Source of the DNA: an uncultured Bacteroidales bacterium
Lineage (GTDB): Bacteria; Bacteroidota; Bacteroidia; Bacteroidales; P3
Reading direction: 5' to 3'
Assembly (NCBI GenBank): GCA_900318835.1
Contig: ONLW01000026.1
Location: forward strand, 1-38,252
DNA: 38,252 nucleotides
Program-made: the position numbers and the translations under genes
Part shown: piece after piece, positions 1 to 38,252 of the stretch
Layout: each line of letters begins with the position of its first letter
Numbering within the stretch: the first letter of the stretch is position 1
The notes under the pieces: model-generated
Told to the model about the DNA's origin: nothing
Databases searched by the model: none
What the model saw: only the letters and a program-made list of their open reading frames with translations

Positions 1-600
1 GCGTTCGACGATTGTGCCGTGAAAGAGCTTCATTTCCCTGCGACGCTGCGCACTGTTGGGGAATTGAGCTTCTACTCCTACTACAATAAGACGTTGGAAA
101 GGGTCTTCTTCTCCGCCCCGGTCGACACCTTGGGACCTGCTTTGTTTGAGCGTCAGTCGTTGAAGGTGCTGCAGTTGAAGAACACCGTTCCGCCCGTGCC
201 GACACTCTCGGAGTATGCCGAATACCCTGAGTATGGCTGCTTGTATGATACAGAGGTGGACAGCATTGTCATTCCCTGCGGCAGCCTGAGCGCCTACTTG
301 GCTGACGAGTATTGGGGGCAGTTCGCCGACAAATACTATGAGGACTGCAACGGGATTGACACGCCGACAAGCCGCACAGTATCCGTCTCCCCCAACCCCA
401 CAACCGACCGTCTCACCATCCTCGGCGTCGACGACTGCTGTCGCGTCGAGATTGTAAACATGATTGGTCAAACTGTACTTTCCCGCGAGACTGCCGGTAG
501 TACCGTCGAACTGGATGTCCGTAGCCTTGAACGCGGCACCTATTTCCTCCGGATCCACACCCACAACACCATAGCAACCCACAAGGTGATACTGCAATAA
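1..600 (+). CDS. BspA-like leucine-rich-repeat surface protein with T9SS sorting domain (C-terminal part)
   Basis: The reading frame is open from base 1, so the gene begins outside the window; the GTG at 19 is internal. The visible 199 residues contain LRR_5/BspA-type text (KELHFPATLRTVGELSF, then VLQLKNTVPPVPTLSEY), the pattern of surface repeat proteins used in adhesion. The last 75 residues or so are a type A sorting domain of the type IX secretion system: a VSPNPTTDRL motif, then beta-rich sequence with GTYFLRI and a short polar end. In this family the domain directs export across the outer membrane and is then removed. The gene ends in TAA, followed by a stem-loop. The nature of the repeats further upstream cannot be seen. 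Confidence 0.85.
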   Translation, partial: AFDDCAVKELHFPATLRTVGELSFYSYYNKTLERVFFSAPVDTLGPALFERQSLKVLQLKNTVPPVPTLSEYAEYPEYGCLYDTEVDSIVIPCGSLSAYLADEYWGQFADKYYEDCNGIDTPTSRTVSVSPNPTTDRLTILGVDDCCRVEIVNMIGQTVLSRETAGSTVELDVRSLERGTYFLRIHTHNTIATHKVILQ

Positions 601-667
601 GCGCAACGATGAACAGGTATGCGATGATCTTCCATCGCGTAGAATAAAACTCAACATTACTCTTTTT

Positions 668-692
668 CCCCGCCTCGATGTTTGAGGCGGGG
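668..692 (+). other. GC-rich stem-loop downstream of the surface protein gene
   Basis: CCCCGCCTC (668-676) pairs perfectly with GAGGCGGGG (684-692) around a 7-base loop. There is no T-tract after the stem on the plus strand, so it is either a weak terminator or an mRNA 3'-end stabiliser. The rest of 601-889 is A+T-rich and I see no gene in it. Confidence 0.5.
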
Positions 693-889
693 ATTGCTTG
701 CGGTACCCCCCTCCTTGGGTCATCATCGCAACTGTCATCGATAAAAACATACCTAAAAATAACCGGATTCGGGTTACGGGTAAGCATTTTATGGGCCAAA
801 ATTTATTATTGGTGGTAAAAAAATAAGAGAATTTCAATACTGATAAACAGTTAATTAAATAAAAAATGATAGAAAAATAGAAAAAATAT

Positions 890-920
890 TTTGCCAGTTC
901 GAAAAATGTTCGTACTTTTG
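890..920 (+). promoter_or_regulatory. Promoter of tRNA-Asp
   Basis: TTTG (890-893), a 19-base spacer and TACTTTTG (913-920) match the Bacteroidales sigma-ABfr consensus TTTG/TAnnTTTG. The block from about 906 to 935 is nearly identical to the promoter and leader of the tRNA-Leu operon on the other strand near 27520-27556. Confidence 0.85.
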
Positions 921-964
921 CACCCGCTTTCGAGACAGAAAGCCCAAGTTGATAAAGGTTGTAT

Positions 965-1042
965 GGTCCGGTAGTTCAGTTTGGTTAGAATACATGCCTG
1001 TCACGCATGGGGTCGCGAGTTCGAGTCTCGTCCGGACCGCCA
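965..1042 (+). tRNA. tRNA-Asp (anticodon GTC)
   Basis: The acceptor arm GGTCCGG (965-971) pairs with CCGGACC (1032-1038), followed by discriminator G and an encoded CCA. The anticodon stem CATGC/GCATG encloses CTGTCAC, giving anticodon GTC at 1000-1002. The T arm has GAGTTCGAGTCTC. A strong terminator hairpin follows at once. Confidence 0.97.
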
Positions 1043-1045
1043 AAC

Positions 1046-1079
1046 AAAAAAAGGTTCTCCACGCAGAGAACTTTTTTTG
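1046..1079 (+). terminator. Terminator after tRNA-Asp
   Basis: GGTTCTC pairs with GAGAACT-type sequence around a short loop, flanked by a run of A on the left and seven T on the right (1072-1078). The symmetric A and T tracts could make it work in both directions. Confidence 0.85.
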
Positions 1080-1106
1080 TGTCGACAAATACCTTAAACC
1101 TTATAT

Positions 1107-1499
1107 GGGGCTGCTTGGTTTTGACAGCAGGGATGATGGGTTTGTAAGCATGCAGGCTGACGCGCCAGAAGCCTTAAACACAGACGCAAAACAATAATTG
1201 GCGAAAACAACTACGCTCTCGCTGCCTAACCGAAGAACAGTAAGTTCGGCTTAATTCCCGCGCAAGGCGCGGGAACGGGACATCTCCCAGCCGCCCCGAC
1301 CGTCGGCTGCTGACCCGGAGGTGCTCATAAAGACGGGATAGCTCGCACGACGTCTCTACCTGCGGGTGAAATCAATAGAGACTACGGGTAGCCTTGGGTG
1401 CCGATGTCCGGAGCCACCCCGACAACCAACCACTGGATAAGCATGTAGAAAGCAAGTTTGTCACCTGTCTGGACGGCGGTTCGAGCCCGCCCAGCTCCA
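1107..1499 (+). ncRNA. ssrA: tmRNA (trans-translation RNA)
   Basis: The RNA rescues stalled ribosomes: it acts as an alanine tRNA and then as a short mRNA. The 5' end GGGGCTG (1107-1113) pairs with CAGCTCC (1492-1498), with discriminator A at 1499 and no encoded CCA. The 3' part has the tRNA-like T arm with GGTTCGAGCC. The tag frame starts with GGC at 1200 and reads GENNYALAA, then TAA (1227-1229), the tag type usual in Bacteroidales. Internal hairpins such as CCCGCGCAAGGCGCGGG (about 1258-1274) fit the pseudoknot-rich body. Length of about 393 bases is normal. A degenerate -7 box (TACCTTAA, 1090-1097) is the only upstream promoter candidate. Confidence 0.95.
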
Positions 1500-1504
1500 C
1501 GGAA

Positions 1505-1540
1505 GAAAGAGACTCTCGAGATGTGAGTCTCTTCTTTTTA
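1505..1540 (+). terminator. Terminator after tmRNA
   Basis: AAGAGACTC pairs with GAGTCTCTT around a 9-base loop and is followed by CTTTTTA. Confidence 0.85.
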
Positions 1541-1590
1541 TATTTTATACTTGTACATAATAAAAATACCACACGCGCGTTATCTAAAAT

Positions 1591-2826
1591 ATGAAAAGGG
1601 GAATAATTATCAGAGTCCTGGCATTTATCCTGAGCCTCGGGATTGGGATGGCGACACAGGGGCAGCGGGTGAAGATTGTCTTTGCCGGCGACCTTATGGG
1701 GCACATGCCGCAGCACAATGCAGCCTTACAAAAGGACGGCACTTACGATTATGCGCCCTGTTTCCGCTATATAAAGCCCTACCTCCAAAATGCCGACCTT
1801 GCCATCGTCAATTTGGAGGTACCGCTCGACGGCAAACCCTACAGTGGCTATCCACAGTTCTCGGCTCCCGACGCACTGGCGGCCTGTGCCAAGGATGCGG
1901 GGTTCGACATCATGACCACCGCCAATAACCATTGCATGGACCGTGGGCAACATGGCTTGGTGCGCACCCTCCGTGCCCTCGACAGCCTCGGGATTCCCCA
2001 CCTCGGTACCTATCGTGACCACGACCATCATAATGCCGAGCACCCTATGATAGTGGAACGCAAGGGCCTCCACATCGCCCTGCTATGCTACACGTATGGT
2101 ACCAACGGCATTCCCGTGCAGGAGCCCAACGTAGTCAACTTTATCGATACTACGGAAATGTTGCGTGACTTGCGCCTGGCCAGCGAACACGGTGCCGATT
2201 TTGTCATTACACTCATCCACTGGGGCGTAGAATATGCCACCAAGTCCAACAAAGAGCAGGAACAGACGGCCCAATGGTTGCTGATGCACGGCTGTGATGC
2301 CGTCATCGGTGGACATCCCCACGTGGTGCAGAACTTCACCCTTGACGCCATTCCCGACAATAATCGTTACCCTGAGATTGTGGTCTACTCGATGGGCAAT
2401 CTTGTCAGCAATCAGCGCGATGTGAACTGCGACGGAGGCATCCTAATAGAACTCACCCTTGAACAAAAAATAGACATTCTCAATCATGATAATCCATCAG
2501 GGAAAGTCATCTTCCAAAGCTGCAAATACCTGCCCTATTGGGTCTATCGCGGCACGGTTGACGGTCTTTACCAATACTATATTGTACCCTCGACCGACGC
2601 CATGGCCTACCCAGAAAGTTACCAAATTAGTGGCGAGATGCTTAAAGCTTTGCAACTGTTTGACCAAAACACCCGAAAGAGGTTGAATGCTTGCCGACTG
2701 AAGAATGGATCCAACATCGAGGAATGTATCTTCTTTCGCAATACCCTGCCCATCCACCCCAAAGCAGGCGGTGTGGTGCCACTGAAGGGCAACCCCTTGT
2801 TGCGCATGCTGATGCAAGGGAAATAG
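1591..2826 (+). CDS. CapA-family metallophosphatase-like exported protein
   Basis: This 411-residue protein belongs to the CapA (poly-gamma-glutamate capsule, PGA_cap) branch of the calcineurin-like metallophosphatase fold. Residues 1-24 look like a signal peptide. The metal-site motifs are in order: GDLMGH near residue 34, an EVP segment near 75, ANNHCMDRG near 110 and GGHPHVVQ near 235. Family members are linked to anchoring or trimming surface polymers, but many CapA homologues in Bacteroidales lie outside capsule loci and their substrate is unknown. It heads a plus-strand run and is followed after 45 bases by the FMN-binding protein gene. The assignment to the fold is firm; the substrate is not known. 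Confidence 0.85.
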   Translation: MKRGIIIRVLAFILSLGIGMATQGQRVKIVFAGDLMGHMPQHNAALQKDGTYDYAPCFRYIKPYLQNADLAIVNLEVPLDGKPYSGYPQFSAPDALAACAKDAGFDIMTTANNHCMDRGQHGLVRTLRALDSLGIPHLGTYRDHDHHNAEHPMIVERKGLHIALLCYTYGTNGIPVQEPNVVNFIDTTEMLRDLRLASEHGADFVITLIHWGVEYATKSNKEQEQTAQWLLMHGCDAVIGGHPHVVQNFTLDAIPDNNRYPEIVVYSMGNLVSNQRDVNCDGGILIELTLEQKIDILNHDNPSGKVIFQSCKYLPYWVYRGTVDGLYQYYIVPSTDAMAYPESYQISGEMLKALQLFDQNTRKRLNACRLKNGSNIEECIFFRNTLPIHPKAGGVVPLKGNPLLRMLMQGK

Positions 2827-2871
2827 AAATCACGATACTAAACCATAAAAACAACAAATACAAATAATACA

Positions 2872-3411
2872 ATGACAAAGAAAATCATCGCACTGGCATT
2901 CATGGCCATTTTCACTGGCGGCATGGCTACGGCCCAACATCACGGAAACTGCGGCAATTGCCCCAACCACGGCAAACACCAGTCACAGTGCCAAACACAG
3001 CAGCCTCAGACCAATGCCGACGGCATCGACATGACTATAGTCAAAGCCTTCCCCACCGTGAAGAGCGTCAAGAAAGTCAAGAAATGGACCGAGGTCTACG
3101 ATGCTAGTAAAAAAATACTCGGATATGTCGTCTATTCCAAGCCTGCCTCCGACGGCATCAAAGGCTATGCTGGCGAGACACCAGTCTTGATTGCCCTCGA
3201 CAAGAATGAGGCCATTATTGGCGTATGGCTCCTCGAAAACAAAGAGACCCCCAAATTTGTCCAACGCGTGGAGAATGCTGGCTATTTCAAGAATTGGAAT
3301 GGACTGACTATCAAGAAAGCGCTAAAGAAAGAAGTCGATGCTGTCAGTGGTGCCACATTTACCAGCAAAGCTGTAGCACAAAGTGTTAGGGCTGCGCTGA
3401 AACAACTCTAG
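2872..3411 (+). CDS. Exported FMN-binding domain protein with Cys/His-rich linker
   Basis: The 179-residue protein starts with a signal peptide (about residues 1-21), followed by a Cys- and His-rich stretch, HHGNCGNCPNHGKH, with a fourth Cys soon after, which could bind metal. Residues 50-179 are an FMN-binding domain like that of RnfG and NqrC. The flavinylation motif is D156-AVSGA-T162; in the family an ApbE flavin transferase attaches FMN to that threonine through a phosphoester bond. The domain carries single electrons on the periplasmic side. No apbE or membrane redox partner is in the window. Its stop is one base before the next start, so it is probably co-transcribed with the HAD gene. 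Confidence 0.85.
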   Translation: MTKKIIALAFMAIFTGGMATAQHHGNCGNCPNHGKHQSQCQTQQPQTNADGIDMTIVKAFPTVKSVKKVKKWTEVYDASKKILGYVVYSKPASDGIKGYAGETPVLIALDKNEAIIGVWLLENKETPKFVQRVENAGYFKNWNGLTIKKALKKEVDAVSGATFTSKAVAQSVRAALKQL

Positions 3412-3412
3412 A

Positions 3413-4066
3413 ATGACCGTGACACTAAAACTGGCAATATTGGATTTCGACGGCACGTTGGCCGATACCCAACCGCTTATCATACGCTCGTTGCAGGGCA
3501 CGATATCGGAGCTGGATTTGCCATCGCGTACCGACAAACAGTGTGCCTCTATCATTGGATTGCCATTGAAGGCCTGTTTCGAGCAGTTGCTGGGAGTGGA
3601 TGGAAAGATGGCTGACCGATGCTGCAAGGTTTACCGACGTCTGTTCGACGAATATAACGCTCCTGGCACGGTGACACTTTTTCCCCGAGTGGAAGAGACT
3701 CTACATGAGCTCCACCACAGAGGCATAAAAATAGCCGTGTGCAGTAGCCGTGCCCACACTACACTCGACCGTTTCATCCACGCTTTCAATCTAGAATCAA
3801 TGGTTCAGGCTGTGGTAAGTGCAGACGACATACCCCGAGGCAAACCTTATCCGGATCCCGCGCTTCGCGTACTGGAATTGGTCGGCTGCCGAGCAGAAGA
3901 AGCCGTGGTGGTGGGTGATGCCTCATTCGACATCCTGATGGGACATGCTGCTGGATGTCACACCTGCGGGGTAACCTACGGCAACCAGAGCGTCGATCAA
4001 CTGCAGGAAGCAGGGGCCGAATGGTTAATTAATAAATTTGAAGAACTCCTAAAAATAGTACAATGA
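3413..4066 (+). CDS. HAD-superfamily phosphatase, phosphoglycolate phosphatase-like
   Basis: The 217-residue cytoplasmic protein has all four HAD motifs: DFDGTLADT with nucleophile D11 and D13, the serine motif VCSSRA near 110, the lysine motif GKPYPDP near 143, and the acidic motif VVVGDASFDILMG near 165. The helical cap between motifs I and II makes it subclass IA, like Gph and beta-phosphoglucomutases. The exact substrate cannot be read from sequence. Its stop overlaps the next start (ATGA at 4063-4066), so it is translationally coupled to the PqqD-like gene. This suggests a shared task but may only reflect operon compaction. Confidence 0.88.
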   Translation: MTVTLKLAILDFDGTLADTQPLIIRSLQGTISELDLPSRTDKQCASIIGLPLKACFEQLLGVDGKMADRCCKVYRRLFDEYNAPGTVTLFPRVEETLHELHHRGIKIAVCSSRAHTTLDRFIHAFNLESMVQAVVSADDIPRGKPYPDPALRVLELVGCRAEEAVVVGDASFDILMGHAAGCHTCGVTYGNQSVDQLQEAGAEWLINKFEELLKIVQ

Positions 4067-4329
4067 GAATCAATGAAAGAATGAAAATTCGCTCTGTAGC
4101 AGGAGAGAACATTGTCGTCATGCAAGGCGACGAAGGAACAGACATGACCCGTGTTGTAGCACTGAACGAGAGTGCCTTACTGCTGTACAATGCACTTGCT
4201 GGACGAAATTTTGAAGTAGAAGACGTAGTTCGGTTGCTCGTCGACGAGTACGAAGTCAACGAAGAGAATGCCCGAAAGGATGCCGAAGTTTGGATAGCCG
4301 ATATGAAAAAGAATCATTTGGTGCTGTAA
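4063..4329 (+). CDS. PqqD-family peptide-binding protein
   Basis: The 88-residue protein has the PqqD/RRE layout: an N-terminal beta segment, an ALNESALLLYNAL helix, a segment where LL(V)DEY sits in a helix (VVRLLVDEYEVNEENA), and a final helix with DAEVWIADMKKNHLVL. PqqD-like domains bind precursor peptides and present them to maturation enzymes in ribosomally made peptide (RiPP) pathways. Here it lies between a HAD phosphatase and an HprK-like kinase, overlapping both genes. No radical SAM enzyme, cyclase or clear precursor peptide is next to it, so the partner peptide is unknown. Confidence 0.8.
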   Translation: MRINERMKIRSVAGENIVVMQGDEGTDMTRVVALNESALLLYNALAGRNFEVEDVVRLLVDEYEVNEENARKDAEVWIADMKKNHLVL

Positions 4330-5180
4330 TGAAAGAAGTGCAATTAAGCATCGGAGGCTTGGGTATCAGCCTTATCGGGGGGAGGGCTGTCGGCCATGCC
4401 ATGTCCATTCCCGGAATGGAGACATTTGTTCATCCCACAGTCGACATCAACATTAAAATCCAACTCGATGCCAATGTTCAGATGTCACGCTGCCGACTAT
4501 TGCACCAGTTCGAGATTGTAGACGGGCAAATGCAATGCCGTTTTGGAGTGGATTCCGAAGGAGTATACTTCTATGAGTTCGGTCATGAAGGGTTTTTACG
4601 TTATAACCCGCAGTATCCTGAATTGGTCGAAATCAGCCCTATAGCCTACCTTCCAGTGCTGCGCTTTGCCCTATGGACAGCCTATTCCATTGCCGGACTT
4701 CATTTCGGAGCGGTGCCGGTACATTCATCGGTGGTTATCTGCAAGGGGAAAGCCGTCCTGTGCCTCGGTGAAAGTGGTACAGGGAAAAGTACCCATACAA
4801 GACTATGGCTCAACAATATTCCAGAGACGCACTTGCTCAATGATGACAGTCCCATCGTGCGTTTCTCCGACGGCGAGGTGCGTGTATATGGGTCGCCTTG
4901 GAGCGGAAAGACCGACTGCTATCTACAAGAGAATTATCCTATTGCAGGTTTTTTGCGTCTAGAGCAACGCAAGGAGAATACCATCCGTCGGCTACGCGTA
5001 GTGGAAAGTTTTGCCGCCCTGCAGCCCTCATGCCCGCCCTGCATGGCCAAGGAGGAACGGTGCATGGATGCCCTGGTGACGTTCGTTTCCAATGTGATAG
5101 AACGAGTGCCGACATACCGTATGGGTTGTCTTCCTGATGCTGCAGCAGCACACCTGAGCCATAAAACAATCATGGGATGA
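4329..5180 (+). CDS. HPr kinase-like P-loop protein
   Basis: I start at ATG 4329, which overlaps the TAA of the PqqD-like gene (TAATG); an in-frame ATG at 4290 lies inside that gene. The 283-residue protein has a P-loop GESGTGKST (147-155) and a downstream NDDSP segment, the pattern of the C-terminal catalytic domain of HPr kinase/phosphorylase. The N-terminal 110 residues or so do not look like classical HprK. HprK-like kinases beside PqqD-like proteins are known in some lasso-peptide loci, where they phosphorylate the peptide. That link is an inference here, because no cyclase or precursor is seen. The stop overlaps the next start by four bases (ATGA). Confidence 0.78.
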   Translation: MKEVQLSIGGLGISLIGGRAVGHAMSIPGMETFVHPTVDINIKIQLDANVQMSRCRLLHQFEIVDGQMQCRFGVDSEGVYFYEFGHEGFLRYNPQYPELVEISPIAYLPVLRFALWTAYSIAGLHFGAVPVHSSVVICKGKAVLCLGESGTGKSTHTRLWLNNIPETHLLNDDSPIVRFSDGEVRVYGSPWSGKTDCYLQENYPIAGFLRLEQRKENTIRRLRVVESFAALQPSCPPCMAKEERCMDALVTFVSNVIERVPTYRMGCLPDAAAAHLSHKTIMG

Positions 5181-5923
5181 CAATAGACAACGAGACATAT
5201 TTCGCTTTGGTAGAGGAGCGCCTAGCTGTCGGCGAGCGTGTAAAAATCAGTCTGGTGGGCACCAGCATGCAGCCGACGTTGATAGCTGGCGACGAGTTGA
5301 CGCTGGAGTGGGCAGGTGACGATATTCAAGTGGGAGACGTGCTGTTGTTCCGCATCGCTGGCCGTCACATCCTTCACCGTCTGGTTGCTATCGAAGTCGA
5401 CAGGTATATTATGCGCGGCGACAATTGCGTAACGAACGAGGTTGTTGGAAGAGAGGATATTGTGGCCAAGCTTGTGGAGGTAAAAAAGCATCACTTGCTA
5501 AAACACATGGCTGTGCGTTGGGCTGGTCACATGGGGCGTCGTCAGTTGCGTCCATGGTATTTTGTCGGGCTGACTTTCCTGATGTGGGCTCCTTTGAATG
5601 GAGTGGGTATTCCGCTGGATAATTATGTCTTCGGTCTCCGCATGGACCACCTACTTCATGCATCAGTTTTTATCCCTTGCACATTGTTTTTCTATGACTT
5701 TTACAGGGAAGGCCATAAGTGGCTGGTATGGCTTACGGCCGTCGGCATTGGGATGCTGACGGAAAGTGTGCAATGGTTGCTACCTTACCGAGGCTTTGAT
5801 ATCAACGATATGATAGCCAACTTCCTTGGCGTAAGTTTCGGCTGGATTCTTATTCTTTGCCAGCAAGCAGTCCGCAAGCGGCGTCAATGTCTTGTCCGCG
5901 CGAAGCGCGGAGGGTGCAGATGA
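5177..5923 (+). CDS. Signal peptidase-like (S24/S26) protein fused to a VanZ-like membrane domain
   Basis: The 248-residue protein joins two domains. Residues 20-110 look like a signal peptidase: GTSMQPTL carries the presumed nucleophile S30, and ILHR carries H67 where the ER/SipW type uses His as general base, followed by RGDN at 80-83. Residues from about 135 form four membrane segments with VanZ-type text near the end (TESVQWLLPYRGFDINDM, then an N-FLG turn). VanZ-like domains are small membrane proteins of poorly known role. With the PqqD and kinase genes upstream, processing of an exported peptide is a fair guess. The last 74 bases overlap the convergent rlmN gene, which is unusual; the tail (RAKRGGCR) is low in conserved features. 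Confidence 0.75.
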   Translation: MTIDNETYFALVEERLAVGERVKISLVGTSMQPTLIAGDELTLEWAGDDIQVGDVLLFRIAGRHILHRLVAIEVDRYIMRGDNCVTNEVVGREDIVAKLVEVKKHHLLKHMAVRWAGHMGRRQLRPWYFVGLTFLMWAPLNGVGIPLDNYVFGLRMDHLLHASVFIPCTLFFYDFYREGHKWLVWLTAVGIGMLTESVQWLLPYRGFDINDMIANFLGVSFGWILILCQQAVRKRRQCLVRAKRGGCR

Positions 5924-6875
5924 CACCATTTCTATTTAAATAGTTTTGAAAATTGGCGATGGTAGTGGGTGTCGAGGTTTTGAAAGGTGCCTCAGGCGAT
6001 TCGTGGAATCTAATCAGATTAACACGGCAATCAAGCCACTTGAGCGTTTCCACCAATTTTTTTGCGTGCTCCAAATCGTCATTCTCGCCACAGAACATAG
6101 TGTATTCGAACGAGAGTCGGCGCTGACCACTCCAGTCGTATTCTCTCAACACGGCAAGCACCTGATTCAGCGGGAAAGCCTTCTGTACAGGCATCATTGC
6201 CAGACGCTCCTGTGGCACAGGATTGTGAAGACTCACGGCGAGATGGCACTGACTTTCGTCAAGGAAACGTTTCATCCCAGGAATAAGACCCACGGTGCTG
6301 ACGGTAATGCGTTTGGGACTCCAACCAAGGCCCCAGTCTGCAGTGAGAACCTGCGTAGCTGCAAGGACAGCATCAAGATTATCCATTGGTTCACCCATAC
6401 CCATAAAGACCACGTTGGTCAGTTGTTCAAACTCGGGGATAGAAAAAATCTGGTTAAGGATGTCACCGGCCGAGAGGTTTCCGTGGAAGCCCTGTTTTCC
6501 TGTAACACAGAATCGACAGCCCATCTTACAACCCACCTGACACGAGACACAAAGGGTGGCGCGGTCATCTTCGGGAATAAAGACAGCTTCAATAAAATGG
6601 CCATCAAGCACGGGAAAGAGATATTTCTTGGTACCGTCCTTCGAGACTTGGCAGCGCACAGGATGCTCGCGACCAATATAGGCCATCTCATTAAGGCGTG
6701 CACGCTGTACTTTCGATAGGTTGGTCATAGCATCGACATTATCGACACGCTTCTTGTAAAGCCAGTCGCATAGTTGCTTGGCCGTGAAGCGGGGGAATCC
6801 TTCGTCAGCACAAAGTTCTTGTAGCTGTGCTAAGGTTTTCCCCAGAAGGTTTATCTTTCCACTTTCCACTTTCAT
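5850..6875 (-). CDS. rlmN: RlmN: 23S rRNA (A2503-C2) / tRNA (A37-C2) methyltransferase
   Basis: The 341-residue protein is a radical SAM enzyme that methylates C2 of A2503 in 23S rRNA and of A37 in some tRNAs. The iron-sulfur motif is C116-x3-C120-x2-C123 (CKMGCRFC), followed by VFMGMGEPMDN. The two methyl-transfer cysteines correspond to C109 and C334 (in DAACGLL). Length and motif order match the family throughout. The start lies 12 bases after the PBP1A stop, so it ends the minus-strand run. The 3' end overlaps the convergent signal-peptidase/VanZ gene by 74 bases. Confidence 0.95.
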   Translation of the reverse strand: MKVESGKINLLGKTLAQLQELCADEGFPRFTAKQLCDWLYKKRVDNVDAMTNLSKVQRARLNEMAYIGREHPVRCQVSKDGTKKYLFPVLDGHFIEAVFIPEDDRATLCVSCQVGCKMGCRFCVTGKQGFHGNLSAGDILNQIFSIPEFEQLTNVVFMGMGEPMDNLDAVLAATQVLTADWGLGWSPKRITVSTVGLIPGMKRFLDESQCHLAVSLHNPVPQERLAMMPVQKAFPLNQVLAVLREYDWSGQRRLSFEYTMFCGENDDLEHAKKLVETLKWLDCRVNLIRFHESPEAPFKTSTPTTIANFQNYLNRNGVICTLRASRGQDIDAACGLLAGKE

Positions 6876-6887
6876 CTTTCCCCTTTT

Positions 6888-9146
6888 CTAAAAGTCCCAT
6901 TCATAGTCATGAGGTTCACCTTGAATCTCTTGCTGGAAGTTTGAGCAGTCCATCTCAATAGGGATATTGGGGCGCTCGAAGTCTCCGCGATAGAACTTGA
7001 TTTTAGGATCTCTGTAGATCTTCTCCATATAGAGACCGAAGATGGGCAGAGCCATGGCGGCACCTTGTCCGTAAGTCATGTTGCGGAAATGGATGGAGCG
7101 CAATTCACCGCCAGTCCAAACAGCTGTGGCCAACTTGGGAGTAATACCCACAAACCAGCAGTCAGAGTTATTCTGCGTAGTACCAGTCTTACCCGCGATG
7201 GCGGTAGAATACTGGTCGAGGTGGTACTTGTAGTTGAGGCGCACACCGGTACCACTCTGTACGACACCCTTCATCAGTTCCAGCATCATGTAGGCCGTAG
7301 CTTCACTGAGTGCCTCACTACGCTTGGGCGTAAAACGTTCGAGCACCATTCCCTTGTTATCCTCGATGCGGGTGATAAAGATAGGTTCAACATATTCACC
7401 CTTATTGGCGAATGTGGCCATAGCAGCAGCCATCTCGGCCACGGTAATCTCGGGCGTACCCACAGCAATGGCCGGCACAGCATCGATGGGGCTTTTCACA
7501 CCCATCTTGCGGGCGATGTCAACTACTTGTTCGGGAGAACCTTGTTTCATAAGGTAGGCCGATACCCAGTTGATGGAATGCGCAAGAGCCCATTTAAGTG
7601 TCACCATCTCACCCTCACGCTCATGGGAAGAATTCTTCGGGCACCAGTCGGGTTGCCCCCACACTTCGAAGCAAACCTCCGAATTGGGCACCTCCGTACA
7701 AGGATACATACCAAGATCTTGCAAAGCCATGGTGTAAACGAAAGGCTTGAATGTAGAACCCACTTGACGGTGGCTCTGCACGTTGTCGTACTTGAAGAAA
7801 CGGTAATTGATGCCACCCACATAGGCGCGCACATATCCTGTACCAGGTTCCACCGACATCAAGCCCGCGTTGAGGAATTTCTTGCAGTAAATAAGCGAAT
7901 CCCAAGGGCTCATGATGGTGTCCTTGGTACCTTTCCATGTAAAGACGCGCATCCTCACTTTCTCGTTGAAGGCTTCACGTATCTCTTTTTGACTCATACC
8001 ATCAGCTTTGAGGTTGCGGTAGCGGTCGCTATTTTTCATGGCTTGTGTAAGGAATTTCTCTTGCTGATCTGCGCTGATGTCACAAAAAGGATTCCCTTTG
8101 CGGGCCTTGAGTTCACGTTCGAAAGCCGGCTGTATTTCCTTACTGAAATGCTCACGTACAGCCTGTTCGGCATAGCGCTGCATGCGAGAATCTATCGTAG
8201 TGTAAATCTTCAGGCCATCCTTGTGGACGTCGTAATAGTCGCCATTGGGCTTGCGATGATGCTTACACCAGTCTTTCATGTAGGCACGGAGATATTCACG
8301 CAGGTAAGGGGCCAAACCATCGTTATGGGTCTGAGGAGTGTAGCGCGACATGTCAATGGGCTTCTCTTTGTAGATTACAAGACTATCATCACTGAGATAT
8401 CCATAGCGGTTCATCTGACCCAACACCACATCGCGACGTTCTTTGGCATTGTCAGGATGCAACACAGGGCTGTAAGTCGTGGGTGCTTTCAGCAGACCCA
8501 CCAGCACAGCAGCCTCGTCAACATCCAGTTCCGTAGGTGTCTTGTCGAAGAAAGTCTTGGCGGCAGTCTTCACACCGAAAGAGTTGCTGCCAAAGTCCAC
8601 CGTATTAAAGTACATGGTGATGATTTCCTGCTTGGAGTAGTTGTGCTCAAGTTTTACAGCCACCACCCACTCACTGAGTTTAGAAAACACCGTACCGCGT
8701 CTGACGTTCACCTCACGCATATTGTAGAGGTTCTTGGCCAACTGCTGCGTGATGGTACTGCCACCGCCGGAAGAACCATGTCGGCCCAACACCGTCTTGA
8801 AAAGCACACGGAAGAGGCTTCGGGCATCAATACCCGAGTGGTTGTAGAAACGCACATCCTCGGTGGCTATCAAGGCATTGACCAAATTAGGAGACAATTG
8901 GTCATAGGTAACATTCGAGCGATTCTCGAAGCCTATGTATCCAAGCACCTCACCGTCATCACTGATAACCTCTGTAGCCTGAAGACTATGGGGGTTCTCT
9001 ATGTCCTCAAACCGCGGCATGTCGCCAATCCATCCGATGGAGAGGAAGAAGAAAAAGAGGAACACGAAGGCCCACAATCCTCCGAAGGCCCGCCACATGT
9101 ATTTGATGTATTTCGGGCGCTCGCCCGTGGGAGTGTTCTTTTTCAT
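6888..9146 (-). CDS. Penicillin-binding protein 1A (bifunctional peptidoglycan synthase)
   Basis: The 752-residue class A PBP polymerises glycan strands and cross-links them in the periplasm. A membrane anchor lies near residues 20-42. The GT51 glycosyltransferase domain has catalytic E96 in EDVRFYNHSG and GGGSTITQQLAKNLY (127-141). The transpeptidase domain has S464-TFK, S524-IN and K653-TGTT. There is no obvious C-terminal extra domain. The gene follows gldH after a 3-base gap and precedes rlmN by 12 bases, so it is part of the minus-strand transcription unit that begins with the delta' gene. Confidence 0.95.
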   Translation of the reverse strand: MKKNTPTGERPKYIKYMWRAFGGLWAFVFLFFFFLSIGWIGDMPRFEDIENPHSLQATEVISDDGEVLGYIGFENRSNVTYDQLSPNLVNALIATEDVRFYNHSGIDARSLFRVLFKTVLGRHGSSGGGSTITQQLAKNLYNMREVNVRRGTVFSKLSEWVVAVKLEHNYSKQEIITMYFNTVDFGSNSFGVKTAAKTFFDKTPTELDVDEAAVLVGLLKAPTTYSPVLHPDNAKERRDVVLGQMNRYGYLSDDSLVIYKEKPIDMSRYTPQTHNDGLAPYLREYLRAYMKDWCKHHRKPNGDYYDVHKDGLKIYTTIDSRMQRYAEQAVREHFSKEIQPAFERELKARKGNPFCDISADQQEKFLTQAMKNSDRYRNLKADGMSQKEIREAFNEKVRMRVFTWKGTKDTIMSPWDSLIYCKKFLNAGLMSVEPGTGYVRAYVGGINYRFFKYDNVQSHRQVGSTFKPFVYTMALQDLGMYPCTEVPNSEVCFEVWGQPDWCPKNSSHEREGEMVTLKWALAHSINWVSAYLMKQGSPEQVVDIARKMGVKSPIDAVPAIAVGTPEITVAEMAAAMATFANKGEYVEPIFITRIEDNKGMVLERFTPKRSEALSEATAYMMLELMKGVVQSGTGVRLNYKYHLDQYSTAIAGKTGTTQNNSDCWFVGITPKLATAVWTGGELRSIHFRNMTYGQGAAMALPIFGLYMEKIYRDPKIKFYRGDFERPNIPIEMDCSNFQQEIQGEPHDYEWDF

Positions 9147-9149
9147 AGG

Positions 9150-9626
9150 CTAATTCATTGAGCTGTATTCAATCCTGAGGCCGATATGTTCCAGACCCGT
9201 AATGGCGCTGTCGCGCATACCATTGGTAATGGCGAAATGGTAGTTGCCCGGCATGGGGAATCGGGCATTGCGGCGGAAGAAGTATCGGGTATCCACATAG
9301 CGTCCCGAACGTTTCCCGTACCATTGTCCCGAAGGGTCGGCCAACGGATACTCCATGGTGTCGCAGGCCATGCTGCCATCAGGGAAGGTGGTGTTGATGA
9401 AGAGAAATGTGTTGCTGTAGGGGTAGCTCACACTATTGCGCACCTCCACCAGAAAGTTGAAGATGAGACTTGTATCCTTCACATCCACATCAAAACAGGC
9501 ACTGTCAGCCGGTAGCCACCCATCCTCGTCCACGTCGCCATACTCGGCATAGTAGACCGAGCCGTCACACGAGGCCATCATCACTGGCATTATCAATGCC
9601 ACCAGATATAATCCAATTTTTTTCAT
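9150..9626 (-). CDS. gldH: GldH-like lipoprotein
   Basis: The 158-residue protein begins with a lipoprotein signal ending in MMASC, with C20 as the lipidated residue. The body reads like GldH: an FNFLVEVRN segment, then LFINTTFPDG, then a final segment SAITGLEHIGLRIE. GldH is needed for gliding in Flavobacterium, but orthologues occur in non-gliding Bacteroidales, where they lie next to the PSP1/RicT and PBP genes as here. Position between these two genes supports the call. Its role in this organism is unknown; the type IX sorting domain at the window start shows that the host has at least part of that machinery. Confidence 0.8.
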   Translation of the reverse strand: MKKIGLYLVALIMPVMMASCDGSVYYAEYGDVDEDGWLPADSACFDVDVKDTSLIFNFLVEVRNSVSYPYSNTFLFINTTFPDGSMACDTMEYPLADPSGQWYGKRSGRYVDTRYFFRRNARFPMPGNYHFAITNGMRDSAITGLEHIGLRIEYSSMN

Positions 9627-9632
9627 ATTTTT

Positions 9633-11273
9633 TCATCTTCTATCGCGACCACCACTGCTGCGACGGGGTTGTTCGCCACCTTCGCGTCGCGATTTGCCCT
9701 CCGACTTCTGCTGTTTGGCTTGCTCTTGCTGACGCAGTTGCTTGGTAGCGTGACGTTCCTCGCGAGCCTTGCGGTCGCGATCGCGTCGCTCGCCACGGTC
9801 TCCTGTGCCACGGTCGCTGCGGCCTTCGCGCTGCGGCCGCTCCTTGCGATCGCCCTTGGAGCCACGACGTTCCCCATTCTGGGGTCGCCGCTCCGTTCCC
9901 TGTTCTTTTCTTTCTTCGCCAACCACACCGTTGCCACCTTCGGTCAGTCGCTGAATCTCTCGTTCCACTTCCTCGTTGGTGCTCTCCTGTGCCAGAGCAC
10001 TGGTCGACATCAGTTCCACCTGATAGTCCTCGAGTTTTTCAGGATATTCCTGTCGATGATTCATCTCGATGATGGCTTTCACGTCCTCGGCCTTGACGGC
10101 GATAAGGTCGTTCTCACCCTCGTAGGCATACCACATGATGCCACGGAACACGTCAGTCTTTTTATATAGCGCCAGTCCTTTCTTGAAACGGATGGCCTGA
10201 TTGGCCGGCGGAAACTTCTTCAATGCATCGGCGTAGACTTCATACTCGAAGTTTAAGCAGCATTTCAGCTTGCCACATTGGCCGGCAAGCTTCTGCGGGT
10301 TGGGCAGAATCTGCTGAGTTTTGGCGCTCGATGTGGTGACACTCTTGAAGGTCGTCAACCATGTCGAGCAGCACAGTTCGCGGCCACAAGTACCTATGCC
10401 ACCCACTTTTCCGGCTTCCTGACGCACACCAATCTGTTTCATCTCGATGCGTACACGGAATTCTTCGGCCAGCACTTTGATAAGCTCACGGAAGTCCACT
10501 CGCTCATCGGCAGTGTAGTAGAAGATGGCCTTCGAATGGTCGCCCTGAAACTCCACGTCGTTCACCTTCATATCCAGTCCCATGTCAGCCACGATGCGGC
10601 GGGTACGCAGCAGGGCCTCACGTTCCTCCTTGAGTGTGTCGGCCCAGCGGTCGATGTCGGCCTCTTTGGCGCGACGGAAGAGTTTCCTTATGTTCTCCGA
10701 TTCGGGATTGATTCTATGCTTGCGCATTTGCAGGCGGCACAGTTCACCGGTGAGACTCACAATGCCCACGTCATGACCCGGCTGGCCTTCCACGGCCACG
10801 ATGTCACCCTCAGTAACTTCGAGGCCGTCGGGCAGACGGTAGAAATCTTTGTGGTTGTTTTTGAAGCGCACCTCCACACAGTCGAAGGGGCGACCAGTAG
10901 GCTGGCGGATGCCGGCCATCCAATTGGTCGACGTCACCTTCGAGCAACTCTGGCGCTCTCGGCTGCAGACGGGCTTGTAGCATTCGGGCTTATGGTTGCA
11001 GCCACGGGAGAGGTACACCGGTTCCTCATATTTCACCCAAGGGATATCGGGCTCGGGCTCCAGGTAGGGATCCAGCTGGCTCTCCTCGCTGTGGTATTCT
11101 TCCACCTCAGGATTCTCACGCTCCACCTGGATTTTCTTCTCCTCACGAGCCTTGCGGCGCTCACGCATAAAAGCCGCAATATCTTCAGCCGAAGCCACAG
11201 TCTCCTCGCTGTCGAGGGGTGTCTGCTGGGGCTTCTTTTCCAATTCTTTTTCTTTATCCTTGTTCTCTTCCAT
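9633..11273 (-). CDS. PSP1-domain protein, RicT/YaaT-like
   Basis: The 546-residue protein has three parts. Residues 1-90 are charged and low complexity. Residues 90-400 hold a Cys-rich stretch (CNHKPECYKPVC) and the PSP1 domain with GTCGRELCCSTW and CGKLKCCLNFEYE, the cysteines of the RicT family. The last 120 residues are very rich in Arg, Glu, Gln and Gly and look disordered, as in RNA-binding tails. In Bacillus, RicT works with RicA and RicF in an iron-sulfur complex that affects mRNA processing. In Bacteroidota the protein has no settled role. It lies between the delta' and gldH genes with gaps of 6-10 bases. Confidence 0.85.
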   Translation of the reverse strand: MEENKDKEKELEKKPQQTPLDSEETVASAEDIAAFMRERRKAREEKKIQVERENPEVEEYHSEESQLDPYLEPEPDIPWVKYEEPVYLSRGCNHKPECYKPVCSRERQSCSKVTSTNWMAGIRQPTGRPFDCVEVRFKNNHKDFYRLPDGLEVTEGDIVAVEGQPGHDVGIVSLTGELCRLQMRKHRINPESENIRKLFRRAKEADIDRWADTLKEEREALLRTRRIVADMGLDMKVNDVEFQGDHSKAIFYYTADERVDFRELIKVLAEEFRVRIEMKQIGVRQEAGKVGGIGTCGRELCCSTWLTTFKSVTTSSAKTQQILPNPQKLAGQCGKLKCCLNFEYEVYADALKKFPPANQAIRFKKGLALYKKTDVFRGIMWYAYEGENDLIAVKAEDVKAIIEMNHRQEYPEKLEDYQVELMSTSALAQESTNEEVEREIQRLTEGGNGVVGEERKEQGTERRPQNGERRGSKGDRKERPQREGRSDRGTGDRGERRDRDRKAREERHATKQLRQQEQAKQQKSEGKSRREGGEQPRRSSGGRDRR

Positions 11274-11283
11274 GTTTTTAATT

Positions 11284-12321
11284 TTATCGTTTTTTCAAGG
11301 CCTTGCTCATGCGGAACGACAACTCCATCATCGCAATCTTGGCGTAGGCGTTGCGCTCCACGGCAAAAATGGCGTCGTTCAGGGCCTCTTCCATGAGTTC
11401 AATATTGTTGACAGTAATCATCCTGGGAAACTGGGCGTCGAATTTCTCGTCGCCCGAGCCGAGGTGGCATTCCACTCCGGCAGCGCTGTTCAGGAAACAG
11501 TCGCGCATCACCTTCAGCGCGTATTGCAGGAACAGCTTCAGCTGCTCGCGGTTCAGGCTGGCCATCTTGTCCACCTGAGCCGACAACTCCTTCATCTTCA
11601 GTTTAAACAGCATGCGGAGCCAGCCGACAAGCATCTCAGCGAATTCGGCGTTATTTTCCTCTTTTCTCGTTCCACTCTCCACTCGTAGGGTCTGCACACG
11701 GCTCTTGATGGTGGACAGCATCCGCTCGTCGCTCTCGCTAACCAGCATGATGAGTGTCCCCGGCAGGGGCTCTTCGAGGGTCTTCAGCAGTTTGTTGGCA
11801 AAACTCTCATTCATCTTCTCGGCCATCCAGATGACCATCATTCTCCAGCCACCCTCGTAGGCCTTGAGGCTCAGGTCGGAGACCACGCCGTCGGCATCCA
11901 GCTCACGGATAAGCCCCTGCTTGTTCTCGATGCCGAGGGTTTCGTACCAGTCGTCGATATTGCCACTTCCCTGGGTCTGAAGCATGAAGTCGCGGAACTC
12001 GCCTTGAAACTCACCGCTCCATGGTTTTTCCTTCACCTTCGACGTGGTGGCCGTCGGGAAAATGAAATGCAAGTCGGGATGCATCAGCGAGGCGATCTTC
12101 TTGCAGCTGGGGCAATCATCGCACGAATCGGCACGGAGGTCCCCATGATCGTGGTGCTGCCGGTTCTCGCAGCAGAGATATTGCAGGTAGGCCCACACCA
12201 GCGGCATAGCTGTAGCTGCCTCGCCGAGGAGCATCTGGGCGTGGCTCACGCGGCCGCTATCGATAATCGACGTCAGCCGATTGATGGTATCTCGTTGTCC
12301 GACAATGTCTTTAAACTGCAT
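11284..12321 (-). CDS. holB: DNA polymerase III delta' subunit-like clamp-loader protein
   Basis: The 345-residue protein starts with FKDIVGQRDTINRL and SGRVSHAQMLLGE, typical of delta'. The Walker A site is degenerate (GEAATAMP), as expected for the ATPase-inactive delta' subunit. A zinc module is visible as CC near residue 50 with DDCPSCKK near 75. The arginine-finger region SESDERMLSTIKSRVQTL follows. It loads the sliding clamp at the replication fork. It is the first gene of the minus-strand unit and has a -7 box just upstream (12342-12349). Confidence 0.85.
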   Translation of the reverse strand: MQFKDIVGQRDTINRLTSIIDSGRVSHAQMLLGEAATAMPLVWAYLQYLCCENRQHHDHGDLRADSCDDCPSCKKIASLMHPDLHFIFPTATTSKVKEKPWSGEFQGEFRDFMLQTQGSGNIDDWYETLGIENKQGLIRELDADGVVSDLSLKAYEGGWRMMVIWMAEKMNESFANKLLKTLEEPLPGTLIMLVSESDERMLSTIKSRVQTLRVESGTRKEENNAEFAEMLVGWLRMLFKLKMKELSAQVDKMASLNREQLKLFLQYALKVMRDCFLNSAAGVECHLGSGDEKFDAQFPRMITVNNIELMEEALNDAIFAVERNAYAKIAMMELSFRMSKALKKR

Positions 12322-12341
12322 ATCCTTTCACATTAAACTTG

Positions 12342-12349
12342 CAAATATA
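12342..12349 (-). promoter_or_regulatory. -7 box for the holB-RicT-gldH-PBP-rlmN unit
   Basis: Read on the minus strand the site is TATATTTG, matching TAnnTTTG, 20 bases upstream of the holB start. I do not see a clear TTTG at the -33 position; the region there is A+T-rich. Confidence 0.55.
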
Positions 12350-12428
12350 CGAATATTTTTTATATATAGGAAAAAAACAACCTGCTACCATCAAAAAAAC
12401 ACCGGCTTGCCATCACCCATTGCGGTAG

Positions 12429-12472
12429 GCGATGGGTAGGAGGTGGCAAAGAGATGGGAAAGAGATGGGAAA
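12429..12472. repeat. Four tandem 11-base repeats, intergenic module A
   Basis: The units are GCGATGGGTAG (12429), GAGGTGGCAAA (12440), GAGATGGGAAA (12451) and GAGATGGGAAA (12462); the last two are identical. A related array with the same 11-base period lies at 32421-32464. Each array is next to a strong hairpin. The array lies between the divergent holB and antiporter genes, in a stretch (12350-12619) with no other gene. Confidence 0.75.
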
Positions 12473-12502
12473 GACTTGATACCTATAACTTACTAAAAAA
12501 TA

Positions 12503-12530
12503 GGGGTTGGCAAGCGTGCTTGCCAACCCC
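12503..12530. terminator. Perfect GC-rich hairpin beside repeat module A
   Basis: GGGGTTGGCAAG (12503-12514) pairs perfectly with CTTGCCAACCCC (12519-12530) around CGTG. On the minus strand it is followed by TATTTTTTAG, the form of an intrinsic terminator, yet no minus-strand gene lies between 12530 and 12620. It may lie in the antiporter mRNA leader or end an unseen small transcript. Confidence 0.6.
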
Positions 12531-12619
12531 TCGGGGAATGATTTTCGTCTTTTCACAATAAAAGGCTTCTTTCCGCGTTACAAGGGCATATTATCTATTG
12601 TAAAACCTAATCTAACGCG

Positions 12620-14875
12620 ATGGAAAGTCTGCCTGCGATATTTATGGACTTGGCAATCATCCTGGTGGCTGCCGGAGTGATTACAGTGGTGTTCAAGTGG
12701 CTGAAACAGCCTTTGGTGTTGGGGTATATCTTGGCAGGCTTCTTTATCGGACCCTATTTCCCGTGGTTCCCAGCCATCACCGACGCTGCCAACATCCACG
12801 TCTGGAGCGACATCGGCATCGTCTTCCTGATGTTTGGTCTGGGCCTGGAGTTCAGTATCAAGAAACTGAAAAAAGTGGGCGCCACAGGAGCCATCACCGC
12901 CTTCACAGAACTGGCTATCATGTTCCTCATCGGCTCCTCAGTGGGAAAAATCCTGGGCTTCCAGGCCATGGAATGCACTTTCCTCGGCTGCATGCTCTCC
13001 ATCTCCTCCACAAGTATCATCATCAAGAGTTTCGACGACCTAAAACTCAAGCAGCAAAAGTTTACCTCGACGGTAACAGCCGTGCTGGTGGTGGAGGACC
13101 TCATCGCGGTGCTACTCTTGGTGGTGCTGAGCACGGTGAGCGTGAGCCGTAGCTTCGACGGCGGCGAACTGGTGGGCCAGATTGTGAAACTGGTATTCTT
13201 CCTGGTGGCTTGGTTTGTCTTTGGCATCTACCTGATACCCACTTTCCTGCGCTGGATGCGCAAGTATATGAGCGAGGAAACGCTGCTGATTCTTGCCGTG
13301 GGCCTTTGCTTCGGAATGGTGGTGTTGGCGTCGCATGCGGGATTCTCCACGGCTCTGGGTGCCTTCGTGATGGGAGCCATTTTGAGCGAGACCATCGAGG
13401 CCGATGTCATCCACCGCATTGTCACCCCTCTCAAGAACCTCTTCGGCGCCGTCTTCTTCGTCTCCGTAGGCATGCTGGTGGACCCGACCGTGCTGGTCAA
13501 ATACATCGTTCCTATCCTTGTCATTGCCCTCACTATCATCATTTTCAAGAGTCTTGCCGCCACCATAGGCGTTACCCTCAGCGGCCGCCCGCTGAAAACC
13601 GCCGTGCAGAGTGGTTTCTGCTTCTGTCAGATTGGCGAGTTCTCATTCATCATCGCCGGTTTGGGCCTCAGTTTCAAGGTCATCAGCGAAACCCTCTACC
13701 CCCTCATCGTCTCCGTCTCCATCCTCACCACCTTCGTTACCCCCTACATGATCAAGGGAGCCCTGCCGTTCTACAACTGGCTGGAACCCAAGATTCCTAC
13801 CGCCCTCAAGCGCCGCCTCGACCAATATGCCGAGAATGCCCATAAAGACAGTGGCAACACGGCCAGCCTTCAGTCGTTCATCCGCAAGCAGCTCACCAAT
13901 ATCCTCATCCACGGTGTCATCCTGATAGCCATTGCCTTGCTCTCCACTTCGCTGCTGCGTCCGCTGCTTGACAAAATTTTTGAAGACGCTCACATTCCGC
14001 AAATCTGGAGCCGCATCACCGGCATGGGAGGCACCCTGCTCCTCATGGCGCCCTTCCTATGGGCCGTGGCTGTCAAGAACGTCAGCAAGCAAAGACTCAA
14101 AGAGATGTTCGAGACCTACCGCCACAGCCAGGCTGTGGTCATTCCCATGCTGCTGCTACGCTACTTCGTGGCCCTGTTCGTCGTGGGATTGGTGGTGGGA
14201 AGCTACGTCAACCTCGCCGTGGGATTCCTCATGGTCATTGCCGTCATGGTAGTGATGGGGGTGCTCTTTTCGCGCAGGGTCAACGGCTTCTACACCCAGA
14301 TTGAAGAGCGATTCTTCAGCAACTTCAACTCGCGTCAGGCGCAGGCCTCGTTTCGCATTCCCAAGGGTATGGAGAACGAGTTCGGCATGGAGCGACTCCG
14401 TATGACGCAATACTCGCCTCTGGCCGGTAAGACCCTCAAAGAAGGCAACCTTCGCGACCGCTATGGCGCCAATGTCGTCACCATCGAGCGTGGCGACAAC
14501 ATCATCGACCTCCCTGGCAAAGACGACTTGCTGATGCCAGGCGACCTGGTGACAGTCATCGGTACCGAAGAACAGGTGTCCAAGATCCGTGCCGATATCG
14601 AGGTGGAGGCCGACATGCTGGTGCACGACCGCTCCAACCACGAACTCCACATGTACCGCTACCGCGTCGACGCCGACGGGCCCCTCTGCGGCATGGAAAT
14701 CAAGAATTCCACCCTCTCACACCACCGCGCCATGGTCATCGCCATTGAACGAGGTGGCCAGAAAATTGTCAATCCCGACCGCGACACGGTCTTCATGCCA
14801 GGCGACATGCTGTGGTTTATCTCGCCCGAGGAAATGACATTAAAAGGATTTGAAAGTAAACTAATTAAGATATGA
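12620..14875 (+). CDS. CPA2-family cation/proton antiporter with two RCK_C (TrkA-C) domains
   Basis: The 751-residue membrane protein has about a dozen membrane segments in residues 1-400, with KefB/YbaL-like text: QPLVLGYILAGFFIGP near 30-46, DIGIVFLMFGLGLEF near 67-82, VEDLIAVLLL near 157-167 and GEFSFIIAGLG near 338-348. A second membrane stretch spans about 430-560. The C-terminus has two TrkA-C domains, one around 595-655 (LAGKTLKEGNLRDRYGANVV) and one around 665-745 (PGDMLWFIS). I see no nucleotide-binding TrkA-N domain between them. Such proteins exchange K+ or Na+ for H+ across the inner membrane. It overlaps the protease gene by four bases. Confidence 0.88.
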   Translation: MESLPAIFMDLAIILVAAGVITVVFKWLKQPLVLGYILAGFFIGPYFPWFPAITDAANIHVWSDIGIVFLMFGLGLEFSIKKLKKVGATGAITAFTELAIMFLIGSSVGKILGFQAMECTFLGCMLSISSTSIIIKSFDDLKLKQQKFTSTVTAVLVVEDLIAVLLLVVLSTVSVSRSFDGGELVGQIVKLVFFLVAWFVFGIYLIPTFLRWMRKYMSEETLLILAVGLCFGMVVLASHAGFSTALGAFVMGAILSETIEADVIHRIVTPLKNLFGAVFFVSVGMLVDPTVLVKYIVPILVIALTIIIFKSLAATIGVTLSGRPLKTAVQSGFCFCQIGEFSFIIAGLGLSFKVISETLYPLIVSVSILTTFVTPYMIKGALPFYNWLEPKIPTALKRRLDQYAENAHKDSGNTASLQSFIRKQLTNILIHGVILIAIALLSTSLLRPLLDKIFEDAHIPQIWSRITGMGGTLLLMAPFLWAVAVKNVSKQRLKEMFETYRHSQAVVIPMLLLRYFVALFVVGLVVGSYVNLAVGFLMVIAVMVVMGVLFSRRVNGFYTQIEERFFSNFNSRQAQASFRIPKGMENEFGMERLRMTQYSPLAGKTLKEGNLRDRYGANVVTIERGDNIIDLPGKDDLLMPGDLVTVIGTEEQVSKIRADIEVEADMLVHDRSNHELHMYRYRVDADGPLCGMEIKNSTLSHHRAMVIAIERGGQKIVNPDRDTVFMPGDMLWFISPEEMTLKGFESKLIKI

Positions 14876-16494
14876 AGAAGATTAAACTACTTGGCTTACT
14901 CGGCTTACTCGGTATACTAGGCCCGCTAGCCCAAGCACAAAACACCGACCGCGGCTTCGAGATTGCCAAGAACCTGGAGATTTTCTCCTCGGTGTACAAG
15001 CAACTGAATCAGAACTACGTCGACGATGTCGACCCCGGCAAGACCATCAAGGTGGCCATCGACGCTATGCTTGCATCCATGGACCCCTACACCAACTATT
15101 TCCCCGAAAGCGACATCGAGGATGTGAAGCTCCAGCTCATGGGCGAATACGGCGGCGTGGGTGCCCTCATCATGCAGCGCGGCGATTCCATTTATATCTC
15201 CGAGCCCTACAAGGGACTCCCGGCCGACGAGGCTGGTCTCAAGGCTGGTGACCGTATCGTGGCCGTCAACGGCGAGAGCACCCGCGGCAAGAAGACCCCC
15301 GACGTAAGCAGTGCCATGCGCGGCCAGGCCGGTACACAAGTAACCCTCACTGTGGAACGCGAAGGAAAAGAATTTGAGCGCACCCTGACGCGCCGCGAAA
15401 TCAAACTGCCCAACGTGCCCTACTCAGGCTTCGTAGGCGAGAAAGAAGACGTAGGCTACATCAAGCTTGACGAGTTTACTACCGACGCTGCCAAGAACGT
15501 GCGCGAAGCTTTCGTGCGCCTCAAGAAAGAGAATCCCAACATGCGCGGCATCATCCTCGACTTCCGCGGCAACGGCGGCGGCCTGATGAACGAGGCCGTC
15601 GACATTGTCAATATATGGGTGCCACGTGGTACTCTTGTGGTGGAGACTAAAGGCAAGGTGGCAGCCAAGAACCTAAAGAGTTACACACGCTTCCAACCTG
15701 AGGACACCGAGATCCCATTGGCCGTCATCATCGACGGCAGTTCGGCCTCGGCCAGCGAAATTGTCAGCGGCAGCCTGCAGGACCTCGACCGCGCCGTAAT
15801 CATCGGCCAGCGCAGCTACGGAAAAGGCTTGGTGCAAAATATCCTGCCCATGCCCTACAACAGTCAGATGAAGGTCACCGTGAGCAAATACTATATCCCC
15901 TCCGGACGTTGCATCCAAGCCATCGACTATAGCCACCGTGACGAGAACGGTCGTGCCATCAAGGTGCCCGACTCGCTCAAGACCGCGTTCAAGACCAAAG
16001 CTGGCCGCACTGTCTACGACGGCTTCGGTATTGAGCCCGACATCGAGGTGGAGCCCGAATACATGTCGAACCTCGGCATGGTGTTGGCACAGAAATTTTT
16101 TGTGTTCGATTATGCCACCCTGTACTACCGCTCACACAAAGAGATAGCCCCGGCAAAAGAGTTCGAGATCAGTGGCGAGATGTATGCCGACTTCGGCCGC
16201 TTCCTCAAGGAAAAGAATCTGAACTACAACACCGTCACCGAGCGCTACATCAAAGACCTGCGTGAGGTGGCCAAGCAGGAAAAATACGACGAGGCCATTG
16301 AGCAGCAGCTCAAAGAGATGGAAGCACGCCTAGCCACCGAGAAGGATGGCGACCTCCAGAAACACCGCGAGGAGGTCTGCGAGATGCTCAAGGCCGAGAT
16401 TCTCAACCGCTACTATTATGACGCCGGCCGCCTTGCCGGTGCCCTCAAGACCGACAAAGTCATCCTACGCGCCATCGACGAACTGAAGAAGTGA
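14872..16494 (+). CDS. S41-family carboxyl-terminal processing protease (CtpA-like)
   Basis: The 540-residue exported protease has an N-terminal signal peptide (about 1-22, ending AQAQ) and a PDZ domain near residues 85-170 (GVGALIMQRGD, then GLKAGDRIVAVNGES). The catalytic core has S291 in SSASASE and K318 in SYGKG, the Ser-Lys dyad. The last 120 residues form a helical C-terminal domain. Family members trim the C-termini of periplasmic proteins, including lipoproteins and cell-wall enzymes. The start overlaps the antiporter stop and the stop overlaps the next start, so the three genes form one operon. Confidence 0.93.
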   Translation: MKKIKLLGLLGLLGILGPLAQAQNTDRGFEIAKNLEIFSSVYKQLNQNYVDDVDPGKTIKVAIDAMLASMDPYTNYFPESDIEDVKLQLMGEYGGVGALIMQRGDSIYISEPYKGLPADEAGLKAGDRIVAVNGESTRGKKTPDVSSAMRGQAGTQVTLTVEREGKEFERTLTRREIKLPNVPYSGFVGEKEDVGYIKLDEFTTDAAKNVREAFVRLKKENPNMRGIILDFRGNGGGLMNEAVDIVNIWVPRGTLVVETKGKVAAKNLKSYTRFQPEDTEIPLAVIIDGSSASASEIVSGSLQDLDRAVIIGQRSYGKGLVQNILPMPYNSQMKVTVSKYYIPSGRCIQAIDYSHRDENGRAIKVPDSLKTAFKTKAGRTVYDGFGIEPDIEVEPEYMSNLGMVLAQKFFVFDYATLYYRSHKEIAPAKEFEISGEMYADFGRFLKEKNLNYNTVTERYIKDLREVAKQEKYDEAIEQQLKEMEARLATEKDGDLQKHREEVCEMLKAEILNRYYYDAGRLAGALKTDKVILRAIDELKK

Positions 16495-17975
16495 GAGCCG
16501 CTGTCCATCGCCGCATCTACCTTGTGCTGCTAACCCTTCTGGGCAGCTGCATGGTAACCAGCATTGGCATATCCAATGTCGTGTGGCCGTTGCTGCTGGC
16601 TAACTGGGTCCTCGAAGGCCGCTGGCGCGAGAAATGGCAGATGGCCCGCGGGAGCCGCCTGCTACAGGCCGTTGCCGTGCTTTTCCTACTGCATGCCGTT
16701 GGGTTGTTGTGGACAACGAACCTCCCGGCGGGATTCCATGTCATGGAGCGCCTGTTACCCTGGCTGGCAGTACCATTGGTGGTCCTCACCTCCCGACCTC
16801 CTGAAGGGCGCGCCCGAACCACCATCCTCAGCCTCTACGTCGGTACTGTCTTCGCGGTCACGGTGATAGGTCTCGTGCGATGGCTCACCCTTCCTGACCT
16901 CCCCTACCGCGACATCGTGCCCTTCATCTCCCACATCCGCTTTGCCCTCAATGTCTGCATGGTGATCTTCATTGTGGGGAAATGGGCCATGGAACGCCGT
17001 CATCCTGTCGGCATAGTATTCATTCTCTGGTTCCTTGCCATCCTTTTCCTCCTCCGCTCTTACACGGCCTTTGCTGTGCTGCTGGCGGCCTCGCTGGTGG
17101 TGATTCTCCACTTGCGTCGCCGCTGGGTGTGGCTGGCGGTATGGATAGCCGTGGCAGGAGGCATAGTAACCTATGTAGCAGTGGAACACCACTCCTACTA
17201 CCGGCTCTCCCCTCTTGCCATCGAGCCGCTGAAGCCCCTCACAGCCAACGGCCGCCCCTACGAACACCTGCAGGACGGCATGGTGGAAAACGGCAACTAC
17301 CTGAACAACTACCTCTGCCGCGATGAATTGCGCACGGCCTGGCCCCAGCGCAGCCAAGTACCCCTCGACAGCCTCACCGCCTCGGGCTACAGCATCGAAG
17401 CCTCCCTCATCCGTTACCTCAACGCCCTCTCGCTCCCCAAGGACAGCCTCGGAGTGATGATCCTCACTGACGAGCAGGTGGAAGAGATAGGCCGCGGTGT
17501 GGCCAATCCTATCTACGAGCATGGTTCAACGCCACGCAAGATGCTATATGTCATGTTCTTCGAGTACGAGAACTACCGTTGCTACCGTGCCGTCGAGGGT
17601 TTCTCCATGCTACAGCGCATCGAGCTGTGGACCGTAGCCTCGCACATCATCGGCTGCCACCTCTGGACGGGTGTCGGCACCGGCGATCTCGGCGACGCCA
17701 TGGAGGAGGACTTCCGCCTCACTGGATCGCCCCTTCAGAAGTCCGAACTCCTGCCTCACAACGAATACCTTACGCTGATGGCCATGCTAGGAATCCCGGC
17801 CTTCGTGCTGCTGGCGTTCTTCTTCTTGCGTGCCACCCCGCGACTGCGCCATCAGGGGCTGCTGCTGGTGGCCTGGACCGTTGCCATCCTCGTCTCCTGC
17901 CTCACCGAAAACACCTTCGACTCCCTCGCGGGCATCCTCTTCTCCACCTGGTTCATGGCCTTCCGGAATAGCTAG
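16491..17975 (+). CDS. O-antigen ligase/polymerase-like membrane protein
   Basis: The 494-residue polytopic protein begins at GTG 16491, inside the stop region of the protease gene. Membrane segments fill residues 8-230 and the last 80. Between them is a large soluble loop (about 235-390). The loop ends with GVGTGDLGDAM, and then LLPHNEYLTLMAMLGIPAF, the HNEYL-type motif of the Wzy_C/WaaL superfamily. These enzymes join or polymerise lipid-linked glycans on the periplasmic side. No other glycan genes are beside it, so the substrate is open. Its stop overlaps the stop of a small minus-strand gene by three bases. Confidence 0.75.
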   Translation: MRAAVHRRIYLVLLTLLGSCMVTSIGISNVVWPLLLANWVLEGRWREKWQMARGSRLLQAVAVLFLLHAVGLLWTTNLPAGFHVMERLLPWLAVPLVVLTSRPPEGRARTTILSLYVGTVFAVTVIGLVRWLTLPDLPYRDIVPFISHIRFALNVCMVIFIVGKWAMERRHPVGIVFILWFLAILFLLRSYTAFAVLLAASLVVILHLRRRWVWLAVWIAVAGGIVTYVAVEHHSYYRLSPLAIEPLKPLTANGRPYEHLQDGMVENGNYLNNYLCRDELRTAWPQRSQVPLDSLTASGYSIEASLIRYLNALSLPKDSLGVMILTDEQVEEIGRGVANPIYEHGSTPRKMLYVMFFEYENYRCYRAVEGFSMLQRIELWTVASHIIGCHLWTGVGTGDLGDAMEEDFRLTGSPLQKSELLPHNEYLTLMAMLGIPAFVLLAFFFLRATPRLRHQGLLLVAWTVAILVSCLTENTFDSLAGILFSTWFMAFRNS

Positions 17976-18191
17976 ATAGCAGGTCTCCAGCCCCGCTGGG
18001 CGTAGTCCTCGACGAAGCCGTAGAAAATGCACCTCCTGGTTAATCTCCACCGGCGCCACGGGGCCGACACTGACCTGCAGTTGTCCGTAGTCGACGCCTT
18101 CCGGCGAGAAGCATTCCCTGTTCATCCTCACGAAGAGGTTCTCTTCGGTCATCATATTATACGTATCTACATAAACGCCATGGTTTTCCAT
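17972..18191 (-). pseudogene. Small conserved-looking gene with a one-base frameshift
   Basis: ATG at 18191 opens a frame reading MENHGVYVDTYNMMTEENLF and onward to INQEVHF. It then goes out of frame in a run of four T. Removing one T gives FYGFVEDYAQRGWRPAI and a TAG at 17974-17972, exactly abutting the convergent gene. Without the correction the frame runs on to 17787 through sequence antisense to the ligase-like gene and rich in Gly, Glu and Arg, which is not protein-like. I do not recognise the family (about 73 residues when repaired). It may be a true pseudogene, a sequencing error in the T run, or a programmed shift. Confidence 0.6.
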
Positions 18192-18272
18192 ACTGGTAGG
18201 TGCTCCGTGTGATTTTTGAGGGAATTCCGTCGGGGGTGTTTGGAAAGTTAGATGAGTTTAATGGAAATAAAA

Positions 18273-18296
18273 AAAAGAAGACCACTGTCTTCTTTT
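18273..18296 (-). terminator. Original chromosomal terminator of the tRNA-Leu operon, now cut off
   Basis: AAAAGAAGAC pairs with GTCTTCTTTT around CACT, and on the minus strand it ends in eight T. It directly follows a GGGCACCA sequence, the 3' end of a tRNA read on the minus strand, but no tRNA body lies to its right. This fits a terminator parted from its tRNA by insertion of the element. Confidence 0.7.
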
Positions 18297-18303
18297 GGTG
18301 CCC
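18294..18303 (+). other. attL core
   Basis: TTTGGTGCCC, identical to 27309-27318 and in the same orientation. Joining the element ends here restores an integrase frame that continues through 18304-18411 to a TAG at 18412. Confidence 0.7.
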
Positions 18304-18414
18304 ATAACCGAACTATTCTCGAACTCCTTTCTTGAAGACTTGGAAAAGATATGGTCGTTGCGGTTCTATATTCCCGACCCGACAAAACCCATTCCACCGC
18401 CAAATATTAGATAG
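18304..18414 (+). pseudogene. Displaced 3' end of the integrase gene
   Basis: In the frame fixed by the att core (TTG GTG CCC), 36 codons follow and end in TAG at 18412-18414. They read ITELFSNSFLEDLEKIWSLR, then FYIPDPTKPIPPPNIR. This looks like real protein and has no start of its own. In the circular form it would complete the integrase at 555 residues. The small minus-strand gene ending at 18427 lies 12 bases further, a neat tail-to-tail arrangement that supports this reading. Confidence 0.65.
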
Positions 18415-18426
18415 GGCATTGTGTTC

Positions 18427-18624
18427 TCAACCGACCATCCTGACAGACCGACGTTCCTCCTCCAACGTTTCTACGAATTTGTTGACACGGCATAGCATTG
18501 CAAAAGAGGTGTCATCGTCGCACCTATTATACAGGGAGCAAGTTAATGCCTTGAGCGAAATGATAATGGTGTCAGAGTCCATAAGTTTTACTTTCTTCCT
18601 CATTTGAGAGTAGGAAATTTTCAA
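18427..18624 (-). CDS. Small protein of unknown function in the element
   Basis: I do not recognise this 65-residue protein. It may start at residue 1 or at M8 (MRKKVKLMDSDT). It is largely helical-looking and charged, with LMDSDTIIISLKALTCSLYN and VNKFVETLEEERRS. Support for it being a gene is the strong promoter upstream on the same strand (18699-18730), a leader of about 70 bases, and the sharp end just before the displaced integrase tail. Confidence 0.55.
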   Translation of the reverse strand: MKISYSQMRKKVKLMDSDTIIISLKALTCSLYNRCDDDTSFAMLCRVNKFVETLEEERRSVRMVG

Positions 18625-18698
18625 CCCTATTTGATTCTCAAAAAGTTATAAAATCGTTCTTATAAGGCGTTCTTTTCTTTATCTTGTGTTTTCAGCGA

Positions 18699-18730
18699 CA
18701 AAGATACGATTCTTTCCTCATTCCACCAAA
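18699..18730 (-). promoter_or_regulatory. Promoter for the 65-residue gene
   Basis: On the minus strand: TTTG (18730-18727), a 20-base spacer and TATCTTTG (18706-18699), a full Bacteroidales consensus. Confidence 0.8.
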
Positions 18731-18769
18731 CTTTTTTCCAAAAACACGGCAGATATACTGATTTTATAG

Positions 18770-18777
18770 TATATTTG
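18770..18777 (+). promoter_or_regulatory. -7 box just before the NADAR gene
   Basis: TATATTTG ends 7 bases before the ATG at 18785, so the mRNA may be leaderless or nearly so. No clear -33 TTTG is seen at the right distance. Confidence 0.5.
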
Positions 18778-18784
18778 TTGTGAT

Positions 18785-19318
18785 ATGGTAGCAAAACGAT
18801 TCTATAAAGAGACAGAAAGCATCCTTTTCAACTCTCATATTGAAGAGTGGAGGATATTGTCGAATATGCACCCTTGCAGGATATATTACAATGGGTTGCA
18901 ATTCGGCAGTAGTGAAATGTTGTATTGGTGGCTGCGGTTCCAAGGGGAAGGCAAGGAACGTCAAGCGGTCAGAAACAACCTCATTACTCAACGTGGGTAT
19001 TGGAACGGCTTTCGCTGTAAGAAAATAGCCCAAGCCAACAAACACCTGATGGATGCAAGCATCAGTGAATGGGATTGCCTGTTGATTGCTCTTGAAGCGA
19101 AAGTGCGATGTTGTGCCGAGTTCAGGGATGCCCTGTTCAGTAGCAGGGGCAAGCACTTGGTAGAACTTGCCCCTTGGGATGCCGTCAAGTACGGTGCTGT
19201 CCTGAACAAGCAGAGTGGACTGATTGAGGGAGGCAACGGCTGCGGTCGCTTGATGATGTTGGTGAGAGATAGGCTGTTCAACGGGAAGTATAGCGAGGGT
19301 CAGTCGGACATCCGATAA
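18785..19318 (+). CDS. NADAR-family protein (YbiA-like; ADP-ribose/riboflavin-linked N-glycosidase fold)
   Basis: The 177-residue protein fits the NADAR family (PF08719, formerly DUF1768). Seen in order: an LSNMHPCRIYYNGLQFGSSE segment (25-44), where family members have LSNF-P and an SSE motif; IAQANKHLMDAS in the middle; VELAPWDAVKYG near 130; and GGNGCGRLMMLVRD near 153-166, the family's G-N-x-x-G-x-x-L-M-x-x-R signature. Known members hydrolyse N-glycosidic bonds in riboflavin intermediates or remove ADP-ribose from guanine bases. In mobile elements the latter could counter DNA-modifying toxins or host defence. It lacks the usual N-terminal YQ-KF text in part, so activity is not certain. 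It ends 8 bases from a convergent small gene. Confidence 0.72.
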   Translation: MVAKRFYKETESILFNSHIEEWRILSNMHPCRIYYNGLQFGSSEMLYWWLRFQGEGKERQAVRNNLITQRGYWNGFRCKKIAQANKHLMDASISEWDCLLIALEAKVRCCAEFRDALFSSRGKHLVELAPWDAVKYGAVLNKQSGLIEGGNGCGRLMMLVRDRLFNGKYSEGQSDIR

Positions 19319-19324
19319 ATGTCC
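19306..19324. terminator. Short hairpin between convergent genes
   Basis: GGACAT (19306-19311) pairs with ATGTCC (19319-19324), spanning the NADAR stop. It is small and has no long T tract, so the terminator role is tentative. Confidence 0.35.
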
Positions 19325-19326
19325 CC

Positions 19327-19584
19327 CTATTCAAATAAATTCAGTGACTCACTCATTCTTCTAACCAACTGCATTGTCTTGCAAGACGGATTCAACCCTC
19401 GTCTATGATAGTCACCAAGCAGGACAGACAAAGCCTGTTTCAATTTCTTGTACTCGGTCTGATTTGCTTTCTCATCAGGAGATATCTCAAACCACTCTCT
19501 TTTCAAATTGGAGACTCTGTCAACGTAGGTCTCGACTGCATTGTGTTCGCGCGTGGCAAACTCGTTTTGAATTTTTATATTCAT
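19327..19584 (-). CDS. Small charged protein of unknown function
   Basis: The 85-residue protein is helical and charged: FATREHNAVETYVDRVSNLK, then EWFEISPDEKANQTEYKKLK and a final LLGDYHRRGLNPSCKTMQ. I do not recognise the family. A full consensus promoter lies upstream (19620-19651). The gene runs towards the NADAR gene, with an 8-base gap between the stops. Confidence 0.65.
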   Translation of the reverse strand: MNIKIQNEFATREHNAVETYVDRVSNLKREWFEISPDEKANQTEYKKLKQALSVLLGDYHRRGLNPSCKTMQLVRRMSESLNLFE

Positions 19585-19619
19585 ATGTATAAAATTATAT
19601 AATTCCTAACTTACAGGTG

Positions 19620-19651
19620 CAAATATAAGAAAAACTTTTCAATCTACCAAA
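19620..19651 (-). promoter_or_regulatory. Promoter for the 85-residue gene
   Basis: On the minus strand: TTTG (19651-19648), a 20-base spacer and TATATTTG (19627-19620). Confidence 0.8.
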
Positions 19652-19798
19652 CATTTTAACATTTGAATTTGCCCGTCCTGTTCTGTGCCTTTTATATTCT
19701 ATTTGCATATATTTCATTTTATATCCGCGTCAACAAGCACAAATATAAAAAGGTTTATCCAACTGACCATATCTTTAACACTTGCATGAACTACGTAT

Positions 19799-19840
19799 CC
19801 TCTCGCATGGTTTGAGAGGCCATATTGAACCATATTGAAC
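19799..19840. repeat. Hairpin and tandem 10-base repeat in the intergenic region next to the replication gene
   Basis: CCTCTC (19799-19804) pairs with GAGAGG (19814-19819), and CATATTGAAC occurs twice in tandem at 19821-19830 and 19831-19840. This lies just past the 3' end of the primase-like gene. It could be a binding site for the replication protein or an origin. Otherwise 19652-19878 shows only a further TATATTTG box on the minus strand (19740-19747). Confidence 0.4.
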
Positions 19841-19878
19841 TTTGCCTTCAGCGTGTGCCGTTCCCGAAAAAAAAATTT

Positions 19879-21177
19879 TCAGGATTTCTTGATATACTTG
19901 GCAATGCCGTGTTTCTTTCTCCATCGTTTAAGTGTGGAGAGGCTGATGTGCAACCCATAGTCAGCCATTGTCTTGATGTTCTCCGCGTCGGTCAGTTGGA
20001 AGTCGTAGAGTTCGCCTATTCTCTCATCATTCCACACTGCCTTTGCCTTTGCCACGGCTGCCTTCGGCGATATTCCAAGGCTCTCCCAATACTCCATATA
20101 CACCTTGTATTTGCGTTTGTCATGCCCTTTGATGGTTATCTCGTCAATGGGTTTGTTTAACACTGCTTCGGCAACTCGTAGAATGAAGTCTTGATTAAGT
20201 ACACCGTCGGAGTTGTCGTAATAATGCGAGACCTCATAAGAAAGGCAGTAAACAAGATGCTCGGCGGTAATGTCGGGCTTTATCTTTCGGATGATGAGTG
20301 CTGCGGTATATAGTCTTTTTCTGCGTCCCTCGCCGTCTTTCCATATATGGATGCGTCGTTTTTCAGTATCCCACTTGCGATATATGCAAATGTAATTCTC
20401 ATCGATTGGAGCGTAGCCATTGCGGTATGATAGTTTGCTTTCCTCAATGCGTGGGTACATACGGCAATACTTTGAGACGAATCTCCCCAATGACAACTCT
20501 TCAAAGTCTTTCATAAAAGTGTCATTGCATACAATAACGCTCTCTTCTTCTTTCTTTATTTTCTGCTTTGACACTTTCTTCCTCTTTCCTGATGGCATAC
20601 CTGTCGCTGCGGTCGGGATGGTGTAGATGTAATTGGAGCATATCAACCGACAAGAGGGTAAGCCATTCCCGAAGATGGGCTGTGCTGTGCTGCGTGTACA
20701 CCTGTCTTTCAGTTCACCCATACCACCTTCCGTTTGCATCGTATCAAACAACGATACATACTCCTCATTCCCTTTTATCTTACCATCGAAACAGTAGATA
20801 AGTCTATAGCGATAACCTTTGCCCTCTATACCGTTGCTTGTGGTAGTATAGGCTATAGTGGGCTGATAGGTCAGCGTGGAAAGATACTCCTCCATCTGCA
20901 TGGTGTTGTCGTCTATGTCATAGGCAATATACGACGTATAACGGAAGTTGCCCTGTGTCTTGGTGGAGTTGGTGAATGGCTCATCGTCATCATCGTAGCA
21001 ATGGCAGAAGGAATGTCCTTCCTTGATTAGTCCGCAAAGAGAAGAAACCGTTACGGATTGCTTTCTGTATGTCATCTTGCTTGATGCTTCTGCAAAGTCC
21101 TCTTTGTTCTTATGGCAGGTGGTCGAGACGCTGATATTGAAGGTGTAGCCGCTTGATGCAACCGTGTAATTTAACAT
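19879..21177 (-). CDS. Primase-like replication protein with C-terminal helix-turn-helix
   Basis: The 432-residue protein has an N-terminal part with YIAYDIDD (84-90) after a beta-rich segment, then IAYTTTSNGIEGKGYRYRLI (108-127) and a CFD motif. The D-x-D and the later T-T-T/RYRL segments resemble the archaeo-eukaryotic primase fold found in replication proteins of Bacteroidetes mobile elements. I cannot see every expected active-site motif. A Lys-rich linker follows (PSGKRKKVSKQKIKKEEE). The end, residues 370-430, has ISPKAAVAKAKAVW and LHISLSTLKRWRKKHG, a helix-turn-helix suited to origin binding. It is the element's best replication candidate. The call rests on motif shape, not on a named family. 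Confidence 0.55.
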   Translation of the reverse strand: MLNYTVASSGYTFNISVSTTCHKNKEDFAEASSKMTYRKQSVTVSSLCGLIKEGHSFCHCYDDDDEPFTNSTKTQGNFRYTSYIAYDIDDNTMQMEEYLSTLTYQPTIAYTTTSNGIEGKGYRYRLIYCFDGKIKGNEEYVSLFDTMQTEGGMGELKDRCTRSTAQPIFGNGLPSCRLICSNYIYTIPTAATGMPSGKRKKVSKQKIKKEEESVIVCNDTFMKDFEELSLGRFVSKYCRMYPRIEESKLSYRNGYAPIDENYICIYRKWDTEKRRIHIWKDGEGRRKRLYTAALIIRKIKPDITAEHLVYCLSYEVSHYYDNSDGVLNQDFILRVAEAVLNKPIDEITIKGHDKRKYKVYMEYWESLGISPKAAVAKAKAVWNDERIGELYDFQLTDAENIKTMADYGLHISLSTLKRWRKKHGIAKYIKKS

Positions 21178-21240
21178 AAATTATTTGAGATTAACCCGTT
21201 AAACAAAAGTGAGGCAGACCCATTCTGCCCCTGTCACGCT

Positions 21241-21248
21241 CAAATATA
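21241..21248 (-). promoter_or_regulatory. -7 box upstream of the primase-like gene
   Basis: The site reads TATATTTG on the minus strand, 63 bases upstream of the start. No clear -33 element was found. Confidence 0.45.
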
Positions 21249-21308
21249 CTATTATTTGAGGAAAAGTCGCCATTCCTGCTCAATATTTATTGAAAAATAT
21301 ATTGAACT

Positions 21309-21476
21309 ATGGGAAAGAGAATAAGACGCGGAGCATCAACCGCAACGAAATACAAGATGCGCTTGGCAAAACTTGGAAGCCGAAACCCAATGTATGGCAA
21401 GCACCATACCGAGACCACTAAGAAAAGGATTAGTCAGACGATGAAAAACTATTGGAGAAGCCTGTATTTTGACTGA
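21309..21476 (+). CDS. Small NUMOD3-like peptide
   Basis: ATG 21309 to TGA 21474-21476 encodes 55 residues. The core NPMYGKHHTETTKKRIS matches the NUMOD3 pattern (NPMYGK-H-ETKKKIS), a short DNA-binding motif normally found in tandem in GIY-YIG and HNH homing endonucleases. The N-terminus is basic (MGKRIRRG). No nuclease domain is present before or after it in any frame, so it is either a remnant of a homing endonuclease or a stand-alone DNA-binding peptide. It starts in the divergent region upstream of the primase-like gene. Confidence 0.6.
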   Translation: MGKRIRRGASTATKYKMRLAKLGSRNPMYGKHHTETTKKRISQTMKNYWRSLYFD

Positions 21477-21643
21477 TATTCCCCACTAATAAGGTTGCTT
21501 TGAGGCGTGTGGGTTGTTTATCCTTGTTCTGCGCATCTGTAATAGGCACAAGAATAGGCGATTGCCAAACAGTCTATCCGAGTATGGGTTGTAATAAGAA
21601 CACCATAGCCAATAAAACAGAGGAAAACACCGTGTGGCATGTG

Positions 21644-21886
21644 CTACTGTTTCTTTTTTGATATTTTCTGACGAGCCGATGAGACAATCAACTGACCCAC
21701 TCTGATAACACACTTGTCGTTGGTGTAGCCTCCTACGGTACTAATCCGCATATCCCTCATTTTTCTGTAGTTTACACCCAATTCCTCGGCAGTCCAATGT
21801 TCAAACATAGCAGTCACACTGCCATAGTAGTAATGCTGACCACCTTTTTCAAGATGTACCACTTTGAGACTCTTTACCTTATCCAT
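21644..21886 (-). CDS. Small protein of unknown function
   Basis: The 80-residue protein reads MDKVKSLKVVHLEKGGQHYY, then SVTAMFEHWTAEELGVNYRK and a Lys-rich end. I do not know the family. A TATCTTTG box lies 24 bases upstream and an inverted repeat overlaps the likely -33 region, so it may be autoregulated or controlled together with the divergent WYL_2-like gene. Confidence 0.65.
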   Translation of the reverse strand: MDKVKSLKVVHLEKGGQHYYYGSVTAMFEHWTAEELGVNYRKMRDMRISTVGGYTNDKCVIRVGQLIVSSARQKISKKKQ

Positions 21887-21910
21887 ATCTTATATTATTT
21901 TTACCAACTG

Positions 21911-21952
21911 CAAAGATACGAATAATCGTACAAATATAAAATAATAGTACGA
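21911..21952 (-). promoter_or_regulatory. -7 box and operator-like inverted repeat
   Basis: TATCTTTG lies on the minus strand at 21918-21911. TCGTAC (21926-21931), 15 bases, then GTACGA (21947-21952) forms a perfect two-sided repeat across the -33 region. A second TATATTTG lies inside it (21938-21931). Confidence 0.55.
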
Positions 21953-21978
21953 CTTTTAGCTTTATTTAGCTTTTAATT

Positions 21979-22010
21979 TTTGGCCATGTCGCACATTTAT
22001 CGTATCTTTG
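21979..22010 (+). promoter_or_regulatory. Promoter of the SH3-barrel gene
   Basis: TTTG (21979-21982), a 20-base spacer, TATCTTTG (22003-22010). The start codon is 62 bases downstream. It is divergent from the promoter of the 80-residue gene. Confidence 0.8.
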
Positions 22011-22072
22011 TACTGTAAACAAAAGGGATAATAGACAAAATAACCAAATTAGAAACAATAAATCAACGAGTT

Positions 22073-22438
22073 ATGGAAAACAACCTCATCACCAACACCT
22101 GCAAAGTTATGTCAAACGTCGCCGTAGTCAACGAAATCAACGCCATTCGCGCACAGGTCATCGCCAATCGTACATCTTCCGTGGTCAATGGGATTGCAAA
22201 GGCTGCTATGATAGCCATCGCAAAGGAGAAGATGCGTAGCGGTGTATGCCACTTCGTTTATTGCAAGAAAAACGGTGAACTTCGAGAGGCTTTCGGAACG
22301 CTTACCCCTGCCCTCGTCGAAGCAACCACCACAGGCTACGGGGAGAGCCGAGAGCGTTATTTTACCTCCGCCTACTATGATTGCGAGAAAGGCGGTTGGC
22401 GGTCGTTCCGTTGGGAAACCATCGTAAAGGTGTACTAA
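22073..22438 (+). CDS. SH3 beta-barrel (WYL_2/DUF2693-like) protein
   Basis: In this 121-residue protein, residues 1-55 are helical. The C-terminal half (SGVCHFVYCKKNGELREAFG, then GYGESRERYFTSAYYDCEKG and WRSFRWETIVKVY) matches the Sm-like SH3-barrel group WYL_2, common in Bacteroidetes mobile elements. The role is unknown; WYL-type folds sense nucleic acids or small molecules. It has its own strong promoter and is followed after 143 bases by the small serine recombinase. Confidence 0.65.
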   Translation: MENNLITNTCKVMSNVAVVNEINAIRAQVIANRTSSVVNGIAKAAMIAIAKEKMRSGVCHFVYCKKNGELREAFGTLTPALVEATTTGYGESRERYFTSAYYDCEKGGWRSFRWETIVKVY

Positions 22439-22581
22439 TCCGCTGCGGTGGGTGGGGAGGTCGCCACTCCCCACCTGTCAAAACAGGTCAAATAATGAGA
22501 CAGGTCAAATAAATCAGAAAAGTCTGCGAAAATAGCACGTCAGGTATCAGAAGTTAAACATCAAAAAAGTCAAAGATTATT

Positions 22582-23232
22582 ATGAGCCACACAGAGAACA
22601 ACACCGCAGCCATCTACGCGAGAGTATCATCAACCACAGACCGACAGAACACCGAGAGACAGGTAATAGACCTGACGGCATATGCAAACCGCAACAGCCT
22701 TAACCTTGTCAAGATATATGAAGAGCATATCAGCGGTGCCAAGAGGAACGCCGAAAGACCTGTGCTGATGGACTGCATAGAGTATTGCAAGGGCAACCAT
22801 GTCGGCACTCTCCTTGTATCGGAGTTGAGCCGTTTGGGTCGAAATACCTTTGAAGTGCTTGCGACCGTCCGCGACCTTGTGGACTGCCATATCAATGTGT
22901 ATTTCCAAAAGGAGCAGATGAACTTGCTCGACGGGAACGGCAAGCCGAGTCTGTTCACGCCGATACTGATTGCAACATTAAGCACCTGTGCTGAAATGGA
23001 ACGCGAGAACATACAATACAGACTGAATAGCGGTCGCAGAGTGTATATTGAAAAGGGCGGTCAGTTGGGAAGAAAGAAGGGCAGCGTCAAGAGTCACGAA
23101 CAAAAAGAAGAACAGTATAAAGACGTGTTGGCATACCTTGGCAAAGGCTATAAAATAGCCGATATTGCCAAATTGACAGGCACTTCCACAAGCACCGTAC
23201 AACGGCTAAAGAGAGAGTTTCAAATTAGATAA
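22582..23232 (+). CDS. Small serine recombinase (resolvase/invertase family)
   Basis: The 216-residue protein has the resolvase catalytic domain: YARVSS with nucleophile S16, VSELSRLGRN near 75, and the long helix with AEMERENIQYRL near 140. The C-terminus has YKIADIAKLTGTSTSTVQRL, a Hin-like helix-turn-helix. Length is right for a resolvase or invertase. It could resolve multimers of the circular element or invert a segment; I found no pair of long inverted repeats that would mark an invertible segment. A strong terminator follows. Confidence 0.92.
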   Translation: MSHTENNTAAIYARVSSTTDRQNTERQVIDLTAYANRNSLNLVKIYEEHISGAKRNAERPVLMDCIEYCKGNHVGTLLVSELSRLGRNTFEVLATVRDLVDCHINVYFQKEQMNLLDGNGKPSLFTPILIATLSTCAEMERENIQYRLNSGRRVYIEKGGQLGRKKGSVKSHEQKEEQYKDVLAYLGKGYKIADIAKLTGTSTSTVQRLKREFQIR

Positions 23233-23261
23233 GATAAAGCAAAACCATCGTATTGCATAGA

Positions 23262-23294
23262 GTTTTTCAGGATAAGCAGATTGTCCTGAAAAAC
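23262..23294 (+). terminator. Terminator after the small recombinase gene
   Basis: GTTTTTCAGGA (23262-23272) pairs perfectly with TCCTGAAAAAC (23284-23294) around an 11-base loop. It separates the recombinase transcript from the RNA promoter that follows. Confidence 0.7.
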
Positions 23295-23300
23295 ATTTCT

Positions 23301-23331
23301 TTTGCCAATTCAAATAAAATGCGTATCTTTG
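23301..23331 (+). promoter_or_regulatory. Promoter of the structured RNA
   Basis: TTTG (23301-23304), a 19-base spacer, TATCTTTG (23324-23331), a full consensus. Transcription would begin near 23336-23340, about 290 bases before the next start codon. Confidence 0.85.
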
Positions 23332-23335
23332 CACT

Positions 23336-23570
23336 CGCAAACCAATAGTTGGGTTTGTCGAGAGAAAGCGCATTTTCTCTATTCCGCCTGACCGTGAAAC
23401 TTGGACACTTTCACAAAAGTAAAAAGTCGGAATAAGGTAAATGGATTCTCACTTGAATTGTATTCGTCTCTCAACGATATACAACCAAGTGGGGTACATT
23501 CAAGAAACCTTATCTACTTTTTACAATCAATGGGAGTCCAAGCCCTACGGTCAGAGATAGGGTAATATGG
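23336..23570 (+). ncRNA. Structured RNA of unknown class upstream of the zinc-ribbon genes
   Basis: The stretch has no good reading frame but dense pairing. There are two 5' hairpins: CAAACC (23338) with GGTTTG (23352), and AGAGAAA (23361) with TTTCTCT (23374). Then comes a long rod: CTGACCGT (23388) with ACGGTCAG (23547); CTTGGAC (23400) with GTCCAAG (23536); GTAAAAAGT (23419) with ACTTTTTAC (23516); ATAAGGT (23432) with ACCTTAT (23507). After an 11/15-base open bubble the rod is capped by CACTTG (23450) with CAAGTG (23486) and TTGTAT (23458) with ATACAA (23479). Alternative pairs exist: GTGAAA (23394) with TTTCAC (23409), and CTTGAAT (23452) with ATTCAAG (23498). The 3' end is not clear; it may be a long mRNA leader. 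I do not recognise the class. Confidence 0.65.
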
Positions 23571-23630
23571 ATGGCTCCACTTTCTTCGTTATATTATATT
23601 CTCTCCGAGCCGAGAACAAAAGGAAAGCAA

Positions 23631-24371
23631 ATGGCACTCATCAAATGTCCTGAATGTGGAAAAGAAATTAGCACCAATGCTGAGGAATGTCCTAATTGCG
23701 GACTTCCTATAAAAGAATTGGAGGAAAACACTAAGAAGCATACTACCAAAGCACTCAATCAAAGTATCCCAAAGGTTCCATTCTTTGATGCAATCCCTTG
23801 GTGGATTAACCCCATTATTATTGGTCTTTCCCTCATTGGTGTTGTGATAATGATTATAGTATTAAACAATAATAATACCGAATTGCAAATCCAAAAACCA
23901 CAACCACAAGTGTCTTCCAATAGCCTTAGGGCAAACAGTAATCAAGAAAATACGGTTTCTTCATGGAGATATGAAACAGGAACGAATGAACAAGGTTATT
24001 CATACCGTCAGGCTCTGATTGTAGATAAAGAAGAAAAGGGTATTTTGTATATGCAATATGTGCCTGATGACAACCGATGTGCAGGCTTAAATGATAAAGT
24101 TCTTATTGTTTCGGTTCCTGAAAATACAGTTAGGATTTCATTCCAATTTGATGGGAACAATATTATTCCTCTTGAACCGTCTAAAAAAGGAGAGAGTCCC
24201 GTTATGAACACGGGCGTTTCAGTTGTCATTAGTGATGAGTGTCTCGGTTTCGGTAAAATCATGGAAGAAATACATTCGTCAAATATTTGCACTGTCACGG
24301 CTGTCCAAAATGATGGTACTTCGACAACATATACGTATAATGTTAAAGAGTTGGATTGGTTATACTTTTAG
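23631..24371 (+). CDS. Zinc-ribbon membrane protein 1
   Basis: I start at ATG 23631 (MALIKCPECGK), because the paralogue downstream begins with the same residues; the frame is open upstream to 23571 without protein-like text. The 246-residue protein has a zinc ribbon (CPECG, then CPNCG, residues 6-25), a charged linker, one membrane segment near 63-85 (WINPIIIGLSLIGVVIMIIV) and an outer domain of about 150 residues, mostly beta. The zinc ribbon is predicted inside and the domain outside the membrane. I do not know the outer domain. It lies 60 bases after the structured RNA and 48 bases before the second zinc-ribbon gene. Confidence 0.75.
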   Translation: MALIKCPECGKEISTNAEECPNCGLPIKELEENTKKHTTKALNQSIPKVPFFDAIPWWINPIIIGLSLIGVVIMIIVLNNNNTELQIQKPQPQVSSNSLRANSNQENTVSSWRYETGTNEQGYSYRQALIVDKEEKGILYMQYVPDDNRCAGLNDKVLIVSVPENTVRISFQFDGNNIIPLEPSKKGESPVMNTGVSVVISDECLGFGKIMEEIHSSNICTVTAVQNDGTSTTYTYNVKELDWLYF

Positions 24372-24419
24372 AAACTATTGATAAGTAGAAAGAACTAATG
24401 AATAATAGCATATATTGAT

Positions 24420-25241
24420 ATGGCACTAATCAAATGTCCTGAATGTGGAAAAGAAATATCTGATTCCGCAAAACAATGTCCTCATTGTGGTTACAAATCA
24501 AGGAATCTAAATGATTTACCCGATATTGGAGGGGCATTTTCATCCGTATTGTCATTCATCTATTCTTTGTTCAAAGATGGAAGATATTGGAAAGCGTTAA
24601 TCATACTCGCCATCAGTGTTACCCTTGGGGTATTGTCAATCTATTATGCCTTTGAATCATGGTGTATGGATTGGATTCTTTTCGTCGGAGGTATTTTGCT
24701 TTGTCTTACAGGCACTTTAATACTGTTTGTGAGACCCATTGAGTTCAGTCGAAACAGAGCAAGTGGTAGAGTTATGAAATACTCTATGTTTCTTTTGATA
24801 TTAGGCTCGTTTGCTATTGTTTCTCATGGTGTAGTACGAGTAATTAACCCACACGCATTTTCTTATTACGACGAGGATTACAAATACAACAATTCCTCTG
24901 ACAATGATAGTGAAAGAGATGGTGTCTCTCAGGGGTCTCAAAGGGGTTCCGTTACGGGGACATACACCTTTGACTTAGATGGCGAGGTTTATAAAGTTGT
25001 ATTAAACGAAGATAATACTGCGCAACTAATATATGAAACAGGTACAACGTACTATGGTCATTGGCGTATATTATCTTTTGGGCCTGATGCTCAGTTTGAA
25101 ATAAGAACTCCAACTCTCGAAAACCCTTATTTAACAGGGAAAATTCACATATATTTTAGAGAAGGATATACATACTTTGATTACGACCAAGTGATGTCTA
25201 AGTCTCCTGTAAAAAGGTTTCCTTACGCAAAAACTAAATAA
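24420..25241 (+). CDS. Zinc-ribbon membrane protein 2
   Basis: The first 13 codons are almost identical in DNA to those of the gene upstream (37 of 39 bases by eye). The 273-residue protein has a zinc ribbon (CPECG, CPHCG, residues 6-25), three likely membrane segments between 58 and 145 (ALIILAISVTLGVLSIYYAF, ILFVGGILLCLTGTLILFV, YSMFLLILGSFAIVSHGVV), a Ser/Asp/Asn-rich linker, and a C-terminal beta domain from about 180 (GTYTFDLDGEVYKVVLNE). The bodies of the two proteins are not alike. This suggests a shared sensing or anchoring module with different outer parts. Confidence 0.75.
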   Translation: MALIKCPECGKEISDSAKQCPHCGYKSRNLNDLPDIGGAFSSVLSFIYSLFKDGRYWKALIILAISVTLGVLSIYYAFESWCMDWILFVGGILLCLTGTLILFVRPIEFSRNRASGRVMKYSMFLLILGSFAIVSHGVVRVINPHAFSYYDEDYKYNNSSDNDSERDGVSQGSQRGSVTGTYTFDLDGEVYKVVLNEDNTAQLIYETGTTYYGHWRILSFGPDAQFEIRTPTLENPYLTGKIHIYFREGYTYFDYDQVMSKSPVKRFPYAKTK

Positions 25242-25253
25242 TCGTATATTTTT

Positions 25254-25349
25254 ATGGGCGACCTTGGCAGTCCCTTCAAAGTGGAGGTTCTCGGATTTAT
25301 GCGAGATATACCGCAGCACACAACAGAACAGATGAACTCTGTTAGCTAA
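25254..25349 (+). CDS. Possible 31-residue peptide
   Basis: ATG 25254 to TAA 25349 encodes MGDLGSPFKVEVLGFMRDIP and 11 more residues. It is 12 bases after the second zinc-ribbon gene and is followed at once by a strong terminator, so it would be the last item of that transcript. Composition is protein-like, but it is short and no family is known to me. Confidence 0.35.
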   Translation: MGDLGSPFKVEVLGFMRDIPQHTTEQMNSVS

Positions 25350-25360
25350 AAAGAACATCT

Positions 25361-25389
25361 AAGCGACTCCGACGAGTCGCTTTTTTTTT
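25361..25389 (+). terminator. Intrinsic terminator of the zinc-ribbon transcript
   Basis: AGCGACTC pairs with GAGTCGCT around CGAC and is followed by nine T in total. It is the strongest terminator in the element. Confidence 0.92.
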
Positions 25390-25419
25390 GACCCAAACGA
25401 CAATTATCGAAAAAAATAG

Positions 25420-25427
25420 TATATTTG
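25420..25427 (+). promoter_or_regulatory. Possible -7 box for the integrase operon
   Basis: TATATTTG, about 190 bases before the 49-residue gene. No clear -33 element. The rest of 25428-25619 holds only very short frames with no convincing gene. Confidence 0.4.
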
Positions 25428-25619
25428 GATTAGATAGATGGAAATATGGATGTTTGTTTAACGGGGAAAAGAAAGGAGATAATATGACAGGATAGGCAGT
25501 GATTTAGGTTGCGTTCACCCTACAGCCGATAGATAGTCTGTTACAATAATATGTACATGGCGAGGCGACAAAAGCGCACCAAGAATAACCGCATCAGCGG
25601 ATGATAGCGAGAATGATGA

Positions 25620-25761
25620 ATGCTGAATTTAAGCGAGTGCAAGAAAATATTGAATGCAGACAAGAGGAAATATACAGATGAAGAGGTCAAACAAATCAGA
25701 GACTATGTTTATTTTGTCGCGAAATTACAAATAAAAATGGAACAATTAAATACAAGTAAAG

Positions 25762-25769
<8 letters not shown>
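25620..25769 (+). CDS. Small protein translationally coupled to the integrase
   Basis: ATG 25620 to TAG 25767-25769 encodes 49 residues with protein-like text: LSECKKILNADKRKYTDEEV, then RDYVYFVAKLQIKMEQL. The stop overlaps the integrase start (ATGAGTAG), so the two are coupled. The product could be a directionality factor or a regulator of the integrase, but that is a guess from position. The frame is clearly different from the other two, which are broken by stops. Confidence 0.65.
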
Positions 25770-27423
<1,654 letters not shown>

Positions 27424-27430
27424 TTTTTTG

Positions 27431-27513
27431 TGCCCAGGACAAGACTTGAACTTGCACCGCCTATGGCGACTACCCCCTCAAAGTAGCGTGTCTACCAATT
27501 CCACCACCTGGGC
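27431..27513 (-). tRNA. tRNA-Leu (anticodon GAG)
   Basis: Acceptor GCCCAGG pairs with CCTGGGC; the anticodon stem CTACT/GGTAG encloses TTGAGGG, giving GAG. Long variable arm. The CCA is not encoded (CAA follows). It is first in the operon, 35 bases before tRNA-Leu(CAG). Confidence 0.94.
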
Positions 27514-27537
27514 TTCTTTCTCTCTCGAAAGCGGGTG

Positions 27538-27568
27538 CAAAAGTACGAACATTTTCCGATACGACAAA
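27538..27568 (-). promoter_or_regulatory. Promoter of the tRNA-Leu operon
   Basis: On the minus strand: TTTG (27568-27565), a 19-base spacer, TACTTTTG (27545-27538). The -7 region and following leader are nearly the same as at tRNA-Asp (906-942). Confidence 0.85.
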
Positions 27569-27637
27569 ATATTTTTTGAAGATTTTTCTTAATTCGTTGG
27601 AATCAAGTGCGATAAATTTGTGTTACTGATAAATATT

Positions 27638-27681
27638 AACCCCGCAAACGGCTCTTGATGGAGTCCGTTTACGGGGTTTTT
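27638..27681. terminator. Hairpin after the 1515-residue gene
   Basis: CCCCG and AAACGG pair with CCGTTT and CGGGG with one mismatch. A T-run follows on the plus strand and A+T-rich sequence on the minus strand, so it may act on both. Confidence 0.65.
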
Positions 27682-27695
27682 AGGGTTGTTTTGTT

Positions 27696-30600
27696 TTATT
27701 CGTCGCTGTCGTCGGGATGGGCGGCACGGCTGAACATCTGGAGCCAGTTGGGTACGTAGTTTTGTACGTTGCCCACATGGTAGTAGAATGTTCCGAGGCC
27801 GTCTTTCGAGATCTTGCGCTGTTCGGCAGAGAGGGTTTTGATCTGGTCATCCCAGGTGCCGACGGAGCTGTAGAGGGTGAGGTCCTGCGTTTGGCTGTCG
27901 AAGTAGAAGAAGTACCAGTGGTCCTTGGCTGCTTCGATGTAGAACTTCATCTTCTGGTGGCCTTTCTCCATGTATATCTGGCCTCGGATGGTGACGGTGA
28001 CACCGAGGGGCTTGTTACCGACGCCCACAAGGCCTACCTTGCCTTCGCAGTAGAGCCCAAGGGTGGGGGAGTACTGCCAGCGGATGTTGTCGAAAAGCAG
28101 GGTGGAACGCATGACCTCTGGGATTTTCTCGAATTCGCCGGTGGCGCTATAGGCGGCATAGACGGCACCGCCTTGGTCGGCACCGAGGTGGTGCATAAGG
28201 GCGTGGCGCATTTCTGCGTTGGTGGTCATGCCGACGGGGTTGAGACGCAACTCGTTCTTGAAGTTGTCGGCCAGGGAGTTGATAACCTCTGTGGCGAGGG
28301 GGAAGGTGAAGCCGAAGACGGTGGTGAGCTGGTCGTCATCATCGTTCTTGATGCCCACCGTGGCGGATCCGTAGGAGTAGAAGGTGGCCTGTGTGCGCTT
28401 GCGCGCGAAGTTGACGGGACCTTCACCTTCGACGATGCAGTCGGCGGTGGAGAGGGCCAGGTAGGGCGAGACGTAGTCGTCAGGGTGGTTGACCTTTTCC
28501 TCGGAGGCGATCATGTATTGCTGTCGGTCGCCGAGGTAGGTGAGGACGCCGTGAGCCGCGAGGAGCTCGTTGTCAGCCACCTTCTCGTTGGTCAGGAAGG
28601 CTGCATGGGGGCGGAGGTTATTCTTGTCCATGAGGATGGAGGCGGTGATGCGGTTGCCTTTCCAGTCGGTGGGCAGTTCGGGCACGGTGACGTGGACATG
28701 TTCGGGGTTGGTGTAGTCGGCATAGGCCAGCAGGCCGAGCTGAGCTTCGGGGATGCAGGGTTGGATGAGGCGCACACCACCCTCGAAGAAAGGCCAGCGC
28801 TGGTCGCCTTCGAGGCGTACCTTACCGGCAAAGCCGAAGGCTGAGCTAAGGGTGAAGGAGGCCTCGTCGGCAATCTTGCCGCGGGCCACGGTGATGCCGT
28901 TCTGCACGGCGATTTCGTCGAAGAATATCTTCTGGATTTTCTGCTGGTCGTTGTGGAACTCGTAGTTGCCCTTGCCGGTGAAGTTGTCGCCAGCGGTAAC
29001 GATGAGGTCGGCATCGGTGAGGTAGTGGTAGGCGCTGTCGCGGTTGAAGACGAGCTGTGCCTTGTTGAGCACTTTCATCTCGCCGCCCTTGTTGATGTGG
29101 AGGGTGTCGGCAGCGGGGGCGATGGCGGCATCGGCCACGTTGATGAGGAAGACTCCATGGCTGGAGAGTTCCCCTTCATTATATTTATAGGTGCTCAACA
29201 GCGAGTTGAAGGAAAGTTCGTTGCGCTTGGGGTCGGTGCTGGTGAAGCGCACACCCGGCATGTCGCCAGCCTTGGGCAGGCGGAGACGGAGTTCCATGGC
29301 GTCGAGGCCCTCGGAGGTGCTTCGGGTGGAGTTGGTAAAGGTCAGCTCCTTGCGGTCCATCTCCCAGGCGAAGCGGTCGGCCCAAGCCTCATAGCGTGCC
29401 AGCTGGAGGTCGCTGCGGACGAGACCATGCTTAGACTGGAGGTCGGCATGACGGGTGTCGTAGTTGACGGAGGAACTGACGTTCTGGGCAGAGAAGGCCA
29501 TGGTCTTGAACTTGCTGCTGCGGAGTGTGAAATCGCTGACATCGGCATCCATCTGGCGTGAAGCCAAGGCGAAGTGCTGTGAGGTGAAGGATGCCTCGCG
29601 CACGTCGGCTGTGCCGGCGGCGGCAGCGCCCTTGGGCATGAGGTCGACGCGGCCGCGGAAGGTGGCGTCGCCGCGATACATCCTGAACGGTCGCTCCATA
29701 GAGGCCACGGCCATGGAGTCAGCATAGGGAAGCCAGTGGAGGCTGGTCTTGCCGTTGGCAATCTGCGGGAAGCCCTGCTCCTCGCGCACACTGATGGTGT
29801 CGGTGACGGCCACTGTGGAGTCGAGGAGGAAGAGGTAGTCTTTGGAGCGCGAAGTAGAGGTCAGGTACTCGAGTTTTCCGTTACCGCGAAGGCCGCTGTG
29901 GTCGAGTTTGAGCTTCTTGGTGTACTGACCTTTGCCGCCATAGGCGGGATAGCCCTCGGTCGGTGTCTGGATGCTGAAGCCCAGGTAGTAGTCTTTCTGC
30001 ACGCGCAGTGGCTCGTTGATGTCGGGAAAGATGCCACCGGAGGTGAGTACACCGGTGAACTTCAGGCTGTCGGCAGCGATGTCGACCATGCTGTTGATGG
30101 TGAATGGCAGGAGGGTGTAGTAGAAGCGGTCGCGCACATACTGTCCGCCCTGGATGTCGGGGGCGTCGTAGAAGACATTGCTGTTCTCGAGGCTACGGAA
30201 GATGGGGTATTCTTTGTTCTTCACCAGTCCGCAGTGGTTGTCAGGCTTGTCGACCTCGAGGGTACCCACGAGGTTGGAAAGCGGTGTGCGCACCAGTTGC
30301 TCATATTTGTCGGGTGTGATGAAGTCGGGCACGTAGAACTCCATACGGACAATCTTGGGCATGTTGAAGCTGAAGGTCTCGTAGTTGAAGTCGCAGTCCT
30401 TGACGGTGAGCATGAACTTGCCCACGTCGATGCGGCCGCTGAAGTGGAGGGCGCGGTTGCGGTCGACGATGACTTGGTAGCCTGTGAGGGAATCGGGATA
30501 GACGGCCACCGACTGGCTGTCGGAGACCACGAACATCTCAATGCCGCGGATGGTGAGCTTGTTGTCCTCCAGACTCAGTCGGGCGTTGGTGCCCGAAGTC

Positions 30601-32243
30601 TGCGACTCCAGCGTCAGGGCGTCGTAGTCGAAGCCTTTGCGGCGCGAGAAGGCGTTCTGATAGTCAACCAGCTTGTCTTTCACCTTCACCATGCCGGTGA
30701 TTTCGTTGTACGACACCAGACCGTGGGTCGACAGGTTGTGTATCATCAGCAGAGTCTGGCTCATGTCCAGTCCGATATGGTTGGAGAATTCCTTGACGGA
30801 GAACTCGGAGCTTTGTGAGCGCGAGTAGTCGTAGACGCGATCCACGGGGCTCTGTTCGTCGATGCCCTTGATTTCGCGGTATTTCTTAAAGGTATAGTAG
30901 TTGCTTGACTCGAAGCTTGTGCTGCTCAGGGCGCCGCCCGAGGCGAGGTTGGAGAAGAGCAGGTCGCCTTTTTCTAGGCGCCAGACGATTGACTCGCTGT
31001 AGATGTCGAGCTGGTGGTAGGTGTCGATATAGGGACTGTAGAAGTTGCGCTTGGAGTCGTTGACGAGCACCACCTGCTTGTCGGTAGGCACGTAGCGCAC
31101 CAGGATGCCAGTGTTGACGATGGAGTCTTCGTCACCCACATAGAGCGTCACCGTCGAGTTTTCCGAGGTTAGCTTTGTGGGGCTGATGGTGATTTTCATC
31201 GAGGTGGCTGTCAGGCGCTTCCGTCCGTCGTGGTTAAAGACAAGGGTGGCGGGGTGCTTGCTCGAAGCGGTGACGAACTTCGAACCGTTCATCATGAAGC
31301 TGCCGCTGTAGTCCACGCCCGGCAGGATGTCCTTGATGACGAAGTCGCGCTGGTGGGAGCGGAAGCGGGGGTAGCTGTATTTTTCGGGCTCTTTCGGGCT
31401 GTCGAGTTGTTCCTCGATGCGGCCGCGGATGGGGGTGGTGAAGTAGGTGGCGTGGACGAACTCCACCGAGTCGGCTTTGAATTTGGGGAACTTGGTCTCG
31501 GCTCTGTAGTGGCTCAGGTCGGCATAGCAGACATCGGCCGCCAGACCCGTGCGGATCCATTCCACGCGGCCGCCTTCGCCGCGCCAGAGGTTCTCCTTGT
31601 AGTCGTAGACGCCTGTGGTGCCCTTGATGACACCCTCGTCTTTGGCCGAGGCATAGTGGAGGTCGGCTGGAGTGTCGAACCACACCAGCGGCACGCCTTC
31701 CTTCACGCCCAGGCGAAAGGGGGTGCGTGGTGCGAATTTCCATTCGCAACTGCCTGAACGGTAGAGTACACGGTCTGAAAAGAGACCCTCGCAGAAGTTG
31801 ACGTACTCTGTCACAGCCTTGGCCTTAGCGCTGCGCTTGGCAAAGGCCTCCAGCGAGGCCACGAATCCCTCGAGATTGGGTGCGTTGCTGTAGGCATCAG
31901 CCACGCCGTCGCCGCCCGAAGGGGTGGTGGCGATGGTGGTGAGCATCTGTGTCAACCCGCTCATTTCGGGATTGCCCTTCATCTTGGCTTTCACGGTGTA
32001 GCTATAGATGCCAACGAGGCGCTCCTGCAACCGGCTGTCAAAGTTGTTGTAGGCCGTCTTGAAGTCCTTGAGAATCTTGGTGTTCTCTTTCTGACGGTCT
32101 TTGTCGTTCGTCGAGTTGTTCATGTACTCAAGCAGCTCGTCGGGCAGCCCGGCAGGTGTGAACTGCACATTCTTGGTTTTTTGTGCCATCAGGGTGGTGG
32201 TCAGCACCAGCGACAGCAACAGGGCGATATATCTGCACTTCAT
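27696..32243 (-). CDS. Very large exported protein of unknown function
   Basis: I start at ATG 32243 because MKCRYIALLLSLVLTTTLMA is a clean signal peptide (an in-frame ATG at 32279 would put 12 polar residues in front). The 1515-residue protein has no domain I can name. Residues 20-200 are helical and charged. Most of the rest is beta-rich with short alternating strands such as LSLEDNKLTIRGIEMFV and ASFTLSSAFGFAGKVRLEGD, which suggests a long beta-solenoid or a chain of beta domains. There are few cysteines and no membrane segment after the signal. It has a -7 box upstream and a hairpin downstream, so it is probably transcribed alone. A cell-envelope or periplasmic bridging role is possible but not shown. 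Confidence 0.75.
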   Translation of the reverse strand: MKCRYIALLLSLVLTTTLMAQKTKNVQFTPAGLPDELLEYMNNSTNDKDRQKENTKILKDFKTAYNNFDSRLQERLVGIYSYTVKAKMKGNPEMSGLTQMLTTIATTPSGGDGVADAYSNAPNLEGFVASLEAFAKRSAKAKAVTEYVNFCEGLFSDRVLYRSGSCEWKFAPRTPFRLGVKEGVPLVWFDTPADLHYASAKDEGVIKGTTGVYDYKENLWRGEGGRVEWIRTGLAADVCYADLSHYRAETKFPKFKADSVEFVHATYFTTPIRGRIEEQLDSPKEPEKYSYPRFRSHQRDFVIKDILPGVDYSGSFMMNGSKFVTASSKHPATLVFNHDGRKRLTATSMKITISPTKLTSENSTVTLYVGDEDSIVNTGILVRYVPTDKQVVLVNDSKRNFYSPYIDTYHQLDIYSESIVWRLEKGDLLFSNLASGGALSSTSFESSNYYTFKKYREIKGIDEQSPVDRVYDYSRSQSSEFSVKEFSNHIGLDMSQTLLMIHNLSTHGLVSYNEITGMVKVKDKLVDYQNAFSRRKGFDYDALTLESQTSGTNARLSLEDNKLTIRGIEMFVVSDSQSVAVYPDSLTGYQVIVDRNRALHFSGRIDVGKFMLTVKDCDFNYETFSFNMPKIVRMEFYVPDFITPDKYEQLVRTPLSNLVGTLEVDKPDNHCGLVKNKEYPIFRSLENSNVFYDAPDIQGGQYVRDRFYYTLLPFTINSMVDIAADSLKFTGVLTSGGIFPDINEPLRVQKDYYLGFSIQTPTEGYPAYGGKGQYTKKLKLDHSGLRGNGKLEYLTSTSRSKDYLFLLDSTVAVTDTISVREEQGFPQIANGKTSLHWLPYADSMAVASMERPFRMYRGDATFRGRVDLMPKGAAAAGTADVREASFTSQHFALASRQMDADVSDFTLRSSKFKTMAFSAQNVSSSVNYDTRHADLQSKHGLVRSDLQLARYEAWADRFAWEMDRKELTFTNSTRSTSEGLDAMELRLRLPKAGDMPGVRFTSTDPKRNELSFNSLLSTYKYNEGELSSHGVFLINVADAAIAPAADTLHINKGGEMKVLNKAQLVFNRDSAYHYLTDADLIVTAGDNFTGKGNYEFHNDQQKIQKIFFDEIAVQNGITVARGKIADEASFTLSSAFGFAGKVRLEGDQRWPFFEGGVRLIQPCIPEAQLGLLAYADYTNPEHVHVTVPELPTDWKGNRITASILMDKNNLRPHAAFLTNEKVADNELLAAHGVLTYLGDRQQYMIASEEKVNHPDDYVSPYLALSTADCIVEGEGPVNFARKRTQATFYSYGSATVGIKNDDDDQLTTVFGFTFPLATEVINSLADNFKNELRLNPVGMTTNAEMRHALMHHLGADQGGAVYAAYSATGEFEKIPEVMRSTLLFDNIRWQYSPTLGLYCEGKVGLVGVGNKPLGVTVTIRGQIYMEKGHQKMKFYIEAAKDHWYFFYFDSQTQDLTLYSSVGTWDDQIKTLSAEQRKISKDGLGTFYYHVGNVQNYVPNWLQMFSRAAHPDDSDE

Positions 32244-32276
32244 AGCGATATGTTTTTTACATAGTAATTCAAAATG

Positions 32277-32284
32277 CAAAAATA
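32277..32284 (-). promoter_or_regulatory. -7 box for the 1515-residue gene
   Basis: TATTTTTG on the minus strand, 33 bases upstream of the start. The -33 element is not clear. Confidence 0.5.
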
Positions 32285-32420
32285 CGGCAATTCCACCACA
32301 CGGATACCATCACCTCCGAAAAGTTATCACAAGCCGATTGTTTATTAACCGAAGTCGTTCTCTATTTGAATTGTTAACAACTCTTAAATATGAATACCCT
32401 ACCACAACCCTATCAACACC

Positions 32421-32464
32421 TACCATGGTAGGAGTTGGTAAGGATTTGGTAAGGAGATGGTAAG
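32421..32464. repeat. Four tandem 11-base repeats, intergenic module B
   Basis: Units: TACCATGGTAG (32421), GAGTTGGTAAG (32432), GATTTGGTAAG (32443), GAGATGGTAAG (32454). Same period and similar units as module A at 12429-12472, with a strong hairpin again 30-40 bases further on. The stretch 32285-32586 holds no gene. Confidence 0.75.
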
Positions 32465-32503
32465 TGGTTCATTGCTATCAGGTACAGTGGGTTATATATA
32501 AAA

Positions 32504-32534
32504 ACGGGCACTCGTCGAGGAAACGGGTGCCCGT
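32504..32534 (-). terminator. Terminator of the lipoprotein gene
   Basis: ACGGGCAC (32504-32511) pairs with GTGCCCGT (32527-32534) and the stem extends inwards four more pairs, one of them T-G. On the minus strand it is followed by TTTTTATATA. Confidence 0.8.
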
Positions 32535-32586
32535 ATGCTTTTCGATGCAGGAAATTTAACTTAATAAATGTTAAATTGTATGCTTG

Positions 32587-34185
32587 CTAGTTGAGGCGGA
32601 CCATGGTGGAGATGACCTGTCCGGCGGTCTGCTCTCCGTCGAGGAGGAGGTGCATGCGGCCACGGTTGGGACCTTCGAGTTCGCCGTAGAAGCCGAGGCT
32701 ACGGCCGTCGAGGAGTCGGCAGAAGCCGGTGATGGTCTGGCTGAAGGCGTCGGTATGGAATTCGAGAGTGCTCATGACCATCTGCGACTGCCAGGGTTGC
32801 AGTTCGGCGGTGTTCCAGACGAGGGGCACCTGCTCGGCGGCCTCGGCACTGAGGTTGCAGCGCCAGTAGTGGGTGGGGAGGACTCCAGTCATCTGGTCCA
32901 GGCTGTAGCCCACGTTGTTATAGTACCAATTGATGTCGTTGGGGTATTCGTTGGGGAGCATGCGGTAGGTGACGGAGCCTTGGGCGGGGTTGAAGGTGTA
33001 CATGAAGAACCTGGTGTTGTACCGTCCGCTTGTGCGTCTGGCGAGCCACTGCATGGTGGAGGTGTGGTAGACGCGGTCGCGGAGGGGGTGCTCCTGGTCG
33101 GGGTTCCAGCCCGTCCATTCGTGGGAATCAACCTCTTCGTCATCAATCCACGAGGCGGCCACCTGGGTGGCCTGGGCGGTGCCGCCGCTGACTTCGACGC
33201 GGAGGAACTGCAGCATGCTGGGATTGTCCCAGCCGCCGTTGAGGCTGCGTACCAGGAAGAGCTGTCCGTTGACGGTGACCATGAAGGGGTTCTGCTGGCC
33301 GTCATTGAACAGGGGTTGGTCGAGGGTGTAGCCTTCGGGGATGGGAGCCACGGTGAGGGGGAGGACCTGTGCCGCGTCGGGCAGCACCACATAGAGCTCA
33401 CCGTCGGCATTGGCGTCATTGCTGTAGTTGATGCGTGCGCCGACGAAGTTGCCGTCGGAGGGCAGTACGTTCTTGGTGCGGACGGTGGTGGGTGTCACGG
33501 TGCTGACCTGCAGTGTGTTGCCTTGGTCGCGGAGACGCATCATCACACGGGAGTTGCTAATGGTGAGGAGGTCGTTGCCGTAGGGTTCGGCGGCACCGTT
33601 TGCCCTCAAATAGTCAGGGCCATGGAGTTCCATCCACACATGCGTGGGGCATCCTTGGTCCTCGGTCCACTCGAAGAGGGCGCCATCGGTCTTGCGAACC
33701 AGGTAGTTGCGCGCGTAGTTGTTGTTGTTCAGCAGGTGCTGGATTTCTCCGCGGATGGTGTCGTTCTCGATGTCGTCGAGCGAGGGACAAATATAGTTAC
33801 AGCCGTTGAGCCACAGCCATTTGTCGCCCAGAGGAACCATCTTCTGGATGTTGAGGACCACGGTTTGCTGCACGGTGGCAATCAGCGAGTCGTTTTCGCC
33901 CGTGACCTCGATGTTGTAGGTCACCGATTCGATGCTGCCGTCGGCATTCATCTTGTAGAGGGTGGACACCGTGGAAGCGTCCTTTGTGTTGCCTGTTCTG
34001 GTGGCCAGCGCCAGGGCTGTGGCGCCGCTGATGTCGGCTTTTTTGAAGGTGAGGGTTCTGTTGCCGCCCTGGTCTCCGCCGTGGTCTTGATGGGAATGAC
34101 CGTCGTCTTTCTCGCAGGCGGCGAACAGCACCGCCGTTCCTATCGCCAGCATGGCGACAATACTGAATTGCAATAATTTTTTCAT
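32587..34185 (-). CDS. Exported lipoprotein of unknown function
   Basis: The 532-residue protein starts with a lipoprotein signal ending LFAAC, with C24 as the lipid site, then a His/Asp/Gly-rich stretch (GHSHQDHGGDQGG) that might bind metal. The body is beta-rich, with repeated short segments such as TVQQTVVLNIQKMVPLGDKW and PFMVTVNGQLFLVRSLNGGW, like a beta-propeller. I cannot name the family. It lies 34 bases after prfA on the same strand, so it is probably co-transcribed, and it ends at a strong terminator. Confidence 0.75.
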   Translation of the reverse strand: MKKLLQFSIVAMLAIGTAVLFAACEKDDGHSHQDHGGDQGGNRTLTFKKADISGATALALATRTGNTKDASTVSTLYKMNADGSIESVTYNIEVTGENDSLIATVQQTVVLNIQKMVPLGDKWLWLNGCNYICPSLDDIENDTIRGEIQHLLNNNNYARNYLVRKTDGALFEWTEDQGCPTHVWMELHGPDYLRANGAAEPYGNDLLTISNSRVMMRLRDQGNTLQVSTVTPTTVRTKNVLPSDGNFVGARINYSNDANADGELYVVLPDAAQVLPLTVAPIPEGYTLDQPLFNDGQQNPFMVTVNGQLFLVRSLNGGWDNPSMLQFLRVEVSGGTAQATQVAASWIDDEEVDSHEWTGWNPDQEHPLRDRVYHTSTMQWLARRTSGRYNTRFFMYTFNPAQGSVTYRMLPNEYPNDINWYYNNVGYSLDQMTGVLPTHYWRCNLSAEAAEQVPLVWNTAELQPWQSQMVMSTLEFHTDAFSQTITGFCRLLDGRSLGFYGELEGPNRGRMHLLLDGEQTAGQVISTMVRLN

Positions 34186-34219
34186 AGCTACTAAATATTT
34201 TTAATTGTTTAATTGCATA

Positions 34220-35290
34220 TCAACCCACGGAGGCCTTGAGTTTCTCGGCATTCTCGGCAAGCTGGAGGGCTTCGATGCAGTCCTCGATGTCGCCGTCCAT
34301 GAAGGCAGGTAGGTTGTGCATGCTCCAGCCGATGCGGTGGTCGGTGACGCGGGACTGGGGGTAGTTGTAGGTGCGCACCTTTTCGCTGCGGTCGCCCGTG
34401 GCCACCATGGTCTTGCGCTTGCTGGAAAGCTCCTCCATGTACTTGTTGTACTCGCGCTCATAGAGGCGGGTGCGGAGGATGCTGATGGCTTTCTCCTTGT
34501 TCTTAATCTGGCTCTTCTGGTCCTGCATGCTGACCACGATGCCGGTGGGAATATGGGTGAGGCGGACGGCCGAGTAGGTGGTGTTGACGCATTGGCCGCC
34601 GGGGCCGGAGGCGCAGAAGGTGTCGATGCGCACGTCGCTCATATTCAGCTCCACGTCGAACTCCTCGGCCTCGGGCAGCACCACGACGCCGGCGGCGGAG
34701 GTGTGGATGCGGCCCTGGGTCTCGGTGGCGGGGACGCGCTGCACGCGGTGTACTCCCGATTCGTATTTCAGCAGGCCGTAGGCACCGTCGCCCGTGACGG
34801 AGAACGAGATGTCCTTGTATCCGCCCGAGGTGCCCTCGTTGAAGTCGTTGATTTCTATCTTCCAGTGCTTCTTTTCGCAGAAGCGGGTGTACATGCGGAA
34901 AAGGTCGCCGGCAAAGATGCAGGCTTCGTCACCGCCCGTGCCGCCGCGAATCTCCACCACGGCGTTCTTCGAGTCGGTGGGGTCGGCGGGGATGAGCAGC
35001 AGGCGGATGTTCTCCTCCATGGGCTCGCGACGCTCCTGGGCGGCGGTGAGCTCCTCCTTGGCCATCTCGCGCAACTCGGGGTCTTTCTCGCTTTCGAGCA
35101 GTTCCTTGCACTCGACGATGGTGTCGAGCAGCGACTTGTACTCGTGGTAGGCTTTCACCACGGGTTGCAGGTCCTTGTAGTCCTTGCTCAATTTCACGTA
35201 GCGTTTCATGTCCGCAGTCACTTGCGGATCGTTCATCTGTTGCTCAATCTCTTGATAACGAGCGTATATGGCTTCTAATTTATCTAACAT
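34220..35290 (-). CDS. prfA: Peptide chain release factor 1
   Basis: The 356-residue protein ends translation at UAA and UAG. The stop-reading tripeptide PAT is at 187-189 (RVPATETQGR) and the catalytic GGQ at 231-233 (SGPGGQCVNTT). PAT rather than SPF makes it RF1, not RF2. Length is normal. The first bases overlap the end of the flippase gene by 11, so translation is coupled to it. Confidence 0.96.
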   Translation of the reverse strand: MLDKLEAIYARYQEIEQQMNDPQVTADMKRYVKLSKDYKDLQPVVKAYHEYKSLLDTIVECKELLESEKDPELREMAKEELTAAQERREPMEENIRLLLIPADPTDSKNAVVEIRGGTGGDEACIFAGDLFRMYTRFCEKKHWKIEINDFNEGTSGGYKDISFSVTGDGAYGLLKYESGVHRVQRVPATETQGRIHTSAAGVVVLPEAEEFDVELNMSDVRIDTFCASGPGGQCVNTTYSAVRLTHIPTGIVVSMQDQKSQIKNKEKAISILRTRLYEREYNKYMEELSSKRKTMVATGDRSEKVRTYNYPQSRVTDHRIGWSMHNLPAFMDGDIEDCIEALQLAENAEKLKASVG

Positions 35291-36785
35291 AGCATTTGCA
35301 AAGGTACAAATATTTTTTGATTATCTCGTTCACCGTGGGTGAAATTTGCCAGAAATAGACTGTGGCGGCGGCCGCGGTGCCGAGGATGGTGGTCTTGAGC
35401 ACGGCACCAAGGATGATGTTCAGATTCATGGCAGGTGTAAGCCATTGGTTCCAAGCCCAGTCCAATCCCAACAGGAGGATAACGAGCACCACGGTTTTCA
35501 ACTGTCCCATAGAGAATATGTTGACCTTCAAGCGCCACCATAGATAGCTGTGCAACAGCGTGAAATAGAGCAGGTAGGAGCATAGGGTGGCGTAGGCGGC
35601 ACCATCGAGGCCCATGGTCTCGATGAATCTGTTGTTGAAGAAGATGGCCGTGAAGGTGAGAATGGTGATAAGTGGCAGTCCGCGAGAGTAATAGCGCGAG
35701 AAATTCAATATGTCGGTACCCACCGAGAAGGAGGAATTGATGACCTTGGCCATGCCCAGAATGAATACCACGCCCACACCGTCGGCATAGTCTTTGCCGT
35801 TGGGGATGACTGCGAACAGGGCGTCGATATTAATCCATATCACATAGAAAATCAGTAGACTGACCAAGAATTGGTGGAGCGATACCTGACGAGCGAGACG
35901 GTTCACCTCGTCCCAGCGGTTGTCCTTGACGGCGGTGGCAATGACTGGCCGCGAGATGGCGCCCAGCGAGCGGTAGGGCACCTCAACCACGTTGGCAATG
36001 TAAGAGGCAATGGTATAGACTCCCGTGAGAGCCAATCCCGCTTTTGCGCCCAGGAAGAGCGAGTTGAAGAGAGGTATGTTGCCCGCCAGCGACACGGTGG
36101 TCATATACATCGTGTAGCGACCTATCTCTTTTATGCGCTCGCGCGTGAGGAAATGACGGTCGATGCGGAACGAGATGTGCCCTAAACTGAAGAGATAGAA
36201 TATGTTGAGCAGCATGGCCAGGCCGTAGCTGCCGCAGAACATCCACACAAAGGTGTCGATGGAGATGAGGTCGAATCCATAGAGCAGGTAGGCCGCCAGA
36301 TTGAAGAGCCTGATACCCACCTCGCGTGCCATCTTGGGTATCGTGATGCGCAGCAGTACCGACGCATTGGTCTCGAATACACCCATATAGAGTGCGAAGA
36401 AGGTCAACATCGGCAGCAGGTAGAAGTAGTCGGCCAGCAGGGGCGCGTTCTTCGAATAGACCGCCAGCAGCGGCTCCCTGAAAATCAAGAACGCCAGTGC
36501 GAACATCGTGAATCCCGCCAGTGGCAGTAGCAGGCTTAAACCGAAGATTCCGTGATTGTCATGGTCGTCTTTGAACCACGGGAAAAACTTGACAATCGAC
36601 GAGCTAGTGCCCAGTGCGGCCAGCGATGAAAAGAGCATTGCGGCATCCACCATCACCCTCGTCAGACCTATCTCCGCCTGCGTCAGGTATTTGGTTAGCA
36701 CGAAGAACGACACAAAGAACCCTATCGCCACCCCCAGATAGTTGGCGAGGGCCCCCTTGATGCTCTGCCGTACAATAATTCCCAT
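35280..36785 (-). CDS. Polysaccharide/oligosaccharide flippase-like membrane protein
   Basis: The 501-residue protein has about 14 membrane segments and begins RQSIKGALANYLGVAIGFFV, then LTKYLTQAEIGLTRVM, the usual start of Wzx-type flippases of the MOP superfamily. It would move lipid-linked sugars or a related lipid across the inner membrane. No glycosyltransferase lies beside it. It is first in the unit flippase-prfA-lipoprotein and is divergent from the EF-G2-like gene across 186 bases. Confidence 0.82.
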   Translation of the reverse strand: MGIIVRQSIKGALANYLGVAIGFFVSFFVLTKYLTQAEIGLTRVMVDAAMLFSSLAALGTSSSIVKFFPWFKDDHDNHGIFGLSLLLPLAGFTMFALAFLIFREPLLAVYSKNAPLLADYFYLLPMLTFFALYMGVFETNASVLLRITIPKMAREVGIRLFNLAAYLLYGFDLISIDTFVWMFCGSYGLAMLLNIFYLFSLGHISFRIDRHFLTRERIKEIGRYTMYMTTVSLAGNIPLFNSLFLGAKAGLALTGVYTIASYIANVVEVPYRSLGAISRPVIATAVKDNRWDEVNRLARQVSLHQFLVSLLIFYVIWINIDALFAVIPNGKDYADGVGVVFILGMAKVINSSFSVGTDILNFSRYYSRGLPLITILTFTAIFFNNRFIETMGLDGAAYATLCSYLLYFTLLHSYLWWRLKVNIFSMGQLKTVVLVILLLGLDWAWNQWLTPAMNLNIILGAVLKTTILGTAAAATVYFWQISPTVNEIIKKYLYLCKCYVR

Positions 36786-36872
36786 AATCTTTTCCTAACG
36801 CCCATTACCTTGTTTTATTGTATTTTTTTCAAAATTTTCATTTTTTCCATTCCCAATTTTCAATTTTTTCGT

Positions 36873-36880
36873 ATCTTTGC
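36873..36880 (+). promoter_or_regulatory. -7 box of the EF-G2-like gene
   Basis: TATCTTTG, about 90 bases before the start codon. The leader holds a short hairpin (CCGAA with TTCGG near 36898-36912) and two very short upstream frames starting at 36917 (13 codons) and 36932. Confidence 0.6.
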
Positions 36881-36971
36881 CGTCTCGTTTCGTATCTCCG
36901 AATCTGCTTCGGGGATATGGAACTTCTTAACAATGAAAGAAATAAAAAGATAAAATAAATAAAAAGTAACA

Positions 36972-38252
36972 ATGAAAATTTATCAGACTCAGGACATCCG
37001 TAACATCGCCCTCGTGGGCGGCGCCAAATCGGGCAAGACCTCCATGGCTGAAGCTATGGCTTTCTGCGGCGGCCTCATCAACCGTCGTGGCAGCGTGGAC
37101 AGCAAGAACACCATCAGTGACTATCGCGACATCGAGCACGACCGCGGCTACTCCGTGGAGAACACCCTCATGTACACCGAGTTCGGTGGCAAGAAGGTGA
37201 ACATCCTCGATGTGCCCGGCTTCGCCGACTACCAGGGTGAGCTCGACAGCGCCCTCAACGTGGTCGAGGCCGCCGTCGTCGTGGTCAACGCCCAGAGCGG
37301 CGTCGAGGTCGGCACCGAGATAGCCAACCGCTACGCTGCCAAACTCGACACCCCGATGCTCTTCGTCGTCAACCACCTCGACGCCGAGAAGGCCAACTTC
37401 GACGACGCCGTCAACCAGCTGAAGGACTTCTTCGGTGGCAAGTGCACCGTGCTCCAGTTCCCCACCAACGCCGGTCTCGGCTTCAACCAGGTGGTCGACA
37501 TCGTGGCCAACAAGATGTACACCTTCACCGACGGTAAGTACACCGAGGCCGACATCCCCGCCGAATATGCCGACAAGGCCGAGGAGATGCGCATGGCCCT
37601 CGTCGAAGAAGCCGCCGCTGCCGACGATGCCCTCATGGAGAAATACTTCGAGAATGGCGACCTCACCGCCGAGGAACTCACCAAGGCCCTCAAGCTCGCC
37701 ATCGACAAGCGCGACCTCTTCCCCATCCTCTGCACCAGCGCCAAGGAGAACTTCGGCGTCAACCGTCTGCTCGAGTTCATCTGCCAGAATGTCCCCGCCC
37801 CCTGCGAGGTAGCCGATGCCAAGAAGACCAAAGGTGGCAAGGAGCTCAAGTGCAACGGCGCCAACCCCACCGTCGCCTTCGCCTTCAAGAGCGCCAAGGA
37901 CAAGAACCTCGGCGAGATTACCTACCTCCGCATCTATGACGGCGAGCTCGCCGAAGCCCAGGATGTGGTCAACGCCTGCAACCAGAGCAAGGAGCGCGTC
38001 AGCCAGGTGCTCGTCTGCAGCGGCAGCAACCGCCAGCGTGTCGAGAAAGCCTGCGCCGGCGACATCGTCTGCACCATCAAGCTGAAAGACGTCAAAATCA
38101 ACCATACCCTCACCACCCCGAAGAACACCGACGACGCCGTCGAGGAAATCGTCTTCCCGACTCCTATCTACACCGTCGCCGTGAAGGCCGCCAACAGCAA
38201 CGACGACGAGAAGGTCGGCGCCGCCCTGAAGGACCTCGTGACCTACGACCGC
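36972..38252 (+). CDS. EF-G paralogue, EF-G2-like (N-terminal part)
   Basis: The frame is open from ATG 36972 to the window end (427 codons), so the gene continues outside. It aligns with elongation factor G: G1 motif GGAKSGKT (16-23), a GYSVENT segment where EF-G has GITI, G3 motif D80-VPGF, and G4 motif N134-HLD. Canonical EF-G has DTPGH at G3; the histidine that activates water is replaced here by F84. Loss of this residue fits the EF-G2 (FusA2) type described in Bacteroides, which supports translocation without GTP hydrolysis and is important in the gut. Canonical fusA should exist elsewhere in the genome. The paralogue call is firm; lack of GTPase activity is inferred. Confidence 0.8.
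   Translation, partial: MKIYQTQDIRNIALVGGAKSGKTSMAEAMAFCGGLINRRGSVDSKNTISDYRDIEHDRGYSVENTLMYTEFGGKKVNILDVPGFADYQGELDSALNVVEAAVVVVNAQSGVEVGTEIANRYAAKLDTPMLFVVNHLDAEKANFDDAVNQLKDFFGGKCTVLQFPTNAGLGFNQVVDIVANKMYTFTDGKYTEADIPAEYADKAEEMRMALVEEAAAADDALMEKYFENGDLTAEELTKALKLAIDKRDLFPILCTSAKENFGVNRLLEFICQNVPAPCEVADAKKTKGGKELKCNGANPTVAFAFKSAKDKNLGEITYLRIYDGELAEAQDVVNACNQSKERVSQVLVCSGSNRQRVEKACAGDIVCTIKLKDVKINHTLTTPKNTDDAVEEIVFPTPIYTVAVKAANSNDDEKVGAALKDLVTYDR

Follow-up and report, generated by a model that had tools for sequence, protein, structure and literature searches.

Attenuating riboswitches with contacts between loops include the cobalamin, lysine and purine classes. The PUT and EAR processive antitermination RNAs lie at 5' positions, act in cis and belong to accessory operons, and 6S RNA is the product of a single independent gene and binds RNA polymerase. 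In Bacteroidota, few leader switches are known to us. Rfam lists the DUF805 and DUF805b RNAs (RF03081, RF02914) as cis-regulatory, and two papers describe Bacteroidetes motifs that include 6S-Flavo, Bacteroidales-1 and Bacteroides-1 (Weinberg et al. 2010, PMC2864571) and a Bacteroides 6S RNA with product RNAs (Ryan et al., PMC7366714).

The RNA reported here, found in a window of 38,252 nucleotides from an uncultured Bacteroidales bacterium, is probably a cis-acting, switch-like attenuator leader. It resembles the cobalamin, lysine and purine riboswitches in its 5' leader position, in a junction with a loop-loop helix, in apparently exclusive antiterminator and terminator helices, and in its tandem and multiple copies; it differs in that no Rfam family reached its gathering score on the copies scanned, and it is a putative riboswitch only. 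With PUT and EAR it shares the 5' position, the action in cis and the accessory operons, but its short subtype differs by a competing terminator helix of its own. The rod-like outline is common to 6S RNA and 6S-Flavo, whose single-copy behaviour the window RNA lacks; from the Bacteroides 6S RNA of Ryan et al. it is set apart by copy number and position. The DUF805 and DUF805b RNAs are leader elements of the same genomes but are separate (68 and 35 positions) and do not match the window RNA. No Rfam 15 family reached the gathering threshold on the RNA itself in the window or in sets of 12 and 11 further loci, and permissive scans of 23290-23660, of locus L002 and of eight loci with weak matches to our first covariance model returned only sub-threshold, chance-like matches. 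A literature search, which reached few subscription papers, found no earlier description of the RNA.

The locus in the window

The module is bordered by two terminator-like stem-loops, one upstream at 23262-23294 and one at 25361-25389 that resembles an intrinsic terminator on the forward strand (stem-loop 25361-25382 plus a T-run); both bounding terminators of the preliminary description were thus recovered. So was the promoter that it had assigned to the module, which is of the Bacteroidota type, lies just 5' of the RNA (23301-23331) and comprises TTTG at 23301-23304 and TATCTTTG at 23324-23331; the promoter, the RNA and the two genes behind it are all on the forward strand. The segment 23336-23567 has a predicted folding energy of -79.1 kcal/mol, whereas its shuffled versions average -48.6 (z -6.9, equalled in 0 of 200 shuffles), which bears out the earlier proposal of a structured RNA. 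The length of about 230 bases then given was too short, since the match to covariance model R1 (191 bits) covers 23337-23613 and ends 17 nt 5' of the ATG at 23631.

The genes encode membrane proteins of 246 aa (protein 1, 23631-24371) and 273 aa (protein 2, 24420-25241). Both have an N-terminal Zn_Ribbon_1 domain and align with each other over residues 1-32 only, so that the nearly identical zinc ribbons previously remarked on are indeed there. Since the two gene starts are near-identical in DNA (a 38-nt repeat with 97% identity), a recent duplication of the gene start is suggested. Relatives of protein 1 occur in 10 of 59 genus genomes; those outside its own genome align to no more than its first 98 residues. 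Its N-terminal part is also matched by 41 loci in viral contigs. An R1 RNA stands directly before a zinc-ribbon gene in the window and in genomes G012 and G051, unlike the other seven genomes, in which the protein 1 relatives do not adjoin an R1 RNA among the matches listed (G046 has a weak R1 match about 1.6 kb away), and the RNA and the zinc-ribbon genes therefore do not seem to be an obligate module. The dedicated module first envisaged, with the RNA always before zinc-ribbon membrane genes, was not supported, as most RNA copies precede other, unrelated genes. Homologues of the proteins without the RNA had been named as evidence against it; most protein 1 relatives do not lie beside R1 among the matches listed, and on this ground the zinc ribbons were also set aside as partners of the RNA.

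Two serine recombinases flank the module. The large serine recombinase at 25762-27513 ends within a tRNA-Leu gene (27311-27395, minus strand), consistent with integration at a tRNA gene. Within 17900-27700, searching for repeats turned up no att-like direct repeat of at least 18 nt by which the ends of a mobile element could be placed. Near the mobile region lies a NADAR-like protein (18785-19318; sub-threshold Pfam match, E 1.6e-5), which is possibly defence-related.

Covarying helices in two subtypes

The source genome contains a diverged copy of the RNA on another contig, located, by our reading, after a phosphomannomutase-like and before a lipoprotein-like gene. A DNA search with this copy gave matches in 61 of 99 related genomes, many of them full length and several genomes having more than one; the shortest matches resemble promoter ends. 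An exact 20-mer from its 3' end was found in 117 stretches of the genome collection, and the 80 of these that were listed come mostly from metagenome assemblies with the label Bacteroidales or Bacteroidetes. At E <= 0.01, model R1, built from 49 copies, had matches in 16 of 19 genomes of the same genus and in 1 of 12 belonging to other families. With the limit at E <= 1, it was found in 52 of 59 genus genomes, the richest of which had 12 matches. From 102 matches, L105 and L108 were removed and duplicates merged to leave the 89 copies that are counted below as the long subtype.

Compensatory change was measured by exchanging the strands of a helix between sequences, a negative z denoting pairing that is lost on swapping. 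For the long subtype, 114 rows gave 84 segmentable sequences (30 were dropped) and 68 nonredundant ones (64 for the 3' hairpin), with kinship handled by this redundancy filter only. The helices that covary are the 5' hairpin P0 taken from the fold prediction (23337-23357; z -13.1), P1 (23388-23395 with 23547-23554; -25.6), the loop-loop helix H2 between L2 (CUUGGAC, 23400-23406) and L4 (GUCCAAG, 23536-23542; -13.4), P3 (23419-23427 with 23516-23524; -24.6) and the UUCUC/GAGAA stem of the 3' hairpin (23599-23616; -9.2), where the values for H2 and P1 may lean upward because H2 and two pairs of P1 were already paired in the model used to fit the A3/A4 alignments, a model in which P3 and the strands a, b and c introduced below are unpaired. 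Four negative pairs gave z between -2.3 and 0.6 in this test, and negative pairs over all swap tests between -2.3 and 1.5. At one pair of H2, both sides had changed in 17 of 49 sequences. These helices are directly supported by their covariation, and the perfect paired segments originally picked out in the window thereby reappear as pairings that covary among homologues. Weaker values were obtained for CTTATTCC/GGAATAAG (-3.0), GGAATAAAGG/CCTTTATT (-4.8) and a:b (-3.3). The swap test gave no covariation support in the long subtype to AGAAAG (23363-23368) with its putative partner CUUUCU starting at 23580 (z -1.9), where AGAAAG is nearly invariant and offers little variation to test, or to a candidate pseudoknot between GGCUC of strand c and the complementary, nearly invariant GAGCC in the loop of the 3' hairpin (z -1.5).

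The outline seen earlier as a rod with an open bubble is best read as a four-way junction whose side hairpins P2 and P4 touch via their loops. P2 (23394-23414, strands 23394-23399 and 23409-23414) encloses L2 and shares its first two bases with the end of P1; in its own test, where positive means better pairing within sequences, its z was 7.0 for the long subtype and 4.8 for the short one. P4 (23532-23545, GGG[AGUCCAAG]CCC) is conserved, with no covariation beyond its GG..CC in the model R2 data for the short subtype (z 0.3). A plain rod with an internal helix may be an alternative geometry. The idea that the P2 hairpin and the rod helix exclude each other was dropped, since both covary, though not equally, and can coexist in a loop-loop contact.

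Strand a (23446-23455) and strand b (23486-23494) lie in the apical arm of P3, and b is complementary both to a and to strand c, which is GGCUCCAC and is followed by the U-rich UUUCUUCGUU (together 23573-23590), a region that aligns with strand c plus the U-run of the short subtype. In the long subtype, b and c form at least six contiguous pairs in 67 of 68 R1 copies, the U-tract is imperfect, and c is invariant, to a degree overstated because many of the sequences were gathered by an exact 20-mer containing c. The conserved ATGGCTCCACTTTC (23571-23631) is an open frame that continues into the zinc-ribbon gene of the window (266 aa from 23571), and the frames differ in other copies. A leader peptide from the conserved ATGGATGGC is disfavoured, as the T-stretch downstream of it varies in length between copies.

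The short subtype was reached through weak R1 matches and is described by model R2, built from seven such RNAs. At E <= 0.1 it has matches in 23 of the 25 genomes scanned within the genus and in 5 of 16 from other families; at stricter settings it was found in 89 of 294 Bacteroidales genomes (64 of 178 genera) and in 14 of 296 genomes of a phylum sample, 12 of them outside Bacteroidales. The 14 consist of the source genome, one more member of Bacteroidales, ten from other orders of the class and two from outside the class, and among the copies of these other orders and of the other class, several show the competing a, b and c strands by eye. The best R2 match in the whole window is 23359-23590, with the U-run placed on CUUUCUUCGUU (E 0.029, weak alone), and an unfiltered search of 451 nt gave E 0.0013. 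In the source genome, R2 has nine matches at E <= 1, of which the five lower-ranked have, on visual inspection, the competing strands as well, in some cases with a weak U-run.

In the short subtype, b pairs either with a at the tip of the rod or with c just 5' of a U-run. The swap test, on 59 nonredundant of 74 copies (56 to 59 sequences per test), gave z -24.8 for P1 and -24.6 for P3, and, with 57 or 58 of the 59, -9.6 for a:b and -11.0 for b:c against 0.2 for the a:c control. At least six T within 10 nt, counted from the last base of c, were present in 56 of 59 copies. Strand b is thus directly seen to have two competing partners beside a U-run, and mutually exclusive antiterminator and terminator helices are supported by covariation in this subtype. 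With strong compensatory change in both subtypes, the covariance check proposed earlier, for which a lack of such change would have counted against the RNA, came out in its favour.

Tandem short copies precede one gene at two loci, which are closely similar to each other. DUF805 and DUF805b RNAs lie directly 3' of short-subtype RNAs at loci L327 (1707-1772 and 2671-2739) and L322 (1709-1744); two leader RNAs can evidently be stacked before one gene.

Position of the RNA and the genes behind it

Of 89 long copies, 86 have a TAnnTTTG box about 13 nt 5' of where the model begins, compared with 39 of 1780 random windows. For the short subtype, in which a promoter box within 110 nt upstream was counted, the figures are 47 of 73 and, in the control, 124 of 1460. 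Adjacency was defined as a same-strand ORF of at least 80 aa starting between -45 and +200 nt from the RNA, and copies with less than 400 nt downstream were omitted, keeping 87 of 89 long and 72 of 74 short. Such an ORF adjoins 81 of the 87 long copies (median gap 25 nt) and 59 of the 72 short ones; for divergent genes, taken as a control, the figures were 26 of 83 and 11 of 69, and a same-strand control window 600 nt upstream contained ORF starts in 35 long and 32 short copies. The excess is strong for the long subtype and, because of the 32 copies in the same-strand control, moderate for the short. The interquartile range of the distance to the start codon is 20 to 43 nt in the long and 28 to 75 nt in the short subtype. 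By the same rule, 13 of the 72 short copies lack an adjoining ORF, and some (L261, L263) are set apart from the next gene, which can have a promoter-like box of its own. Judged by position and promoter box, both of which are observed directly, the RNA is located in a 5' leader. The possibility that the rod is a mobile or standalone RNA was discarded, as the ORF positions argue otherwise for most copies.

Some R1 leaders (e.g. L061, L064, L120) are followed, within 110 nt and ahead of the start codon, by a further small conserved element: GUUGCGCCCGACACGnAUnAGGG occurs in 20 of the 89 long copies, and a different type, beginning CGAUGGGCCGAUG, in 10 of 89. The GUUGCGCCCGACACGnAUnAGGG-type element in L241 has no Rfam match.

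The downstream genes, many of them for surface proteins and some for phage defence, are diverse and do not indicate a ligand, and the zinc-ribbon genes are one cargo among many of the leader family. By a simple hydrophobicity and lipobox rule, export-like products are encoded behind 62 of 81 long and 27 of 59 short copies. The background, taken from other ORFs at these loci, is 185 of 624; it consists of longest ORFs and may include false genes. A BspA-type repeat family accounts for 12 of 78 nonredundant long-subtype proteins. The 49 short-subtype proteins include restriction, methylase, PLD-like, helicase and sugar transferase domains, one to three each. In the source genome, three of the four best R2 matches lie before genes for a methyltransferase-like protein, a helicase of DISARM- and PLD-like character, and another methyltransferase-like protein, of type IIG or type I.

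Copies on viruses and plasmids were also sought. The exact 20-mer of the long subtype had 0 matches in viral contigs, and viral spread of this subtype was rejected on this count. A short core motif was found in 16 viral contigs, and two of the ten scanned with R2 carry short-subtype RNAs (L341, 12086-12302, and L350, 10942-11148, both in IMG/VR); the gene start behind the L341 copy is zinc-ribbon-like by its CxxC motif, by eye. Plasmid records had no match to the RNA, and phage records had none to one short-type copy; searched with the window RNA, 34 phage records matched, and among the 20 listed the alignment was to the promoter end only.

A probable switch-like leader and its alternatives

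Transcription would start at the RNA's own promoter, and the nascent RNA would fold a sensor core in which P1 closes the junction of P2, the long arm P3 and P4, with L2 paired to L4 and strand b held in the apical arm of P3. In one state, b would pair with a, the arm would be closed and transcription would continue into the gene; in the other, b would pair with c, which in the short subtype would form an intrinsic terminator. Both the conditional termination and this direction of control are our inference from the competing strands. In the long subtype, a weaker U-rich tract follows c, which could also pair with the GAGCC loop of the 3' hairpin; this hairpin ends 14 nt 5' of the start codon, and the leader may here act on translation or by altering termination. 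Termination itself is doubtful in the long subtype since there is no perfect U-run. The choice between the states would be made by a signal, for which a small molecule or second messenger is our guess. We favour a riboswitch as the sensor in view of the conserved core, the lack of an obvious protein partner common to the controlled genes, and the tandem copies.

The conserved nucleotides around the junction could also be the binding site of a regulatory protein in place of a small-molecule switch, possibly of the zinc-ribbon proteins, before whose genes a long-subtype RNA stands in G012 and G051 as well. We regard this as unlikely, since unrelated genes lie behind most leaders and, with the short subtype present in many genomes, the partner would need to be general and not encoded by a neighbour. 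About equally unlikely is a processive antitermination element of the PUT or EAR kind, in which the nascent RNA would bind RNA polymerase and let it pass terminators further along in horizontally acquired genes; the b:c helix would then be a by-product or a second layer. A large, structured RNA near the 5' end of transcription units, with accessory cargo such as surface proteins, restriction-modification and sugar transferase, would fit such an element, but the covarying rival helices a:b and b:c beside a U-run are what an attenuator needs and are superfluous for antitermination.

The terminator-like 3' end of the short subtype, the separate promoter-like box after some copies (L261, L263) and the 13 of 72 short copies with no ORF start nearby would suit a family of trans-acting small RNAs with their own terminator, the next gene being transcribed separately. 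However, the gaps of 20-43 and 28-75 nt are mostly too small for a promoter plus leader, the long subtype has no clear terminator and tandem copies precede a single gene, so that this explanation appears slightly more improbable still. The 6S-like RNA binding RNA polymerase that the preliminary description had considered is very improbable. Its rod outline and apparent internal bubble are there, but the bubble is accounted for by the P2/P4 junction, several copies occur per genome, mostly before a gene, and neither 6S model matched: RF00013 had no match at E <= 10 in the source genome and RF01685 none in 25 genus genomes. Since the genus's own 6S RNA was found by neither model (the named control genomes with a match are all non-Bacteroidota), the analogy was given up mainly on copy number and position before ORFs, which outweigh the missing match; the RNA is a multi-copy leader and not an independent single-copy gene. 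The long regulatory leader, mentioned at first only as a fallback, is well supported by promoter box, ORF adjacency and covariation.

For the switch-like attenuator leader, we tentatively put forward, as a possibility that is somewhat on the improbable side when all its parts are taken together, that the family is a new Bacteroidota riboswitch class, present in many copies in some genomes and responding to a common small molecule or to an infection- or stress-linked second messenger, through which it would set one regulon spanning surface lipoproteins, proteins with BspA-type repeats and genes of phage defence, mobile-element cargo included. If this is right, one RNA class with no Rfam match would link the control of surface proteins to that of restriction and defence across gut, rumen and other Bacteroidota. 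Since many genes lie behind its copies, the signal that sets surface and defence expression would then be testable with one RNA.
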